Source of the DNA: an uncultured Faecalibacterium sp.
Lineage (GTDB): Bacteria > Bacillota > Clostridia > Oscillospirales > Ruminococcaceae
Assembly (NCBI GenBank): GCA_944386015.1
Contig: CALWZK010000011.1
Coordinates: 1 to 50,828 of the forward strand
DNA: 50,828 nt
Direction of reading: 5' to 3'
This document shows positions 1 to 50,828 of this stretch, in pieces. The notes under the pieces were generated by a model. It saw nothing but the letters and a program-made list of their open reading frames with translations. It searched no databases and had not been told where the DNA came from. The translations under genes were made by a program, and so were the position numbers. Each line of letters begins with the position of its first letter. Position 1 is the first letter of the stretch.

Positions 1-39
1 CCTGTGCAATACAGGATTCAGACCGTTCACGTTGCTTGA
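1..39 (+). CDS. IS3-family transposase, C-terminal fragment
   Basis: The first 13 codons are open and end in TGA at 37-39, reading PVQYRIQTVHVA. A Pro-x-x-Tyr-Arg motif close to the C-terminus is typical of IS3/IS150-group OrfB transposases, the DDE integrases that move these elements. The stop lies about 30 bp before a sequence resembling the IS3 terminal inverted repeat, which is the usual spacing. The rest of the gene lies outside the window, so neither integrity nor activity can be judged. With only 12 residues visible, the call depends on the combination of motif, spacing and repeat. Confidence 0.5.
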   Translation, partial: PVQYRIQTVHVA

Positions 40-46
40 TGTTAAA

Positions 47-69
47 TTTTGTCTAACTTTTGGGGGTCA
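47..69. mobile_element. Terminal inverted repeat of an IS3-like element
   Basis: TTTTGTCTAACTTTTGGGGG followed by TCA resembles the ends of IS3/IS150-group elements, which read TGACCCCCAAAAGTTAGACA on the other strand and finish in the dinucleotide CA. It lies 7 bp beyond the transposase stop codon. The far end and the target duplication are outside the window. From 70 to about 219 I see no gene or recognisable element. Confidence 0.5.
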
Positions 70-219
70 TTTCAGAAGGAACGGGGATTTAGATAATTGG
101 GTAAGACAAAACTTTTCCGGTTGCTCGGGCACAGCCCAAACGTAGATGAAGATGCACGAAGCAAAACCGCCGGTGAGTCGTAACGTGAGTGCGGCCAGAG
201 TGACCCGGTACCCAGTAAA

Positions 220-254
220 AAGTCTTTTGGTTCCTTTTCTTCCAGAAAAGGAAC
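220..254 (-). terminator. Intrinsic terminator of the amino-acid ABC operon
   Basis: On the minus strand an 11-bp perfect stem, GTTCCTTTTCT/AGAAAAGGAAC (230-240 and 244-254) with a 3-nt loop, starts immediately after the TGA of the ATPase gene. A CAAAAGACTTTTT tail follows. Stem, position and tail fit Rho-independent termination. Confidence 0.65.
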
Positions 255-995
255 TCAGCGGTCCCGGAAGCGGGAGAGGAACTCGACGGTTTTGGGGTTG
301 TGGGGATGCTCGAAGATGTCTTTGGGGCTGCCCTCTTCGGCGATGACGCCGTCGGCCATGTAAACCACATGGCTGGAAACATCCTGGGCAAAGGCCATCT
401 CGTGGGTGACCACAATCATGGTCAGGCCGTCGGCGGCCAGTTTCCGCATGACGGCCAGCACCTCGCCCACCATCTGGGGATCCAGGGCACTGGTGGGCTC
501 GTCAAACAGCAGCACTTCGGGCTGCATGGACAGAGCCCGGGCAATGGCCACACGCTGCTTCTGGCCGCCGGACAGCTGCCGGGGCCGGGCGTTGATGTAA
601 GGGGCCATGCCGACTTTTTCCAGGTTCTCCAGGGCGGTGCGGCGGGCGGCGTCCTTGTCCTGGTGGAGGACATAGCGGAGGCCGGCGGTGCAGTTCTCCA
701 GAACCGTCATGTTGTTGAACAGGTTGAAGCTCTGGAACACCATCCCCACACGGGCACGGAAGGCCGAGGGGTTGAACTTCTTGGCCATGATGTCCTGGCC
801 GTGGAACAGAATCGAGCCGCTGGTGGGGGTCTCCAGCAGGTTGATGCAGCGCAGCAGGGTGGATTTGCCGCTGCCCGAGGCGCCGATCACACAGGTGACA
901 TCGCCGGGTTTCACGGTGAAATCCACGTCCCGCAGAACCACGTGGGTGCCGAAGCTCTTGGACAGGTGGCGGACCTCAATGATGGGCTCAGACAT
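255..995 (-). CDS. Polar amino-acid ABC transporter ATP-binding protein
   Basis: This 246-residue ATPase powers uptake of a polar amino acid (GlnQ/HisP family) on the cytoplasmic face of the membrane. It shows Walker [10 protein letters not shown] (residues 38-46), a Q-loop glutamine (about 88), signature LSGGQ (141-145), Walker [12 protein letters not shown] (162-172) and the switch histidine in VVTHE (about 198). Length is normal for the family. The ATG at 995 is preferred because GGAGG lies 9 bp upstream; a GTG at 1004 directly abuts that ribosome site. The gene overlaps the end of the permease gene by 8 bp, suggesting translational coupling. The exact substrate cannot be read from the sequence. 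Confidence 0.95.
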
Positions 996-1812
996 GGCTT
1001 GCACCCTCCTTCATGTCAAGATTCTGGGATTCGTGGCTGGGATCGGGAGCATTGTACATCCCGCTGGTGTAGGCCAGGGTGTCGGTGGTGTTCAGATCGT
1101 AGTTCTGGGGGCCGTCCAGCTTCTTCTCCCACAGCCGCAGCAGATAGCTGGACACCAGGGTCATGGTCAGGTAAATCAGCATGACGATGGTGGCGCTCTC
1201 AAAGTAGGTGTACTGGGCGCCCACCACGCTCTTGTGGACAAAGAACAGGTCGGTGATGGAGATGACAGACAGCACCGAGGTGTCCTTGATGTTAATGATG
1301 AAGTTGTTGCCGATCTGGGGCACAATGTTCCGCAGGGCCTGGGGCATGATGACGTGGAACATGGTCTGCCAGTGGGTCATGCCGATGGCCATGGCGCCCT
1401 CGGTCTGGCCGGGGTCGATGGAGACGATGCCGCCGCGGACGGTCTCGGCCATATAGGCGCCGGTGTTGATGGAAACAATCAGGAAACCGGCGGGCCACAT
1501 GCCCAGGTGGATGTTAAAGACCTGCATCAGGCCGTAGTAGATGAAAACCGCCTGGATCATCATGGGGGTGCCGCGGAACAGCTCCACATAGCACCGCAGG
1601 AAAATGTGCACCACCCGCAGGGGAATCCGCTTATACAGCGGGTCGTGGTGGATGTCGATGGGGATGGTCTGGACAGTGCCCACCGCAAAGCCAACCAGGC
1701 AGCCCACCAGGGTGCCCACCAGGGCCAGCAGCAGGGTAGTGCCTGCGCCCCGCAGATAGGAAAACCCGTATTTCTGCAGCAGGAAGGCACACTCGTTCAA
1801 AAATTCGTACAT
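988..1812 (-). CDS. Polar amino-acid ABC transporter permease
   Basis: A 274-residue integral membrane permease of the HisM/GlnP family, the membrane channel of the importer. It has an N-terminal hydrophobic segment near residues 18-45, several further membrane helices, and an EAA-type cytoplasmic loop (around [20 protein letters not shown]) that docks the ATPase. Only one permease gene is present, so it probably works as a homodimer. The ribosome site AAAGGAG lies 8 bp upstream of the ATG. The C-terminus carries a hydrophilic tail of about 40 residues beyond the last helix, longer than usual. It lies between the binding-protein and ATPase genes of one operon. Confidence 0.94.
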
Positions 1813-1859
1813 ACAGGGATCTCCTTTGTACTTCCGGCCCGGGGGCCAAAGACAGCCGC

Positions 1860-1892
1860 AGCCCCGGCCGGACCATGGGCCCAGCCGGGGCT
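1860..1892 (-). other. Intercistronic hairpin between binding-protein and permease genes
   Basis: A 9-bp perfect stem, AGCCCCGGC/GCCGGGGCT, with a 15-nt loop sits in the 106-bp gap after the binding-protein stop. No T-run follows, so it is not a classic terminator. Such hairpins can protect the upstream mRNA from 3' decay and so allow more binding protein than membrane components; that role here is inferred. Confidence 0.5.
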
Positions 1893-1918
1893 TGAAAGCT
1901 GTGTGTTGTGGCGGGTGA

Positions 1919-2839
1919 TTACTCGCTCAGGGGCTGCACCGAGATGGCTTCGTCCATCATGGTGTTGTAGTCATCGGTGGTCATGGTGGACAGGGCCTCG
2001 TTGATGGCGTCCTTCAGAGCGGTGTTGCCCTTCTTCATCGAGATGCCGATGTTGATGTCCTCGTCGCTGACCTGGAAGTCGCCGTCACCGCCGCCGAAGT
2101 CCAGCAGGGTGAAGTCGGGGTAGGCCACCAGAGCAGCCTGGGCAGTGGGACGGTCGGTGACCACCACGTCGCAGGCGCCGCTCTCCAGAGCCACCAGCAT
2201 GGCGGGAGCGGTCTCCTGGGCGGGCAGGATGTCAGCGTTGGGGATCTGGGGCAGGCAGTTGTCATACCAGATGGTGCCCAGCTGGCTGGTGCAGACGGCG
2301 CCGTCCAGATCGGCCACGCTGGTGGCGGAAGCATAGGCGCTGTCCTTCTTGGTCAGGGTGACGATGGAAGCGTAGTAGTAGGGGTCAGAGAAGTCCACCT
2401 GCTCGGCACGCTCGCTGGTGATGGACTGGCCTGCGATGACGCAGTCCACATCGCCGCTCATGACGGCGGGCACCAGGCTGTCCCAATCCAGCTTGACGAT
2501 CTGGACCTTCTGGCCCAGGGCGTCGGCGATCTTCTTGGCCATCATGACATCGTAGCCGTAGGCGTAGTCGCTGGAATCACGGATCTGGACGGCACCGTTC
2601 TCATCGGTGGTCTGGGTCCAGTTGTAGGGGGCGTAGGCGCACTCCATGGCCACCGTCAGGGTGGTGGGATCGCCGTCGCCGTCGGGTGCTTCAGCGGCTG
2701 CAGAGGAAGCGGTGCTGCCGGCAGCAGAAGAAGCGCTGGATGCGGTGGAAGATGCGGTGCTGGAAGAGCCGCCGCAGCCTGCCAGGCCGGCCACCATCAG
2801 GGCCGACAGGCAGAGAGCCAGGATCTTGTTCTTTCTCAT
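1919..2839 (-). CDS. Amino-acid ABC transporter substrate-binding lipoprotein
   Basis: A 306-residue extracytoplasmic solute-binding protein (SBP_bac_3 family) that captures a polar amino acid for the downstream permease. The N-terminus is a lipoprotein signal: basic MRKNK, a hydrophobic core, and lipobox LAGC with the lipidated cysteine at residue 22. A Ser/Ala/Thr-rich linker of about 35 residues follows. The mature domain has family-typical stretches such as CAYAPYNW near its start and VDFSDPYYY. The start MRKNK is chosen because AAGGAG lies about 11 bp upstream and the signal peptide begins there; an upstream in-frame start would add eight hydrophilic residues. It is first gene of the operon, behind a strong promoter and an attenuator-like hairpin. 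Confidence 0.95.
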   Translation of the reverse strand: MRKNKILALCLSALMVAGLAGCGGSSSTASSTASSASSAAGSTASSAAAEAPDGDGDPTTLTVAMECAYAPYNWTQTTDENGAVQIRDSSDYAYGYDVMMAKKIADALGQKVQIVKLDWDSLVPAVMSGDVDCVIAGQSITSERAEQVDFSDPYYYASIVTLTKKDSAYASATSVADLDGAVCTSQLGTIWYDNCLPQIPNADILPAQETAPAMLVALESGACDVVVTDRPTAQAALVAYPDFTLLDFGGGDGDFQVSDEDINIGISMKKGNTALKDAINEALSTMTTDDYNTMMDEAISVQPLSE

Positions 2840-2922
2840 GGTCTTTGAATCTCCTTTTCCCAAAAAACCCTTCTAACCCGGGGAACACAGACACAGGTTG
2901 TCCCTTCCGGGGGCAATGCCGC

Positions 2923-2955
2923 AAAAAACCCGGCATCCAAGCAGGATGCCGGGTT
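2923..2955 (-). terminator. Terminator hairpin in the leader of the ABC operon (putative attenuator)
   Basis: On the minus strand a 12-bp perfect stem, AACCCGGCATCC/GGATGCCGGGTT, with a 5-nt loop is followed by a T-run (2923-2928). It lies about 70 nt after the predicted transcription start and about 85 nt before the binding-protein ATG. Transcripts from the only good promoter must pass it, so it should act as a regulated terminator. I do not recognise a named riboswitch upstream of it. Confidence 0.7.
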
Positions 2956-3025
2956 GAACATTCAGCGTGCCAAGCTGCAGAATCCGGCGCGAGCCGTTGC
3001 CGCGCCGATGCGGCTTACAGATGTT

Positions 3026-3054
3026 ATTGTATGCATCGGGCCCTTGTTTGTCAA
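3026..3054 (-). promoter_or_regulatory. Sigma-70-type promoter of the amino-acid ABC operon
   Basis: Minus strand: -35 TTGACA (3049-3054), 17-bp spacer, -10 TACAAT (3026-3031), a near-consensus promoter. It is divergent from the gltX promoter, with the two -35 boxes about 43 bp apart. The predicted leader is about 180 nt and contains the terminator hairpin. Confidence 0.8.
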
Positions 3055-3096
3055 GTGGAAAGCTATATAAAATAGGAAAGCGGCCTTCAAACCGCA

Positions 3097-3125
3097 TTGA
3101 CAAACGCGGGGCAAGCGGGTAAACT
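3097..3125 (+). promoter_or_regulatory. Promoter of gltX
   Basis: TTGACA (3097-3102), a 17-bp spacer and TAAACT (3120-3125). The predicted start near 3132 gives a leader of about 50 nt before the gltX ATG. Confidence 0.7.
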
Positions 3126-3183
3126 AAGACTGTCTTTTGAGAGAACGCTGTTTTTTGCAGCCTGTAATAGAGGAGAAATCACC

Positions 3184-4665
3184 ATGCAAGACAAGAAAGT
3201 ACGCACCCGCTTTGCGCCGTCGCCCACCGGCTATATGCACGTGGGCAACCTGCGCACCGCGCTGTACGCCTACCTGACCGCCAAGCACAGCGGCGGCACC
3301 TTCATCCTGCGGATCGAGGACACCGACCAGGAGCGGTATGTGGAAGGCGCAGTGGATGTGATCTACAACACCTGCCGGGAAGCCGGCCTGCTGTGGGATG
3401 AGGGCCCCGACGTGGGCGGCCCGGTGGGCCCCTATGTCCAGAGCGAGCGGATGGGCCTGTTCAAACAGTATGCCGAGCAGCTGGTGGCAGACGGCAAGGC
3501 CTACTACTGCTTCTGCACCAGCGAGCGGCTGGACGCCCTCCACGCCGAGCAGCGGGCCCGGGGCGAGATGACCCACTACGACGGCTGCTGCCGGGATCTG
3601 CCTGCCGAGGAAGTGAAGGCCCGGCTGGCCGCCGGCGAGCCCTACGTCATCCGCCAGAAGATTCCCCGCACCGGCGTCACCAGCTTTGACGACCTGGTCT
3701 ACGGCCACATCGAAGTGAACAACAGCGAGATGGATGACCAGATCCTGATCAAGAGCGACGGCATGCCCACCTACAACTTCGCCAACGTGGTGGATGACCA
3801 CCTGATGGGGATCACCCACGTGATCCGGGGCAGCGAATACCTGTCCTCCACCCCCAAGTACAACCTGCTGTACCAGGCCTTCGGCTGGGAGATCCCGGTT
3901 TATATCCACTGCCCGCCGGTGATGAAGGACGCCCAGAACAAGCTGTCCAAGCGCAACGGCGACGCCAGCTATCAGGACCTGATCGCCAAGGGCTGCCTGC
4001 CCCAGGCCATCCTGAACTATATCTGCCTGCTGGGCTGGAGCCCCAAGGGCGAGTACGCCGAGCAGGAGATCTTCTCCCTGCCCGAGCTGGTGAAGATCTG
4101 GGACCCCGCCGGCATCTCCAAGTCTCCCGCCATTTTTGACCCCCTCAAGCTGCGGGCCATCAATGCTGAGTACATCCGCCGGCTGAGCCCCGAGGAGTTC
4201 CGCCAGAAGGCAGACCCCTGGATTGACCAGGCGGTGCACTGCCCCATCAACCGGGACCTGCTGTGCGCCAACCTGCAGCCCCGGTGCGAGATGCTCAGCG
4301 ACATCCCGCCCCAGATTGATTTCTTTGACACCCTGCCCGACTACGATCTGAGCCTGTACACCAACAAGAAGCAGAAGACCACCCCCGCCTCGGCCCTGGA
4401 GGCCCTGACGGCTCTGGAGCTGCTGCTGTCGGACGAAGGCACCGACTACGCAGACCGGGACGGCCTGTTTGAGGCCTGCAAGGCCCTGGCCGAGCGGATG
4501 GAGAAGAAGAACGGCTGGCTGCTGTACCCCCTGGGCATCGCCCTGTCGGGCAAGCAGCGGACCCCCGGCGGCGGCGTGGACCTGGCCTGCATGATGGGCC
4601 GGGAAAAGACGGTGGAGCGGCTCCACCTGGCCATCGGCCGTCTGCAGGCGGCGGTGGGCGAATAA
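3184..4665 (+). CDS. gltX: Glutamate--tRNA ligase
   Basis: A 493-residue class I aminoacyl-tRNA synthetase that charges tRNA-Glu in the cytoplasm. The HIGH-type ATP motif reads HVGN (residues 19-22) after FAPSPTG, and the KMSKS-type loop reads KLSKR near residue 253. The Rossmann catalytic domain is followed by a helical anticodon-binding half, and length is normal. The ATG at 3184 follows GAGGAG by about 8 bp; in-frame codons upstream lack a ribosome site and would precede the conserved N-terminus. The gene is monocistronic, with its own promoter and terminator. Many Clostridia use a non-discriminating enzyme that also makes Glu-tRNA-Gln; whether this one does cannot be told here. Confidence 0.97.
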   Translation: MQDKKVRTRFAPSPTGYMHVGNLRTALYAYLTAKHSGGTFILRIEDTDQERYVEGAVDVIYNTCREAGLLWDEGPDVGGPVGPYVQSERMGLFKQYAEQLVADGKAYYCFCTSERLDALHAEQRARGEMTHYDGCCRDLPAEEVKARLAAGEPYVIRQKIPRTGVTSFDDLVYGHIEVNNSEMDDQILIKSDGMPTYNFANVVDDHLMGITHVIRGSEYLSSTPKYNLLYQAFGWEIPVYIHCPPVMKDAQNKLSKRNGDASYQDLIAKGCLPQAILNYICLLGWSPKGEYAEQEIFSLPELVKIWDPAGISKSPAIFDPLKLRAINAEYIRRLSPEEFRQKADPWIDQAVHCPINRDLLCANLQPRCEMLSDIPPQIDFFDTLPDYDLSLYTNKKQKTTPASALEALTALELLLSDEGTDYADRDGLFEACKALAERMEKKNGWLLYPLGIALSGKQRTPGGGVDLACMMGREKTVERLHLAIGRLQAAVGE

Positions 4666-4696
4666 CCGCACAACCTCCACAATCCCAAACAAAAAC

Positions 4697-4736
4697 GACC
4701 CTGTATGGCCAAAAACGGCTGTACAGGGTCTTTTTT
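4697..4736 (+). terminator. Intrinsic terminator after gltX
   Basis: GACCCTGTA (from 4697) pairs with TACAGGGTC (4722-4730), with an inner GGCC/GGCT-type stem, followed by six T residues (4731-4736). Confidence 0.9.
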
Positions 4737-4855
4737 ATATTGTTTTGCCTCATTTGGGCAGGAGGACGGTATGCGGCAAAAAGCGCGGCCCGGCCCTGTT
4801 AGAGTATATGCACAGAGCAGCTTTGGAATGCATCAAGAACAGGGGGACTTTTGGT

Positions 4856-7153
4856 ATGGATAAGAGTTTTGTGGGCTTCGGACCTTTCACTTCGCCGCTG
4901 CCGGTGCGGAACAAGGACCAGGAGGCGCTGGTGCGCCGGGGACAGGTCAGCGGGGTGATGCGGCAGCTGTTTGGCCTGGTGACGGGGCTGGCGGGGGGCT
5001 GGGCCCTCCTCTACGGCCAGCTGTGCCCCTTTGCCCTGGGGCTGGTGCTGGGGCTGGGGGAGGACTGCTTTGCAGCCTGCGGCGCCGGGGCGGTGCTGGC
5101 CCTGCTGCTGCGGGGGCAGGGGGTGCGGACCGTCTGCCTGATTTGCGCTGTGGGCGGGGCAGTGGTGGCCCGGTGGCTGTGGCCCCGGCGGTATCTGCCG
5201 GCCATGGCGGCGGGGTGCGTTCTGCTGATGGGCAGCGCCTTCTGTTTCCGGATGTACATAGGCGGGGACGGGCTGCTGTTCTCGGGTGCGGATGCGGTGC
5301 TGGCCGCCGGCACCGGCTGGATTCTCCGGCATTTTCCCGCCGAAAAGCCGGGGGCGGGCCGCCTGGTGCTGGTTTTGTGCGGGGCAGCGGCCCTGGGAGG
5401 CATTGCCTGGAGCCCCATCAATCCGGGGCTGGCCGCCGCTGTGTTTTACACATTGGTGCTGGCCTGCCGTGGAAAAATTCAGCCCGCCCTCAGCAGCGCC
5501 GGGGTGGCCGCTGCGGGCCTGTGCTGTGCTGACCCTTCCCTGGCCCTGGGCAGCGCGGGACTGTGCTGCGGGGCGGCCCTGGGTCTGCTGGCCCAGGGGG
5601 ACAAGTGGGTCTGCACCGCCTTTTACAGCGGCGGCGCCCTGCTGAGCATGCTGGCCGCCCAGCCGCCCGGAATGGCTTTCCCGTATCTGGGGGCCCTGGG
5701 GGCGGGGGCCGGGGCCTGCCTGCTGATCCCCCGGCGGTATCTGCTGCGGGATGCCAGCCTGGCCCGGGACCCGGCGGAAACCGCCGACAAACCCCAGCTT
5801 TCGGCGGCGGCCACCCGGCTGAACGCCGCAGCCGAGAGCCTGTCCTCCCTGGCGGACACCGTCAACCGGGTGTATGAGGGCCTGCCTCATCGGCAGGAGG
5901 GCTGGCGCTGGGTGGTGGACAACACCCACGACACCCTCTGCGCCAACTGCGGCCGCAAAGAGGCCTGCTGGAAGGAGGAGTATACCGTCACCATGGAGGG
6001 CTTCAGCGCCCTGCGGCCGATTCTGGAGGAAAAACAGCAGCTGGAAGCTCAGGACCTGCCGGGCCAGCTGTCCCGCTGCATCCATCCGGCGGCCTTGTCG
6101 GGCACCGTGACCCGGTCCTTTGCCCTGTACAAGAGCCGGCAGGAGGCGCGGGTCCACGCAGAGGCCATGCGCACCGCCCTCACCGAGCAGTACAGCGCCG
6201 TGGCCCAGGCCCTCAGCGCCCTGGGGGATCAGCTGGGGAGCCCCGGCAGCCCCGAGCCCTACAAGTCGGGCCGGGTGGCGGCCTTCTTCTCTTCCCTTGG
6301 AATGCCGCCCCTGGAGTGTGCCGTCACCCTGGATGACCTGGGCCGGACCCGGGCGGCAGTGACCCTGCCCCGGGCCCGGTTCAGCCAGGGGGAACTGTCG
6401 GCCCTGGCAGGGGAGGTGGGCAAGCTCTGCCGCCGCAGCTTTGAGACCCCCCAGAAACTCAGCTGCAAAGAGGTCACCACCCTGCTGTTCACCGAGAAAC
6501 CCCTGCTCCGGGCGGTGTTCGGCTGGGCGGGAGCCGCCGCCCGGGGGGATGTGTCGGGGGACGCAGTCCAGCAGTTCTGCAGCCCCACCGCCGCCCAGAT
6601 GATCCTCTGCGACGGCATGGGCACCGGCCGCCCCGCCGCTGTGGACGGCAACCTGGCGGCGGACCTCACCGGCAGGCTGCTGCGGGCCGGCTTTGCCGCC
6701 GAGCTGGCAGCCCGGCTGGTGAATGTGGCCCTGGCCCTCAAGAGCGAGGAGGAGAGCGGCGCCACCCTGGATCTGCTGAGCGTGGATTTGTACACCGGCA
6801 CCGCCCGGATCTTCAAGGCGGGGGCCGCCCCCGGCTTCCTGGTCCACGAGGGCCAGGCCCGGACGGTGGGGGAGGCGGGCCTGCCGGTGGGGGTGCTGGG
6901 GGCGGTCAGCGGCCAGAGCCGGATGGTGCGGATGGCCGCCGGCGATGTGGCTGTGCTGGTGTCGGACGGCCTGCTGGTGGATGGCCCCGGCTGGGTGCTG
7001 AAACAGCTGGAACTGTCGGCCGCAGCGGGGGATACCCCCCAGCAGATCGCCCAGACCCTGGTGGAGACGGCCCGGGCCCGTGCCGGCCAGGGGGGCCGCC
7101 CCGACGACATCACCGCCGCCGTGCTGCGGCTGGAACGCAACGACCTTCCGTGA
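4856..7153 (+). CDS. spoIIE: Stage II sporulation protein E-like PP2C phosphatase
   Basis: A 765-residue protein with the SpoIIE layout: an N-terminal hydrophobic half (about residues 40-300) with many membrane helices, a central regulatory region, and a C-terminal PP2C-type Ser/Thr phosphatase domain. The PP2C signatures are DGMGTG (about 586), SDG (about 702) and PDD (about 748), the metal-ligand motifs. In spore formers SpoIIE dephosphorylates SpoIIAA to activate sigma-F in the forespore and binds FtsZ. The start MDKSF is chosen for AGGGGG 9 bp upstream. It is somewhat shorter than the Bacillus protein (about 827). It stands alone between terminators, and no other sporulation gene is in the window. 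Confidence 0.88.
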   Translation: MDKSFVGFGPFTSPLPVRNKDQEALVRRGQVSGVMRQLFGLVTGLAGGWALLYGQLCPFALGLVLGLGEDCFAACGAGAVLALLLRGQGVRTVCLICAVGGAVVARWLWPRRYLPAMAAGCVLLMGSAFCFRMYIGGDGLLFSGADAVLAAGTGWILRHFPAEKPGAGRLVLVLCGAAALGGIAWSPINPGLAAAVFYTLVLACRGKIQPALSSAGVAAAGLCCADPSLALGSAGLCCGAALGLLAQGDKWVCTAFYSGGALLSMLAAQPPGMAFPYLGALGAGAGACLLIPRRYLLRDASLARDPAETADKPQLSAAATRLNAAAESLSSLADTVNRVYEGLPHRQEGWRWVVDNTHDTLCANCGRKEACWKEEYTVTMEGFSALRPILEEKQQLEAQDLPGQLSRCIHPAALSGTVTRSFALYKSRQEARVHAEAMRTALTEQYSAVAQALSALGDQLGSPGSPEPYKSGRVAAFFSSLGMPPLECAVTLDDLGRTRAAVTLPRARFSQGELSALAGEVGKLCRRSFETPQKLSCKEVTTLLFTEKPLLRAVFGWAGAAARGDVSGDAVQQFCSPTAAQMILCDGMGTGRPAAVDGNLAADLTGRLLRAGFAAELAARLVNVALALKSEEESGATLDLLSVDLYTGTARIFKAGAAPGFLVHEGQARTVGEAGLPVGVLGAVSGQSRMVRMAAGDVAVLVSDGLLVDGPGWVLKQLELSAAAGDTPQQIAQTLVETARARAGQGGRPDDITAAVLRLERNDLP

Positions 7154-7163
7154 CAAACAGAAC

Positions 7164-7208
7164 AAGGGCCTGCCGCTGGGAAGGCGGCAGGCCCTTGGTG
7201 CGTTTTTT
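7164..7208. terminator. Bidirectional terminator between spoIIE and a small membrane-protein gene
   Basis: AAGGGCCTGCCGC (7164-7176) pairs with GCGGCAGGCCCTT (7184-7196). A run of six T follows on the plus strand (7203-7208), and a shorter T-rich tail on the minus strand. The genes converge on it. Confidence 0.85.
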
Positions 7209-7215
7209 GTCGGTT

Positions 7216-7341
7216 TTACTCTTCGCCGCCGTAGATGCGGATATAGTGGGGGGCATTCTTGGCCTGGCAGAAGAGCAGCAGCGCCGTTGCTGCAACGGCA
7301 AGAGCGGTGAAGAAAACGAGCATTGCTTTGAGAACTTTCAT
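7216..7341 (-). CDS. Small single-span membrane protein, 41 residues
   Basis: A 41-codon gene reading MKVLKAMLVFF..., with a basic start, one hydrophobic helix at about residues 7-24, and a polar tail ending YIRIYGGEE. A perfect ribosome site, AAGGAGG, lies 7-8 bp before the ATG. A near-consensus promoter lies upstream (7420-7448) and a terminator just after the stop, so this is a complete transcription unit. The predicted topology is one span. I do not recognise a family. A second small membrane protein at 32702-32869 has the same style but no obvious sequence similarity. Confidence 0.65.
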   Translation of the reverse strand: MKVLKAMLVFFTALAVAATALLLFCQAKNAPHYIRIYGGEE

Positions 7342-7419
7342 GTCTGGACCTCCTTATGGTGATGGGCGGCCTGCGGCGGCCCTGCGTTCCTCCCGGAGCG
7401 GCGGTATATAATTGATTAT

Positions 7420-7448
7420 AGTATAGCATACTCCGCAGCGGATAGCAA
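7420..7448 (-). promoter_or_regulatory. Promoter of the small membrane-protein gene
   Basis: Minus strand: TTGCTA (7443-7448), 17-bp spacer, TATACT (7420-7425). The predicted leader is about 70 nt. From the promoter to the Rnf promoter (7449-7633) I see only A/T-rich sequence without a gene. Confidence 0.65.
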
Positions 7449-7633
7449 ACCTGCAAAACCTTCCAGAGTGTCTATGGGCGGCCTGGGAGAGGAAAAAAGA
7501 AAATTTTTTGCAAACTTTTTATGAAATGTATGAAATGGACAAAATATTCCTGAAATCTAGAAATAACTGTTGAAATATTGGGAGGAGAGGGTGAAAAAAT
7601 TTCTGTTTCGGCAAAATTTTGATGCATTGGGCG

Positions 7634-7661
7634 TTGACTTAGACCGGGGAAATGATACAAT
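7634..7661 (+). promoter_or_regulatory. Promoter of the rnf operon
   Basis: TTGACT (7634-7639), a 16-bp spacer and TACAAT (7656-7661). The predicted start is near 7668, leaving an 80-nt leader before rnfC that I could not assign to a known regulatory RNA. Confidence 0.75.
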
Positions 7662-7751
7662 AAAATATGTCAAGCAGCCGTAGGGGAATTGCGCCCTTTT
7701 GAGGGGGTCAGTTGCCCCGCGGCAATAAGCAGAATGGGGGATTGTTAGTTC

Positions 7752-9074
7752 ATGTTGAACAAGCTGAAACGTGCGGCGCTTGGCGCGCATACGCCGCATG
7801 ACAAAGCAACTGCTGCAAGCAAGCCTGTCCCGATGCCCCTGCCCGCGCAGGTGCGCATCCTGATGAGCCAGCATATCGGCGCCCCGGCAAAAGCCATTGT
7901 CAAGAAGGGCGACCAGGTCTGTGTGGGCACTCTGATCGGCGAGGCTTCCGGTTTCGTATCGGCCAACATCCACTCCAGTGTCTCGGGCACTGTGACGGCG
8001 GTGGAGTCCTACCGGCTGTCCAACGGCAAAGCCTGTGACTCGGTGGTCATCCAGACCGACGGCAAGCAGACGGTGGACCCGGCTGTCAAGCCGCCGGTGG
8101 TGACGGACAAGGCCAGCTTCCTGGCTGCCGTCCGCGCCAGCGGTCTGGTGGGCCTGGGCGGCGCCGGTTTCCCGACCGACGTCAAGCTCCAGCCCAAGAG
8201 CCCGGTGGACACCCTGCTGATCAACGCTTCCGAGTGTGAAGTCTGGCTGACCAGCGACACCCAGGAGATGCTGACGTCCGCCGACGACATCGTCCGCGGC
8301 ATCCAGGCTGTGCTCCAGTACACCGGGATTCCTCGCTGCATCATCGGCATCGAGAAGAATAAGCCCGAGTGCATCGACCTGATGTGCCAGAAGACCAAGG
8401 ACATCGCCAATGTGGATGTCAAGCCGCTGCCCAGTGTCTACGGCACCGGCGCCGAGCTGATCCTGATCGAAAAGTGCCTGGGCCGGGAGGTTCCCCACGG
8501 GGGCCTGCCCGCTGATGCAGGCGCCATTGTCATGAACGTGACTTCGGTCAGCAAGCTGGGCAAATACCTGGCCACCGGCATGCCGGTGGTGGAGCGGACC
8601 GTCACCGTGGACGGCGACGCCTGCGCCAAGCCCCAGAACCTGATTGTCCCGGTGGGCACTTCCTACCAGGATATCATCAACGCTGCCGGCCTCAAGCAGG
8701 GTGTCACCCTGGGCAAAGTGGTGGACGGCGGCGCCATGATGGGCCACGCTGTGGAGGATCTGAGCTATCCTGTCTCCAAGACCTGCTCGGGCGTCATCAT
8801 GCTGAGCGATGCTTCCGCCAGCCTGCCTGCAGCCCAGGCCTGCATCCGCTGCGGCCGCTGCATGGAGTACTGCCCCATGGGCCTGTCTCCCGTGGAAGTC
8901 AACGGCGCCTACGCTGCCCGCGATGTGGCAGAACTGGGCAAGCTGCACGTGGACTACTGCTTCAACTGCGGCTCCTGCGCCTTTGTCTGCCCGGCCAAGC
9001 GTCCCTGCACCCAGATGATGAGCCTGGCCAAGGCCTACTATCTCGATCAAATCAAAAAAGGAGGCAATAAGTAA
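7752..9074 (+). CDS. rnfC: Electron transport complex subunit RnfC
   Basis: The 440-residue peripheral subunit of the Rnf complex, which exchanges electrons between ferredoxin and NAD and couples this to Na+ or H+ transport. Two C-terminal ferredoxin-type 4Fe-4S motifs are visible: CIRCGRCMEYCP (from about 364) and CFNCGSCAFVCP (from about 403). A glycine-rich GLGGAGFPT segment belongs to the flavin/NADH-binding region. The usual N-A-E-C-E-P-Y-L-T segment reads NASECEVWLT. A GGGGGA ribosome site precedes the ATG by about 10 bp. It is first of rnfCDGEAB, and the next ATG lies 2 bp after its stop. Confidence 0.96.
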   Translation: MLNKLKRAALGAHTPHDKATAASKPVPMPLPAQVRILMSQHIGAPAKAIVKKGDQVCVGTLIGEASGFVSANIHSSVSGTVTAVESYRLSNGKACDSVVIQTDGKQTVDPAVKPPVVTDKASFLAAVRASGLVGLGGAGFPTDVKLQPKSPVDTLLINASECEVWLTSDTQEMLTSADDIVRGIQAVLQYTGIPRCIIGIEKNKPECIDLMCQKTKDIANVDVKPLPSVYGTGAELILIEKCLGREVPHGGLPADAGAIVMNVTSVSKLGKYLATGMPVVERTVTVDGDACAKPQNLIVPVGTSYQDIINAAGLKQGVTLGKVVDGGAMMGHAVEDLSYPVSKTCSGVIMLSDASASLPAAQACIRCGRCMEYCPMGLSPVEVNGAYAARDVAELGKLHVDYCFNCGSCAFVCPAKRPCTQMMSLAKAYYLDQIKKGGNK

Positions 9075-9076
9075 TC

Positions 9077-10039
9077 ATGGACACCAAACTTATTGTTTCG
9101 GCCTCCCCGCATATCCGCTCGGATGAGACCACCCGGGGCCTGATGGCCAACGTCATCGTGGCCCTGTGCCCTGTGGTGGTGGCATCGGCGGTCATCTTCG
9201 GGCTGCGGTCCCTGCTGGTCACCGCTTTCTCGGTGGTGGTCTGCGTGGTGCTGGAGTGGCTGTACTGCAAGCTGCTGAAGAAGCCTTCCCCCATCGGGGA
9301 TCTGTCCGCTGTGGTCACCGGCATCATCCTGGCCATGAACGTGCCTGTCAACATGCCCCTGGGCCAGGTGGCCGTGGGCGCTGTGGCAGCCATCCTGATC
9401 ACCAAACAGCTGTTCGGCGGTATCGGCATGAACTTTGCCAACCCCGCTCTGGTGGGCCGCATTGTCCTGTTCGTCAGCTTCACCAACGAGATGAACGCCT
9501 GGGTCTTCCCCGACGCCGCTGTGGACCAGCTGGCCAGCGCCACCCCGCTGCAGGTTTCTGACCCCAGCCGTCTGAACCTGCTGGACCTGTTCATGGGCAT
9601 CCATGGCGGTGTCCTGGGCGAGACCTGCGCCCTGGCCATTGTGCTGGGCTTCCTGTACCTGGTCTTCACCAAGACCATCAGCCCTGCCATCCCGCTGACC
9701 TATGTGGGCAGCACCTTTGTGTTCTACCTGATCGCCACCCGCAGCCTCCACGAGAGCCTGGTGGCCATCCTGTCCGGCGGCCTGCTGTTCGGCGCTGTCT
9801 TTATGGCCACCGATTACGTCACCAGCCCCTTCACCCTGAAGGGCAAGCTGCTGTACGGCGTCTGCCTGGGCATTGTCACCTTTGCCATCCGGTACTGGGG
9901 CACCTACACCGAGGGCGTGTCCTTCGCACTGCTGTTCATGAACCTGTGGGTTCCCTTCATCAATGAGGCAACCCGTCAGACTCCTTATGGCTACATCAAG
10001 CCGGCCAAGAAAGCTGGAAAGGAAGGTGCTGGGAAATGA
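9077..10039 (+). CDS. rnfD: Electron transport complex subunit RnfD
   Basis: A 320-residue integral membrane subunit of Rnf with about eight to ten hydrophobic helices. In the family a threonine in an S(G)AT motif carries covalent FMN; here ASATPL near residue 155 is the matching segment. The ribosome site AGGAGG lies at the very end of rnfC. Its stop overlaps the start of rnfG by 4 bp (ATGA), indicating coupled translation. It is homologous to NqrB of the Na+-NADH:quinone reductase. Confidence 0.96.
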   Translation: MDTKLIVSASPHIRSDETTRGLMANVIVALCPVVVASAVIFGLRSLLVTAFSVVVCVVLEWLYCKLLKKPSPIGDLSAVVTGIILAMNVPVNMPLGQVAVGAVAAILITKQLFGGIGMNFANPALVGRIVLFVSFTNEMNAWVFPDAAVDQLASATPLQVSDPSRLNLLDLFMGIHGGVLGETCALAIVLGFLYLVFTKTISPAIPLTYVGSTFVFYLIATRSLHESLVAILSGGLLFGAVFMATDYVTSPFTLKGKLLYGVCLGIVTFAIRYWGTYTEGVSFALLFMNLWVPFINEATRQTPYGYIKPAKKAGKEGAGK

Positions 10040-10575
10040 GTACTTGGGAAAGCACCACCAAACCGATTCTTGTTCTGACCCTCAGCGCTCTGGTGGTCAG
10101 CCTGCTGCTGGCCCTGGTCAACTCTGTGACCGCTCCTGTGATTGAGGCCAACCAGAAGGCTGTCACCCTGGCCGCTTACGTCCAGGTGCTGCCCACCGTT
10201 TCGGACGCCACCGAGCTGGAGGAGATCACCGATTACACCACCGCCGGCGTCACCGGCGCTGTCAAGGCTCCCGATGGCTCCATCGCCATCCAGGCCGGTG
10301 AGTCGGGCTTCGACGGCGGCGTGGTCACCGTCATCGTGGGCTTTGATTCCACCGGCGTTGTCTCGGGCGTCTGGGCAGATGCTTCCACCCAGACCGCCGG
10401 CATCGGCAGCAAGGTGGGTGAGGCCGATTACCTGGCCCAGTTCACTGGCATGGACGGCACCACCAACATCACCGCTGGTGTGGACTTTGACGGCGTGACG
10501 GGCGCAACCTATTCCACCAACGCCCTGTTTGCTGCCATCAATGACTGCATCAACTGCTACAATGAACTTGCATAA
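10036..10575 (+). CDS. rnfG: Electron transport complex subunit RnfG
   Basis: A 179-residue subunit with one N-terminal membrane helix (about residues 10-32) and an FMN_bind domain exposed outside the membrane. The flavinylation motif TGATYST near residues 155-161 holds the threonine that accepts FMN from the ApbE transferase. No apbE gene lies in the window. Length is typical of clostridial RnfG. The ATG overlaps the rnfD stop. Confidence 0.95.
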   Translation: MSTWESTTKPILVLTLSALVVSLLLALVNSVTAPVIEANQKAVTLAAYVQVLPTVSDATELEEITDYTTAGVTGAVKAPDGSIAIQAGESGFDGGVVTVIVGFDSTGVVSGVWADASTQTAGIGSKVGEADYLAQFTGMDGTTNITAGVDFDGVTGATYSTNALFAAINDCINCYNELA

Positions 10576-10590
10576 AGGAGGCTGGTAAGA

Positions 10591-11265
10591 ATGGCACAAG
10601 AAAAAGTCTCCAAGGTAAGCATCCTTACCAATGGTATCATCAAGGAAAACCCGGTTCTGCGCCTGGTCCTGGGCACCTGCTCCACCCTGGCCATCACCAC
10701 CGCGGTGTCCAACGCCATTGGTATGGGCGTTGCATTCACCTTCGTTCTGGTTTGCTCCAACATCATGATCGCGCTGCTGCGCAACGTGATCCCCTCCAAG
10801 GTCCATCTGCCCTGCTACATTGTCATCATCGCAGGCTTTGTGACCATCGTGCAGATGGTGATGCACGCCTATGTGGACAGCCTGTACACCGCTCTGGGCG
10901 TGTTCCTGCCCCTGATCGTTGTCAACTGCATCATCCTGGGCCGTGCTGAGATGTTCGCCTGCAAGAACACCGTCGTGGACTCCGCTCTGGACGGCGTGGG
11001 CATGGGCATCGGCTACACCCTGACGGTGGTCTTGATGGCCACCATCCGTGAGATCCTGGGCAGCGGCACCTGGCTGGGCTTCCAGGTCATGCCCAAGAGC
11101 TTTGTCACCATCGGCATCATGACCCAGGCTCCCGGCGCCTTCCTGTGCTTCGGCCTTCTGATGGCTCTGTGCATCTGGGTCGAGGACAAGCTGGACGCCC
11201 GCATCGAGCGCAAAATCGGCTGCCAGCCCCTGAAGGACCTGCAGGAAGGAGAGGATAAGGAATGA
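10591..11265 (+). CDS. rnfE: Electron transport complex subunit RnfE
   Basis: A 224-residue integral membrane subunit (RnfE/NqrD family) with about six helices. RnfE and RnfA are inverted-topology homologues forming the membrane core, which binds an iron centre in the Rnf/Nqr families. The strong ribosome site AAAGGAGG precedes the ATG. The stop overlaps the rnfA start by 4 bp. Confidence 0.95.
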   Translation: MAQEKVSKVSILTNGIIKENPVLRLVLGTCSTLAITTAVSNAIGMGVAFTFVLVCSNIMIALLRNVIPSKVHLPCYIVIIAGFVTIVQMVMHAYVDSLYTALGVFLPLIVVNCIILGRAEMFACKNTVVDSALDGVGMGIGYTLTVVLMATIREILGSGTWLGFQVMPKSFVTIGIMTQAPGAFLCFGLLMALCIWVEDKLDARIERKIGCQPLKDLQEGEDKE

Positions 11266-11894
11266 TCGTCAAACTCGCGGCCATCTTCTTCAGCATGATC
11301 CTTGTGAACAACTACGTGCTGGTGAAGTTCTACGGCATCTGCCCGTTCCTGGGCGTGTCCAAAAAGCTGGATTCTTCCCTGGGTATGTCTGCTGCCGTTA
11401 TCTTCGTCATGTTCATGTCGACGGCAGTCACCTTCCCGATCCAGATCTTTGTGCTGGATCCCGCAGACCTGGGCTATCTGCAGACCATCGTCTTCATCCT
11501 GGTCATCGCAGTGCTGGTCCAGTTCATCGAGATCTTCCTGAAAAAGTATATGGTTTCCCTGTACAACGCCCTGGGCGTGTACCTGCCTCTGATTACCACC
11601 AACTGCTGCGTGCTGGCCGTCACCATTCTGGTGGTGGACGACTACGGCGCTGACGTCCAGACCCTGGGCTTTGCAGCCGCCTACATCGAGTCTCTGGTGT
11701 GCGCCATTGGTTCCGGCGTGGGCTTCATGCTGGCCATGTGCATGTTCAGCGGCGTGCGCAAGCGTGTGGAAGTCTGTGATGCCCCCGGCCCCTTCAAGGG
11801 CCTGCCCATCACCCTGGTGGCAGCGGCAATCACCAGCCTGTCCTTCATGGGCTTCGGCGGCATTGTCGAGAGTCTGTTCAACGTCACGCTCTAA
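11262..11894 (+). CDS. rnfA: Electron transport complex subunit RnfA
   Basis: A 210-residue integral membrane subunit (RnfA/NqrE family) with about six helices. The N-terminal NNYVLVKFYGICPFLGVSKK is family-typical and includes the cysteine implicated in metal binding in this protein pair. Translation is coupled to rnfE through an ATGA overlap. Confidence 0.95.
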   Translation: MIVKLAAIFFSMILVNNYVLVKFYGICPFLGVSKKLDSSLGMSAAVIFVMFMSTAVTFPIQIFVLDPADLGYLQTIVFILVIAVLVQFIEIFLKKYMVSLYNALGVYLPLITTNCCVLAVTILVVDDYGADVQTLGFAAAYIESLVCAIGSGVGFMLAMCMFSGVRKRVEVCDAPGPFKGLPITLVAAAITSLSFMGFGGIVESLFNVTL

Positions 11895-11912
11895 GGGAGG
11901 GGGAAACGGAAA

Positions 11913-12713
11913 ATGAGTATCGTATTGGCTGTTGTCCTCTGTACCGTCGTGGGCGCCCTGGGTGCTGTGATTCTGGTTGCCGCATCCAAGTTCATGGCTG
12001 TGGAGGAAGATCCCCGCATCGAGCAGATCACCGGCTGCCTGGCCGGCGCCAACTGCGGCGGCTGCGGCTATGCCGGCTGTGCTGACTACGCCAAGGCCAT
12101 CGTGATGGACGGCGTCGCCTGCGACAAGTGCGCCCCCGGCGGCGCCAAGTCTGCTGCCGCCATCGGCAAGATCATGGGCACCGAGGTTTCGGCTGTTGCC
12201 AAGAAGGCCGTGGTCCAGTGCCAGGGCAACAAGGATAACTGCAAGCCCAGCTATGAGTACAAGGGCATCCAGAGCTGCGCCGCAGCTGCTGCCCTCTACG
12301 GCGGCCCCAAGGACTGCTCCTTTGCCTGCGCCGGCTTTGGCGACTGCGTCAAGGCCTGCAAGTTCGACGCCATCCACATCGTCAACGGCGTGGCCGTGGT
12401 GGATCAGGACAAGTGCACCGGCTGCGGCGCCTGCGCGGCGGTCTGCCCCAAGCACGTCATCATGATCCAGTCGGCCGGCCCGGACAAGCCGGTGGTCATG
12501 TGCTCCAACTGCGACCGCGGCCCGGTGGCCATGAAGGAATGCGCCACCGCCTGCATCGCCTGCGGCATGTGCCAGCGCAACTGCCCCTCCGACGCCATCC
12601 ATGTCACCGACAACCTGGCCCGGATCGACTACGACAAGTGCACCGGCTGCGGCACCTGTGTCGCCAAGTGCCCCAAGAAGATCATCACCTATCCGCTCAA
12701 GAAGAACGCCTGA
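11913..12713 (+). CDS. rnfB: Electron transport complex subunit RnfB
   Basis: The 266-residue electron-entry subunit of Rnf: an N-terminal membrane helix (about 1-25), a cysteine-rich motif NCGGCGYAGC, then several ferredoxin-like 4Fe-4S motifs including CTGCGACAAVCP, CIACGMCQRNCP and CTGCGTCVAKCP. It accepts electrons from reduced ferredoxin on the cytoplasmic face. GGGAGGGGG lies upstream of the ATG. It is last in the operon and followed by a strong terminator. Gene order CDGEAB matches clostridial Rnf operons. Confidence 0.96.
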   Translation: MSIVLAVVLCTVVGALGAVILVAASKFMAVEEDPRIEQITGCLAGANCGGCGYAGCADYAKAIVMDGVACDKCAPGGAKSAAAIGKIMGTEVSAVAKKAVVQCQGNKDNCKPSYEYKGIQSCAAAAALYGGPKDCSFACAGFGDCVKACKFDAIHIVNGVAVVDQDKCTGCGACAAVCPKHVIMIQSAGPDKPVVMCSNCDRGPVAMKECATACIACGMCQRNCPSDAIHVTDNLARIDYDKCTGCGTCVAKCPKKIITYPLKKNA

Positions 12714-12740
12714 GGTCTGGTCTGTCACTCTACAAAAATG

Positions 12741-12786
12741 CCCCCGCAGGACGACCGGCACTGCCGGCCCCCGGCGGGGGTTTTTT
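12741..12786 (+). terminator. Terminator of the rnf operon
   Basis: CCCCCGC (12741-12747) pairs with GCGGGGG (12774-12780), with CCGGC/GCCGG inside, followed by six T residues (12781-12786). It separates rnfB from the convergent queH gene. Confidence 0.85.
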
Positions 12787-12797
12787 GATGGATTCCG

Positions 12798-13448
12798 TTA
12801 TGGTTCTGCGGCCTGCCCGGCCTTTTCGGCTTCCTCGGCCTGCCGGGCCTGGGCGCTGAAGATGCAGCCGCAGTAATCCTGGCGGTAGAGGCCATATTCC
12901 GCCGACAGCTGCAGGGAGCGGAGATAGCCGTTTTTCTTCTTGAAGTCGGAGGGCAGGTGGGGGACGCCGAACTCGGCGGCCAGCTCCTGGCCGATCCGGT
13001 TGATCCGGGCGGCGTCCTTGTGGGGGCTGATGGACAGGGTGGTGGTAAACCAGTCAAACCCGTGTTCGGCGGCGTACTGGGCCGCCCGGCGCATCCGCAG
13101 CCGGTAGCAGGCGGTGCACCGCTCCCCACGCTCGGGCTCCTGTTCCAGCCCTTTGGCGGCGTCGTAGAATTCCTGGGGGTCGTAGCGGTCCTCCACCACC
13201 GTCACACCCAGGGGATGGGCCTGGGCCACAAACCGCTCCAGCTCCTCTTCCCGGCGGTGGTATTCCGCCGCCGGCCAGATGTTGGGGTTGTAATAGAGAA
13301 TCGCAATATCAAAATAGCGGGACAGCTGTTCCAGCACGGCGCTGGAGCAGGGCCCGCAGCAGGCGTGGAGAAGAAGCCGGGGGCGCTTGTCCCCCAGGCC
13401 CTTCAGCACCACTTCCATCTCCCGCGCATAGTTGGGAACATTCGGCAT
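12798..13448 (-). CDS. queH: Epoxyqueuosine reductase QueH
   Basis: A 216-residue member of the QueH (DUF208) family, which performs the last step of queuosine synthesis, reducing epoxyqueuosine in tRNA. Conserved cysteine pairs are visible: HACCGPC (28-34), ERCTACYRLR (about 107-116) and DYCGC (about 195), which bind a 4Fe-4S cluster and a second metal. The start MPNVPNY is chosen because AGAGGTGAT immediately precedes it; the long upstream extension covers the next gene and is not coding. It is divergent from the DUF896 gene, with a gap of only 60 bp, and convergent with rnfB. Confidence 0.93.
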   Translation of the reverse strand: MPNVPNYAREMEVVLKGLGDKRPRLLLHACCGPCSSAVLEQLSRYFDIAILYYNPNIWPAAEYHRREEELERFVAQAHPLGVTVVEDRYDPQEFYDAAKGLEQEPERGERCTACYRLRMRRAAQYAAEHGFDWFTTTLSISPHKDAARINRIGQELAAEFGVPHLPSDFKKKNGYLRSLQLSAEYGLYRQDYCGCIFSAQARQAEEAEKAGQAAEP

Positions 13449-13508
13449 AAGATCACCTCTCACAGGAGAGTATAACACAAGCGCTGCCGCAGCGCAAAAG
13501 GAGAAACC

Positions 13509-13736
13509 ATGACACAGGAAAAAATCGCCCGCATCAATGCGCTGGCACACAAGAGCAAAACCCCCGAAGGCCTCACCGAGGCCGAAAAGGCAGAGCAGCA
13601 GGCCCTGCGCCAGGAATATCTGGCCGAGATCCGCCGCTCCTTCCAGAGCCAGATGGACAACACGGTGATTCAGGAGCCGGACGGCACCCGCCACCACCTG
13701 ACCCGGAACCCCAAACCCAAACTGCCCAAGAGCTGA
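13509..13736 (+). CDS. DUF896 (YnzC-like) small protein
   Basis: A 75-residue hydrophilic helical protein with the DUF896/UPF0291 pattern: KIARINALAHKSKTPEGLT, then EQQALRQEYLAEIRRSF. Bacillus YnzC is a small helical hairpin of uncertain, possibly RNA- or DNA-related role. The start has AAAGGAG 7 bp upstream. A GCGCT/AGCGC hairpin lies just before the ribosome site. Confidence 0.9.
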   Translation: MTQEKIARINALAHKSKTPEGLTEAEKAEQQALRQEYLAEIRRSFQSQMDNTVIQEPDGTRHHLTRNPKPKLPKS

Positions 13737-13778
13737 GGGTTTTCGGGCCGGGGAAGGGGAAAGCGCCCGATTTGGGAC

Positions 13779-13806
13779 TTGTTTGCCGTGCAATACATGG
13801 TATAAT
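13779..13806 (+). promoter_or_regulatory. Probable promoter of purA
   Basis: A perfect -10 TATAAT (13801-13806) with a weak -35 TTGTTT (13779-13784) and a 16-bp spacer. The leader to the purA ATG is about 125 nt and GC-rich; I found no purine riboswitch core in it. Confidence 0.6.
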
Positions 13807-13938
13807 AAAAGTGTGCGGGCGGACGCCGGCACCAGCCGGGGCAGGGCCCCGGACAGGCGGTCTGGATCCAGGACAGCGTATCCCGGGCAAGGTGCACGGA
13901 AAAGGCTGTTCTTCAGCATGATAAAGAGGTCATCAATT

Positions 13939-15231
13939 ATGCTTACTGCAATCACCGGGATCAACTGGGGCGACGAGGGCAAGGGCCGCATGGTGGACCT
14001 GCTCAGCCAGGACTATGACATCGTGGTCCGTTACCAGGGCGGCAACAACGCCGGCCACACCGTCAAGAATGAGCGGGGCAAGTTCGTTCTGAACCTGCTG
14101 CCCTCGGGCATTCTGCGGCCCAACATTGTCTGCGTCATGGGCAACGGTATGGTCATCGACCCCCACCACCTGGAGGGCGAGATCGCTCACCTGCGGGAAC
14201 AGGGCATCGCCGTTTCTCCCGCCAACCTGAAGATTTCCGATCGCGCCACCATCACCATGCCCTACCACGTCCTGCAGGACGGCCTGGAGGAAGCACGCCT
14301 GTCCAAGACCGGCGCCCAGTTCGGCTCCACCAAGCGGGGCATCGCCTATGTGTATGGCGACAAATATATGAAGAAGACCCTCCGCATGGGGGATCTGCTC
14401 CATCTGGATGACTCGGTCCGCAAGCGCCTGGTCACCATGGTGGACTCCAAGAACCTGGTGATGGAGGGCAGCTACAACGCCGACCCCATCAGCGTGGACG
14501 AGATGTGGGCCTGGCTCCAGAAGTACGCCGACCTGTTCAAGGATTACATCTGCGACGCCGGCGCCTACCTGGAAGAGGCCGACCGGGAGGGCAAGAAGAT
14601 CCTGTTTGAGGCCCAGCTGGGCGCTCTGCGGGATGTGGACTTTGGCATCTATCCCTACACCACCTCTTCCAACGTCATCGGCGCCTACGCCCCCATCGGC
14701 GCAGGCATCCCCGGCCGCAAGCTGGACCACTCGGTGGGCATCATGAAGGCCTACTCCTCCTGCGTGGGCGACGGCCCCTTCACCGCCGAGCTGGCCATGA
14801 CCGAAGAGGAGAAGCACCAGCTCCGTGAGGCCGGCCATGAGTATGGCGCAGCCACCGGCCGTCCCCGCCGCGTGGGCCCTGTGGACTTGGTGGCCAGCCG
14901 CTACGGCGTGTCCTGCCAGGGCTGCGACGAGGTGGCCCTGACCCTGCTGGACGTGCTGGACTACATGGAAAAGGTGCCTGTGGTCAAGGCTTACGCCCTG
15001 GAAGACGGCACCACCACCACCCGGTTCCCCATGGGCAAGGCTCTGGATACCGCCAAGCCGGTGGTGGAGTACCTGCCCGGCTGGCACTGCGACATCACCG
15101 CCGCACGCCGCTGGGAGGACCTGCCCGCAGAAGCCCAGAACTATGTGCTGTACCTGGAAAAGGCTGTGGGCTGCAAGATCACCTACATTTCGGTGGGCGC
15201 TGAGCGGGAGGCTTACATCCACCGTACCTGA
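13939..15231 (+). CDS. purA: Adenylosuccinate synthetase, divergent clade
   Basis: A 430-residue enzyme joining IMP and aspartate with GTP to make adenylosuccinate, the first step from IMP to AMP. The P-loop GDEGKG (11-16) keeps the catalytic Asp, and GHTV holds the catalytic His. Flanking motifs differ from the usual consensus: STKRGIAYVY replaces the common GIGPAY-type segment, and EAQLGALRDVDFGIYPYTTS replaces the EGAQG..LD-type segment. The length is normal. The ATG at 13939 follows AGAGGT; upstream in-frame codons would precede the conserved beta-strand. degV follows 17 bp downstream, so the two may be cotranscribed. Confidence 0.93.
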   Translation: MLTAITGINWGDEGKGRMVDLLSQDYDIVVRYQGGNNAGHTVKNERGKFVLNLLPSGILRPNIVCVMGNGMVIDPHHLEGEIAHLREQGIAVSPANLKISDRATITMPYHVLQDGLEEARLSKTGAQFGSTKRGIAYVYGDKYMKKTLRMGDLLHLDDSVRKRLVTMVDSKNLVMEGSYNADPISVDEMWAWLQKYADLFKDYICDAGAYLEEADREGKKILFEAQLGALRDVDFGIYPYTTSSNVIGAYAPIGAGIPGRKLDHSVGIMKAYSSCVGDGPFTAELAMTEEEKHQLREAGHEYGAATGRPRRVGPVDLVASRYGVSCQGCDEVALTLLDVLDYMEKVPVVKAYALEDGTTTTRFPMGKALDTAKPVVEYLPGWHCDITAARRWEDLPAEAQNYVLYLEKAVGCKITYISVGAEREAYIHRT

Positions 15232-15248
15232 GAAGCGGAGAGAAAACC

Positions 15249-16154
15249 ATGTTCGATATCATTACAGACAGTGCCTGCGATCTGACGCAGGAAATGATCC
15301 GCCAGCTGGGCCTGACGGTGGTGCCCTTTTATGTGTCCACCGACGGCCAGACCTACCTGAAGGAAGGGGAGGAGATCGCGGTCCGGGATTTTTACCAGTT
15401 CATGGTGGACCATCCCAACGTGATGCCCAAGACCAGCCTGCCCTCCCTGGAGGACTTTGAACGGGTGTTCCGGGCCAAAGCCCAGGAAGGCCGCGCGGTG
15501 CTCTGTCTGTGCTTCACCGGCAAGATGAGCGGCGGTGTGGGCAGCGCCCGCAACGCCCGGGAGATGGTCCTGGAGGACTATCCCGACGCGGTGATTGAAG
15601 TGATGGATACCGGCGCTGCCACCGTCAGCGAGGGCGCCATGGTGGAAAATGCCGCCGCCCTGCGGGATGCAGGCTGCACCCTGGAGGAAACCCTCACCTG
15701 GCTCAACGGCACCCGCCCCACCAACCAGATTTTCTTCACGGTGGGCAACCTGGATTACCTGATCAAGGGCGGCCGGATCGGCAAGGTCACCGGCCGTGCG
15801 GCCAACCTGCTGAACGTCAAGCCCATGATCCACTTTGCCGACGGGGAGATCTTCTCGGGCGGCATGGCCCGGGGCCGTCAGAAGAGCATGGAAAAAGCCA
15901 TCGAGCAGCTGCTGGGCTACCTGGCCGAGCGGAACGCTGACCCCGATGATTATCGGATCATTGTGGGCTACGGCTACGACGCCGACGAGGGCCGCCGCTT
16001 CTGGATGCAGCTGCGGGCCGCCCTCCGGGCCAAATATCCTGCCAGCGAATGTGATGTCGAACTGCTGCAGATCGGTGCCACCATCGCGGTTCACACCGGG
16101 CCCTATGCCCTGGGTGTGGGCGTCATGCGCAAGTGGAAAAAGTGTTACAAATAA
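15249..16154 (+). CDS. DegV family fatty-acid-binding protein
   Basis: A 301-residue DegV protein. DegV/FakB proteins bind a single fatty acid; in characterised systems they present it to the kinase FakA for phosphorylation and use in phospholipid synthesis. Family motifs are ITDSACDL (5-12), KTSLPS, and GGRIGKVTG near residues 175-183. Most clostridial genomes carry several paralogues, and no fakA gene is in the window. The ribosome site GGAGAG lies before the ATG, 17 bp after purA. Confidence 0.93.
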   Translation: MFDIITDSACDLTQEMIRQLGLTVVPFYVSTDGQTYLKEGEEIAVRDFYQFMVDHPNVMPKTSLPSLEDFERVFRAKAQEGRAVLCLCFTGKMSGGVGSARNAREMVLEDYPDAVIEVMDTGAATVSEGAMVENAAALRDAGCTLEETLTWLNGTRPTNQIFFTVGNLDYLIKGGRIGKVTGRAANLLNVKPMIHFADGEIFSGGMARGRQKSMEKAIEQLLGYLAERNADPDDYRIIVGYGYDADEGRRFWMQLRAALRAKYPASECDVELLQIGATIAVHTGPYALGVGVMRKWKKCYK

Positions 16155-16175
16155 GTAGCAACCCCACAAAAGTTG

Positions 16176-16204
16176 TTTACAACCATCCTCCATTTTGATA
16201 TATT
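16176..16204 (+). promoter_or_regulatory. Promoter of the flavoprotein reductase operon, with an overlapping inverted repeat
   Basis: TTTACA (16176-16181), 17-bp spacer, TATATT (16199-16204). A short inverted repeat GTTGT-TT-ACAAC (16172-16183) overlaps the -35 box and may be an operator. The leader is about 65 nt. Confidence 0.65.
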
Positions 16205-16272
16205 TTCCATGGGACTATCAGGTTTTCTCTGGTAGGAAAGACAATGGGTATTTCAAGATGGAGGATTTTTGT

Positions 16273-18354
16273 ATGAACAAACGAATCCTTGCAGGCGCGC
16301 TGAGCGTTGCAATGCTGCTCTCCGCCTGCGGCAGCACCGGTTCCTCGACTGCCACCAGCACCGCGGCTTCTGCGACAGCCGCTTCTGGTGTGTACGAGGG
16401 GTCTTCGGTGGGCATGCAGGGCACCGTTACGGTGTCCATGACCGTGGAAGACGGCAAGATCACCAACGTGGAGCTGACCGAGTGCCACGAGACCCCGGCT
16501 GTGGCCTCTGTGGCCATGGAGCGCCTGCCCCAGCAGATGGTGGAGCATCAGACCACCAAGCTGGATGCAGTCACCGGCGCAACCCTGGCCAGCAACGCCA
16601 TCATGCGGGCTGCTTCTGCAGCTGCTGAGGCTGCCGGCCTGGATATGGACCAGCTGAACGCCAACGCCTACTCTGAGCCTGCCGGCGAGGATGAGACCTG
16701 GGATACCGACGTCCTGGTGGTGGGCGGCGGCGGCGCCGGCTTCTCGGCAGCCATCACCGCAGCACAGGGCGGCGCCAACGTCATTCTGATTGAGAAGAGC
16801 TCCTTCCTGGGCGGCAACACCCTGATGCAGGGCGGCGCCTACAACGCAGTGGACCCCGACGCCCAGTCGGAAGTGATCCTCACCGAGGCTCAGAAGAACA
16901 CCCTGGACAGCTACCTGGCTCTGAGCACCGATGACCCCGATCTGCACTTCGATGCATTCCCCGAGTGGGCAGATGTGCTGACCGAGCTGCAGAGCGACAT
17001 CAACAGCTTCTATGCAGAGAATGCAGGCAAGACCGCCGGCGTGGATATGCCCGGCTTTGACTCCATCGCCCTGCACATGTGGCACATTTACACCGGCGGC
17101 CTGCGTCAGATGAACGACGGCACCTGGGTGGCTTCGGACATCGACCTGGCCCGCAACCTGGCTGAGAGCGCGCTGGGCACCTTCCAGTGGATGCGGGATG
17201 ACCTGGGCCTGGAGGCTCCTTCGGGCGAGGGCGCAGGCGACACCCTGTACACCGTTCTGGGCGCCATGTGGCCCCGCACCCATGTGGTGGAGACCAGCAC
17301 CCAGCTGATCGACGACCTGAAGAGCGTGGCTGAGGCTGCCGGCGTCACCATCTACACCGAGACCGCTGCCACCGGCCTGCTGACCGACGAGTCCGGCAAG
17401 GTGGTGGGTGCCACCGCCGAGAAGGCCAACGGCACCAAGATCACCATCAACACCACCAACGGCGTGGTGCTGGCCAGCGGCGGCTACTGCGCCAACCCCG
17501 CCATGGTCAAGGAGTACGATGAGTACTGGGGCGATGATCTGAGCGATCACACCCTGACCACCAACGTTGGCACCAACGAGGGCGACGGCATCGTGATGGC
17601 ACAGGCCATCGGCGCCGACACCGTGGGCATGGAAGTGGCACAGCTGATGCCTTCTTCCTCTCCCCTGAAGGGCACCATGACCGATGGCGTCTGGGGCGAT
17701 GCTTCCGAGCAGATCTGGATTGACGGCGAGGGCAACCGCTTTGTGGACGAGTACGCTGAGCGCGACGTCCTGGCCAAGGCTTCCCTGGGTCTGGAAGACG
17801 GCATCTTCTATATCATCTACGCCGGCAAGGCCGGGGATGACGGCCTGCTGAAGGGCGCTTCTCTGGATGACACCATGTTCGGCACCACCATCCAGGATAT
17901 GGTGGACAACGGCCACGTCTGGTATGGCTCCACCCTGGCCGAGGTGGCTGAGGCTTCTGCCACCAGCGCCGGCGGCGCTGCCCCTGCCTTCACCGAGGAG
18001 GCTCTGCGCAACACCATCGAGAAGTACAACAGCTACGTGGAGGCCCAGGAAGATCCTGATTTCCACAAGGAAGTTCTGGCCGGCGCCATTGATATCGACG
18101 CCATCGAGGCCGACCCCAACGTGGGCTTTGTGATCTCTCCCCGCAAGGCATCCCTGCACCACACCATGGGCGGCCTGAAGATCGACACCGACGCCCATGT
18201 CCTGAACACCGACGGTGAGATCATCGAAGGTCTGTGGGCAGCCGGCGAAGTGACCGGCGGCATCCACGCCGGCAACCGTCTGGGCGGCAACGCTGTGGCG
18301 GATATCTTCACCTACGGCCACATCGCAGGCAGCAACGCAGCTGCAGGCGTCTGA
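16273..18354 (+). CDS. FMN- and FAD-binding extracytoplasmic reductase lipoprotein
   Basis: A 693-residue lipoprotein. A signal peptide ends in lipobox LSAC near residue 18, followed by a Ser/Thr/Ala linker. An FMN_bind domain (about 35-110) has the flavinylation motif VTGAT (threonine about 104). A FAD_binding_2 domain follows (about 140-693), with dinucleotide motif VGGGGAGFSAA and C-terminal segments SLHHTMGGLKI and GIHAGNRLGGNA typical of the fumarate/urocanate reductase family. The layout matches secreted flavin-based reductases that pass electrons from the membrane to small organic acceptors; the acceptor here is unknown. GGAGG lies 8 bp before the ATG. A NusG-domain-II protein follows 76 bp downstream, and Rnf lies 3.6 kb upstream. 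Confidence 0.92.
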   Translation: MNKRILAGALSVAMLLSACGSTGSSTATSTAASATAASGVYEGSSVGMQGTVTVSMTVEDGKITNVELTECHETPAVASVAMERLPQQMVEHQTTKLDAVTGATLASNAIMRAASAAAEAAGLDMDQLNANAYSEPAGEDETWDTDVLVVGGGGAGFSAAITAAQGGANVILIEKSSFLGGNTLMQGGAYNAVDPDAQSEVILTEAQKNTLDSYLALSTDDPDLHFDAFPEWADVLTELQSDINSFYAENAGKTAGVDMPGFDSIALHMWHIYTGGLRQMNDGTWVASDIDLARNLAESALGTFQWMRDDLGLEAPSGEGAGDTLYTVLGAMWPRTHVVETSTQLIDDLKSVAEAAGVTIYTETAATGLLTDESGKVVGATAEKANGTKITINTTNGVVLASGGYCANPAMVKEYDEYWGDDLSDHTLTTNVGTNEGDGIVMAQAIGADTVGMEVAQLMPSSSPLKGTMTDGVWGDASEQIWIDGEGNRFVDEYAERDVLAKASLGLEDGIFYIIYAGKAGDDGLLKGASLDDTMFGTTIQDMVDNGHVWYGSTLAEVAEASATSAGGAAPAFTEEALRNTIEKYNSYVEAQEDPDFHKEVLAGAIDIDAIEADPNVGFVISPRKASLHHTMGGLKIDTDAHVLNTDGEIIEGLWAAGEVTGGIHAGNRLGGNAVADIFTYGHIAGSNAAAGV

Positions 18355-18430
18355 GCTGAAAGCATGTAACACACACATCCAGGGGGCTGCTGCGGGCACG
18401 CGGCAGCCCTCTTGCCAATGGAGACACAGC

Positions 18431-18820
18431 ATGAGCAACAAGCGCAAAACCGACCGGACCAGACTTCCCGACTGGAAAAAGAACCTGCTGTTTGTCCTGG
18501 TGGTGCTGGCCGCAGCGGCAGCCATCGGCGGGTATTACCTGATCCGGCGGGCCAACCGCCCCGAAAAGATGGCCCACCTGGTGTATGGCACCGCCTACAA
18601 CCGCACCGAGACAGAAATCGACCTGCGGGAGGATGCAGACTACACCTTCTCCTCCAACGGGTATGAAATTCACCTCCAGGTGCGGGATGGGGGCATTGCC
18701 TTTGTGGACAGCCCCTGCCCCGACCATGTGTGCGAGTCCTTCGGCACGCTGAGCGAAGTTTATGACTGGGCGGCCTGCATGCCGGCCCAGGCCATGCTGA
18801 CCATTGAGGCGGTGGAGTAA
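18431..18820 (+). CDS. Membrane-anchored NusG domain II protein
   Basis: A 129-residue protein with one membrane helix (about residues 19-39) and an exported NusG_II domain. The signature is CPDHVCESFG followed by a late cysteine in AACMPAQAMLTI. Despite the name these are not transcription factors. In Firmicutes they are often near FMN_bind lipoproteins, ApbE and Rnf genes and are thought to belong to membrane flavin/electron-transfer systems; the role is not established. It lies 76 bp after the reductase gene, likely in the same operon. The two cysteines in CPDHVC may bind metal or form a disulfide. Confidence 0.85.
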   Translation: MSNKRKTDRTRLPDWKKNLLFVLVVLAAAAAIGGYYLIRRANRPEKMAHLVYGTAYNRTETEIDLREDADYTFSSNGYEIHLQVRDGGIAFVDSPCPDHVCESFGTLSEVYDWAACMPAQAMLTIEAVE

Positions 18821-18860
18821 AGTTCCCGGCAAAACCGTAAAAATATTTTTTATAAAATTT

Positions 18861-18898
18861 TTTACAAAAAGGGCGTCCGCGCAGAGCGGGCGCCCTTT
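18861..18898. terminator. Terminator between the NusG-II gene and the GNAT gene
   Basis: AAAGGGCGTCCGC pairs with GCGGGCGCCCTTT (18867-18898, one G-T pair). On the minus strand it is followed by TTTTTGTAAAAAATTTT, a good tail for the GNAT transcript; the plus-strand tail is weak. Confidence 0.75.
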
Positions 18899-18908
18899 CT
18901 GTATGCTG

Positions 18909-19472
18909 TTACAGCCCGGCGGGCCGGGCAGGGTTCCACAGGATGTTCTCCACCGAGGTTTCGATGGTGCCGTACTGGGTTTCGTAGGGGATGGTGCTCA
19001 GATACCGGAAGCCGCACTTCTCGATCACCCTTGCCGAGGGGGCATTGCGGGTGAAGTGTCCGGCGATGAGAAAGTCCAGGTCCTCGGCCCGGAACAGATA
19101 GTCGATGGCGGCTCTGGCGGCTTCGGTGGCAAGGCCCCGGCCCCAGAAGGGTTTGGCCAGCACATAGCCGATCTCCCGGCCCCGCCAGGGGGCGAGATTG
19201 GGGTGCTGCTCCTCATCGTAGCACTCGATGCCCAGGGAGCCGATCACCTGGTTTTGGTACTGGAGGGCGAAGGTCTTTTTCTGCCGGATGAAGAGATCCA
19301 GAATGGTCTGGGTCTCGGCTTTGCTTTGGTGGGGCAGCCAGCCTGCCATCTGGCCCACCCCGTCCACCGAGGCATAGGCGTAGAAATCGTCCAGGTCCTC
19401 CTGGCGCCAGGGCCGCAGGGTGAGGCGGGCGGTGTGCAGCACCACAGAGGAAATGTCAATGGGAGGGTTCAT
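18909..19472 (-). CDS. GNAT family N-acetyltransferase (RimJ/RimL-like), T-box controlled
   Basis: A 187-residue acetyltransferase of the RimJ/RimL branch, which transfers acetyl from acetyl-CoA to an amine. Family features are TARLTLRPWRQEDLDDFYAY at the start, an acetyl-CoA loop near REIGYVLAKPFWGRGLATEA, and NAPSARVIEKCGF near the C-terminus. The start MNPPID is supported by AAGGAG about 8 bp upstream. The substrate is unknown: branch members acetylate ribosomal-protein N-termini, and some acetylate aminoacyl-nucleotide toxins. What stands out is the T-box riboswitch directly upstream, which normally controls aminoacyl-tRNA supply genes. Confidence 0.9.
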   Translation of the reverse strand: MNPPIDISSVVLHTARLTLRPWRQEDLDDFYAYASVDGVGQMAGWLPHQSKAETQTILDLFIRQKKTFALQYQNQVIGSLGIECYDEEQHPNLAPWRGREIGYVLAKPFWGRGLATEAARAAIDYLFRAEDLDFLIAGHFTRNAPSARVIEKCGFRYLSTIPYETQYGTIETSVENILWNPARPAGL

Positions 19473-19526
19473 GGTATACTCCTTTCTCTGTACCCCCGGG
19501 GCGGGCAGGGACGGAAAGGGGGATAC

Positions 19527-19842
19527 AAAAAACATCCCGTCCCTGTTTCCAAGGACGGGATGTGTGCATTCCGTGGTACCACCTCAGTTCGCCGGCGTTT
19601 CACAGCCGCCGGCCTCACGGGGTGCGGGCCGACCAGCCGATACCCCTGCGCTGTAATGGGCGCGCCCATCATCGTCTCAGCGCCGCCGGGCGGCGCAGTC
19701 GGGATGCGGCTCCAAGGTCTTTTGGATTCCCCGAAAGGGGGAACTCCGCTGCCGGAATACCTGCCTGTGCATCCCTTCTCAGCAGCCGGGACTCTCTGGG
19801 GCGTCAGCAGATACCTACTTGTTCTCTTCATTGCCTTATCTG
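19527..19842 (-). promoter_or_regulatory. T-box riboswitch upstream of a GNAT acetyltransferase
   Basis: Read on the minus strand, the leader has the T-box hallmarks in order: an AGTA element (near 19819), AGAGAG (near 19795), a GAGAAGGG apical segment, the antiterminator core GAGGTGGTACCACGG (about 19570-19584), and a terminator CATCCCGTCC/GGACGGGATG (19533-19562) with a TTTTTT tail (19527-19532). The TGGT bulge predicts a tRNA with discriminator base A. I could not assign the specifier codon reliably by hand. The ribosome site of the GNAT gene lies about 45 nt after the terminator. Confidence 0.85.
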
Positions 19843-19848
19843 GATGTA

Positions 19849-19877
19849 AGGGTAACATGGCCGGGGGCAAAAGTCAA
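19849..19877 (-). promoter_or_regulatory. Promoter of the T-box/GNAT unit
   Basis: Minus strand: TTGACT (19872-19877), 17-bp spacer, TACCCT (19849-19854). It starts transcription just ahead of the T-box stem I. Confidence 0.65.
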
Positions 19878-19880
19878 CCG

Positions 19881-19914
19881 GCAAAAACAAAACCCCGGAA
19901 CCAAAGTTCCGGGG
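19881..19914 (-). terminator. Terminator after tRNA-Val
   Basis: Minus strand CCCCGGAAC/GTTCCGGGG stem with a TTTGG loop (19893-19914), followed by TTTTGTTTTTG. Confidence 0.85.
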
Positions 19915-19916
19915 TG

Positions 19917-19992
19917 TGGTGGACGGTACAGGACTCGAACCTGTGACCTCCTGCACGTCAAGCAGATGCTCTACCAGCTGAGCTAACCGTCC
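19917..19992 (-). tRNA. tRNA-Val, anticodon GAC
   Basis: A 76-nt cloverleaf on the minus strand: acceptor GGACGGT pairs with ACCGTCC; the D-arm reads AGCTCAGCTGGTAGAGC; the anticodon loop TTGACGT is closed by CTGC/GCAG, giving anticodon GAC; the T-arm contains GGTTCGAGTCC. The 3' ACCA is encoded, with discriminator base A. It reads valine GUC codons. Confidence 0.95.
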
Positions 19993-20026
19993 AACTCTTT
20001 TTCCTGCTGCTCGTCACAGCTCTGCT

Positions 20027-20055
20027 ATCATACCATACTTGGGGCAAAAAAGCAA
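20027..20055 (-). promoter_or_regulatory. Promoter of tRNA-Val
   Basis: Minus strand: TTGCTT (20050-20055), 17-bp spacer, TATGAT (20027-20032), about 28 bp before the mature tRNA 5' end. Confidence 0.6.
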
Positions 20056-20103
20056 GGGGGCAAATTCAGAAAAATAAAAAATTTGTGAGGACAGCGGCCT
20101 TAT

Positions 20104-20132
20104 TTGCCATTCAGGCGGCGCTGTGTTATACT
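20104..20132 (+). promoter_or_regulatory. Promoter of the ruvCAB cluster
   Basis: TTGCCA (20104-20109), 17-bp spacer, TATACT (20127-20132). The leader to the GTG start of ruvC is about 55 nt. No SOS operator consensus was noticed in it. Confidence 0.65.
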
Positions 20133-20194
20133 ATAACAGTATAACTTTCGGCCCAAAAGAGGCCGGAGAAGGAAAGGAAGGTCAAGGGCAGAGG

Positions 20195-20707
20195 GTGAGA
20201 GTTTTGGGCATTGACCCCGGCTACGCCATCGTAGGCTGGGGCGTGGTGGAATATCAGGGAAACCGGTTTGCGCCGGTGGATTTCGGGGCCGTCACCACCG
20301 ACGCCGGCCGCCCCTTTGAGGGCCGGCTGCGGGATGTGTACGACGGCGTCTGCCAGGTGATCCACGACACCAAACCGGAGGTGCTGGCCATCGAAAAACT
20401 GTTTTACCAGCACAACCAGACCACCGTCATCGGGGTGGCTGAGGCCCGGGGGGTCATCCTGCTGGCGGCGGCCCAGGCGGGGCTGCCGGTGTATGAATAC
20501 ACCCCCATGCAGGTCAAGCAGGCGGTGGCCGGCTACGGCAAGGCGGTGAAAAAGCAGGTCCAGGAGATGACCCGGATCCTGCTCCATCTGCCTGCCGTCC
20601 CCAAGCCCGACGACACTGCCGATGCCCTGGCCATGGCCATCACTTTCTGCCACACCAGCGCCAACCAGCTGAGCCGCCTGTCGGTGCGGCGGATCGGGCC
20701 CATCTGA
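20195..20707 (+). CDS. ruvC: Crossover junction endodeoxyribonuclease RuvC
   Basis: A 170-residue Holliday-junction resolvase that cuts branched DNA in concert with RuvAB. The RNase H-like active-site acidic residues are visible: GIDPG (Asp about 7), AIEKLF (Glu about 67), and DDTADALA near the C-terminus. The GTG at 20195 is chosen because it begins the conserved first strand VRVLGIDPG, gives the family length (160-180), and follows purine-rich AAGGAAGG. An upstream in-frame ATG would add 24 unconserved residues and overlap the promoter. ruvA starts 22 bp after the stop. Confidence 0.95.
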   Translation: MRVLGIDPGYAIVGWGVVEYQGNRFAPVDFGAVTTDAGRPFEGRLRDVYDGVCQVIHDTKPEVLAIEKLFYQHNQTTVIGVAEARGVILLAAAQAGLPVYEYTPMQVKQAVAGYGKAVKKQVQEMTRILLHLPAVPKPDDTADALAMAITFCHTSANQLSRLSVRRIGPI

Positions 20708-20729
20708 GGCCGGGGGAAAGGAATCGGAT

Positions 20730-21338
20730 ATGATCTATAGCCTGAGCGGGAAAATTCTGAAGAAAACCCTGGACAGCGTGGTGATCTCCTGCGGCGGAGT
20801 GGGCTATGCGGCCCAGTGCCCCACCAATGTGGCGGCCTCCCTGCCGGGGGCCGGGGCCGAGGCTACCCTCTACACCGTCCTGAATGTAAGCGAAAACGAT
20901 ATCAGCCTCTACGGCTTTGCCACCGAGGAACAGCAGACCTGCTTCAAGCTGCTGACCGGGGTGTCGGGGGTGGGCCCCAAGGTGGGGCTGGCCATCCTCA
21001 GCGTCATGGACCCGGACAAGGTCTACCTGGCGGTGTCCGCCGGGGATCACAAGGCCTTCAAGGCCGCCAGCGGCGTGGGCCCCAAGCTGGCCCAGCGGAT
21101 TGTGCTGGAACTGAAGGACAAGGTGGCCAAGGGGGCCGCCGGCGCGGCGGTGCTGGAAGATCTGTCCGGCGTGTCTGCGGCGGCATCGGCCCAGGGCAGC
21201 GGCCAGGCCATTGCGGCCCTGGTGTCCCTGGGCTACAGCCAGAGCGAGGCCGCCCTGGCCATTTCCAAGATTGACCCCGCGCTGCCGGTGGAAGAGATCA
21301 TCCGGCTGGCCCTGCGGGGGATGGCAGGGGGAAGGTAA
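20730..21338 (+). CDS. ruvA: Holliday junction branch migration subunit RuvA
   Basis: A 202-residue DNA-binding subunit that tetramerises on Holliday junctions and positions RuvB. The order is an N-terminal OB fold (MIYSLSGKI...), tandem helix-hairpin-helix motifs (TGVSGVGPKVGLAIL and ASGVGPKLAQRIV, about residues 70-125), and a C-terminal RuvB-binding domain with LGYSQSEAALAI. The length is standard. ruvB follows 3 bp after the stop. Confidence 0.96.
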   Translation: MIYSLSGKILKKTLDSVVISCGGVGYAAQCPTNVAASLPGAGAEATLYTVLNVSENDISLYGFATEEQQTCFKLLTGVSGVGPKVGLAILSVMDPDKVYLAVSAGDHKAFKAASGVGPKLAQRIVLELKDKVAKGAAGAAVLEDLSGVSAAASAQGSGQAIAALVSLGYSQSEAALAISKIDPALPVEEIIRLALRGMAGGR

Positions 21339-21341
21339 GCC

Positions 21342-22394
21342 ATGGAAGAACAAGCACTGTACGGGGCCAGGATGATGCAGCCGGGGCTGACGGCGGCAGA
21401 CAGCGAGGAAAACAGCCTCCGCCCCCAGCACCTGGAGGACTACATCGGCCAGGAAAAGGTCAAGCAGAACCTGAAAGTCTACCTGGAGGCGGCCCGCCGC
21501 CGGGGGGAAGCCATGGACCATGTGCTGCTCTATGGCCCGCCCGGCCTGGGCAAAACCACCCTGGCCGGCATCATTGCCAACGAGATGGGGGTCCAGATCC
21601 GGATCACCAGCGGCCCTGCCATCGAAAAGCCGGGGGACCTGGCCGCCCTGCTCACCAACCTGCAGGAAGGGGACGTGCTGTTCATCGACGAGATCCACCG
21701 GCTGTCCCGCCAGGTGGAGGAGGTGCTCTACCCGGCCCTGGAGGACTACGCCCTGGATATCATCATCGGCAAGGGCCCCAGCGCCCAGAGCATCCGGATC
21801 AACCTGCCCCACTTCACCCTGGTGGGTGCCACCACCCGGGCGGGCCAGCTGACCGGGCCTTTGCGGGACCGGTTCGGGGTGCTGCTCAAGCTGGAGCTCT
21901 ACAGCCCCGACGAGCTGGCCCAGATCATCCGGCGCAGCGCCGGGATTCTGGATCAACCCATCACCCCCGAGGGCGCCTTTGAGCTGGCCAAGCGGAGCCG
22001 GGGCACCCCTCGTGTGGCCAACCGCTTTTTGAAGCGGGTGCGGGACTTCGCCACCGTCCTGGGGGACGGGGTCATCGATCAGGATGTCTGCCTGATGGCC
22101 CTGCGCCGGATGGATGTGGACGAGCTGGGCCTGGACGAGCTGGACCGCAGCCTGCTGCGGGCCATCATTGAGATGTACGGCGGCGGCCCGGTGGGCCTGG
22201 AGACCCTGGCCGCCGCTCTGGGCGAGGAGGCGGTCACCCTGGAGGATCTGTGCGAGCCCTACCTGATGCAGATGGGCTTTTTGACCCGGACTCCCCGGGG
22301 CCGCTGCGTCACCCACCTGGCCTATGAACATCTGGGGCTGCGCCCGCCCGAGACGGCTGCCCCCGAGGACAGCGGCCAGCAGAGTATGTTTTGA
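21342..22394 (+). CDS. ruvB: Holliday junction branch migration ATPase RuvB
   Basis: A 350-residue AAA+ hexameric motor that drives branch migration with RuvA. Visible are Walker [10 protein letters not shown] (about 65-73), Walker B FIDEIHR (about 115), sensor segment LVGATTRAG, and arginine-finger region LRDRFG. A C-terminal winged helix follows. The gene order ruvC-ruvA-ruvB is common. The C-terminal tail beyond the winged helix is short and acidic. Confidence 0.97.
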
Positions 22395-22460
22395 AACAAA
22401 CCGCATAAATGTGTGATAGACAGGGCCGCCTGCGGCCCCGAAGAAGGGAACGGATTTGTT

Positions 22461-23816
22461 ATGGGTAAGTATTTTGGAACCGACGGCGTCCGCGGCATTG
22501 CCGGCGTGGACCTGACCTGTGAGCTTGCCATGAAACTGGGCCGCGGCGTGGCGGCTGTCCTCACCGACAGCACCGGCCGCAAGCCCCGCATCCTGATCGG
22601 CAAGGATACCCGCCAGTCAGGTGATATGCTGGAAGCTGCCCTGGCTGCCGGCCTGTGCAGCGTGGGGGCCGATGTGGAAACCCTGGGGGTGCTGCCCACC
22701 CCCGCCGTGGCCTATCTGGTCACCAAGTACAAGGCAGATGCCGGCGTGGTGATCTCGGCCTCCCACAACCCCATGGAGTTCAACGGCATCAAGGTCTTTG
22801 CCTCCACCGGCTATAAGCTGCCCGACGAGGTGGAGGCCCAGATCGAGGCCCACATCGACAACGACTGCAAGGATATCCCCCTGGCCACCGGCGCCGGGGT
22901 GGGCCAGGTGTCCTTCCGGGCCGACGGCATCCGGGACTATGTGGACCACCTGTATGAGTCCATCGACGGGGACCTCACCGGCCTGAACATCTGCATCGAC
23001 TGCGCCAACGGCGCCGCCGCTGCGGTGGCCCAGAAGCTGTTCCCCCGGCTGGGGGCCAAGTGCACCTTCCTGGGTGTGACCCCCGACGGCCAGAACATCA
23101 ACGACGGTGTGGGCAGCACCCATCTGGAAAAGCTGGAAAAAGAAGTGGTGGAAGGCGGCTTCGACTGCGGCATCGCCTTTGACGGCGACGCCGACCGCTG
23201 CCTGGCCTGCGACGAGAAGGGCCGGGAGATGGACGGCGACAAGATCATCGCCCTGCTGTCCCTGATGATGAAGGAACAGGGCAAGCTGGATGCCGACACT
23301 GCCGTGGTGACGGTGATGTCCAACCTGGGCTTTATGAAGTTCATGGAGAGCCAGGGCATCCGCACCGAAAAGACCGCTGTTGGCGACCGGTACGTCCTGG
23401 AGAATATGCGGGAGAACGGCTACGCCATTGGCGGCGAGCAGAGCGGCCATGTGATCCTGCTCCACCACGCCACCACCGGCGACGGCGAGCTGACCGCCGG
23501 CAAGCTGCTCAAGCTGCTGGCCCAGAGCGGCAAGAAGATGAGCCAGCTGAACGACATCTACGCCCAGTTCCCCCAGGTGCTGATCAATGTGGAGGCCAAC
23601 GCCGCCCAGAAGGCCGCCTATAAAGAGGACGAGGTGCTGGCCGGCTTCATTGAGAACGAACAGCAGAAGCTGATGGGGATGGGCCGGGTGCTGGTCCGTG
23701 TGTCGGGCACCGAGCCCAAGATCCGCGTCATGGTGGAGGGCGAAAACCTGGAGGAGATCCGGGCCTGCGCCGAGCGGATTGTGGAGCGGATCAACCGCCG
23801 CATCCTGAAAAAGTAA
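22461..23816 (+). CDS. glmM: Phosphoglucosamine mutase
   Basis: A 451-residue enzyme that converts glucosamine-6-phosphate to glucosamine-1-phosphate for peptidoglycan precursor synthesis. It shows the alpha-D-phosphohexomutase motifs: N-terminal YFGTDGVRG, catalytic phosphoserine loop ISASHNP (Ser about 100), metal-binding DGDADR (about 240), sugar-binding GGEQSGH, and phosphate-binding RVSGTEPKIRVM near the end. ATG at 22461 is the only start giving the family N-terminus. It follows ruvB by 66 bp. Confidence 0.97.
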   Translation: MGKYFGTDGVRGIAGVDLTCELAMKLGRGVAAVLTDSTGRKPRILIGKDTRQSGDMLEAALAAGLCSVGADVETLGVLPTPAVAYLVTKYKADAGVVISASHNPMEFNGIKVFASTGYKLPDEVEAQIEAHIDNDCKDIPLATGAGVGQVSFRADGIRDYVDHLYESIDGDLTGLNICIDCANGAAAAVAQKLFPRLGAKCTFLGVTPDGQNINDGVGSTHLEKLEKEVVEGGFDCGIAFDGDADRCLACDEKGREMDGDKIIALLSLMMKEQGKLDADTAVVTVMSNLGFMKFMESQGIRTEKTAVGDRYVLENMRENGYAIGGEQSGHVILLHHATTGDGELTAGKLLKLLAQSGKKMSQLNDIYAQFPQVLINVEANAAQKAAYKEDEVLAGFIENEQQKLMGMGRVLVRVSGTEPKIRVMVEGENLEEIRACAERIVERINRRILKK

Positions 23817-23843
23817 TGAGAGCATTTTGAAAGAGGAAGGACC

Positions 23844-24722
23844 ATGAGAGCAGCCGACAGCTGGAAGGATTATGAATTATTGGACGCCACCGGAGGCAAC
23901 CGGCTGGAACGGTGGGGCGAAGCGCTCCTGGTCCGGCCTGACCCCCAGGTGGTGTGGAAGAGCAAACCCAAGAGCCCCCTGTGGGCCAAAGCGGACGCCG
24001 TCTACCACCGCTCCAACCAGGGCGGCGGCAGCTGGGAACACCGCCGGCCCCTGCCCGAGCGGTGGCAGATCCACTGCGGGGAGGGCCCCGGGCGGCTGAC
24101 TTTGATTGTCAGCCCCACCGGCTTCAAGCACACCGGCGTGTTCCCCGAGCAGGCGGTGAACTGGGCCTGGTATGACAAGAAGATCCGTGCCGCCGGCCGG
24201 CCCATCAAGGTGCTGAACCTGTTCGGCTACACCGGCGGCGCCACCCTGGCCTGCGCTGCGGCGGGGGCCTCGGTGTGCCATGTGGACGCCTCCAAGGGGA
24301 TGGTCCAGTGGGGCAAGGAAAACGCCCTGGCCAGCGGCCTGGCCGACCGGCCCATCCGGTGGCTGGTGGACGACTGCTCCAAGTTTGTGGCCCGGGAAAA
24401 GCGCCGGGGCAACACCTATGACGCCATCATCATGGACCCTCCCAGCTATGGCCGGGGACCCGGCGGCGAGGTGTGGAAGCTGGAGGACTGCATCTACGAC
24501 CTGATCTGCCAGTGCGTGGATGTGCTGAGCCAGAACCCGCTGTTCTTTGCAGTGAACAGCTACACCGCGGGGCTTTCCCCGGCGGTGATGGAGTATATCC
24601 TGCAAACCACCCTGGTGCCCCGGTTCGGCGGGGCCACCAGCTGCGACGAGATCGGCCTGCCGGTGAAAGAGACCGGCGGGGTGGTGCCCTGCGGCTCCAC
24701 CGCGATCTGGGAGTCGCTGTAA
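23844..24722 (+). CDS. Class I SAM-dependent methyltransferase, RlmI-like
   Basis: A 292-residue methyltransferase of the COG1092-like group, which includes rRNA cytosine-C5 enzymes. The SAM site is LNLFGYTGGATLACAAAG (from about 124), then HVDASKG. The catalytic-type motif is IMDPPSYGRG (about 195-204). Unlike RlmI it lacks an N-terminal PUA domain, so the exact target is uncertain. GGAAGGACC precedes the ATG. It lies 27 bp after glmM, likely in the same transcript. Confidence 0.85.
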   Translation: MRAADSWKDYELLDATGGNRLERWGEALLVRPDPQVVWKSKPKSPLWAKADAVYHRSNQGGGSWEHRRPLPERWQIHCGEGPGRLTLIVSPTGFKHTGVFPEQAVNWAWYDKKIRAAGRPIKVLNLFGYTGGATLACAAAGASVCHVDASKGMVQWGKENALASGLADRPIRWLVDDCSKFVAREKRRGNTYDAIIMDPPSYGRGPGGEVWKLEDCIYDLICQCVDVLSQNPLFFAVNSYTAGLSPAVMEYILQTTLVPRFGGATSCDEIGLPVKETGGVVPCGSTAIWESL

Positions 24723-24807
24723 GAAGATCAACACACAGGACCTGAGAATGGGGTGCAGCCCGGGGCGTACAGCCGGACGGGCGTGCCACCAGAAAAGAGA
24801 TGGACAG

Positions 24808-25647
24808 ATGAACGAGACAATTCTGCAGGCCAAGGACCTGCACTTCCGGTATGACCCGGAGGCCGCCAGCTATGCCCTGGACGGGGTGACAGCCAGCGTC
24901 AAGCGGGGCGAGTTTGTAGCGGTGCTGGGGGCCAACGGCTGCGGCAAATCCACCCTGGCCAAGCACTTCAACGCCATTCTGCTGCCCGAGACCGGCACGG
25001 TCACGGTGGAGGGGATGGACACCGCCGACGATGACAAGCTCTATGACATCCGCCAGAAGGTGGGCATGGTGTTCCAGAACCCCGACAACCAGATTGTGGC
25101 TACGGTGGTGGAGGAAGACGTGGCCTTCGCCCTGGAAAACCTGGGGGTACCCACCGATGAAATGCGCCGCCGGATCGACGACGCCATGAAGATGACCGGC
25201 ATCTATGAGATGCGGACCCGGGCCCCCCACAACCTGTCGGGCGGCCAGAAACAGCGGGTGGCCATCGCGGGCATCGTGGCCATGAGCCCCGACTGCATCG
25301 TGCTGGACGAAGCCACCGCCATGCTGGATCCCCGGGGCCGGGAGCAGGTGATGCAGACCATCCACCGCCTCAACCGGGACCGGGGGATCACGGTGGTGGC
25401 CATCACCCATTATATGGAGGAGGCCGCCCAGGCCGACCGGGTCATCGTCATGAGCCACGGCCGGATTGTGATGGAAGGCACCCCCAAAGAGGTGTTCAGC
25501 CAGACCGAGAAGGTCCGGTCTCTCCACCTGGACGTCCCCCAGGCCGCTGATCTGCGGGACGAGCTGGTGAAGGCCGGCATCCCCATGCCGGAGGGCATCA
25601 TCGACCCCGGCGAATGTGCACAGGCTCTCTACGAGCTGCTGAAGTGA
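24808..25647 (+). CDS. ecfA1: ECF transporter ATPase subunit A1
   Basis: A 279-residue ATPase of the energy-coupling factor module that powers vitamin/micronutrient S-components. Walker A GANGCGKST (about 41-49), Q-loop FQNPDNQ typical of EcfA, signature LSGGQKQR, and Walker B CIVLDEATAMLDP are visible. The start MNETIL is the last in-frame ATG before conserved sequence. ecfA2 and ecfT follow directly. No S-component is in the window, so this is probably a shared group II module. Confidence 0.95.
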   Translation: MNETILQAKDLHFRYDPEAASYALDGVTASVKRGEFVAVLGANGCGKSTLAKHFNAILLPETGTVTVEGMDTADDDKLYDIRQKVGMVFQNPDNQIVATVVEEDVAFALENLGVPTDEMRRRIDDAMKMTGIYEMRTRAPHNLSGGQKQRVAIAGIVAMSPDCIVLDEATAMLDPRGREQVMQTIHRLNRDRGITVVAITHYMEEAAQADRVIVMSHGRIVMEGTPKEVFSQTEKVRSLHLDVPQAADLRDELVKAGIPMPEGIIDPGECAQALYELLK

Positions 25648-25658
25648 GGGAGGGCAAT

Positions 25659-26573
25659 ATGGCAAGCATCATCAAGGTGGAACACCTTTCTTATGTTTAC
25701 AACAAGGGAATGCCCGGTGAAGTCACCGCCCTGGAAGACGTCAGCTTCGAGGTGGAAGAAGGAGACTTCGTGGGCATCATCGGCGCCACCGGTTCGGGCA
25801 AAAGCACCCTGATCGGCCACATGAACGGCCTCAACCGCCCCACCAGCGGCAAGATCATCATCGACGGCCGGGACGTCTGGGAAGACCCCGCCAAGATCCG
25901 GGACTTCCGGTTCCTGACCGGGCTGGTGTTCCAGTACCCCGAGTACCAGCTGTTTGAGGAGACCTGCTACAAGGACATCGCCTTCGGCCCCAAAAACATG
26001 GGCCTGGACGAAAAGGAAGTGGACCGCCGGGTCCGGGAGGCCGCCAAATTTGTAGGCCTGGAGGACAAGCTGCTCCAGCGCAGCCCCTTTGAACTGTCGG
26101 GGGGCCAGAAGCGGCGGGTGGCCGTGGCCGGCGTCATGGCCATGGAGCCCCGGATTCTGGTGCTGGACGAGCCTGCCGCCGGACTGGACCCCGAGGGCCG
26201 GGATTCCATCCTGTCGGCCATCAAGGCCTTCCACAAAAAGACCGGCACCACCGTCCTGCTGGTGTCCCACAGCATGGAGGACATCGCCCGCTACGCCGAC
26301 AAGGTGCTGGTGATGGCACAGAAGCATGTGGCCATGTACGACACGGTGGAGAACGTCTTTGCCCGGGCCCAGGAGCTGCTGGCCCTGGGACTGTCGGTGC
26401 CCCAGGTCACCAAAATTTTCCTGAAGCTGCGGGAGATGGGGATTGACGTCCCGGCGGACGTCTACACCATCCCCTACGCAGTGAAAAAGATCCTGGAGGC
26501 CAAGGCCCGCCGGGATGCAGGGGAGAGCCTCACTCTGCCCCGCAGCGATGAGAAAGGGGGCTGTGACCAGTGA
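25659..26573 (+). CDS. ecfA2: ECF transporter ATPase subunit A2
   Basis: A 304-residue second ATPase of the ECF module. It has Walker A GATGSGKST, the EcfA-type Q-loop FQYPEYQLFEET, signature LSGGQKRR, and Walker B ILVLDEPAAGLDPEG. The C-terminal extension is typical of EcfA2. GAGGGAGGG lies before the ATG, 11 bp after ecfA1. Its TGA overlaps the GTG start of ecfT by 4 bp. Confidence 0.95.
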   Translation: MASIIKVEHLSYVYNKGMPGEVTALEDVSFEVEEGDFVGIIGATGSGKSTLIGHMNGLNRPTSGKIIIDGRDVWEDPAKIRDFRFLTGLVFQYPEYQLFEETCYKDIAFGPKNMGLDEKEVDRRVREAAKFVGLEDKLLQRSPFELSGGQKRRVAVAGVMAMEPRILVLDEPAAGLDPEGRDSILSAIKAFHKKTGTTVLLVSHSMEDIARYADKVLVMAQKHVAMYDTVENVFARAQELLALGLSVPQVTKIFLKLREMGIDVPADVYTIPYAVKKILEAKARRDAGESLTLPRSDEKGGCDQ

Positions 26574-27385
26574 TTCGTGATATTACCATTGGACAGCACT
26601 TCCCGGGCAACAGCCTGGTTCACCGGTTTGACCCCCGGCTCAAGCTGGTATTCACCATTGTCTATATTGCGGTGCTGTTTGCCGCATCCAACCCCCTGGG
26701 CCTGGCCCTGTCGGTGGTGTTCCTGGGGGCCATGTACAAAGTCTCCCAGATTCCCCTCAAGATGATCGGCCGGAGCCTGAAGCCCATCCTCCCCATCATC
26801 CTGTTCACCGCCGTGCTGAACGTGTTCTTTGTCAGCGGGGAGGGGGAGCCCCTGTTCCAGATGGGCTTTGTCACCATCTACGCCGAGGGCGTCCGGTACG
26901 CCATCATCATGGGGGTCCGGGTGGCGGCCCTGATCGCGGGCACCAGCCTGCTGACCTACACCACCAGCCCCATTGTGCTGACCGACGCCATCGAGGCTTT
27001 GCTGCGGCCCCTGGCCAAACTGCATTTCCCGGTGCATGAGCTGGCCATGATGATGAGCATCGCCCTGCGGTTCATCCCCACCCTGATCGAGGAGACCGAC
27101 AAGATCATGAACGCCCAGAAGGCCCGCGGCGCCATGCTGGACACCGGCAAGCTGACCGAGCGGGTCAAGGCGCTGGTGCCGGTGCTGATCCCGCTGTTCA
27201 TCTCGGCGTTCCGCCGGGCGGACGAGCTGGCCATGGCCATGGAGTGCCGGTGCTACCGGGGCGGCGAGGGCCGCACCCGGCTGAAGGTTCTGAAATGCTG
27301 CCGCCAGGACTACCTGGATGTGGTGTTCTGCCTGGTCTGCTTTGGGATCATCCTGGCTTCCCGGCTGGTGTTCCCCGGCTATTGA
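26570..27385 (+). CDS. ecfT: ECF transporter transmembrane subunit T
   Basis: A 271-residue integral membrane coupling subunit that links the two ATPases to S-components. It has several hydrophobic helices and, in the cytoplasmic region, the paired Ala-Arg-Gly-type motif NAQKARGAML (about residues 183-192) that contacts the ATPases. The start is a GTG overlapping ecfA2, indicating coupled translation, and the gene is followed by a terminator. Confidence 0.94.
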   Translation: MIRDITIGQHFPGNSLVHRFDPRLKLVFTIVYIAVLFAASNPLGLALSVVFLGAMYKVSQIPLKMIGRSLKPILPIILFTAVLNVFFVSGEGEPLFQMGFVTIYAEGVRYAIIMGVRVAALIAGTSLLTYTTSPIVLTDAIEALLRPLAKLHFPVHELAMMMSIALRFIPTLIEETDKIMNAQKARGAMLDTGKLTERVKALVPVLIPLFISAFRRADELAMAMECRCYRGGEGRTRLKVLKCCRQDYLDVVFCLVCFGIILASRLVFPGY

Positions 27386-27392
27386 GTGTTTT

Positions 27393-27426
27393 GGGCCCCG
27401 GGCCTGCCCGGCGGCCCTGTTTTTTG
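27393..27426 (+). terminator. Terminator after ecfT
   Basis: A GC-rich stem GGGCC...GGCCC with CGGGC/GCCCG inside (27393-27417), followed by TG and a run of T (27420-27426). Confidence 0.75.
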
Positions 27427-27485
27427 GGAGAAAATTCTCCCGTTTTCGCGCAGATTCTGTGCTACGGTGAAAGGAGGCGCGGCCT

Positions 27486-28235
27486 GTGACCTGGCTGCTG
27501 ACACTGGCTTTTGACGGCACCAACTACTGCGGCTTTCAGGTGCAGCCCAACGGGCAGAGCGTGGCCGCTGCCTTTCAGGACGGCCTGGAGGCGGTGATCG
27601 GCTTTCGCCCCGACATCAAGGGGTGCAGCCGCACCGACGCGGGGGTCCACGCCCTGGGCTTTGCCCTCAGCTTTGAGGCGAATCTGGGAATTCCCCCCGC
27701 CAAGCTGCCCCTGGCCCTCAACACCAAGCTCCCCCGTGACATCCGGGTGCTGAAAGCGCAGCTGGTGCCCGACGGCTTCCACGCCCGGTATGCCGCCCAC
27801 ACCAAGACCTATCTCTACCGGATTCACAACAGCCCCATTGACTCACCCTTTGAGGAGCGGTATTACTGCCGGCTGCCGGGCCGCCTGGAGCTGGGCCCCA
27901 TGCAGCGGGCGGCGGCCCACTTTGTGGGCAAACACGATTTCCTGGCCCTGTGCGCCGCCCACAGTTCGGCGGCGGCCCACGGGGACACCGTCCGCACCAT
28001 CACCGACTGCCAGGTGACCCGGCAGGGGGACACCGTCAGCATCCTGGTGACGGCGGACGGGTATCTGTACAATATGGTCCGCATCCTGGCCGGCACCCTC
28101 TGTGAGGTGGGGGCGGGCCGGATGGACCCCGACGCGGTGCCGGCCATCCTGGCCAGCCGCGACCGCAAAAACGCCGGGCCCACCCTGCCGGCCAAGGGGC
28201 TGTTTTTGCACCATGTGGATTATGGCGATCTGTGA
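27486..28235 (+). CDS. truA: tRNA pseudouridine(38-40) synthase
   Basis: A 249-residue enzyme that isomerises uridines 38-40 in the tRNA anticodon arm. The catalytic aspartate lies in CSRTDAGVHAL (about residue 52). Other family segments are FDGTNYCGFQVQPN at the start and YLYNMVRILAGTL (about residue 200). The start is GTG with AAAGGAGG about 8 bp upstream. It probably leads the operon continuing to the DUF5711 gene. Confidence 0.96.
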   Translation: MTWLLTLAFDGTNYCGFQVQPNGQSVAAAFQDGLEAVIGFRPDIKGCSRTDAGVHALGFALSFEANLGIPPAKLPLALNTKLPRDIRVLKAQLVPDGFHARYAAHTKTYLYRIHNSPIDSPFEERYYCRLPGRLELGPMQRAAAHFVGKHDFLALCAAHSSAAAHGDTVRTITDCQVTRQGDTVSILVTADGYLYNMVRILAGTLCEVGAGRMDPDAVPAILASRDRKNAGPTLPAKGLFLHHVDYGDL

Positions 28236-28268
28236 CAGAGGGCAGACGCCGGGAAAGGAAGCAGAGGG

Positions 28269-29519
28269 ATGAGAAAGACCGGCCGGAGAGCCCGCAAAGA
28301 GGAAATGTCTGCGGGCCGGATCGAATACATCGAGGCAGCCCGCCAGCGGCTGCGGAGCCGCCGGCTGCGGCGGACCATTCTGCTGGTGGTGCTGGTGGCG
28401 GCGGTGGTGATCTACCTGACCGGGGTGGTGAACACCTCGGTGATGGCCCTGGAAAACCTGGCCGACACGGTGCGGATTGCCCTGATGCCCGAGCGGGGTT
28501 TCCCCCAGCAGACCGGCACCGGCGCGGTGTACCAGGTGGAGCAGCTGGAGGGCAGCTTTGTGGTGCTGGGGGAGGACGGCTGCGTCGTCTATTCCCACAG
28601 CGGCACCAAGCTCAACAACATCGGCACAGGCTATGCCCGGCCGGCCCTGGCGGCGGGGAAAAACAGCTTTGTGCTGTACAACCGCTCGGGCTCTGAGCTG
28701 CGGGTGGAGAGCCGCACCCGGGAGCTATACAGCCGCCAGACCGACGGGGACCTGTATCTCTGCGCCCTCAGCGACGGGGGCGAGCTGGCGGTGGTCACCG
28801 ACGATGTGCGCAAGCTGGCCATGCTGACCGTCTACGACACCTCCCGCAAGGAGGTGCTGACCTGGAGCCTCACCACCACCGAGGGCATTCCGATGCGGAT
28901 GGAATTTTCCCCCGACGGCAGCCAGCTGGCTGTGGCCACCCTCACCGCCCAGGAGGGGCAGGTGGTGTCCAACCTCTATCTGGTGAACCTGCGGGCGGGG
29001 GACCCCCAGCTGCTGGCCTCGGAGGCCGGCAGCACCCCCCTGGACCTGGAATGGCAGTCCAATTCCCGGCTGCTGGCGGTGTATGATACCCATGCCGCCC
29101 TCTACGGGTCGGACGGCAGCGCCCAGGCCCGGCGGGAGTTCGGCGGGGCTGCGGTGGCGGGGCTGTCTGCCTCCAGCGGGGGCCTGGCGGTCCTGTTCGG
29201 CAGCGGCCAGGCCAGCAGCGTGGTGCTGATGAACAGCAGCCTGGACATCCAGTACGAGGGCACTGTCCCCACCGCCCACGGCATCGCCCGGGGCTCGGAC
29301 GCCTTCTACCTGCTGTGCGACAGCTCGGTGGAATGCTTCGGCCTGGACGGCACCTATCAGTGGACGGTGGCCATGGACGCCCGTCCCCAGGCCATGCTGG
29401 CAAACAGCAGCGGACTGTTTGTTTTCACCGACAACATGGTCCAGCGGATCACCCCGCCGGACCAGGACGCCTCCAGCGAGGCGGCTGATTCGGCGGCATC
29501 GTCTGTACCGGCGGCTTGA
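28269..29519 (+). CDS. DUF5711 family membrane-anchored beta-propeller protein
   Basis: A 416-residue protein: a basic cytoplasmic N-terminus (many Arg/Lys, 1-38), one membrane helix (about 39-58), then an extracytoplasmic domain made of repeated beta-strand blocks resembling a beta-propeller (for example VVLGEDGCVVYSHSG and MEFSPDGSQLAVATL). The C-terminus is a Ser/Ala-rich tail. It matches the DUF5711 family of Oscillospirales; function unknown. It sits between truA and a CvpA-like gene. Confidence 0.8.
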   Translation: MRKTGRRARKEEMSAGRIEYIEAARQRLRSRRLRRTILLVVLVAAVVIYLTGVVNTSVMALENLADTVRIALMPERGFPQQTGTGAVYQVEQLEGSFVVLGEDGCVVYSHSGTKLNNIGTGYARPALAAGKNSFVLYNRSGSELRVESRTRELYSRQTDGDLYLCALSDGGELAVVTDDVRKLAMLTVYDTSRKEVLTWSLTTTEGIPMRMEFSPDGSQLAVATLTAQEGQVVSNLYLVNLRAGDPQLLASEAGSTPLDLEWQSNSRLLAVYDTHAALYGSDGSAQARREFGGAAVAGLSASSGGLAVLFGSGQASSVVLMNSSLDIQYEGTVPTAHGIARGSDAFYLLCDSSVECFGLDGTYQWTVAMDARPQAMLANSSGLFVFTDNMVQRITPPDQDASSEAADSAASSVPAA

Positions 29520-29608
29520 GGCCATCCCTGGGGTTTGAGGAGGAAGGTCCGTCTGAGTGCCCGTTGGCACTCTGCCACCCAGTCTGATAAAGTTTTTCGA
29601 GGATGTTC

Positions 29609-30301
29609 ATGAATCCGTCATTTCTTTTTGATATCATTTGTACTGCGGTCTGGATCGGCCTTGCCATCCACTATGCCCGCAAGGGCATGCTGGCCGCGGT
29701 GGTCCAGATCGGCGGCAACCTGCTGAGCCTGATCGGGGGCCACCAGCTGGCGGCCTGGGGCTCGGGCGCCCTGTTCGACCGCTTCTTTGCCGGCAGCTTC
29801 CGGGAGCGGATTGCTGCCAACCTGTCGGCCGGGGGCGCCGTGGACCTGAACGTCATCGCCCAGCGGTACGCCGGGTTTCTGCCCGAGAGCTTCCGCCAGC
29901 AGGTGGTGGAAGCCTGCCAGCGGGCGCTGGACGGCCTGCTGACCGACAACGCCGTGGTGATTGCAGACACCATTGTTCAGGATGTCATCCGCCCGCTGCT
30001 GACGCCGGTGTTTTCGGTGGTGCTGTTCTTTCTCTGTTTCGCCGCGCTGCGGATGCTCATCAGCCTGCTGGTGACCGTCCTGGGCCTGGTGAACCACCTG
30101 CCGGTGGTGGGAACAGTCAACCGGACCCTGGGCGTCCTGACAGGGGCCGCGGCCGGTCTGGCCGATGTGTTCCTGCTGCTGTGCGTGGTGTGGGCACTGG
30201 TGATCATCACCGGGGGCAACCTGCCCTGGCTCAATGACGCGGCCCTGGGGACCAGCGTCTGGTACCAACTTTTCAACCTTGTCAACCCGTTTGTCTCATA
30301 A
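29609..30301 (+). CDS. CvpA family membrane protein
   Basis: A 230-residue protein with about four hydrophobic helices, one at the N-terminus (FLFDIICTAVWIGLAIHYAR) followed by the KGMLAAVVQIGG segment characteristic of CvpA/colicin V production-like proteins. Family members affect envelope integrity or secretion in other bacteria; the mechanism is unclear. The second ATG (29609) is preferred because CGAGG precedes it by 6 bp, while it abuts the first ATG at 29603. It lies upstream of the ClpE-like gene with a 36-bp gap. Confidence 0.85.
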   Translation: MNPSFLFDIICTAVWIGLAIHYARKGMLAAVVQIGGNLLSLIGGHQLAAWGSGALFDRFFAGSFRERIAANLSAGGAVDLNVIAQRYAGFLPESFRQQVVEACQRALDGLLTDNAVVIADTIVQDVIRPLLTPVFSVVLFFLCFAALRMLISLLVTVLGLVNHLPVVGTVNRTLGVLTGAAAGLADVFLLLCVVWALVIITGGNLPWLNDAALGTSVWYQLFNLVNPFVS

Positions 30302-30337
30302 ACGAGAGGGGAGGGTTTTGCGATAGGAGGAAACGCT

Positions 30338-32641
30338 ATGGTTTGCGTTCGATGCAAAAAACGTCCGGCCATCATCTTCGTCCAGCGGATGGAGAACGGC
30401 CAGATGAAGCAGGAGGGCTACTGCCTGCACTGCGCCCGGGAACTGCACATCAAGCCGGTGGAAGACATGATGAAGCAGCTGGGCATGTCCGATCAGGACA
30501 TGGATAATATGGAAGACCGGATGGATAATCTGATGGAGGAGATGGGCGACGGCGCCAACCCCCTGGCCATGATGATGGGAATGCAGCAGGGGGACGACGA
30601 CAACGCCGGGGACGAAGATTTTGTGCCGGGCGGCAACGCCACCTTCCCCCTGAATATGGCGGGCCAGGCCGACCAGAACGGCTCCGCCCCCAAAAACGGC
30701 AAGGGGAACAAAAAGCCGCCCCGCCGCAAATATCTGGACACTTACTGCGAAAACCTGACCGCCAAGGCCCGGGAGGGCCGGCTGGACGAGATCATCGGGC
30801 GGGACCGGGAGATTTACCGGACCATCCAGATCCTTTCCCGGCGGCAGAAGAATAACCCCTGCCTCATCGGCGAGGCAGGCGTGGGCAAGACGGCCATCGC
30901 CGAGGGCATTGCCGAGCGGATTGCCCGGGGCCAGGTGCCGGCCCAGCTGAAGGACAAGGAAATCTACCTGCTGGACCTCACCGCCCTGGTGGCGGGCACC
31001 CAGTTCCGGGGCCAGTTTGAGCAGCGGGTCAAGGGCCTGCTGAACGAAGTCCGCCAGGCGGGGAACGTGATCCTGTTCATCGACGAGATCCACACCATCA
31101 CCGCCGCAGGCGAAAGCGAGGGCGCCATGAACGCCGGCAACATCCTGAAGCCCGCCCTTTCCCGGGGCGAGATCCAGGTGATCGGCGCCACCACCTTCTC
31201 GGAGTACCGCAAGTATATCGAGAAGGACCAGGCCCTGGAGCGCCGGTTCCAGCCGGTGCGGGTGGAGGAGCCCAGCATTTCCGACACCATCGCGGTGATG
31301 AACGGCATCAAGCGCTACTACGAGGACTACCACCATGTGAAGGTGCCCGCCAATGTGGTGAACGCGGCGGTCACCCTGTCCGAGCGGTATATCACCGACC
31401 GCTACCTCCCTGACAAGGCCATCGACCTGCTGGATGAGGCCTGCGCCTGCTGCAACCTGGCCCACCCCGAAATCTCGGCCTATCTGGAAGCCCAGAAGGA
31501 GCTGGATACCCTCAAGAAGGAGGAAGCCGAGATGGAGTCCTCCAGCACCGACGAAGCCATCGACTATGAGCAGGTGGCTGAGCGGAAGACCCGGATTGCC
31601 CAGCTGGAGGCCGACCTGCCCGCCCGGCAGGCAGCTGCCAGCGAGATCTCGGTGTCGATGGACGACCTGGCCCGGGTCATCGAGCTGTGGACCGGCATCC
31701 CGGCGGTCAAGATTCGGGAGACCGAGTATGTCCGCCTGGCCGGTCTGGAAGACGAGCTGAAAAAGAAGATCATCGGCCAGGACGAGGCGGTCCACCTGGT
31801 GGCCCAGGCCGTCAAGCGGAGCCGGGCCGATCTGGCCGGCCGCCGCCGCCCTGCCAGCTTCATCTTTGTGGGCCCCACCGGCGTGGGCAAAACCGAGCTG
31901 GTGAAGCAGCTGGCCAGCCAGCTGTTCGCCGGCCCCGACCCGCTGATCCGTCTGGACATGAGCGAGTATATGGAGAAGTACGCGGTGTCCCGGATGATCG
32001 GTTCGCCCCCGGGCTATGTGGGCTATGAGGAGGCCGGCCAGCTGACCGAGAAGGTCCGCCGCCGCCCCTACAGCGTAGTGCTGTTCGACGAGATCGAAAA
32101 GGCCCACCCCGATGTGCTGAACATCCTGCTCCAGATCCTGGACGAGGGCAAGATCAACGACGCCCAGGGCCGGACGGTGGATTTCTCCAACACGGTCATC
32201 TGCATGACCTCCAACGCCGGCTCCTCGGAGCAGGGCACCGGCGGCCTTGGCTTCAACAAGAGCGCCGATGAGATGAACAAGGACAAGACCATGAAGGCCC
32301 TGCGCCAGTTCCTGCGCCCCGAGTTCCTGGGCCGCGTGGACGAGATTGTGGTCTTCAAGTCCCTGAGCCAGGAGACCCTGGAGGGAATTGCCGGCCTGAT
32401 GCTGGAGGAATACCGCTCCGGCATGGAGGCCAAGGGGATCAGCTACAGCTACACCCCGGCAGCCATCAAGGCCCTGGTGGCCCAGTGCGACGGCGCCAAA
32501 TTCGGCGCCCGGGAGCTGCGGCGGGTCATCCGCAAGCAGGTGGAGGACGAAGCCGCCACCCGGATTGTGGACGGCCTGCTGGCCTCGGGCGGCAGCCTGA
32601 CGGTGGACGCCGAGGATGGCAAGATTGTCCTCAAGAGCTGA
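30338..32641 (+). CDS. ClpE-like Clp ATPase with N-terminal zinc finger
   Basis: A 767-residue Hsp100 unfoldase with two AAA+ modules. A four-cysteine zinc finger at the N-terminus (Cys 3, 6, 29, 32) replaces the usual Clp_N repeats, as in ClpE. An acidic Met-rich linker follows. Module 1 has Walker A GEAGVGKTA (about 178) and FIDEIHT. A coiled-coil middle region lies near residues 385-435. Module 2 has Walker A GPTGVGKTE (about 511) and the tripeptide LGF in GGLGFNKS (about 638), the loop that docks ClpP. It therefore probably feeds substrates to ClpP. A conserved ribosome site (ATAGGAGG) precedes the ATG. No CtsR operator is visible upstream. Confidence 0.92.
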   Translation: MVCVRCKKRPAIIFVQRMENGQMKQEGYCLHCARELHIKPVEDMMKQLGMSDQDMDNMEDRMDNLMEEMGDGANPLAMMMGMQQGDDDNAGDEDFVPGGNATFPLNMAGQADQNGSAPKNGKGNKKPPRRKYLDTYCENLTAKAREGRLDEIIGRDREIYRTIQILSRRQKNNPCLIGEAGVGKTAIAEGIAERIARGQVPAQLKDKEIYLLDLTALVAGTQFRGQFEQRVKGLLNEVRQAGNVILFIDEIHTITAAGESEGAMNAGNILKPALSRGEIQVIGATTFSEYRKYIEKDQALERRFQPVRVEEPSISDTIAVMNGIKRYYEDYHHVKVPANVVNAAVTLSERYITDRYLPDKAIDLLDEACACCNLAHPEISAYLEAQKELDTLKKEEAEMESSSTDEAIDYEQVAERKTRIAQLEADLPARQAAASEISVSMDDLARVIELWTGIPAVKIRETEYVRLAGLEDELKKKIIGQDEAVHLVAQAVKRSRADLAGRRRPASFIFVGPTGVGKTELVKQLASQLFAGPDPLIRLDMSEYMEKYAVSRMIGSPPGYVGYEEAGQLTEKVRRRPYSVVLFDEIEKAHPDVLNILLQILDEGKINDAQGRTVDFSNTVICMTSNAGSSEQGTGGLGFNKSADEMNKDKTMKALRQFLRPEFLGRVDEIVVFKSLSQETLEGIAGLMLEEYRSGMEAKGISYSYTPAAIKALVAQCDGAKFGARELRRVIRKQVEDEAATRIVDGLLASGGSLTVDAEDGKIVLKS

Positions 32642-32655
32642 GAAATCAACAAAAC

Positions 32656-32690
32656 AAGGCCCTGCCGTGGAAAAGCGGCAGGGCCTTTTG
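32656..32690. terminator. Bidirectional terminator after the ClpE-like gene
   Basis: AAGGCCCTGCCG (32656-32667) pairs with CGGCAGGGCCTT, with TTTT downstream on the plus strand and TTGTTTTGTTG on the minus strand. It serves the convergent ClpE-like and small membrane-protein transcripts. Confidence 0.85.
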
Positions 32691-32701
32691 TGATGATCCT
32701 T

Positions 32702-32869
32702 TTATGCAGCTTCGCTCTCGCTGGCCGAGCGGTAGATGCCGAAGGTGTTGTCCGGCTCGGGCATATCCACCCGGGAGGCCCGGTCGTTGACCGCCAGCAT
32801 CAAAACGGCCAGTATCACAAAGACAAACAGAATCACCAGCCATTTGAGCCAGTTGGGCATGCGGTTCAT
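32702..32869 (-). CDS. Small single-span membrane protein, 55 residues
   Basis: A 55-codon gene reading MNRMPNWLKWLVILFVF..., with one hydrophobic helix (about residues 8-27) and a polar tail containing VNDRASRVDMPEPDNTFG. AAAGGAAG lies about 9 bp before the ATG. It begins 28 bp after the pectinesterase stop on the same strand and ends at a terminator, so it is probably the last gene of that transcript. I do not recognise a family. Confidence 0.65.
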   Translation of the reverse strand: MNRMPNWLKWLVILFVFVILAVLMLAVNDRASRVDMPEPDNTFGIYRSASESEAA

Positions 32870-32897
32870 GGATACGCTTCCTTTCTCTTGTGGGGGC

Positions 32898-33851
32898 TCA
32901 TTCGGGGCGGCAGCGGCGCCGGGCCTGGGTCAGCAGACGGCCGGCCTGGGCAGCGTCCAGGCTGCGGACCAGCCCGCCGGTGCGGGGAAGGGCGCCGGGG
33001 CCGGTGCTGCCCTCCTCGGCAAAGACAGCTTTGTCCCCCTCGGCCCGGCCGTTCCAGGGGGAGAAGCCGGCAGGGGCGATGTGGGCCCCCAGCCGGCACT
33101 CCAGCACGGCGGTTTTGCCGGCGGGCCGCCAGGGCCGGCCCAGATAGACGCTGCCGGCGGGGCAGTCGGACACAAAGTCGCAGTCCCAGAACACAAAGCC
33201 CAGGCCATCGGGGGCGGTGGAAGGGGCGGTGACATAGCCCCGGCAGGAGCCGGTGCCGCCGTCCACCGAGCGGAGGATGCACTGTTCAAAGAGGGCGTCG
33301 GCCCCGCCCAGGATGCAGTCCACATCCCCGGCGATCTCGCAGCCCTGGTAATACTGGGCGCTGGGCTGCCGGGGGGCAAAGGCCCGGGGGCCCAGGAAGC
33401 TTTCCTTCTCCCGCTCCTTTTCAGGCAGCGGGCCGCAGAACAGGGTGTTCTGATGGCCCAGCAGCTGGACATGGCGGAAGATGGCCCGCCGGCTGTCCAC
33501 ATAGGCGGCGATGCCTGCGCCGGCCTGGGGGCCGGGCCCGGCGTCGTTCTGGATGGTCATCCCCTCCACCGTCACCAGGCCGCCGCTGAAAAAGGCGGTC
33601 CAGCTGCGGAAGATGCCGGTGGGCCGGCCGTCCCAGTGGGGCAGTTTGCCGCCGTCTCCCCAGACCAGCCGGGTTTGGCCCATGCCGGCCCCACGCAGGG
33701 TGATCTCCTGTTTTTCACACACCAGTTTTTCGCGGTAGGTGCCCGGGCCGATCTGGATCTCGGCGGGCTGGTCATAGGGTACAGCCAGAAGGGCCTCGCC
33801 GATGGTGGCGAAGTCGCCGCTGCCGTCCCGTGCAACGGTGATGGTAATCAT
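32898..33851 (-). CDS. Cytoplasmic pectinesterase family protein
   Basis: A 317-residue right-handed beta-helix carbohydrate esterase (CE8-type), which removes methyl esters from galacturonan. Family motifs are GTYREK (about 48-53), GHQNTLF (about 134-140), the catalytic-Asp region GDVDCILGGADALFEQ, and LGRPWR. There is no signal peptide, so it probably acts on imported methylated oligogalacturonides. The start MITITV follows GGAGG by 9 bp; longer forms run into the promoter region. It has its own promoter with an inverted repeat around the -35. Confidence 0.9.
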   Translation of the reverse strand: MITITVARDGSGDFATIGEALLAVPYDQPAEIQIGPGTYREKLVCEKQEITLRGAGMGQTRLVWGDGGKLPHWDGRPTGIFRSWTAFFSGGLVTVEGMTIQNDAGPGPQAGAGIAAYVDSRRAIFRHVQLLGHQNTLFCGPLPEKEREKESFLGPRAFAPRQPSAQYYQGCEIAGDVDCILGGADALFEQCILRSVDGGTGSCRGYVTAPSTAPDGLGFVFWDCDFVSDCPAGSVYLGRPWRPAGKTAVLECRLGAHIAPAGFSPWNGRAEGDKAVFAEEGSTGPGALPRTGGLVRSLDAAQAGRLLTQARRRCRPE

Positions 33852-33928
33852 CTCTGTCAGCCTCCGCGGGCCGGGCGCCGGGCGCCCGCAGCCCTCTCTG
33901 TGATGGCGGATCAAGTGGGAACGTCAAC

Positions 33929-33968
33929 AGTATACAGCAGCCGGGCGGCAGAATGCAACAGCCCGGCT
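33929..33968 (-). promoter_or_regulatory. Promoter of the pectinesterase gene with an inverted repeat
   Basis: Minus strand: TTGCAT (33953-33958), 18-bp spacer, TATACT (33929-33934). An 8-bp inverted repeat AGCCGGGC-N14-GCCCGGCT (33939-33946 and 33961-33968) brackets the -35 box, about two helical turns between half-sites. No T-tract follows, so an operator is more likely than a terminator. Confidence 0.55.
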
Positions 33969-33987
33969 GGGATGGGACAAAATTCGA

Positions 33988-35511
33988 TCAGGTTTCGGCA
34001 GGGGGCGGCTTCATGATGAACCAGAAGGTGGAACCCTGGCCCGGCGTGCTCTGGACGCCGAACCGGAAGCCGTGCTGCTGGAAGATGGCCTTGGTGATGG
34101 AGAGGCCCAGGCCGGTGCCGGCCTTGCCTGCATCCGACCGGGAGCGGTAGTACCGCTCGAAGATGTAGGGCAGGTCGTCGGCCGAGATGCCGGGGCCGTG
34201 GTCCTCCACCTCCACCCGGACCCCTTCTTCACAGGGCTGGGCCCGGAGGATGAACACCCCGTCGGCGCCGATGTGGTGCATGGCGTTGCCCAGCAGGTTG
34301 TGGAGGGCCCGCTCAATCATGGCCGGGTCGGCGTAGACGTCCAGGGGCTGGTCGGGCACCTCCAGCTTGAGGGTCCAGCCGTTCTGGGCGCAGACGGCGT
34401 CGTAGCGCTCGCTGACTTCGTCGCACAGCTGGCCCATGTCAAACCGGACCTTCTCGCACTTGTCGGCGCCGCTGGTCACCTTGCTCAGCTCCATGACGCT
34501 GGACACCAGGGCGGTGAGGCGGTCGGTCTCATCCACGATGATGTTCAGCTGTTCATCCCGGTGGGCCTTGTCGTCGCCGGTAATGTCCCGCACCGTCTCG
34601 GCATAGCCCTTGATGAGGGTCAGGGGGGTGCGCAGGTCGTGGGAGACGTTGGCCAGCAGGTCCCGCTGCATCTGGGCGGCCCGCTGGACTTCCTTGGCCA
34701 TGTGGTTGAAATCCTCGGCCAGGGTGCCCAGCTCGTCCCGCCGGAAGGACTCCACGTGGACCGAATAATCCCCCTGGGCCACCTGGCGGGCCGCAGCGGA
34801 GAGGTCCCGCAGGGGGCGGGTGAACCACTGGCTGAACAGCCAGGCCGCCGCCAGGGCAAAGGCGAACACCAGGATGGCGATCAGGGGCAGCATGGCGCTC
34901 AGCACCTGCCCGGCCTCGGCCACATGGACCAGGCTGGTGGACACCAGCACCGAGTAGGTGCCGTCCTGGCTCATCCGGCCCACAATCACCTGGGAGGAGC
35001 CGCCGCTGGTGTTGAGGATCTGAAGCCAGCTGCCGTTGGCCCGGCAGGCCCGGCGCATCTCAATGACGGTGGATTTGTCCCAGGAGAAGGTGCTGCTGTC
35101 CGATTTGGAGGACAGGGTGCTGTTGTGGAGCAGGCAGGGGTACAGGTTTTCGATGGTGATGACGCTGCGGAGGGTGGAGTCGGAAATGTCCACACAGAAG
35201 TTGGTCAGCTGGGTGTTGGCCGACAGGCTTTCATACAGCTTGGTGCGGAAATCGCTGTTCACCACCAGCACCCCGAAGTTCCAGCTGGAAATGACGTCCC
35301 CCTCGTCCTGGGTCTGTTGGATCAAAGTCACGATCTCGTCGGCCTGGCTGGCCAGCTGGTTTTCGATCCGGCGGTTGTACAGCGGTTCCAGCAGCTGGGT
35401 GGAGAGGAACCAGTACAGCACCAGCAGCAGCAGGCAGATGAAGGCGAGGAACAGCATCAGCTGGGCCCGGATGCCGGGGGCAGAGCGCCGGGCTTTTTTC
35501 AGACGCGGCAT
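33988..35511 (-). CDS. HAMP-containing sensor histidine kinase
   Basis: A 507-residue sensor: membrane helix 1 (about 17-37), an extracytoplasmic sensor domain of about 180 residues, membrane helix 2 (about 208-232), a HAMP linker, then HisKA with H-box ANVSHDLRTPLT (His about 291) and a HATPase_c domain with N-box LLGNAMHHI, G1 DHGPGIS, F-box YIFERYY and G2 GTGLGLSI. It would autophosphorylate in response to an envelope signal and pass phosphate to the adjacent response regulator. The stop of the regulator gene lies 3 bp upstream of this ATG, so the pair is cotranscribed. The signal is unknown. Confidence 0.95.
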   Translation of the reverse strand: MPRLKKARRSAPGIRAQLMLFLAFICLLLLVLYWFLSTQLLEPLYNRRIENQLASQADEIVTLIQQTQDEGDVISSWNFGVLVVNSDFRTKLYESLSANTQLTNFCVDISDSTLRSVITIENLYPCLLHNSTLSSKSDSSTFSWDKSTVIEMRRACRANGSWLQILNTSGGSSQVIVGRMSQDGTYSVLVSTSLVHVAEAGQVLSAMLPLIAILVFAFALAAAWLFSQWFTRPLRDLSAAARQVAQGDYSVHVESFRRDELGTLAEDFNHMAKEVQRAAQMQRDLLANVSHDLRTPLTLIKGYAETVRDITGDDKAHRDEQLNIIVDETDRLTALVSSVMELSKVTSGADKCEKVRFDMGQLCDEVSERYDAVCAQNGWTLKLEVPDQPLDVYADPAMIERALHNLLGNAMHHIGADGVFILRAQPCEEGVRVEVEDHGPGISADDLPYIFERYYRSRSDAGKAGTGLGLSITKAIFQQHGFRFGVQSTPGQGSTFWFIMKPPPAET

Positions 35512-35514
35512 GGA

Positions 35515-36201
35515 TTACCGGCGGGCGTCGGGGTCGAACTTATAGCCGATGCCCCAGACGGTCACAATGTAACTGCGGCAGGCCCCCAGGTGGCCCCGCA
35601 GCATCTTGACGTGGGTGTCCACCGTGCGGTCCTCGCCGAAATAGTCGTAGTTCCACACCTTCTGCAGGATCTTCTCCCGGGAAAGGGCGATGCCCTTGTT
35701 GGAGGCCAGGAAGACCAGCAGGTCAAACTCCTTGGGGGTGAGGCTGACTTCCTCGCCGCTGACCTTGACGGTGTGGCTGGCGGTGTCGATGGACAGCTCC
35801 CCAAAGGTCATGATGGTGGCGGCGGTGTCGGGGTGGGCCAGGGTCCGGTTGAGGACGGCCCGCACCCGGGCCACCAGCTCCCGGGGGGAGAAGGGCTTCA
35901 CCACATAGTCGTCGGCGCCGCCCTCCAGGCCGGCCAGTTTGTCGTATTCCTCGCCCCGGGCCGTCAGAATGATGACGGGGGTGTTGATGTGGCGGCTGCG
36001 CATCTCCCGCAGGCAGGTCATACCGTCCATGAAAGGCATCATCAGGTCCAGGATCACCAGATCGTAGCTGGAACTGGTAACCTGGGCCAGGGCAGCCGAG
36101 CCGTCGGCTGCCTCCTCACAGGTGTAGCCCGCATACTGCAGATGCTCCCGGATCAATTCCCGGATGCGGGGTTCGTCGTCGACGATCAAGATTTTAGCCA
36201 T
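35515..36201 (-). CDS. OmpR/PhoB-type response regulator
   Basis: A 228-residue regulator: receiver domain (1-120) with acidic pair Asp8/Asp9, phosphoacceptor Asp52 in LVILDLMMP, and Lys in VVKPFSP (about 103); then a winged-helix DNA-binding domain (about 130-228) with the RTVDTHVKMLRGHLG recognition region. MAKILIVDDE is the natural start, with GGAGG about 11 bp upstream. It is first in an operon with the kinase. Direct repeats TTCACA at its own promoter suggest autoregulation. Confidence 0.95.
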   Translation of the reverse strand: MAKILIVDDEPRIRELIREHLQYAGYTCEEAADGSAALAQVTSSSYDLVILDLMMPFMDGMTCLREMRSRHINTPVIILTARGEEYDKLAGLEGGADDYVVKPFSPRELVARVRAVLNRTLAHPDTAATIMTFGELSIDTASHTVKVSGEEVSLTPKEFDLLVFLASNKGIALSREKILQKVWNYDYFGEDRTVDTHVKMLRGHLGACRSYIVTVWGIGYKFDPDARR

Positions 36202-36287
36202 AGGGCGGGGGTCCTCCATTTCTGATTCAAAACAGTCCGGCAGCGGGCCGCCGGCAGCGGGCCGCCGGACCGGTTTCACATCATTGT

Positions 36288-36330
36288 ATTATAATTTAAT
36301 AATAATACGGAAAATGTGAAGAAGTGTGAA
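36288..36330 (-). promoter_or_regulatory. Promoter of the two-component operon with TTCACA direct repeats
   Basis: Minus strand: a consensus -10 TATAAT (36288-36293) lacks a good -35. Two TTCACA repeats (36315-36320 and 36325-36330) sit 10 bp apart at that position. This is the layout of a PhoB/OmpR-type activated promoter. Confidence 0.6.
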
Positions 36331-36506
36331 CTTTGGGTGAATCCTTTGGAAAAATATCACCGCTCCCGGGGCCCGGCGGCCGGCGCAGCACCGGGCGGAA
36401 AGCCCCCCTGCACTTGCACCTGAGGGCACAGATGCGGTATACTGAAGCCGACCCATCCCTCACCCCCGGCCCGGCGCCGGCGGGGCAACAGAAAGGAATC
36501 ACAGCC

Positions 36507-37793
36507 ATGCGTTTGGGATTGACCGAAATCATACTGGTCCTGTTCATCATTCTGGTGATTTTTGGGCCGGGGATCTATAGCTGGGCGTCCCGGTATGCCC
36601 GCCGCTTCCGGGCCCAGCAGGCCGAGGAAGCCCGCCGCCGTGCCGCCTGGGAGGCAGAGCGCCGGGCCCGGCGGGATTTTATCCTCCACCGGTTCCAGAT
36701 TGCGGCGGCGGTGTTTGCGGTGCTGATGGCGGCGGGCCTGGTGTATACCCTGGGCTTCCGCCCCATCGACGCCCAGCCCCAGAGCTACACCCTGCCGGCG
36801 GCCCAGGCTCCCCAGGGGGGCCAGACGGCGGCTGAGACGGTGTCCCTGCCGCTGGAAGGCTACCAGTCCCCTGACTGCATGGTGCGCCAGGACGGCTGGC
36901 TCTATCTGGCAGCCCGGCCCCTGGAAGGGGAGGGCAGCGCCCTGCTGCGGATGCGGGAGGACGGCACCGGCCAGACGGTGGTGCTGACCGAGCAGGGGAC
37001 CATCACCTCCTTCGCCTTTGACGGAGAGGGAGATATCTGGTACACCCGCCTCACCCGTGAGGGCGGGGCCCTCTGCCAGGCCTCCCACGATGACTGGGGG
37101 GCCGCCACCCAGCAGGTGGTGAACCAGATCGACGGCCGGGCCCTGTCCTACCCGGCGGCGGTGGCAGTGGACCAGGAGGGCCGGGTCTATTTCACCGAGG
37201 CGGCCCGGCAGGGCACCCGGTCGGGCACCCTGGAGGACGTGCTGCGGGCCGAGCTGATCGGCCACACCGCCACCGGCTGGGTCTATGTCTATGACCCGGC
37301 GGCCCGGACGGTCCAGCGGGTGCTGGGGGGCGTGGCCGGGGCCTCCGGCCTGGCGCTTTCCCCCGAGGGGGATACCCTCTATGTGGCAGACCTGGCCAGC
37401 CGGTGCATCTGGGCGGTGGACTCTGACAGCCGGGAACTGACCGCCGGCGGCAAGGGCTGCACCCTCTTTGCGGGGGATCTGCCCGGCTATCCCGGGGCCC
37501 TCACAACCGACGAAGAAGGCAGCGTCTATGCGGCCTATGCCTGGGATCAGTCGGACTGGCTGGAAAACCGGGCCGACGACCCCGGCTTCCGGGAGGTGGC
37601 CGCCCGCCTGCCCCGGAGCGTCCAGCAGCGGCTGTTCCGCCGGTGCCCCACGGCGGCCCAGGGCTTTGACCCCGAGGGAAAGCTGGAGGCGACCTATGGT
37701 TCCAGCGATGTGACAGGGTGGGCAGCGGCTGCCAGCGGCAACCGGCTGTATCTGCCCGGCACCGATTCCAATGTTTGTTACTTCCGTTTTTGA
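36507..37793 (+). CDS. Membrane-anchored NHL/SMP-30-like beta-propeller with TatA-like N-terminus
   Basis: A 428-residue protein. The first 20 residues, MRLGLTEIILVLFIILVIFG, resemble TatA-type anchors: a short hydrophobic helix ending in FGP. An amphipathic stretch rich in Arg/Ala/Glu follows (about 28-58), then a second membrane helix (about 64-84), and then an exported domain of repeated blades with FDGEGDIWYTRL, VDQEGRVYFTEA and LSPEGDTLYVAD typical of NHL/strictosidine-synthase-like propellers. AAAGGAAT precedes the ATG. Function is unknown. A lone SMP-30 label would miss the anchor. It is divergent from the two-component system. Confidence 0.75.
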   Translation: MRLGLTEIILVLFIILVIFGPGIYSWASRYARRFRAQQAEEARRRAAWEAERRARRDFILHRFQIAAAVFAVLMAAGLVYTLGFRPIDAQPQSYTLPAAQAPQGGQTAAETVSLPLEGYQSPDCMVRQDGWLYLAARPLEGEGSALLRMREDGTGQTVVLTEQGTITSFAFDGEGDIWYTRLTREGGALCQASHDDWGAATQQVVNQIDGRALSYPAAVAVDQEGRVYFTEAARQGTRSGTLEDVLRAELIGHTATGWVYVYDPAARTVQRVLGGVAGASGLALSPEGDTLYVADLASRCIWAVDSDSRELTAGGKGCTLFAGDLPGYPGALTTDEEGSVYAAYAWDQSDWLENRADDPGFREVAARLPRSVQQRLFRRCPTAAQGFDPEGKLEATYGSSDVTGWAAAASGNRLYLPGTDSNVCYFRF

Positions 37794-37811
37794 GGAAAGA
37801 GGCGTTTTGCA

Positions 37812-38372
37812 ATGACAGAACAGGAAAAACAGGAGATCACCGCCCAGGCCCGCCAGGCCGTGAAAGAGCTGCTGGCCCAGGCCAATCTCCGCAAGGGAAA
37901 TGTATTTGTGGTGGGCTGCTCCTCCAGCGAGATTGTGGGGGGCCACATCGGCCATGACAGCAGCATGGAGGCTGCTGCCGCCGTCTATGCAGGCATCGCC
38001 CCGGTGCTGCAGGAGCGGGGCATCTGGCTGGCAGCCCAGTGCTGCGAGCACCTGAACCGGGCCCTGATCCTGGAGCGGGAGGCCGCCGAGGCCTACGGCT
38101 GGGAAGAAGTCTGCGTGGTGCCCCGGCCCCATGCCGGCGGCAGCTGGGCCACCACCTGCTGGAAGCACTTCAAAGACCCGGTGGCGGTGGAGGCCATCCA
38201 GGCCCATGCGGGCATGGACATCGGCGGCACCCTCATCGGGATGCACCTGAAGCGGGTGGCTGTGCCGGTGCGCCTGTCCCTGGACCACATCGGCCGCGCC
38301 ATTTTGCTCTGCGCCCGGACCCGCCCCAAACTGATCGGCGGCGAGCGGGCAAAATACACAGAGGAGGATTGA
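37812..38372 (+). CDS. YwlG-like (UPF0340/TIGR01440) protein
   Basis: A 186-residue protein of the UPF0340 family, common in Firmicutes and uncharacterised. Family segments are VVGCSSSEIVGGHIGHDSS (about 33-51), AAQCCEHLNRALI (about 75-87), and VPRPHAGGSWAT. Conserved Cys and His residues suggest a metal or ligand site, but no reaction is known. GAGG precedes the ATG. The next gene starts 8 bp after its stop. Confidence 0.9.
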   Translation: MTEQEKQEITAQARQAVKELLAQANLRKGNVFVVGCSSSEIVGGHIGHDSSMEAAAAVYAGIAPVLQERGIWLAAQCCEHLNRALILEREAAEAYGWEEVCVVPRPHAGGSWATTCWKHFKDPVAVEAIQAHAGMDIGGTLIGMHLKRVAVPVRLSLDHIGRAILLCARTRPKLIGGERAKYTEED

Positions 38373-38380
38373 ACTGAAAT

Positions 38381-39100
38381 ATGCCGGAACGGAATTTGGA
38401 ACAGATGGCTGAGGCGGTGGCAGAGATCCGCCGCCGGATGGATGAAGCCGCCCGGGAGGCCGGGCGGGACCCCGCCAGCGTCCAGCTGTGCGCAGCCTGC
38501 AAGACCCACACCCCCGAGACCATTGCCCTGAGCGCCAAACTGCCCATCGACCTGTTCGGGGAAAACCACGTCCAGGAGCTGTGCGCCAATTACGAGGCAG
38601 GGGCCTACTGCGGCAAGCCGGTCCACTTCATCGGCCACCTGCAGACCAACAAGATCAAGAAGGTGCTGGGCAAGGCGTCCCTGATCCAGAGCGTGGACAG
38701 CGAACACCTGGTGCTGGCCCTGGAAAAAGAAGCCGCCAAGCTGGACCTGGTACAGGACATCCTGCTGGAAGTGAACATCGGGGAGGAGGCCAGCAAGACC
38801 GGCGTTTCCCCCGAACAGCTGTGGGCCCTGCTGGATAGGGCGGCGGCCCAGCCCCATCTGCGGGTCAAGGGCCTGATGGCCATCCCGCCGGTGAACGATG
38901 ACGACGCAGCCAACCGGGCGATCCTGGCCCAGGTGTACAAACTGTTCGTCCAGGCCGGGGAGCGGGGCTACCAGAACGTGCAGATGGAAACCTTGTCCAT
39001 GGGGATGAGCGGCGACTTTGAAAACGCCATCCGGGAAGGGGCCACCCTGGTGCGGATCGGCACCGCCATCTACGGCGCCCGGGACTACGGCACCCGCTGA
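38381..39100 (+). CDS. YggS-like PLP-binding protein
   Basis: A 239-residue single-domain fold-III PLP protein (YggS/PLPBP family) involved in vitamin B6 homeostasis. The PLP lysine is in AACKTH (Lys 41). FGENHVQEL, FIGHLQTNK and LSMGMSGDFENAI are family hallmarks, the last binding the PLP phosphate. No enzymatic reaction is established for the family. In Gram-positives it often lies near sepF/ylm genes; here the neighbours are a UPF0340 gene and an ABC exporter. Confidence 0.95.
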   Translation: MPERNLEQMAEAVAEIRRRMDEAAREAGRDPASVQLCAACKTHTPETIALSAKLPIDLFGENHVQELCANYEAGAYCGKPVHFIGHLQTNKIKKVLGKASLIQSVDSEHLVLALEKEAAKLDLVQDILLEVNIGEEASKTGVSPEQLWALLDRAAAQPHLRVKGLMAIPPVNDDDAANRAILAQVYKLFVQAGERGYQNVQMETLSMGMSGDFENAIREGATLVRIGTAIYGARDYGTR

Positions 39101-39169
39101 GCGCTGCCGTCTGAGGGGAAAACTGAGGGAAAAGAGAAAACGATTTGTAAAATAAACAGGAGAATCAAC

Positions 39170-40981
39170 ATGGTGGATTTGAAAGATGTCGAGAAACCGA
39201 AGTATGGGGACCCCAACGCCCGCCATACTTCGGCGGCCCGGCTGCTGCAGCGGTTCTGGCCCTATGAGCAGAAATACTGGAAGACCATGGTCTTTGACCT
39301 GTTCTGCGCAGCCCTGACCTGCATCTGCGACCTGGTGCTGCCTCTGATCCTCCGGTACATCACCAACACCGCCGTCAATGACCTGGCAGCTTTGACGGTG
39401 GGGGTGGTGCTGAAGCTGGGATTCCTGTACTTTGTGCTGCGGCTGATCGACGGCCTGGCGGCTTACTATATGGCGGACATGGGCCACGTCATGGGCGTCT
39501 ACATCGAGACTGACATGCGGCGGGACGCCTTTGCCCATCTCCAGCGGCTGAGCGTGGCCTACTATTCCAACAACAAGATCGGCCAGATCATGGGCCGGAT
39601 CACCAACGACCTGTTTGACGTCACCGAGTTTGCCCACCACTGCCCTGAGGAGTTCTTCATCGCGGCGGTCAAGATTGTGGCCAGCTTCATCATCCTGAGC
39701 CGGTACAGCCTGGGGCTGACGGCCCTGCTGTTCCTCTGCCTGCCCCTGATGGGGGTGGTGTCCATCAAGCTGAACACCCGGCTGCGGGCCACCCAGCGGG
39801 CCCAGCGGGTCCAGGTGGGCGAGCTGAACGCTCAGATCGAGGAGAGCCTGCTGGGGGAGCGGGTGGTGAAAGCCTTCTGCGCCGAAAAGACCGAGAACGA
39901 AAAGTTTGAGGCCGGCAACGGCACCTTCCAGCGGCTGAAAAAGAACAGCTACCGGGTGATGGCGGCCTTCCAGACCTCCACCCGGATGTTCGACGGCCTG
40001 ATGTACCTGGTGACCATTCTGGGGGGCGGCATCTTTGTGGTGAAGGGGTGGATCACCCCCGGCGACCTGGTGGCCTACTCCCTGTATGTGTCCACCCTGA
40101 TTGCCACCATCCGCCGGATTGTGGAGTTTGCCGAGCAGTTCCAGCGGGGCATGACCGGCATCGAGCGGTTCTTTGAGATCCTGGACACCCCGGTGGATAT
40201 CCAGGACGCCCCCGGGGCTGCCCCCCTCAAGCCGGGGCCGGGGCAGATCAAGTTTGACCATGTCAGCTTTGAGTACCCCGACGACCACAACAAGGTGCTG
40301 CGGAATGTCAGCATCGAGATCCCGGCGGGCCAGCGGCTGGCCCTGGTGGGCCCCTCCGGCGGCGGCAAGACCACCCTGTGCAACCTGATCCCCCGGTTCT
40401 ATGATGTGACCGCCGGCAAGATCTTCATCGACGGCCAGGACATCCGCAAGGTGACCCTGGAGAGCCTGCGGGCGGCCATCGGCATCGTCCAGCAGGATGT
40501 CTACCTGTTCAGCGGCACGGTGGCCGAGAACATCGCCTACGGCAGGCCGGGGGCCACCCAGGAGGAAATTGCCCAGGCCGCCCGCATGGCCGGGGCGGAA
40601 AAGTTCATCCTGGGCCTGAAGGACGGCTACAACACCTATGTGGGCGAGCGGGGCGTCAAGCTGTCGGGCGGCCAGAAGCAGCGGCTGTCCATCGCCCGGG
40701 TGTTCCTCAAGAACCCGCCCATCCTGATTCTGGACGAGGCCACCAGCGCCCTGGACAACGAGAGCGAGATCCTGGTGGGCCAGAGCCTGGAGCAGCTGGC
40801 CCATGGCCGCACCACTTTGACCATCGCCCACCGGCTGACCACCATCAAGGATTACGACCGGATCCTGGTGCTGGGGGCCGAGGGAATCCTGGAGGACGGC
40901 ACCCACGAGGAGCTGCTGGAAAAGAAGGGGATTTACTACCGCCTGTGGAACCAGCTGCCGGGGGATGACTTCCTGTCCTGA
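39170..40981 (+). CDS. ABC transporter, fused permease/ATPase (MsbA/multidrug type)
   Basis: A 603-residue half-transporter: an N-terminal six-helix membrane domain (about 40-330), then an ATPase domain with Walker A GPSGGGKTT (about 394-402), Q-loop IVQQDVYLF, signature LSGGQKQR and Walker B ILILDEATSALDN, and the H-loop IAHRL. It exports a lipid, peptide or drug, probably as a homodimer. Substrate unknown. CAGGAG lies before the ATG. Its TGA is 2 bp upstream of the 360-bp repeat copy 1. Confidence 0.94.
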   Translation: MVDLKDVEKPKYGDPNARHTSAARLLQRFWPYEQKYWKTMVFDLFCAALTCICDLVLPLILRYITNTAVNDLAALTVGVVLKLGFLYFVLRLIDGLAAYYMADMGHVMGVYIETDMRRDAFAHLQRLSVAYYSNNKIGQIMGRITNDLFDVTEFAHHCPEEFFIAAVKIVASFIILSRYSLGLTALLFLCLPLMGVVSIKLNTRLRATQRAQRVQVGELNAQIEESLLGERVVKAFCAEKTENEKFEAGNGTFQRLKKNSYRVMAAFQTSTRMFDGLMYLVTILGGGIFVVKGWITPGDLVAYSLYVSTLIATIRRIVEFAEQFQRGMTGIERFFEILDTPVDIQDAPGAAPLKPGPGQIKFDHVSFEYPDDHNKVLRNVSIEIPAGQRLALVGPSGGGKTTLCNLIPRFYDVTAGKIFIDGQDIRKVTLESLRAAIGIVQQDVYLFSGTVAENIAYGRPGATQEEIAQAARMAGAEKFILGLKDGYNTYVGERGVKLSGGQKQRLSIARVFLKNPPILILDEATSALDNESEILVGQSLEQLAHGRTTLTIAHRLTTIKDYDRILVLGAEGILEDGTHEELLEKKGIYYRLWNQLPGDDFLS

Positions 40982-40983
40982 TG

Positions 40984-41343
40984 CGCTTTAGGGGGAACCC
41001 ATTTCTGTGCGCATACGCGCAGCAGAAATTCCCTTGGTTGCGGTTCCCTGCTTTTGCGGCGGGCATCGTAGCGCCCTTGCAAAAGACAGACCGCGTTCCT
41101 CTTGCGCTTAGCCGATTTTTGCGGCGCACCGCAGCGGGTGCTTGCAAAAACCGGAGCGCTGCGCCAAACACAGCTCCCTGTTTCGTCCGCAGGACGCGGT
41201 CGCTGTGTTTGCCCCTGGGGACAAAATTTGGCGCAGAACCGCGCACTCGGCCTTGTGGCCTCGCACACTCTCTGCGCCAAATTTCCCTGTCGGTGTCCCG
41301 GCCGTACGCACATGTCGTCCGGCGGGGACATTTTTTGACAGTC
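40984..41343 (+). repeat. 360-bp hairpin-rich intergenic repeat, copy 1
   Basis: A non-coding element, 95-96% identical to 48296-48654. It folds into successive hairpins: H1 TTTCTGTGCGC/GCGCAGCAGAAA (41002-41028); H2 GCGGT...CTGCTTTTGC/GCAAAAG...ACCGC (41040-41094); H3 GCGCT...TTTTTGC...GCACC/GGTGC...GCAAAAA...AGCGC (41104-41159); H4 CAAACACAGC/GCTGTGTTTG (41165-41211) around CGTCC/GGACG; H5 a 14-bp stem AAATTTGGCGCAGA/TCTGCGCCAAATTT (41224-41284); and H6 GTCCCGGCCG/CGGCGGGGAC with TTTTTT (41295-41336). CGCTTTA at the start is inverted as TAAAGCG just past the end (41344-41350). I see no promoter within. Family not recognised. Confidence 0.85.
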
Positions 41344-41346
41344 TAA

Positions 41347-41382
41347 AGCGGAGCCTGCTTTCCGGCGGGCTCCGCTCTTTTT
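41347..41382. terminator. Hairpin after repeat copy 1, end of tmcAL
   Basis: AGCGGAGCC (41347-41355) pairs with GGCTCCGCT (41368-41376), with CTTTTT beyond on the plus strand. It abuts the tmcAL stop codon, so it may terminate transcripts from both sides. Confidence 0.65.
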
Positions 41383-42571
41383 ATAGCTTGATGAGGGGCT
41401 GGGTGAAGGCTGTCCCCATGGGGGCGGGGGTACGGCGGCACAGGGCGGTGAAGTCCGCCGCGGCCGCCTGGGCCCGGACAGCCAGGGCGCAGTCCTGGTT
41501 TTCCCGGGCCAGCTTGGCCAGGGAGGGGGACACCGGCAGGGACGCCCGGGCCAGCAGCCCCGCGGCCTCCTGCCGGAGGCCCAGCAGATGGAGATAGGGG
41601 GGCAGGGCGGGCAGATCCAGCCAGCCGGGGCCGGCGCCGTAGCCCAGGGCGGCGTCCATCACCAGGCGCCGCATCCGGGCCCGGGGATACCGGACGGTGG
41701 TCAGGTCATCCCACAGCCCTTCCAGGGTCACCGCCTGCCGGACTGCCTGGGCCAGACGGTGTTCCAGGCCCTCGGCGGCGCCGCGGACCCCGGCAAAGTC
41801 CTGCCGGGCCCGCAGCCGGGAGAGGGCGGCCAGGCTCACCGCCCCGAAATCGGTGTACTGCCCGGCGGCCCCGGCCTCCCGATAGAGGGCCAGTGCCTGC
41901 GGGGGCACATAGGGGGTCAGGGCCTCGGGGCCTTCCTGGGCCCAGAGGGCCCGGAGGGCGCTGGCGCTGGCATACCGGCCGGCGGTCCAGGCCTGGCCGT
42001 GGTCTGCCCCCTGGCGGGGCAGGGGCACCGGGGTGAGGGGGGCCTTCAGCTCCAGGATGGCCTTGCAGTATTCCACCGCCAGGTTGTTGTTGGGCCGGTC
42101 CAGCAGATCGGCCAGGCCAGCCCCGGGGCAGACCTGTTCCACTGCCGCCTGCCGGGCGGCGGCAAAGTGCCGGGCCCCGGCGGCCAGCTGCTGTTTCAGG
42201 GCTTCTCGGTAGGCAGGGGAGGCCAGCACCCGGGCGGCACGGGTCAGCAGCTCCACATCAGGGGTCTCGGCGCCGAACACCAGGGCATCGCACCCCGCTG
42301 CCGCCAGCACCGTCACCCCCGCCCGGGCAAAGGATTCTGCCCCCGACATGGCCCAGGGGGCGGGCAGGGCGAACACCAGGCTGGCCCCCGCTTCCAGGGC
42401 GGCCCGCACCCGCACCGGCTCGGGCAGCAGGGGCGGGGCGCCCCGCTGGGTCAGCCCGCAGCTGAGGGCCACCGCCGTGTGGGCGGCCCCCATCTGCCGG
42501 GCCGCTGCCAGCTGCCAGGCGTGGCCGTTGTGGAAGGGATCGTACTCTGCGATGATGCCGGCAAACTCCAT
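41381..42571 (-). CDS. tmcAL: tRNA(Met) cytidine acetate ligase-like nucleotidyltransferase
   Basis: A 396-residue protein of the TmcAL/YlbM family, which uses ATP and acetate to acetylate cytidine 34 of elongator tRNA-Met (ac4C). The nucleotidyltransferase motif is HNGH (14-17) within GIIAEYDPFHNGH. The substrate-binding segment RPNNNLAVEYCKAI appears near residue 150. ATG at 42571 follows AGGAGG by 5 bp; the open frame upstream is antisense to ackA and is not coding. It is divergent from ackA with overlapping -10 boxes. Confidence 0.93.
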   Translation of the reverse strand: MEFAGIIAEYDPFHNGHAWQLAAARQMGAAHTAVALSCGLTQRGAPPLLPEPVRVRAALEAGASLVFALPAPWAMSGAESFARAGVTVLAAAGCDALVFGAETPDVELLTRAARVLASPAYREALKQQLAAGARHFAAARQAAVEQVCPGAGLADLLDRPNNNLAVEYCKAILELKAPLTPVPLPRQGADHGQAWTAGRYASASALRALWAQEGPEALTPYVPPQALALYREAGAAGQYTDFGAVSLAALSRLRARQDFAGVRGAAEGLEHRLAQAVRQAVTLEGLWDDLTTVRYPRARMRRLVMDAALGYGAGPGWLDLPALPPYLHLLGLRQEAAGLLARASLPVSPSLAKLARENQDCALAVRAQAAAADFTALCRRTPAPMGTAFTQPLIKL

Positions 42572-42622
42572 GAAGCCTCCTGTATGTTGTACACAAGAAA
42601 TGATCTTTTTGGTCTTTTTCTC

Positions 42623-42651
42623 TTGAAAAGACGCTGGCTCTATTATATAAT
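42623..42651 (+). promoter_or_regulatory. Promoter of ackA
   Basis: TTGAAA (42623-42628), 17-bp spacer, TATAAT (42646-42651). The leader to the ATG is about 138 nt. The -10 box overlaps that of the divergent tmcAL promoter. Confidence 0.8.
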
Positions 42652-42670
42652 GTAAACAAATAGAACGCAA
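42642..42670 (-). promoter_or_regulatory. Promoter of tmcAL
   Basis: Minus strand: TTGCGT (42665-42670), 17-bp spacer, TATAAT (42642-42647). It shares the palindromic ATTATATAAT core with the ackA promoter. Confidence 0.6.
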
Positions 42671-42796
42671 TGGTTTGGAAAGTACAGCGCTTTTACGCTG
42701 CATTCTGGTCCGGGCCCTTGTGGTTTTCTTTGTAAGGAGTTCTGCCGGGGCACGCCCCTCAGACGGCAGAAAGTAAAACAGGAGGCAACGAAGAAG

Positions 42797-44002
42797 ATGA
42801 AAGTTCTGGTTATCAACTGTGGATCTTCTTCCCTGAAGTATCAGTTGATTGATATGGACGGCGAGAAGGTGCTGTGCAAGGGCCTGTGCGAGCGCATCGG
42901 CATGGAGAGCAGCATGATCACCCACGACGCCAACGGCCACAAGGCCACCACCCCCGCCATTTTCCCCACCCACACCGAGGCATTCAACGAGGTCATCAAG
43001 AAGATGACCACCGGCGCCGGCAAGTGCATTGAGAGCGTGGACGAGATCGACGCCATCGGTCACCGGGTGGTCCACGGCGGCGAGAAGTTCCAGTCCAGCT
43101 GCCTGATCACCGACGAAGTCATTGCCACCCTGCGTGAGCTGAGCCCCCTGGCTCCCCTGCACAACCCCGCCGGCATCCTGGGCATCGAGACCGCCCGCAA
43201 GGTCTTTGGCCCCAATGTGCCCCAGGTGGCTGTCTTTGATACCGCCTTCCACAGCACCATGCCCCCGAAGGCCTATATGTACGCCATCCCCTACGAGTAC
43301 TACACCAAGTACGGCGTCCGCCGCTACGGCTTCCACGGCACCAGCCACAAGTACGTCAGCCACAAGGCCGCTGAGTACCTGGAGGAGCCCATCAGCCGCC
43401 TGAAGCTGATCACCTGCCACCTGGGCAACGGTTCTTCCATCACCGCTGTGGACCAGGGCCGCGTTGTGGATACCTCCATGGGCATGACCCCGCTGGCCGG
43501 CCTGATGATGGGCACCCGCTGCGGCGACCTGGATCCCTCTGTGGTCAACTACCTGAAGTACACCCTGGACATCACCGGCCATCAGCTGGATGAGATCCTG
43601 AACAAGAAGTCGGGCCTGCTGGGCATCTCGGGTGTTTCCAGCGATATGCGCGACGTGGAAAAGGCAGCCCGTGAGGGCAACAGCCGCGCCGAGCTGGCCA
43701 TCGATATGCTGACTTACCAGATCAAGAAGCTGGTGGGCAGCTACATCTCCGCCATGGGCGGCGTGGACGCTCTGGTCTTCACCGGCGGCATCGGCGAGCA
43801 TGACGACATCGTCCGCGCCAAGATCTGCCACCACATGGACTGGCTGGGCATCCGCATCGATACCGACAAGAACCGCGATCCCCAGGGCGATGTCTGCGAG
43901 ATCACCGCCTGGGGCGCCAAGGTCCGCACCCTGATCATCGCCACCAACGAGGAGCTGATGATCGCCCGCGACACCAAGGAAGTCCTGGAGAACCAGCACT
44001 GA
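42797..44002 (+). CDS. ackA: Acetate kinase
   Basis: A 401-residue ASKHA kinase that interconverts acetyl phosphate + ADP and acetate + ATP, the substrate-level phosphorylation step of acetate fermentation. Motifs are VINCGSSSLKYQL (5-17), HRVVHGG (about 89-95), FDTAFHSTMP (about 149-158), GFHGTSHKYVS and HLGNGSSI in the nucleotide domain, and FTGGIGEHDD near residue 328. The length is standard. AGGAGG lies about 11 bp before the ATG. No pta gene is adjacent. Confidence 0.98.
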   Translation: MKVLVINCGSSSLKYQLIDMDGEKVLCKGLCERIGMESSMITHDANGHKATTPAIFPTHTEAFNEVIKKMTTGAGKCIESVDEIDAIGHRVVHGGEKFQSSCLITDEVIATLRELSPLAPLHNPAGILGIETARKVFGPNVPQVAVFDTAFHSTMPPKAYMYAIPYEYYTKYGVRRYGFHGTSHKYVSHKAAEYLEEPISRLKLITCHLGNGSSITAVDQGRVVDTSMGMTPLAGLMMGTRCGDLDPSVVNYLKYTLDITGHQLDEILNKKSGLLGISGVSSDMRDVEKAAREGNSRAELAIDMLTYQIKKLVGSYISAMGGVDALVFTGGIGEHDDIVRAKICHHMDWLGIRIDTDKNRDPQGDVCEITAWGAKVRTLIIATNEELMIARDTKEVLENQH

Positions 44003-44047
44003 GTTTTCCGGGCCCCGCCGGGGCTTGAAAAGACACCCAAATCCTTC

Positions 44048-44084
44048 AAAGGCCGCATGTCTTGACAGGCATGCGGCCTTTTTG
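44048..44084 (+). terminator. Terminator after ackA
   Basis: A 12-bp perfect stem AAAGGCCGCATG/CATGCGGCCTTT (44048-44081) with a 10-nt loop and a TTTTT tail. Confidence 0.92.
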
Positions 44085-44169
44085 TGCAAAGGGACAGGAT
44101 TTGACAAAAGCAAAAGTATGTCTTATGGCGCTGGAAATGGAATTTGCGCGGCACGCCTCTGTTTTTTGG

Positions 44170-44198
44170 TTGACAAATCCGGGAAAGCGGGGTACAAT
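44170..44198 (+). promoter_or_regulatory. Promoter of the zinc-ribbon gene, followed by an unassigned leader
   Basis: A near-consensus TTGACA (44170-44175), 17-bp spacer, TACAAT (44193-44198). The leader (about 44206-44332) has a hairpin TCCTCG-ACC-CGAGGA at its 5' end and an ATCG/CGAT stem further on. I did not recognise a known riboswitch. Confidence 0.8.
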
Positions 44199-44332
44199 AA
44201 GGGAGTCCTCGACCCGAGGATGATATCATGCTTCAAGCCCCTGGTAGCTTACGATCGGCGCGATGGTCCCCAAAAACCAAGGTGTGTTCCAATCCTTCCG
44301 CGGGCAAGAACAAAACAAGAGGAGATACTACA

Positions 44333-44620
44333 ATGTTCGAAGACAAGACTTTAGTTTGCAAGGACTGCGGCAAGGAGTTTGTTTGGACTGCCGGCGAGCA
44401 GGAGTTCTATGCATCCCGCGGCTTTGAGAATCAGCCCCAGCGCTGCAAGGCTTGCCGTGACGCCCGCAAGAACGGCGTCCGTCCTGCCGGCACCGGTGAG
44501 CGCAAGATGTACGACGCTGTGTGCGCTTCCTGCGGCAAGGCCTGCAAGGTTCCCTTCCAGCCCCGTGAGGACCGCCCCGTCTACTGCTCTGACTGCTTCG
44601 CTCGCATCAAGCAGAACTAA
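44333..44620 (+). CDS. Small zinc-ribbon protein with three CxxC pairs
   Basis: A 95-residue basic protein containing a probable zinc-ribbon domain: CKDCGKEFVWTAGEQEFY, then CKACRDARK (residues 9-45), and a second partial site CASCGKAC followed by CSDC near the C-terminus. This family is widespread in Clostridia, and its function is not established; nucleic-acid or protein binding is plausible. GAGGAG lies about 8 bp before the ATG. It has a strong promoter, a long leader and its own terminator. Confidence 0.88.
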   Translation: MFEDKTLVCKDCGKEFVWTAGEQEFYASRGFENQPQRCKACRDARKNGVRPAGTGERKMYDAVCASCGKACKVPFQPREDRPVYCSDCFARIKQN

Positions 44621-44634
44621 GATGTAACCCCGAA

Positions 44635-44673
44635 GGGCTCCTGCTGCCGCAAGACAGCGGGAGCTCTCTTTTT
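44635..44673 (+). terminator. Terminator after the zinc-ribbon gene
   Basis: GGCTCCTGCTG pairs imperfectly with CAGCGGGAGCT (44635-44664), followed by CTCTTTTT. Confidence 0.8.
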
Positions 44674-44686
44674 GTGACCCGGTTAC

Positions 44687-44716
44687 TTGCAAATTCCGGG
44701 AACTTTGGGGTATCAT
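44687..44716 (+). promoter_or_regulatory. Probable promoter of the DUF1858-trmK-nif3-rqcH operon
   Basis: TTGCAA (44687-44692), 18-bp spacer, TATCAT (44711-44716), about 40 bp before the DUF1858 gene start. Confidence 0.55.
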
Positions 44717-44765
44717 ACAGATACCAATCGAATGCATCACACCCTGCATGAAAGGAATTGCCATC

Positions 44766-45023
44766 ATGTTTGATATTTTCAGTTCTGTCCGCAAGAACCA
44801 CAGCGACGAGCCCTTCCAGGTGACCCGCGAGACCGTCATCGGCGACATCCTGGATCTGGACAGCTCCACCGCTCCCTATTTCATGGAGATCGGCATGCAC
44901 TGCCTGGGCTGCCCCGCCTCCCGCGGCGAGAGCATCGAGGAGGCCTGCGCCGTCCACGGCGTGGACTGCGACGCCCTGATCCAGAAGCTGAACGATCACC
45001 TGGCAGCCAAGGCCCAGGGCTGA
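44766..45023 (+). CDS. DUF1858 domain protein
   Basis: An 85-residue protein of the DUF1858 family (related to the N-terminal domain of ScdA/RIC iron-cluster repair proteins). The signature MEIGMHCLGCPASRGESIEEAC contains the conserved Cys-x-x-Cys (about residues 47-50). It is thought to bind or handle iron; the precise role is unknown. ATG at 44766 has AAAGGAA about 9 bp upstream, and that site overlaps the alternative start at 44748. trmK begins 1 bp after the stop. Confidence 0.88.
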   Translation: MFDIFSSVRKNHSDEPFQVTRETVIGDILDLDSSTAPYFMEIGMHCLGCPASRGESIEEACAVHGVDCDALIQKLNDHLAAKAQG

Positions 45024-45024
45024 G

Positions 45025-45675
45025 ATGGTTCTGGATGCACGGCTGGCAGCCGCTGCGGCGCTGGTGCGCCCGGGGCTGCCGGTGGCAGACATCGGCTGTG
45101 ATCACGGCAAGCTGACTGCAGCGCTGGCCTGTTCGGGCCTGTACCCCAAAGTAATCGGTTCCGACTTGCGGCCCGGCCCCCTGGCCAAGGCCCGCCGGAC
45201 CGTAGAGACGGCACACTGTCAAGACCGCGTCGAGCTTCGGCTGGGCGACGGTCTTTCTGTGTTGTCGGCGGGGGAGGTGGGCACCATCGTGATTGCGGGG
45301 GTGTCGGCCCAGACCGCCTGGGAAATGCTGGAAGCAGCCCCCTGGATCTTTTCGCCCCAGGGCCCCCGGCTGGTGCTGATCCCAGCCACCCGCCACGACG
45401 AGCTGCGCCGCTGGCTGGCGGGCCATGGGTTCCGGCTCTGCTGCGACAAACCGGTGGAGGCAGCCGGCCGGTGGTATGCGGTGATGGCGGCAGAATATGA
45501 CGGAGTCTGCCGCCGGCTGACCCTGGCTGAGGCCCTGTATGGGCAGACCGGCCAGTGGCCCGGGGCGGAGGGTTATGCCGCCAAACAGCTGGAAAAACTG
45601 GTCAAACTGCGGCGGGGCGTGCCGGACGGCAGCCCCGAGGCAGAGGAGATGGATCGTCTGATCCAGGGAGGGTGA
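45025..45675 (+). CDS. trmK: TrmK-like tRNA (adenine22-N1)-methyltransferase
   Basis: A 216-residue SAM-dependent methyltransferase of the TrmK family, which methylates A22 in the tRNA D-arm. SAM motif I is DIGCDHGKLTAAL (about 22-34), then GSDLRPGPL. The usual AGMGG segment reads AGVSA, and the QPN-type segment reads IPA, so it is a divergent member. The C-terminal coiled-coil-like part is present. The gene is tightly packed between DUF1858 and nif3 (3-bp gap), a common Firmicutes arrangement. Confidence 0.85.
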   Translation: MVLDARLAAAAALVRPGLPVADIGCDHGKLTAALACSGLYPKVIGSDLRPGPLAKARRTVETAHCQDRVELRLGDGLSVLSAGEVGTIVIAGVSAQTAWEMLEAAPWIFSPQGPRLVLIPATRHDELRRWLAGHGFRLCCDKPVEAAGRWYAVMAAEYDGVCRRLTLAEALYGQTGQWPGAEGYAAKQLEKLVKLRRGVPDGSPEAEEMDRLIQGG

Positions 45676-45678
45676 ACC

Positions 45679-46458
45679 ATGGAGATCACGGTGCAAACCA
45701 TTTATGAGGCGATGGCCCGGCTGGCCCCGCCCCAGCTGGCCGAAAGCTGGGACAATGTGGGCCTGCTGGTGGACTGCGGGAAGCCGGTGGAGCGGGCCCT
45801 AACGGCCCTGGACATCACCCCCGAGGTGGTGGAGGAGGCCCGGCAGCTGGGCTGCGGGGTGATTGTCTCCCACCACCCGGTGATCTTCTCCCCCCTGAAA
45901 AAACTGGGCCCGAAGGACGTGCCCTTCCTGCTGGTGGAGGCGGGGATTTCGGCGGTGTGCATGCACACCAACTACGACGCTGCCGAGGGCGGCGTCAACG
46001 AAATCCTGGCCGCCATCTTCGGGATGCGGAACCCGGAACCCTTCGCCGAAGGCTGCGGCCGGGTGGGGGAGATTGACCCCATCACGGTGGAGGGGCTGGC
46101 AGCCCTGGCCCAGGACCGTCTGGGGGCCCTCTGCGTCCCGCCCTTGCAGGGGCCCGCGGTCCAGGTAAAGTACACCGACAACGGCCGGATGGTCCGGCGG
46201 CTGGCAGTGATCAGCGGCTCGGGGGGCAGCCTCTTTGAGGATGCCCTGGCCGTGGGGGCCGACTGCCTGCTGACCGGCGAGGCCAACCACCACGCCGCCT
46301 GCGACGCCAAACGGCTGGGGCTGGGGCTGATCGCCGCCGGCCACTACGCCACCGAATACCCGGCCGCCGCCGCCCTGGCCGACCGCCTCCAGCGGGAGGT
46401 GCCGGGTCTGGCGGTGATTGCCAGCCGGGAAAACCGGGACCCCTTTACTTATTTATAA
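45679..46458 (+). CDS. Nif3-like dinuclear metal centre protein
   Basis: A 259-residue NIF3/DUF34 family protein that forms hexamers with a di-metal site. Metal-ligand histidines are in VSHHPVIF (about 64-71), CMHTNYD (about 94-100), and GEANHHAA and GHYATE near the C-terminus. GTP cyclohydrolase-like activity has been proposed for some homologues; the biological role is unresolved. The pairing with trmK is common in Firmicutes. GGGAGGG precedes the ATG. Confidence 0.93.
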   Translation: MEITVQTIYEAMARLAPPQLAESWDNVGLLVDCGKPVERALTALDITPEVVEEARQLGCGVIVSHHPVIFSPLKKLGPKDVPFLLVEAGISAVCMHTNYDAAEGGVNEILAAIFGMRNPEPFAEGCGRVGEIDPITVEGLAALAQDRLGALCVPPLQGPAVQVKYTDNGRMVRRLAVISGSGGSLFEDALAVGADCLLTGEANHHAACDAKRLGLGLIAAGHYATEYPAAAALADRLQREVPGLAVIASRENRDPFTYL

Positions 46459-46494
46459 TAGGAGACAGGGGCCCAACACGAGAGGGGGAACACC

Positions 46495-48240
46495 ATGGCA
46501 TTGGATGCCGCGACGCTGGCACTGACGGCGGCCGAACTGGGCCGCATGGTGACCGACGCCAAGATTGCAAAGATATTTGAGCCCACCCGGGATGAGCTGG
46601 TCATCACCCTGCGCACCCGCACCGAGACCTACAGCCTGCTGCTGTCGGCCCGCAGCGGGTCGGCCCGGGTGTGCCTTACCGACGAAACCTTTGAAAACCC
46701 CGAGACGCCGCCCTCCTTCTGCATGCTGATGCGGAAGCACCTCACCGGCGGCCGCCTCACCGGGGTGCGGATGGAGCCGGGGGACCGGATTGTCTATTTT
46801 GACTTCCTGTGCACCAACGAGATGGGGGACCTGGTGACCAACACCCTCTGCGCCGAGCTGATGGGCCGGTACTCCAACCTGGTGCTGGTCCAGAGCGGCA
46901 AGATCATCGACGCCCTCAAGCGGGTGGATTTTGAGGACAGCGAAATCCGGCAGCTGCTGCCGGGGCTGCCCTACACCGTGCCCCCCAAGCCGGCCCGGCC
47001 CGACTTCCTGGCGTCCAGCGCCGCCTCCATTGTGGCCCAGGCCTGCCAGAAGGACCTGCCGGTGGCCAGCGCCCTCAACCGGACGGTGGCCGGGGTGGGC
47101 CCGGTGGTCTGCCGGGAGGTGGCCTGGCGGGCCTTTGGCCCCCAGGACCTCACCGCCTGCGAGCTGGACCAGGCCCAGCAGCGGACCCTGCTGGAAGCCA
47201 TCGAGGCGCTGAAAGCCGAGCACGCCGCCGGCGGCACCCCCTGCAGCGTGGTGAGCCCCGAGGGCAAACCTCTGGAGTTCACCTTCTTCCAGCCCCAGCA
47301 GTACGGTGCCGGGTATGAGATCCGCCGGTGGCCTTCCTTCTGCGAGATGCTGGAGGGCTACTACGCCGAGAAGGACCGGGCCGAGCGGCTGCGAACCAAG
47401 AGCAAGGAGCTCCACAAGGCGGTCCACAATATGTATGAGCGGGCGGTCCGCAAACAGGCGGCCCGGAAAGAGGAACTGGCAGCCAGCGAAAAGAGCGAGC
47501 AGCTGCGGCTGTACGGCGAGCTGCTGTCGGCCAACCTCTACCAGGCCCAGAAGGGGATGAAGAGCATCACCGTCCCCAACTGGTACGACGAGGGGAAGGA
47601 AGTCACCATCCCCCTGGATGTCCGCTACAGCCCCAGCCAGAACGCCCAGAACTTCTTCAAGGCCTACAAGAAGAAGCAGACCGCCGCCCGGATGCTGGTG
47701 GACCTGCTGGCCGAAGGCGAAAAGGAAATCGCCTATCTGGAAACGGTGCTGTACGAGGTGGAGAGTGCCCCCGGCGAGGCGGCCCTCAACGAGATCCGGG
47801 CCGAGCTCAAGAGCCAGGGCTACCTGAAATACTACAAGCAGCGGGACAAAAAGCAGAAGCCTGCCGACTTCTACCGCTATGTGTCGTCGGACGGGTTCGA
47901 GATTCTGGTGGGCCGCAACAACATCCAGAACGAGCGTCTGACCCTCCACACCGCCCGGGGCAAGGACCTGTGGTTCCATACCAAGAACGCTCCCGGCAGC
48001 CACACGGTGGTGATGAGCAACGGCAAAGACATCCCCGACCGCACCCGGGAGGAGGCCGCCCAGCTGGCGGTGCTCCATTCCAGCCAGGCCAGGGGGGTCA
48101 AGGTGGCGGTGGACTACACCGAGGTGAAGAACATCCGCAAAACCAGCGACCTCAAGCCCGGCATGGTGCTGTATGAGAAGTACGAGACCGCCTACATCAC
48201 CCCCGACCCGGCCCTGCTGGACAAGCTGCGCAAAAAGTAA
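46495..48240 (+). CDS. rqcH: Ribosome quality-control protein RqcH (NFACT/FbpA family)
   Basis: A 581-residue NFACT protein, the bacterial NEMF/Rqc2 homologue. RqcH binds 50S subunits carrying stalled nascent chains and adds alanine tails that mark them for degradation. The order is NFACT-N domain (about 1-180), helical linker, coiled coils (about 290-350 and 395-450), then an NFACT-R domain with DLWFHTKNAPGSHTVV near residue 490. Older annotation as fibronectin-binding protein is misleading. GAGAGGGGG lies before the ATG. The repeat copy 2 begins 55 bp after the stop. Confidence 0.94.
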   Translation: MALDAATLALTAAELGRMVTDAKIAKIFEPTRDELVITLRTRTETYSLLLSARSGSARVCLTDETFENPETPPSFCMLMRKHLTGGRLTGVRMEPGDRIVYFDFLCTNEMGDLVTNTLCAELMGRYSNLVLVQSGKIIDALKRVDFEDSEIRQLLPGLPYTVPPKPARPDFLASSAASIVAQACQKDLPVASALNRTVAGVGPVVCREVAWRAFGPQDLTACELDQAQQRTLLEAIEALKAEHAAGGTPCSVVSPEGKPLEFTFFQPQQYGAGYEIRRWPSFCEMLEGYYAEKDRAERLRTKSKELHKAVHNMYERAVRKQAARKEELAASEKSEQLRLYGELLSANLYQAQKGMKSITVPNWYDEGKEVTIPLDVRYSPSQNAQNFFKAYKKKQTAARMLVDLLAEGEKEIAYLETVLYEVESAPGEAALNEIRAELKSQGYLKYYKQRDKKQKPADFYRYVSSDGFEILVGRNNIQNERLTLHTARGKDLWFHTKNAPGSHTVVMSNGKDIPDRTREEAAQLAVLHSSQARGVKVAVDYTEVKNIRKTSDLKPGMVLYEKYETAYITPDPALLDKLRKK

Positions 48241-48253
48241 AGACCATTCCTCG

Positions 48254-48299
48254 AGCGCCCGCGGAAGCGGGCGCTTGAGCGTGTCGAAAACGACACGCT
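48254..48299 (+). other. Tandem hairpins between rqcH and repeat copy 2
   Basis: AGCGCCCGC-ggaa-GCGGGCGCT (48254-48275) is followed by a 9-bp perfect stem AGCGTGTCG-aaaa-CGACACGCT (48278-48299). The second stem includes the first bases of repeat copy 2. Neither is followed by a strong T-run. Nothing comparable precedes copy 1. Confidence 0.6.
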
Positions 48300-48654
48300 T
48301 TAGGGGGAACCCATTTCTGCGCGCATGCGCGCGGCAGAAATTCCTTTGGTTGCGGTTCCCTGCTTTTGCGGCGGGCGTCGTGGCGCCCTTGCAAAAGGCA
48401 GACCGCGTTCCTCTTGCGCTTAGCCGATTTTTGCGGCGCACCGCAGCGGGTGCTTGCAAAAACCGGAGCGCTGCGCCAAACACAGCTCCCTGTTTCGTCC
48501 GCAGGACGCGGTCGCTGTGTTTGCCCCTGGGGACAAAATTTGACGCCGAACCGCGCACTCGGCCTTTCGGCCTCGCACACTCTCTGCGCCAAATTTCCCT
48601 GTAGGTGTCCCAGCCGTACGCGCATGTCGTCCGGCTGGGACTTTTTTGACAGTC
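48296..48654 (+). repeat. 360-bp hairpin-rich intergenic repeat, copy 2
   Basis: The same element and orientation as 40984-41343, with about 15 substitutions and a 1-nt deletion. The central stretch of about 145 bp is identical. In H1 the stem TGCGC/GCGCA of copy 1 is CGCGC/GCGCG here, a compensatory change. In H6 the GG mismatch of copy 1 is an A-T pair here (GTCCCAGCCG/CGGCTGGGAC), followed by TTTTTT. The H5 stem has two mismatches in this copy. It lies between rqcH and the S10 operon, both on the plus strand. Confidence 0.85.
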
Positions 48655-48687
48655 AGAAGCGCCTGCATCAGCGGGCGCTTCTGTTTT
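48655..48687 (+). terminator. Hairpin after repeat copy 2
   Basis: AGAAGCGCC (48655-48663) pairs with GGCGCTTCT (48674-48682), followed by GTTTT. It occupies the same place as the hairpin after copy 1 but has a different sequence. Confidence 0.65.
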
Positions 48688-48741
48688 GTGGGGTTTGTCA
48701 AAATTTTGGGCCGCAATTTATGGAATTTGTAGGATTGCCTC

Positions 48742-48770
48742 TTGCGTTGGCACGCAATTTATAGTATCAT
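48742..48770 (+). promoter_or_regulatory. Upstream promoter P1 of the S10 operon
   Basis: TTGCGT (48742-48747), 17-bp spacer, TATCAT (48765-48770). The direct repeat GCAATTTAT occurs at 48713-48721 and 48754-48762, the second within this promoter. Confidence 0.5.
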
Positions 48771-48855
48771 AAGGAAGCTGGCCGGCCCTGCTGAGGGCAG
48801 GGCGGCACAGGGCAAAAACCTGCGAAAAAAAGTTTGATTTTTTTCAAAAAAAGGC

Positions 48856-48884
48856 TTGCAAAAAGGGCGCGGATATGATAAAAT
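48856..48884 (+). promoter_or_regulatory. Proximal promoter P2 of the S10 operon
   Basis: TTGCAA (48856-48861), 17-bp spacer, TAAAAT (48879-48884). A long A/T tract upstream (48825-48855) resembles an UP element. The predicted transcript has a leader of about 330 nt. Confidence 0.7.
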
Positions 48885-48891
48885 ATCTGAC

Positions 48892-49223
48892 GGCTGCAAA
48901 GGGCTTGTGCGATACAAGTCGTGCAGGCCACGATATGCGATGATGCGGGAGGTTGCCGCACGGCGAAACGCCGATGCGGGTTATTTCCGCGGAGTATGTC
49001 CGATCTATGAACCGGGCGAAAGAATTACTGACAGTGAAGGGATATGTCCCCGCAGCATAGCTGCGACGCGGACCAATGTCTGCTTATCTTTGCTAGATTT
49101 CTTTCCGGGAAAACTGCGTGGCGGTTTACCGGCTTTTCTAATGCGAAGATGTGAGACACCCGGAACAGTGTGCAGTGATTGATCGAGTTGCCCATACTAC
49201 ACATTATCAGGAGGCACAACCAA
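48892..49223 (+). promoter_or_regulatory. Long structured leader of the S10 ribosomal-protein operon
   Basis: About 330 nt without a credible gene between promoter P2 and rpsJ. Visible stems include CCGCACGGCG/CGCCGATGCGG (around 48956-48979) and GCAGC/GCTGC (around 49052-49065). Such leaders usually mediate feedback by a ribosomal protein encoded in the operon (L4 in the E. coli S10 operon). I did not identify a binding-site consensus. Confidence 0.6.
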
Positions 49224-49535
49224 ATGGCAGTCAAGGAAAAGATCAGAATCCGTCTTCAGAGCTACGACGTTCAGCTCATCGATGCGGCAGCAGAGAAGAT
49301 CGTTGAGACCGCAAAGCGCACCGGCGCCCGGGTCTCCGGCCCCATCCCCCTGCCCACCGATCGCGAGGTGGTCACCGTTCTGCGTGCTACCCACAAGTAC
49401 AAGGACAGCCGTGAGCAGTTCGAGAGCCGCACCCACAAGCGTCTGATCGACATTCTGAAGCCGTCCAATAAGACGGTCGAGGCTCTGATGAGTCTCCAGC
49501 TCCCCGCTGGCGTGGACATCGAGATCAAGCTGTAA
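49224..49535 (+). CDS. rpsJ: 30S ribosomal protein S10
   Basis: A 103-residue S10 (also transcription factor NusE), part of the small-subunit head and of antitermination complexes. Family sequence includes [22 protein letters not shown] and [11 protein letters not shown]. The start MAVKEK has AGGAGG 9 bp upstream; an upstream start would add 15 residues and overlap that site. It is first gene of the S10 operon. Confidence 0.98.
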
Positions 49536-49627
49536 GGCTTGGCCCCATCGATGCCCTCGTTTCCCGAGGGGTCATGTTGGCGGTGACGTGCGCCGCCAAC
49601 CAATAACCTTTACAGGAGGAAAAGAAA

Positions 49628-50260
49628 ATGGTTAAAGGCATTATCGGCAAAAAGGTCGGTATGACCCAGCTGTTTGACGAAAACGGCAAGGTCATCCCTG
49701 TGACCGTCATCGAGGCAGGCCCCTGCACCGTCGTGCAGAAAAAGACTGTCGAGAGCGACGGCTATCAGGCTGTTCAGCTGGGCTTCGGCGAGGTTTCCGC
49801 CAAGAAGGTCAACAAGGCAGCCGCGGGCCACTTCAAGAAGGCGAACGTGGCCCCCAAGAAGACCCTCCGCGAGTTCCGTCTCGAGGATGTCTCCGGCCTG
49901 AATGTGGGCGATGTCATCAAGGCTGACGTCTTCGCCGCTGGCGACAAGGTGGATGTGGCCGGCATCTCCAAGGGCAAGGGCTACCAGGGCGTCATCAAGC
50001 GCTACGGCCAGCACCGCCTGCGTGAGAGCCACGGCACCGGCCCCGTCGCACGGCATGCCGGCTCCAACGGCTCGACTTCGACCCCGAGCCGCGTTTATCC
50101 CGGCAAGCGCCTGCCCGGCCACATGGGCTTTGTGCGGGTCACCGTGCAGAACCTGACGGTCGTCAAGGTGGACACCGAGAACAATCTGATCGCTGTCAAG
50201 GGTGCGGTCCCCGGTACCAAGGGCACCATCATCACCCTGGCCAACAGCGTGAAGGCCTAA
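49628..50260 (+). CDS. rplC: 50S ribosomal protein L3
   Basis: A 210-residue L3, an early-assembly 23S rRNA-binding protein near the peptidyl-transferase centre. Typical segments are [20 protein letters not shown] at the N-terminus, and [20 protein letters not shown] and [10 protein letters not shown] in the extended loop. AGGAGG lies about 8 bp before the ATG. A hairpin CCTCG/CGAGG lies in the 92-bp gap after rpsJ. Confidence 0.98.
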
Positions 50261-50274
50261 GGAGGAAAGCTACA

Positions 50275-50828
50275 ATGGCAAAATTTGACGTAGTCGATCG
50301 GAACGGCAAAAAGGTCAGCGAGATCGAGCTTTCCGACGCCGTGTTCGGCATCACCCCGAACGAGAAGGCTGTTCACATTGCAGTCGTGAACTTCCTGGCC
50401 AACCAGCGCCAGGGCACCCAGAACACCAAGATCCGCATGGAAGTTTCCGGCGGCGGCAAGAAGCCCTGGCGCCAGAAGGGCACCGGCCACGCTCGTCAGG
50501 GCTCCATCCGTGCTCCCCAGTGGACCCACGGCGGCGTTGCTCTGGGCCCCAAGCCCCGCAGCTACAACTACCACATCAACAATAAGGTCCGCCGCCTGGC
50601 TCTGCTGAGCGTCCTGAGCGACAAGGCTGCCAACGGCAACATGATCGTGGTGGACAGCCTGGCTGTCGAGGCCTACAAGACCAAGGCTGTGGTCGCTATG
50701 CTGAACGCCGTGGGCGCCGGCAAGAAGAACCTGGTTGTCAACGAGAGCGTTGATCCCATGTTCGTCAAGAGCGCCGCCAACATCCAGGGCGTCAAGACCA
50801 CCTTCGCCGGCAGCGTGAACACCTATGA
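50275..50828 (+). CDS. rplD: 50S ribosomal protein L4, 3' end missing
   Basis: The first 184 residues of L4 (usual length about 205), cut by the window edge. [19 protein letters not shown], the loop [18 protein letters not shown] and RLALLSVLS are family-typical. L4 binds 23S rRNA domain I and in many bacteria represses its own operon. AAGGAGG lies about 8 bp before the ATG, 14 bp after rplC. The window ends inside a codon after ...VNTY, so no stop is expected. Confidence 0.97.

What the first reader, a model, noticed from the sequence alone, without database searches (positions are those of the whole stretch)
40984..48654. A 360-bp hairpin-packed non-coding repeat occurs twice, 7 kb apart
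Positions 40984-41343 and 48296-48654 are about 95-96% identical, in the same orientation, each beginning within about 60 bp of a plus-strand stop codon. The element is nearly all paired: six or seven consecutive hairpins, the largest with a 14-bp perfect stem, ending in a stem plus T6. Comparing the copies in two antisense frames, nearly every difference changes an amino acid (for example P/S, V/A, M/T, C/R and Y/H), so protein-level selection is unlikely. I do not recognise a named RNA or MITE family. It could be a 3'-UTR-processed structured RNA, a long insulator-terminator, or a palindromic non-autonomous mobile repeat.
Basis: partly seen in the sequence, partly recalled or inferred. Interest (0 to 1): 0.85.

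Follow-up and report, generated by a model that had tools for sequence, protein, structure and literature searches.

The report
Mobile repeat that duplicates terminator hairpins
The repeat looks like a short mobile DNA element of Faecalibacterium and related gut bacteria that inserts at the stop signal (terminator hairpin) behind a gene and leaves a copy of that whole hairpin on each side, which would let it multiply with little harm to its host.

Summary
In detail: 40984-41343 and 48296-48654 are 96% identical and hairpin-packed. It is not a two-copy curiosity: the window's genome (genus Faecalibacterium) has at least 65 matches, in modular arrangements. The basal element (about 210-220 bp) is a MITE (non-autonomous transposable element). 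Its ends (AGCGTGTCGAAAA / AGACTGTCAAAAA) match those of IS1182-family insertion sequences from other genera: a matrix built from those ends ranks the three predicted element ends as the top 3 of 101,630 window positions. It inserts at the foot of terminator hairpins and duplicates the whole hairpin. A related genome carries the empty site of window copy 2 with one terminator; another has its own insertion behind the same gene in the opposite orientation. Whole-hairpin duplications of 20-39 bp flank 14 of 21 IS1182-clade copies; one IS, letter-identical at four sites of one genome, has 20, 23 and 30 bp at three of them. Similar duplications flank 35 of 65 related MITEs in two sister genera. So the hairpin, not the transposase, sets the duplication length. 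Published IS1272 (same family) removes its target hairpin; whole-hairpin duplication was only a hypothetical branch. No matching transposase was found in the MITE-bearing genomes searched, so the mover is inferred.

The parts
40984..41344 (+). Copy 1 of the element (left terminal inverted repeat and any left hairpin copy missing; right end reads AGACTGTCAAAAA on the minus strand at 41332-41344)
   Evidence: no element at this place in G001, G024 and G014
41345..41382 (+). Terminator hairpin and T-tract at which copy 1 inserted; the element's right end abuts its 5' foot
48253..48276 (+). Left copy of the duplicated target hairpin of copy 2 (no T-tract)
48278..48655 (+). Copy 2 of the element, both ends present (basal element with extra internal modules)
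48278..48299 (+). Left-end hairpin AGCGTGTCG-AAAA-CGACACGCT holding the left terminal inverted repeat (rank 2 of 101,630 positions)
48346..48528 (+). Extra internal segment (modules B and C), absent from the basal element; module C also occurs in other composite repeats of the genome (boundaries approximate)
48607..48647 (+). 3'-terminal hairpin with conserved apical loop (RCATGTC) followed by T6: terminator-like
48643..48655 (-). Right terminal inverted repeat of copy 2 (TGACTGTCAAAAA, rank 3 of 101,630)
48656..48688 (+). Right copy of the duplicated target hairpin of copy 2, with its T-tract (intrinsic terminator of the NFACT gene)

Best explanation
A miniature inverted-repeat transposable element (MITE) moved in trans by an IS1182-family DDE transposase. 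The target is recognised as a hairpin, typically an intrinsic terminator, with no evident shared primary sequence. The element joins at the foot of the hairpin on both strands, so the staggered cut spans the whole hairpin and repair leaves one full hairpin on each side. The right-hand hairpin keeps the T-tract and the left-hand one whatever lay on its outer side, so genes on both sides can keep a terminator, and the element brings one of its own. Shown here: mobility by empty sites and a separate insertion behind the same gene; end sequences; whole-hairpin duplication; hairpin/terminator targeting; duplication length following the hairpin. Inferred: that an IS1182 transposase does it; that the target is an extruded cruciform attacked at both 5' feet (pathway b of Wan et al. 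2017); that insertion is near-neutral for transcription.
For: Empty site of copy 2 in G001: query 1-777 and 1157-1651 match stretches that overlap by 25 bp; one terminator where the window has hairpin-element-hairpin. G014 has an insertion of the element behind the same gene in the opposite orientation, also between two similar hairpins. Copy 1 absent in G001, G024 and G014, which have one terminator; its right end abuts that terminator. A matrix from 34 ends of 17 IS1182 ISs of other genera ranks the three predicted element ends 1, 2 and 3 of 101,630. Of 21 IS1182 loci with a good end pair, 14 are flanked by a direct repeat that is a whole hairpin, 20-39 bp, 13 perfect and 1 with 2 mismatches; a scan without any end motif found 13 of these. 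One IS, identical at four sites of G509 over 1524 bp, has repeats of 20, 23 and 30 bp at three. Five of five transposases tested are NF033551 IS1182. Faecalibacterium copies: left hairpin abutting in 23 of 45 against 0.5% at control positions; left/right flanks more alike than 99.9% of permuted pairs in 9 of 42. Sister-genus MITEs with the same left end: abutting hairpin 51 of 65 against 24 of 1300; flanking duplication 35 of 65.
Against: No transposase of the whole-hairpin clade turned up in 31 Faecalibacterium genomes (best match 32% identity). PF13751 gave no match in G000; G152 is not among the 48 matching family genomes; the 8 weak matches in G185 belong to an IS with other ends. A minority of Faecalibacterium copies still show both hairpins (9 of 42); an abutting right hairpin was seen in 11 of 29; window copy 2 itself scored above 99% but not 99.9% of permuted pairs, its hairpins having diverged. 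In 30 of 65 sister-genus copies no duplication passed. Five of 21 IS copies have two different hairpins at their ends, which simple insertion does not explain. The motif used to place IS ends was written after I had seen both IS and element ends, so the matrix test is not fully blind. No experiment.
Confidence: 0.85

Rival explanations
1. A structured RNA (3'-UTR-derived sRNA or cis-element) that spread by selection for an RNA function; the transposon ends are secondary.
For: Strong structural conservation: 96.3% of cells paired, 29 of 61 pairs with double changes, covariation score 0.230 against 0.087 in shuffles, 0 of 500 shuffles as high; apical loop conserved across 42 copies and, by eye, RCATGTC in sister genera.
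Against: G-T pairs are 29 of 2557 cells although 194 cells are double-changed; I would expect more under RNA selection (recalled, no RNA control was run). Sister-genus elements share the ends but largely different internal sequence, by eye. Target duplications and empty sites are transposition marks.
Confidence: 0.12
2. Duplicated terminators are selected double terminators, not target-site duplications; the element merely lies between them.
For: Double terminators exist in bacteria (recalled); the elements carry a terminator-like hairpin of their own.
Against: The related empty site has one terminator. Duplications are often letter-perfect including loops (13 of 14 ISs; 19 of 35 MITEs by my count of the listing), and one identical IS has a different hairpin at each site.
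Confidence: 0.03
3. The element is moved by a transposase of another family whose ends happen to resemble IS1182 ends.
For: No whole-hairpin-clade IS1182 transposase found in the MITE-bearing genomes searched.
Against: Both the end sequence and the unusual whole-hairpin duplication are shared with the IS1182 clade. The multi-copy 329-aa transposase of G185, the one alternative looked at, has ends reading GGCAATACCGC.
Confidence: 0.12
4. A simple recent duplication of one intergenic region.
For: Two nearly identical copies 7 kb apart.
Against: At least 65 matches in the genome and matches in 24 of 25 genomes of the genus, own included.
Confidence: 0.01

Closest known systems
IS1272 / TnSha1 (IS1182 family; Furi et al. 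2016 PMC4923244, passages read; Wan et al. 2017 PMC5678879, abstract, passages and part 1 of 2 of the Discussion read)
   Same: IS1182-family transposase; targets are hairpins without sequence consensus, several of them transcription terminators; both orientations reported at one target (Furi et al.).
   Different: IS1272 deletes or replaces the target hairpin and leaves no target duplication; here the whole hairpin is duplicated. Whole-stem-loop duplication appears in Wan et al. as hypothetical pathway b.
IS1182-like ISs of Faecalibacterium with ends GGAGCTGTTGACAAA (L213, L215)
   Same: Same transposase family, inserted in hairpins, in L215 a terminator-like one.
   Different: By reading the flanks they duplicate 5 bp, roughly the loop (GCTTC; AAAAC, for which the script reported 9 bp with 4 bp belonging to the IS ends), like hypothetical pathway c. 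L215 falls outside the whole-hairpin clade.
BOX elements and BIME/REP repeats (recalled)
   Same: Intergenic, multi-copy, modular, hairpin-rich, non-autonomous.
   Different: Here: IS1182-type ends, terminator targeting and whole-hairpin target duplication; no sequence comparison with them was run.
Group IIC introns (recalled: insert after terminator hairpins)
   Same: Preference for intrinsic terminators.
   Different: No target duplication expected (recalled); no group II intron match in the Rfam scans.

Membership tests
MITE of the IS1182 family | Terminal inverted repeats like those of an autonomous IS1182 element | tested here: met
   Ends rank 1-3 of 101,630 with a matrix from 34 IS1182 ends of other genera; the end motif was not chosen blind
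MITE of the IS1182 family | Short, no transposase gene, many copies | tested here: met
   About 210-220 bp basal form (41 of 55 pairs have landmarks 170-179 bp apart); 65 matches in own genome
MITE of the IS1182 family | Same target and target-duplication mode as the autonomous element | tested here: met
   Whole-hairpin duplications in ISs (14 of 21) and in MITEs (9 of 42; 35 of 65)
MITE of the IS1182 family | Partner transposase in the same genome or genus | tested here: not met
   PF13751 in 8 of 31 genus genomes, none in G000; best match to a whole-hairpin-clade protein 32% identity; many genomes are drafts
MITE of the IS1182 family | Mobilisation in trans by an IS1182 transposase | not testable with these tools
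   needs a transposition assay
IS1272-type hairpin replacement | Target hairpin deleted, no target duplication | tested here: not met
   Hairpin duplicated at the empty/filled pair of copy 2
Known Rfam RNA family | Match at gathering score | tested here: not met
REP/BIME mobilised by RAYT (Y1 transposase) | RAYT gene in the genome, REP-type termini | not tested
   no PF01797 search was run
IS1182 family (the autonomous ISs used here) | NCBIfam NF033551 over its cut-off | tested here: met
   5 of 5 proteins tested (four whole-hairpin ISs and L216), 347-423 bits against a cut-off of 270; the other loci were placed by PF13751 or by similarity to L227 only

The most novel reading that the evidence does not exclude
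A clade of DDE transposases, with a large family of MITEs across this bacterial family, reads DNA shape: it attacks the two 5' feet of an extruded terminator cruciform, so that the target duplication has no fixed length but equals the hairpin, and a terminator is duplicated with every insertion. This realises the hypothetical whole-stem-loop branch for IS1182-type transposition and is a way to colonise harmless sites on both sides of which genes can keep a terminator.
Probability: 0.6. Interest if true: 0.8.

Novelty: new variant of a known kind. Interest (0 to 1): 0.66.

Why it matters
Target-site duplications normally have a near-constant length for a given transposase (established knowledge, recalled). 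Here the length is written by the target's secondary structure, which gives a natural record of hairpin recognition and makes an open question (does IS1182 transposase recognise extruded hairpins, and at which foot?) testable with one IS. It may also explain a class of hairpin-packed intergenic repeats in gut Clostridia that sit at contig breaks, and it suggests how an element can reach tens of copies in a small genome by choosing sites where insertion is likely to do little harm.

Tried and rejected
Rfam: nothing. Phages: 3 weak partial matches, all in the C-module part; plasmids none; viral contigs none for the 3'-loop pattern. Simple duplication: rejected by copy number. An element sharing only the left 28 bp (C48) was first taken for an autonomous partner; it looks like an unrelated IS inserted into a copy. 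The G020 IS1182 (L216) was tried as partner because its end reads AGACTGTC; 1 of 297 family genomes matched it and its site is not a hairpin duplication. The 329-aa multi-copy transposase of G185 has other ends. Of two plasmid-borne IS1182 relatives fetched, L293 (Exiguobacterium) has two different hairpins at its ends and L294 (Sutcliffiella) gave no usable end pair. Literature: 10 searches (searches returned nothing) listed no paper on these Faecalibacterium repeats or on whole-hairpin duplication that I recognised; beyond PMC4923244 and PMC5678879 I saw only passages of PMC3281130, PMC3196728 and PMC4438569 and the listings. The main IS reviews are not held, and I recall that ISfinder lists IS1182 duplications of 0-60 bp, so part of this may be catalogued already.

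Full report
WHAT WAS CHECKED. The two copies are real: 40984-41343 and 48296-48654, same strand, 96% identical. Both fold better than shuffles (z -7.8 and -7.7; 0 of 100 shuffles as good). Copy 1 lies between an ABC-transporter gene and a minus-strand HIGH-nucleotidyl-transferase-family gene, copy 2 between an NFACT gene and an S10-Clostridia leader. No Rfam family fits.

COPY NUMBER AND HOST. The window's genome G000 (2.2 Mb, 83 contigs, 89.6% complete) has 65 matches to the 360 bp at E <= 0.001. This is a lower bound: 40 of 83 candidates were scored, and 7 matches lie within 300 bp of a contig end. Matches occur in 24 of 25 genomes of the genus, own included (the miss is G009), and in 0 of 16 genomes of other families. 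The left end alone is found in 10 of 31 genus genomes at E <= 1e-5, so the full element is less widespread than its C module. A 21-base pattern from the 3' hairpin hits 68 stretches in the named genome collection: 67 titled Faecalibacterium (An121, An122, F. gallinarum and MAGs, several with chicken-derived names) and 1 titled Faecousia. The host is therefore a Faecalibacterium.

ANATOMY. Copies are mosaics. In 41 of 55 left/right pairs the landmarks are 170-179 bp apart; this basal element is about 210-220 bp. The window copies carry an extra segment (modules B and C), and module C also occurs in other composite repeats. The ends are AGCGTGTCGAAAA, inside a hairpin AGCGTGTCG-loop-CGACACGCT, and TTTTTTGACAGTCT, right after a hairpin. 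Across 42 basal copies the structure covaries: 96.3% of cells paired, 29 of 61 pairs with double changes, 194 double-changed cells, 0 of 500 shuffles as high; sliding the 3' partners by 1-3 columns destroys it (RNAalifold: 52 pairs, 25 with double changes). G-T pairs are 29 of 2557 cells and non-pairs 94. I read the scarcity of G-T intermediates as favouring selection on, or templated repair of, DNA hairpins; no RNA family was run as a control, and an RNA role is not excluded.

TARGET AND DUPLICATION. Filled and empty sites of copy 2 show the event: G001 has one terminator, the window hairpin, element, hairpin; the two BLAST pieces overlap by 25 bp in G001. G014 has its own insertion of the element behind the same gene, in the opposite orientation and again between two similar hairpins; its hairpin sequence differs from that of the window. 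Copy 1 is absent from G001, G024 and G014, which have a single terminator there; its right end abuts the 5' foot of that terminator, and its left end is missing. Among Faecalibacterium copies a hairpin abuts the left end in 23 of 45 (0.5% at control positions, 39 copies x 20) and the right end in 11 of 29; the two flanks are more alike than 99.9% of permuted pairs in 9 of 42. Window copy 2 is the tenth, above the 99% level only: its hairpin copies have diverged.

WHO MOVES IT. PF13751 loci were collected in the genus (8 of 31 genomes) and the family (48 of 297), and relatives of the L227 protein at E <= 1e-60 in the order (19 of 394). Whole-hairpin repeats first appeared in a search for inverted ends plus direct repeats without any end motif (L226, L227, L229, L234), and a motif-free scan for direct repeats found 13 in all. 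With an end motif, of 58 loci scanned 46 gave some pair and 21 a good pair (at most 2 mismatches in total; four of the 21 are one IS in G509): 14 are flanked by a direct repeat that is a whole hairpin (20-39 bp; 13 perfect, 1 with 2 mismatches), 5 have two different hairpins at the ends, 1 is cut by a contig end and 1 (L223) has an 8-bp repeat. The G509 IS is identical over 1524 bp at its four sites, yet its repeats are 20, 23 and 30 bp at three of them and two different hairpins flank the fourth: the transposase does not set the length. Five of five transposases tested are NF033551 IS1182. In a midpoint-rooted tree of 28 proteins the 12 whole-hairpin ISs included fall in one 20-tip clade (support 0.998) with 5 two-hairpin tips, 1 left-hairpin tip and two unclassified tips (L222, L223), apart from L214/L215 of Faecalibacterium. 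A weight matrix from the 34 ends of 17 such ISs, none from Faecalibacterium, ranks the three predicted element ends 1, 2 and 3 of 101,630 window positions; the motif that placed the IS ends was written after both kinds of ends had been seen.

REPLICATION IN SISTER GENERA. 13 of 297 family genomes, 3 of them Faecalibacterium, match the basal element, mostly over part of it (2 candidates scored per genome). In G185 and G152 the left-end palindrome occurs 37 times each, 0 times in the reversed-pattern control. Of the 65 copies examined there (copies without an A-rich loop were dropped, and some of G152 were not listed or fetched), a hairpin abuts the left end in 51 (24 of 1300 random upstream positions), and 35 (20 of 36 and 15 of 29) have flanking duplications above 99.9% of permuted pairs; 19 of the 35 are letter-perfect by my count. 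Two of the 35 (L328, L344) do not end cleanly at the right end of the element, and one permuted pair scored 45, perhaps from overlapping stretches. A further example is in G100 (L309). Internal sequences differ between genera, but ends, architecture and an apical-loop motif RCATGTC are shared, by eye.

MECHANISM. Wan et al. 2017 (PMC5678879; abstract, passages and part 1 of 2 of the Discussion read) showed IS1272 replacing target stem-loops and drew a hypothetical branch in which attack at both 5' feet of a cruciform would duplicate the whole stem-loop, and another duplicating the loop. Furi et al. 2016 (PMC4923244; passages read) reported partial hairpin deletion and no duplication, several targets being terminators. 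The elements here fit the whole-stem-loop branch; L213 and L215 fit the loop branch. Cruciform extrusion and the order of cuts are inferred, not shown. The searches named under 'tried and rejected' listed no report of whole-hairpin duplication, but the main IS reviews are not held.

AGAINST. No whole-hairpin-clade transposase was found in the MITE-bearing genomes searched, although drafts may miss one. Five ISs and one plasmid IS (L293) have two different hairpins at their ends; recombination between copies is my guess. Most Faecalibacterium copies no longer show both hairpins. No expression data exist here.

VERDICT. The repeat is a MITE with IS1182-type ends; its striking property is structure-defined, whole-terminator target duplication, which appears to be a habit of an IS1182 clade and its MITEs in gut Clostridia.

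Noticed in passing
G000 C7:41378-41559, C24:14427-14608, C38:18045-18226, C70:3260-3440: Another composite repeat type beginning TGATCTAAACCCTCCGGGTTGCGG shares modules B and C with the window copies.
   Followed up: no
G000 C2:106353, C22:264, C38:6533, C45:12914, C5:17247, C63:5929, C7:54728, C79:6488: A third composite type carries module C and ends near a terminator-like hairpin such as TTTGCTTACTTTTCTTCCAGAAAAGTAAG; several copies lie close to contig ends.
   Followed up: no
L205 (G000:C48 end), G000 C66 start, C2 end: An apparent multi-copy IS with ends AGCACCTAACAAAACC looks inserted inside one copy of the element and breaks the assembly.
   Followed up: partly
L228, L236, L257, L258, L264, L293: IS1182 copies with two different hairpins abutting the two ends; perhaps recombination between copies or another joining outcome.
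   Followed up: partly
L213, L215: IS1182-like ISs in Faecalibacterium that seem to duplicate only the hairpin loop (GCTTC, AAAAC).
   Followed up: partly
window 48932-49019: S10-Clostridia ribosomal protein leader (RF03136, 46.4 bits) downstream of copy 2.
   Followed up: no
L142: One Faecousia MAG contig carries the element's 3'-hairpin pattern; possible misbinning or horizontal transfer.
   Followed up: no
L386-L390 (G185): Eight copies of a 329-aa transposase gene with ends GGCAATACCGC, several as tandem pairs about 1.39 kb apart.
   Followed up: partly
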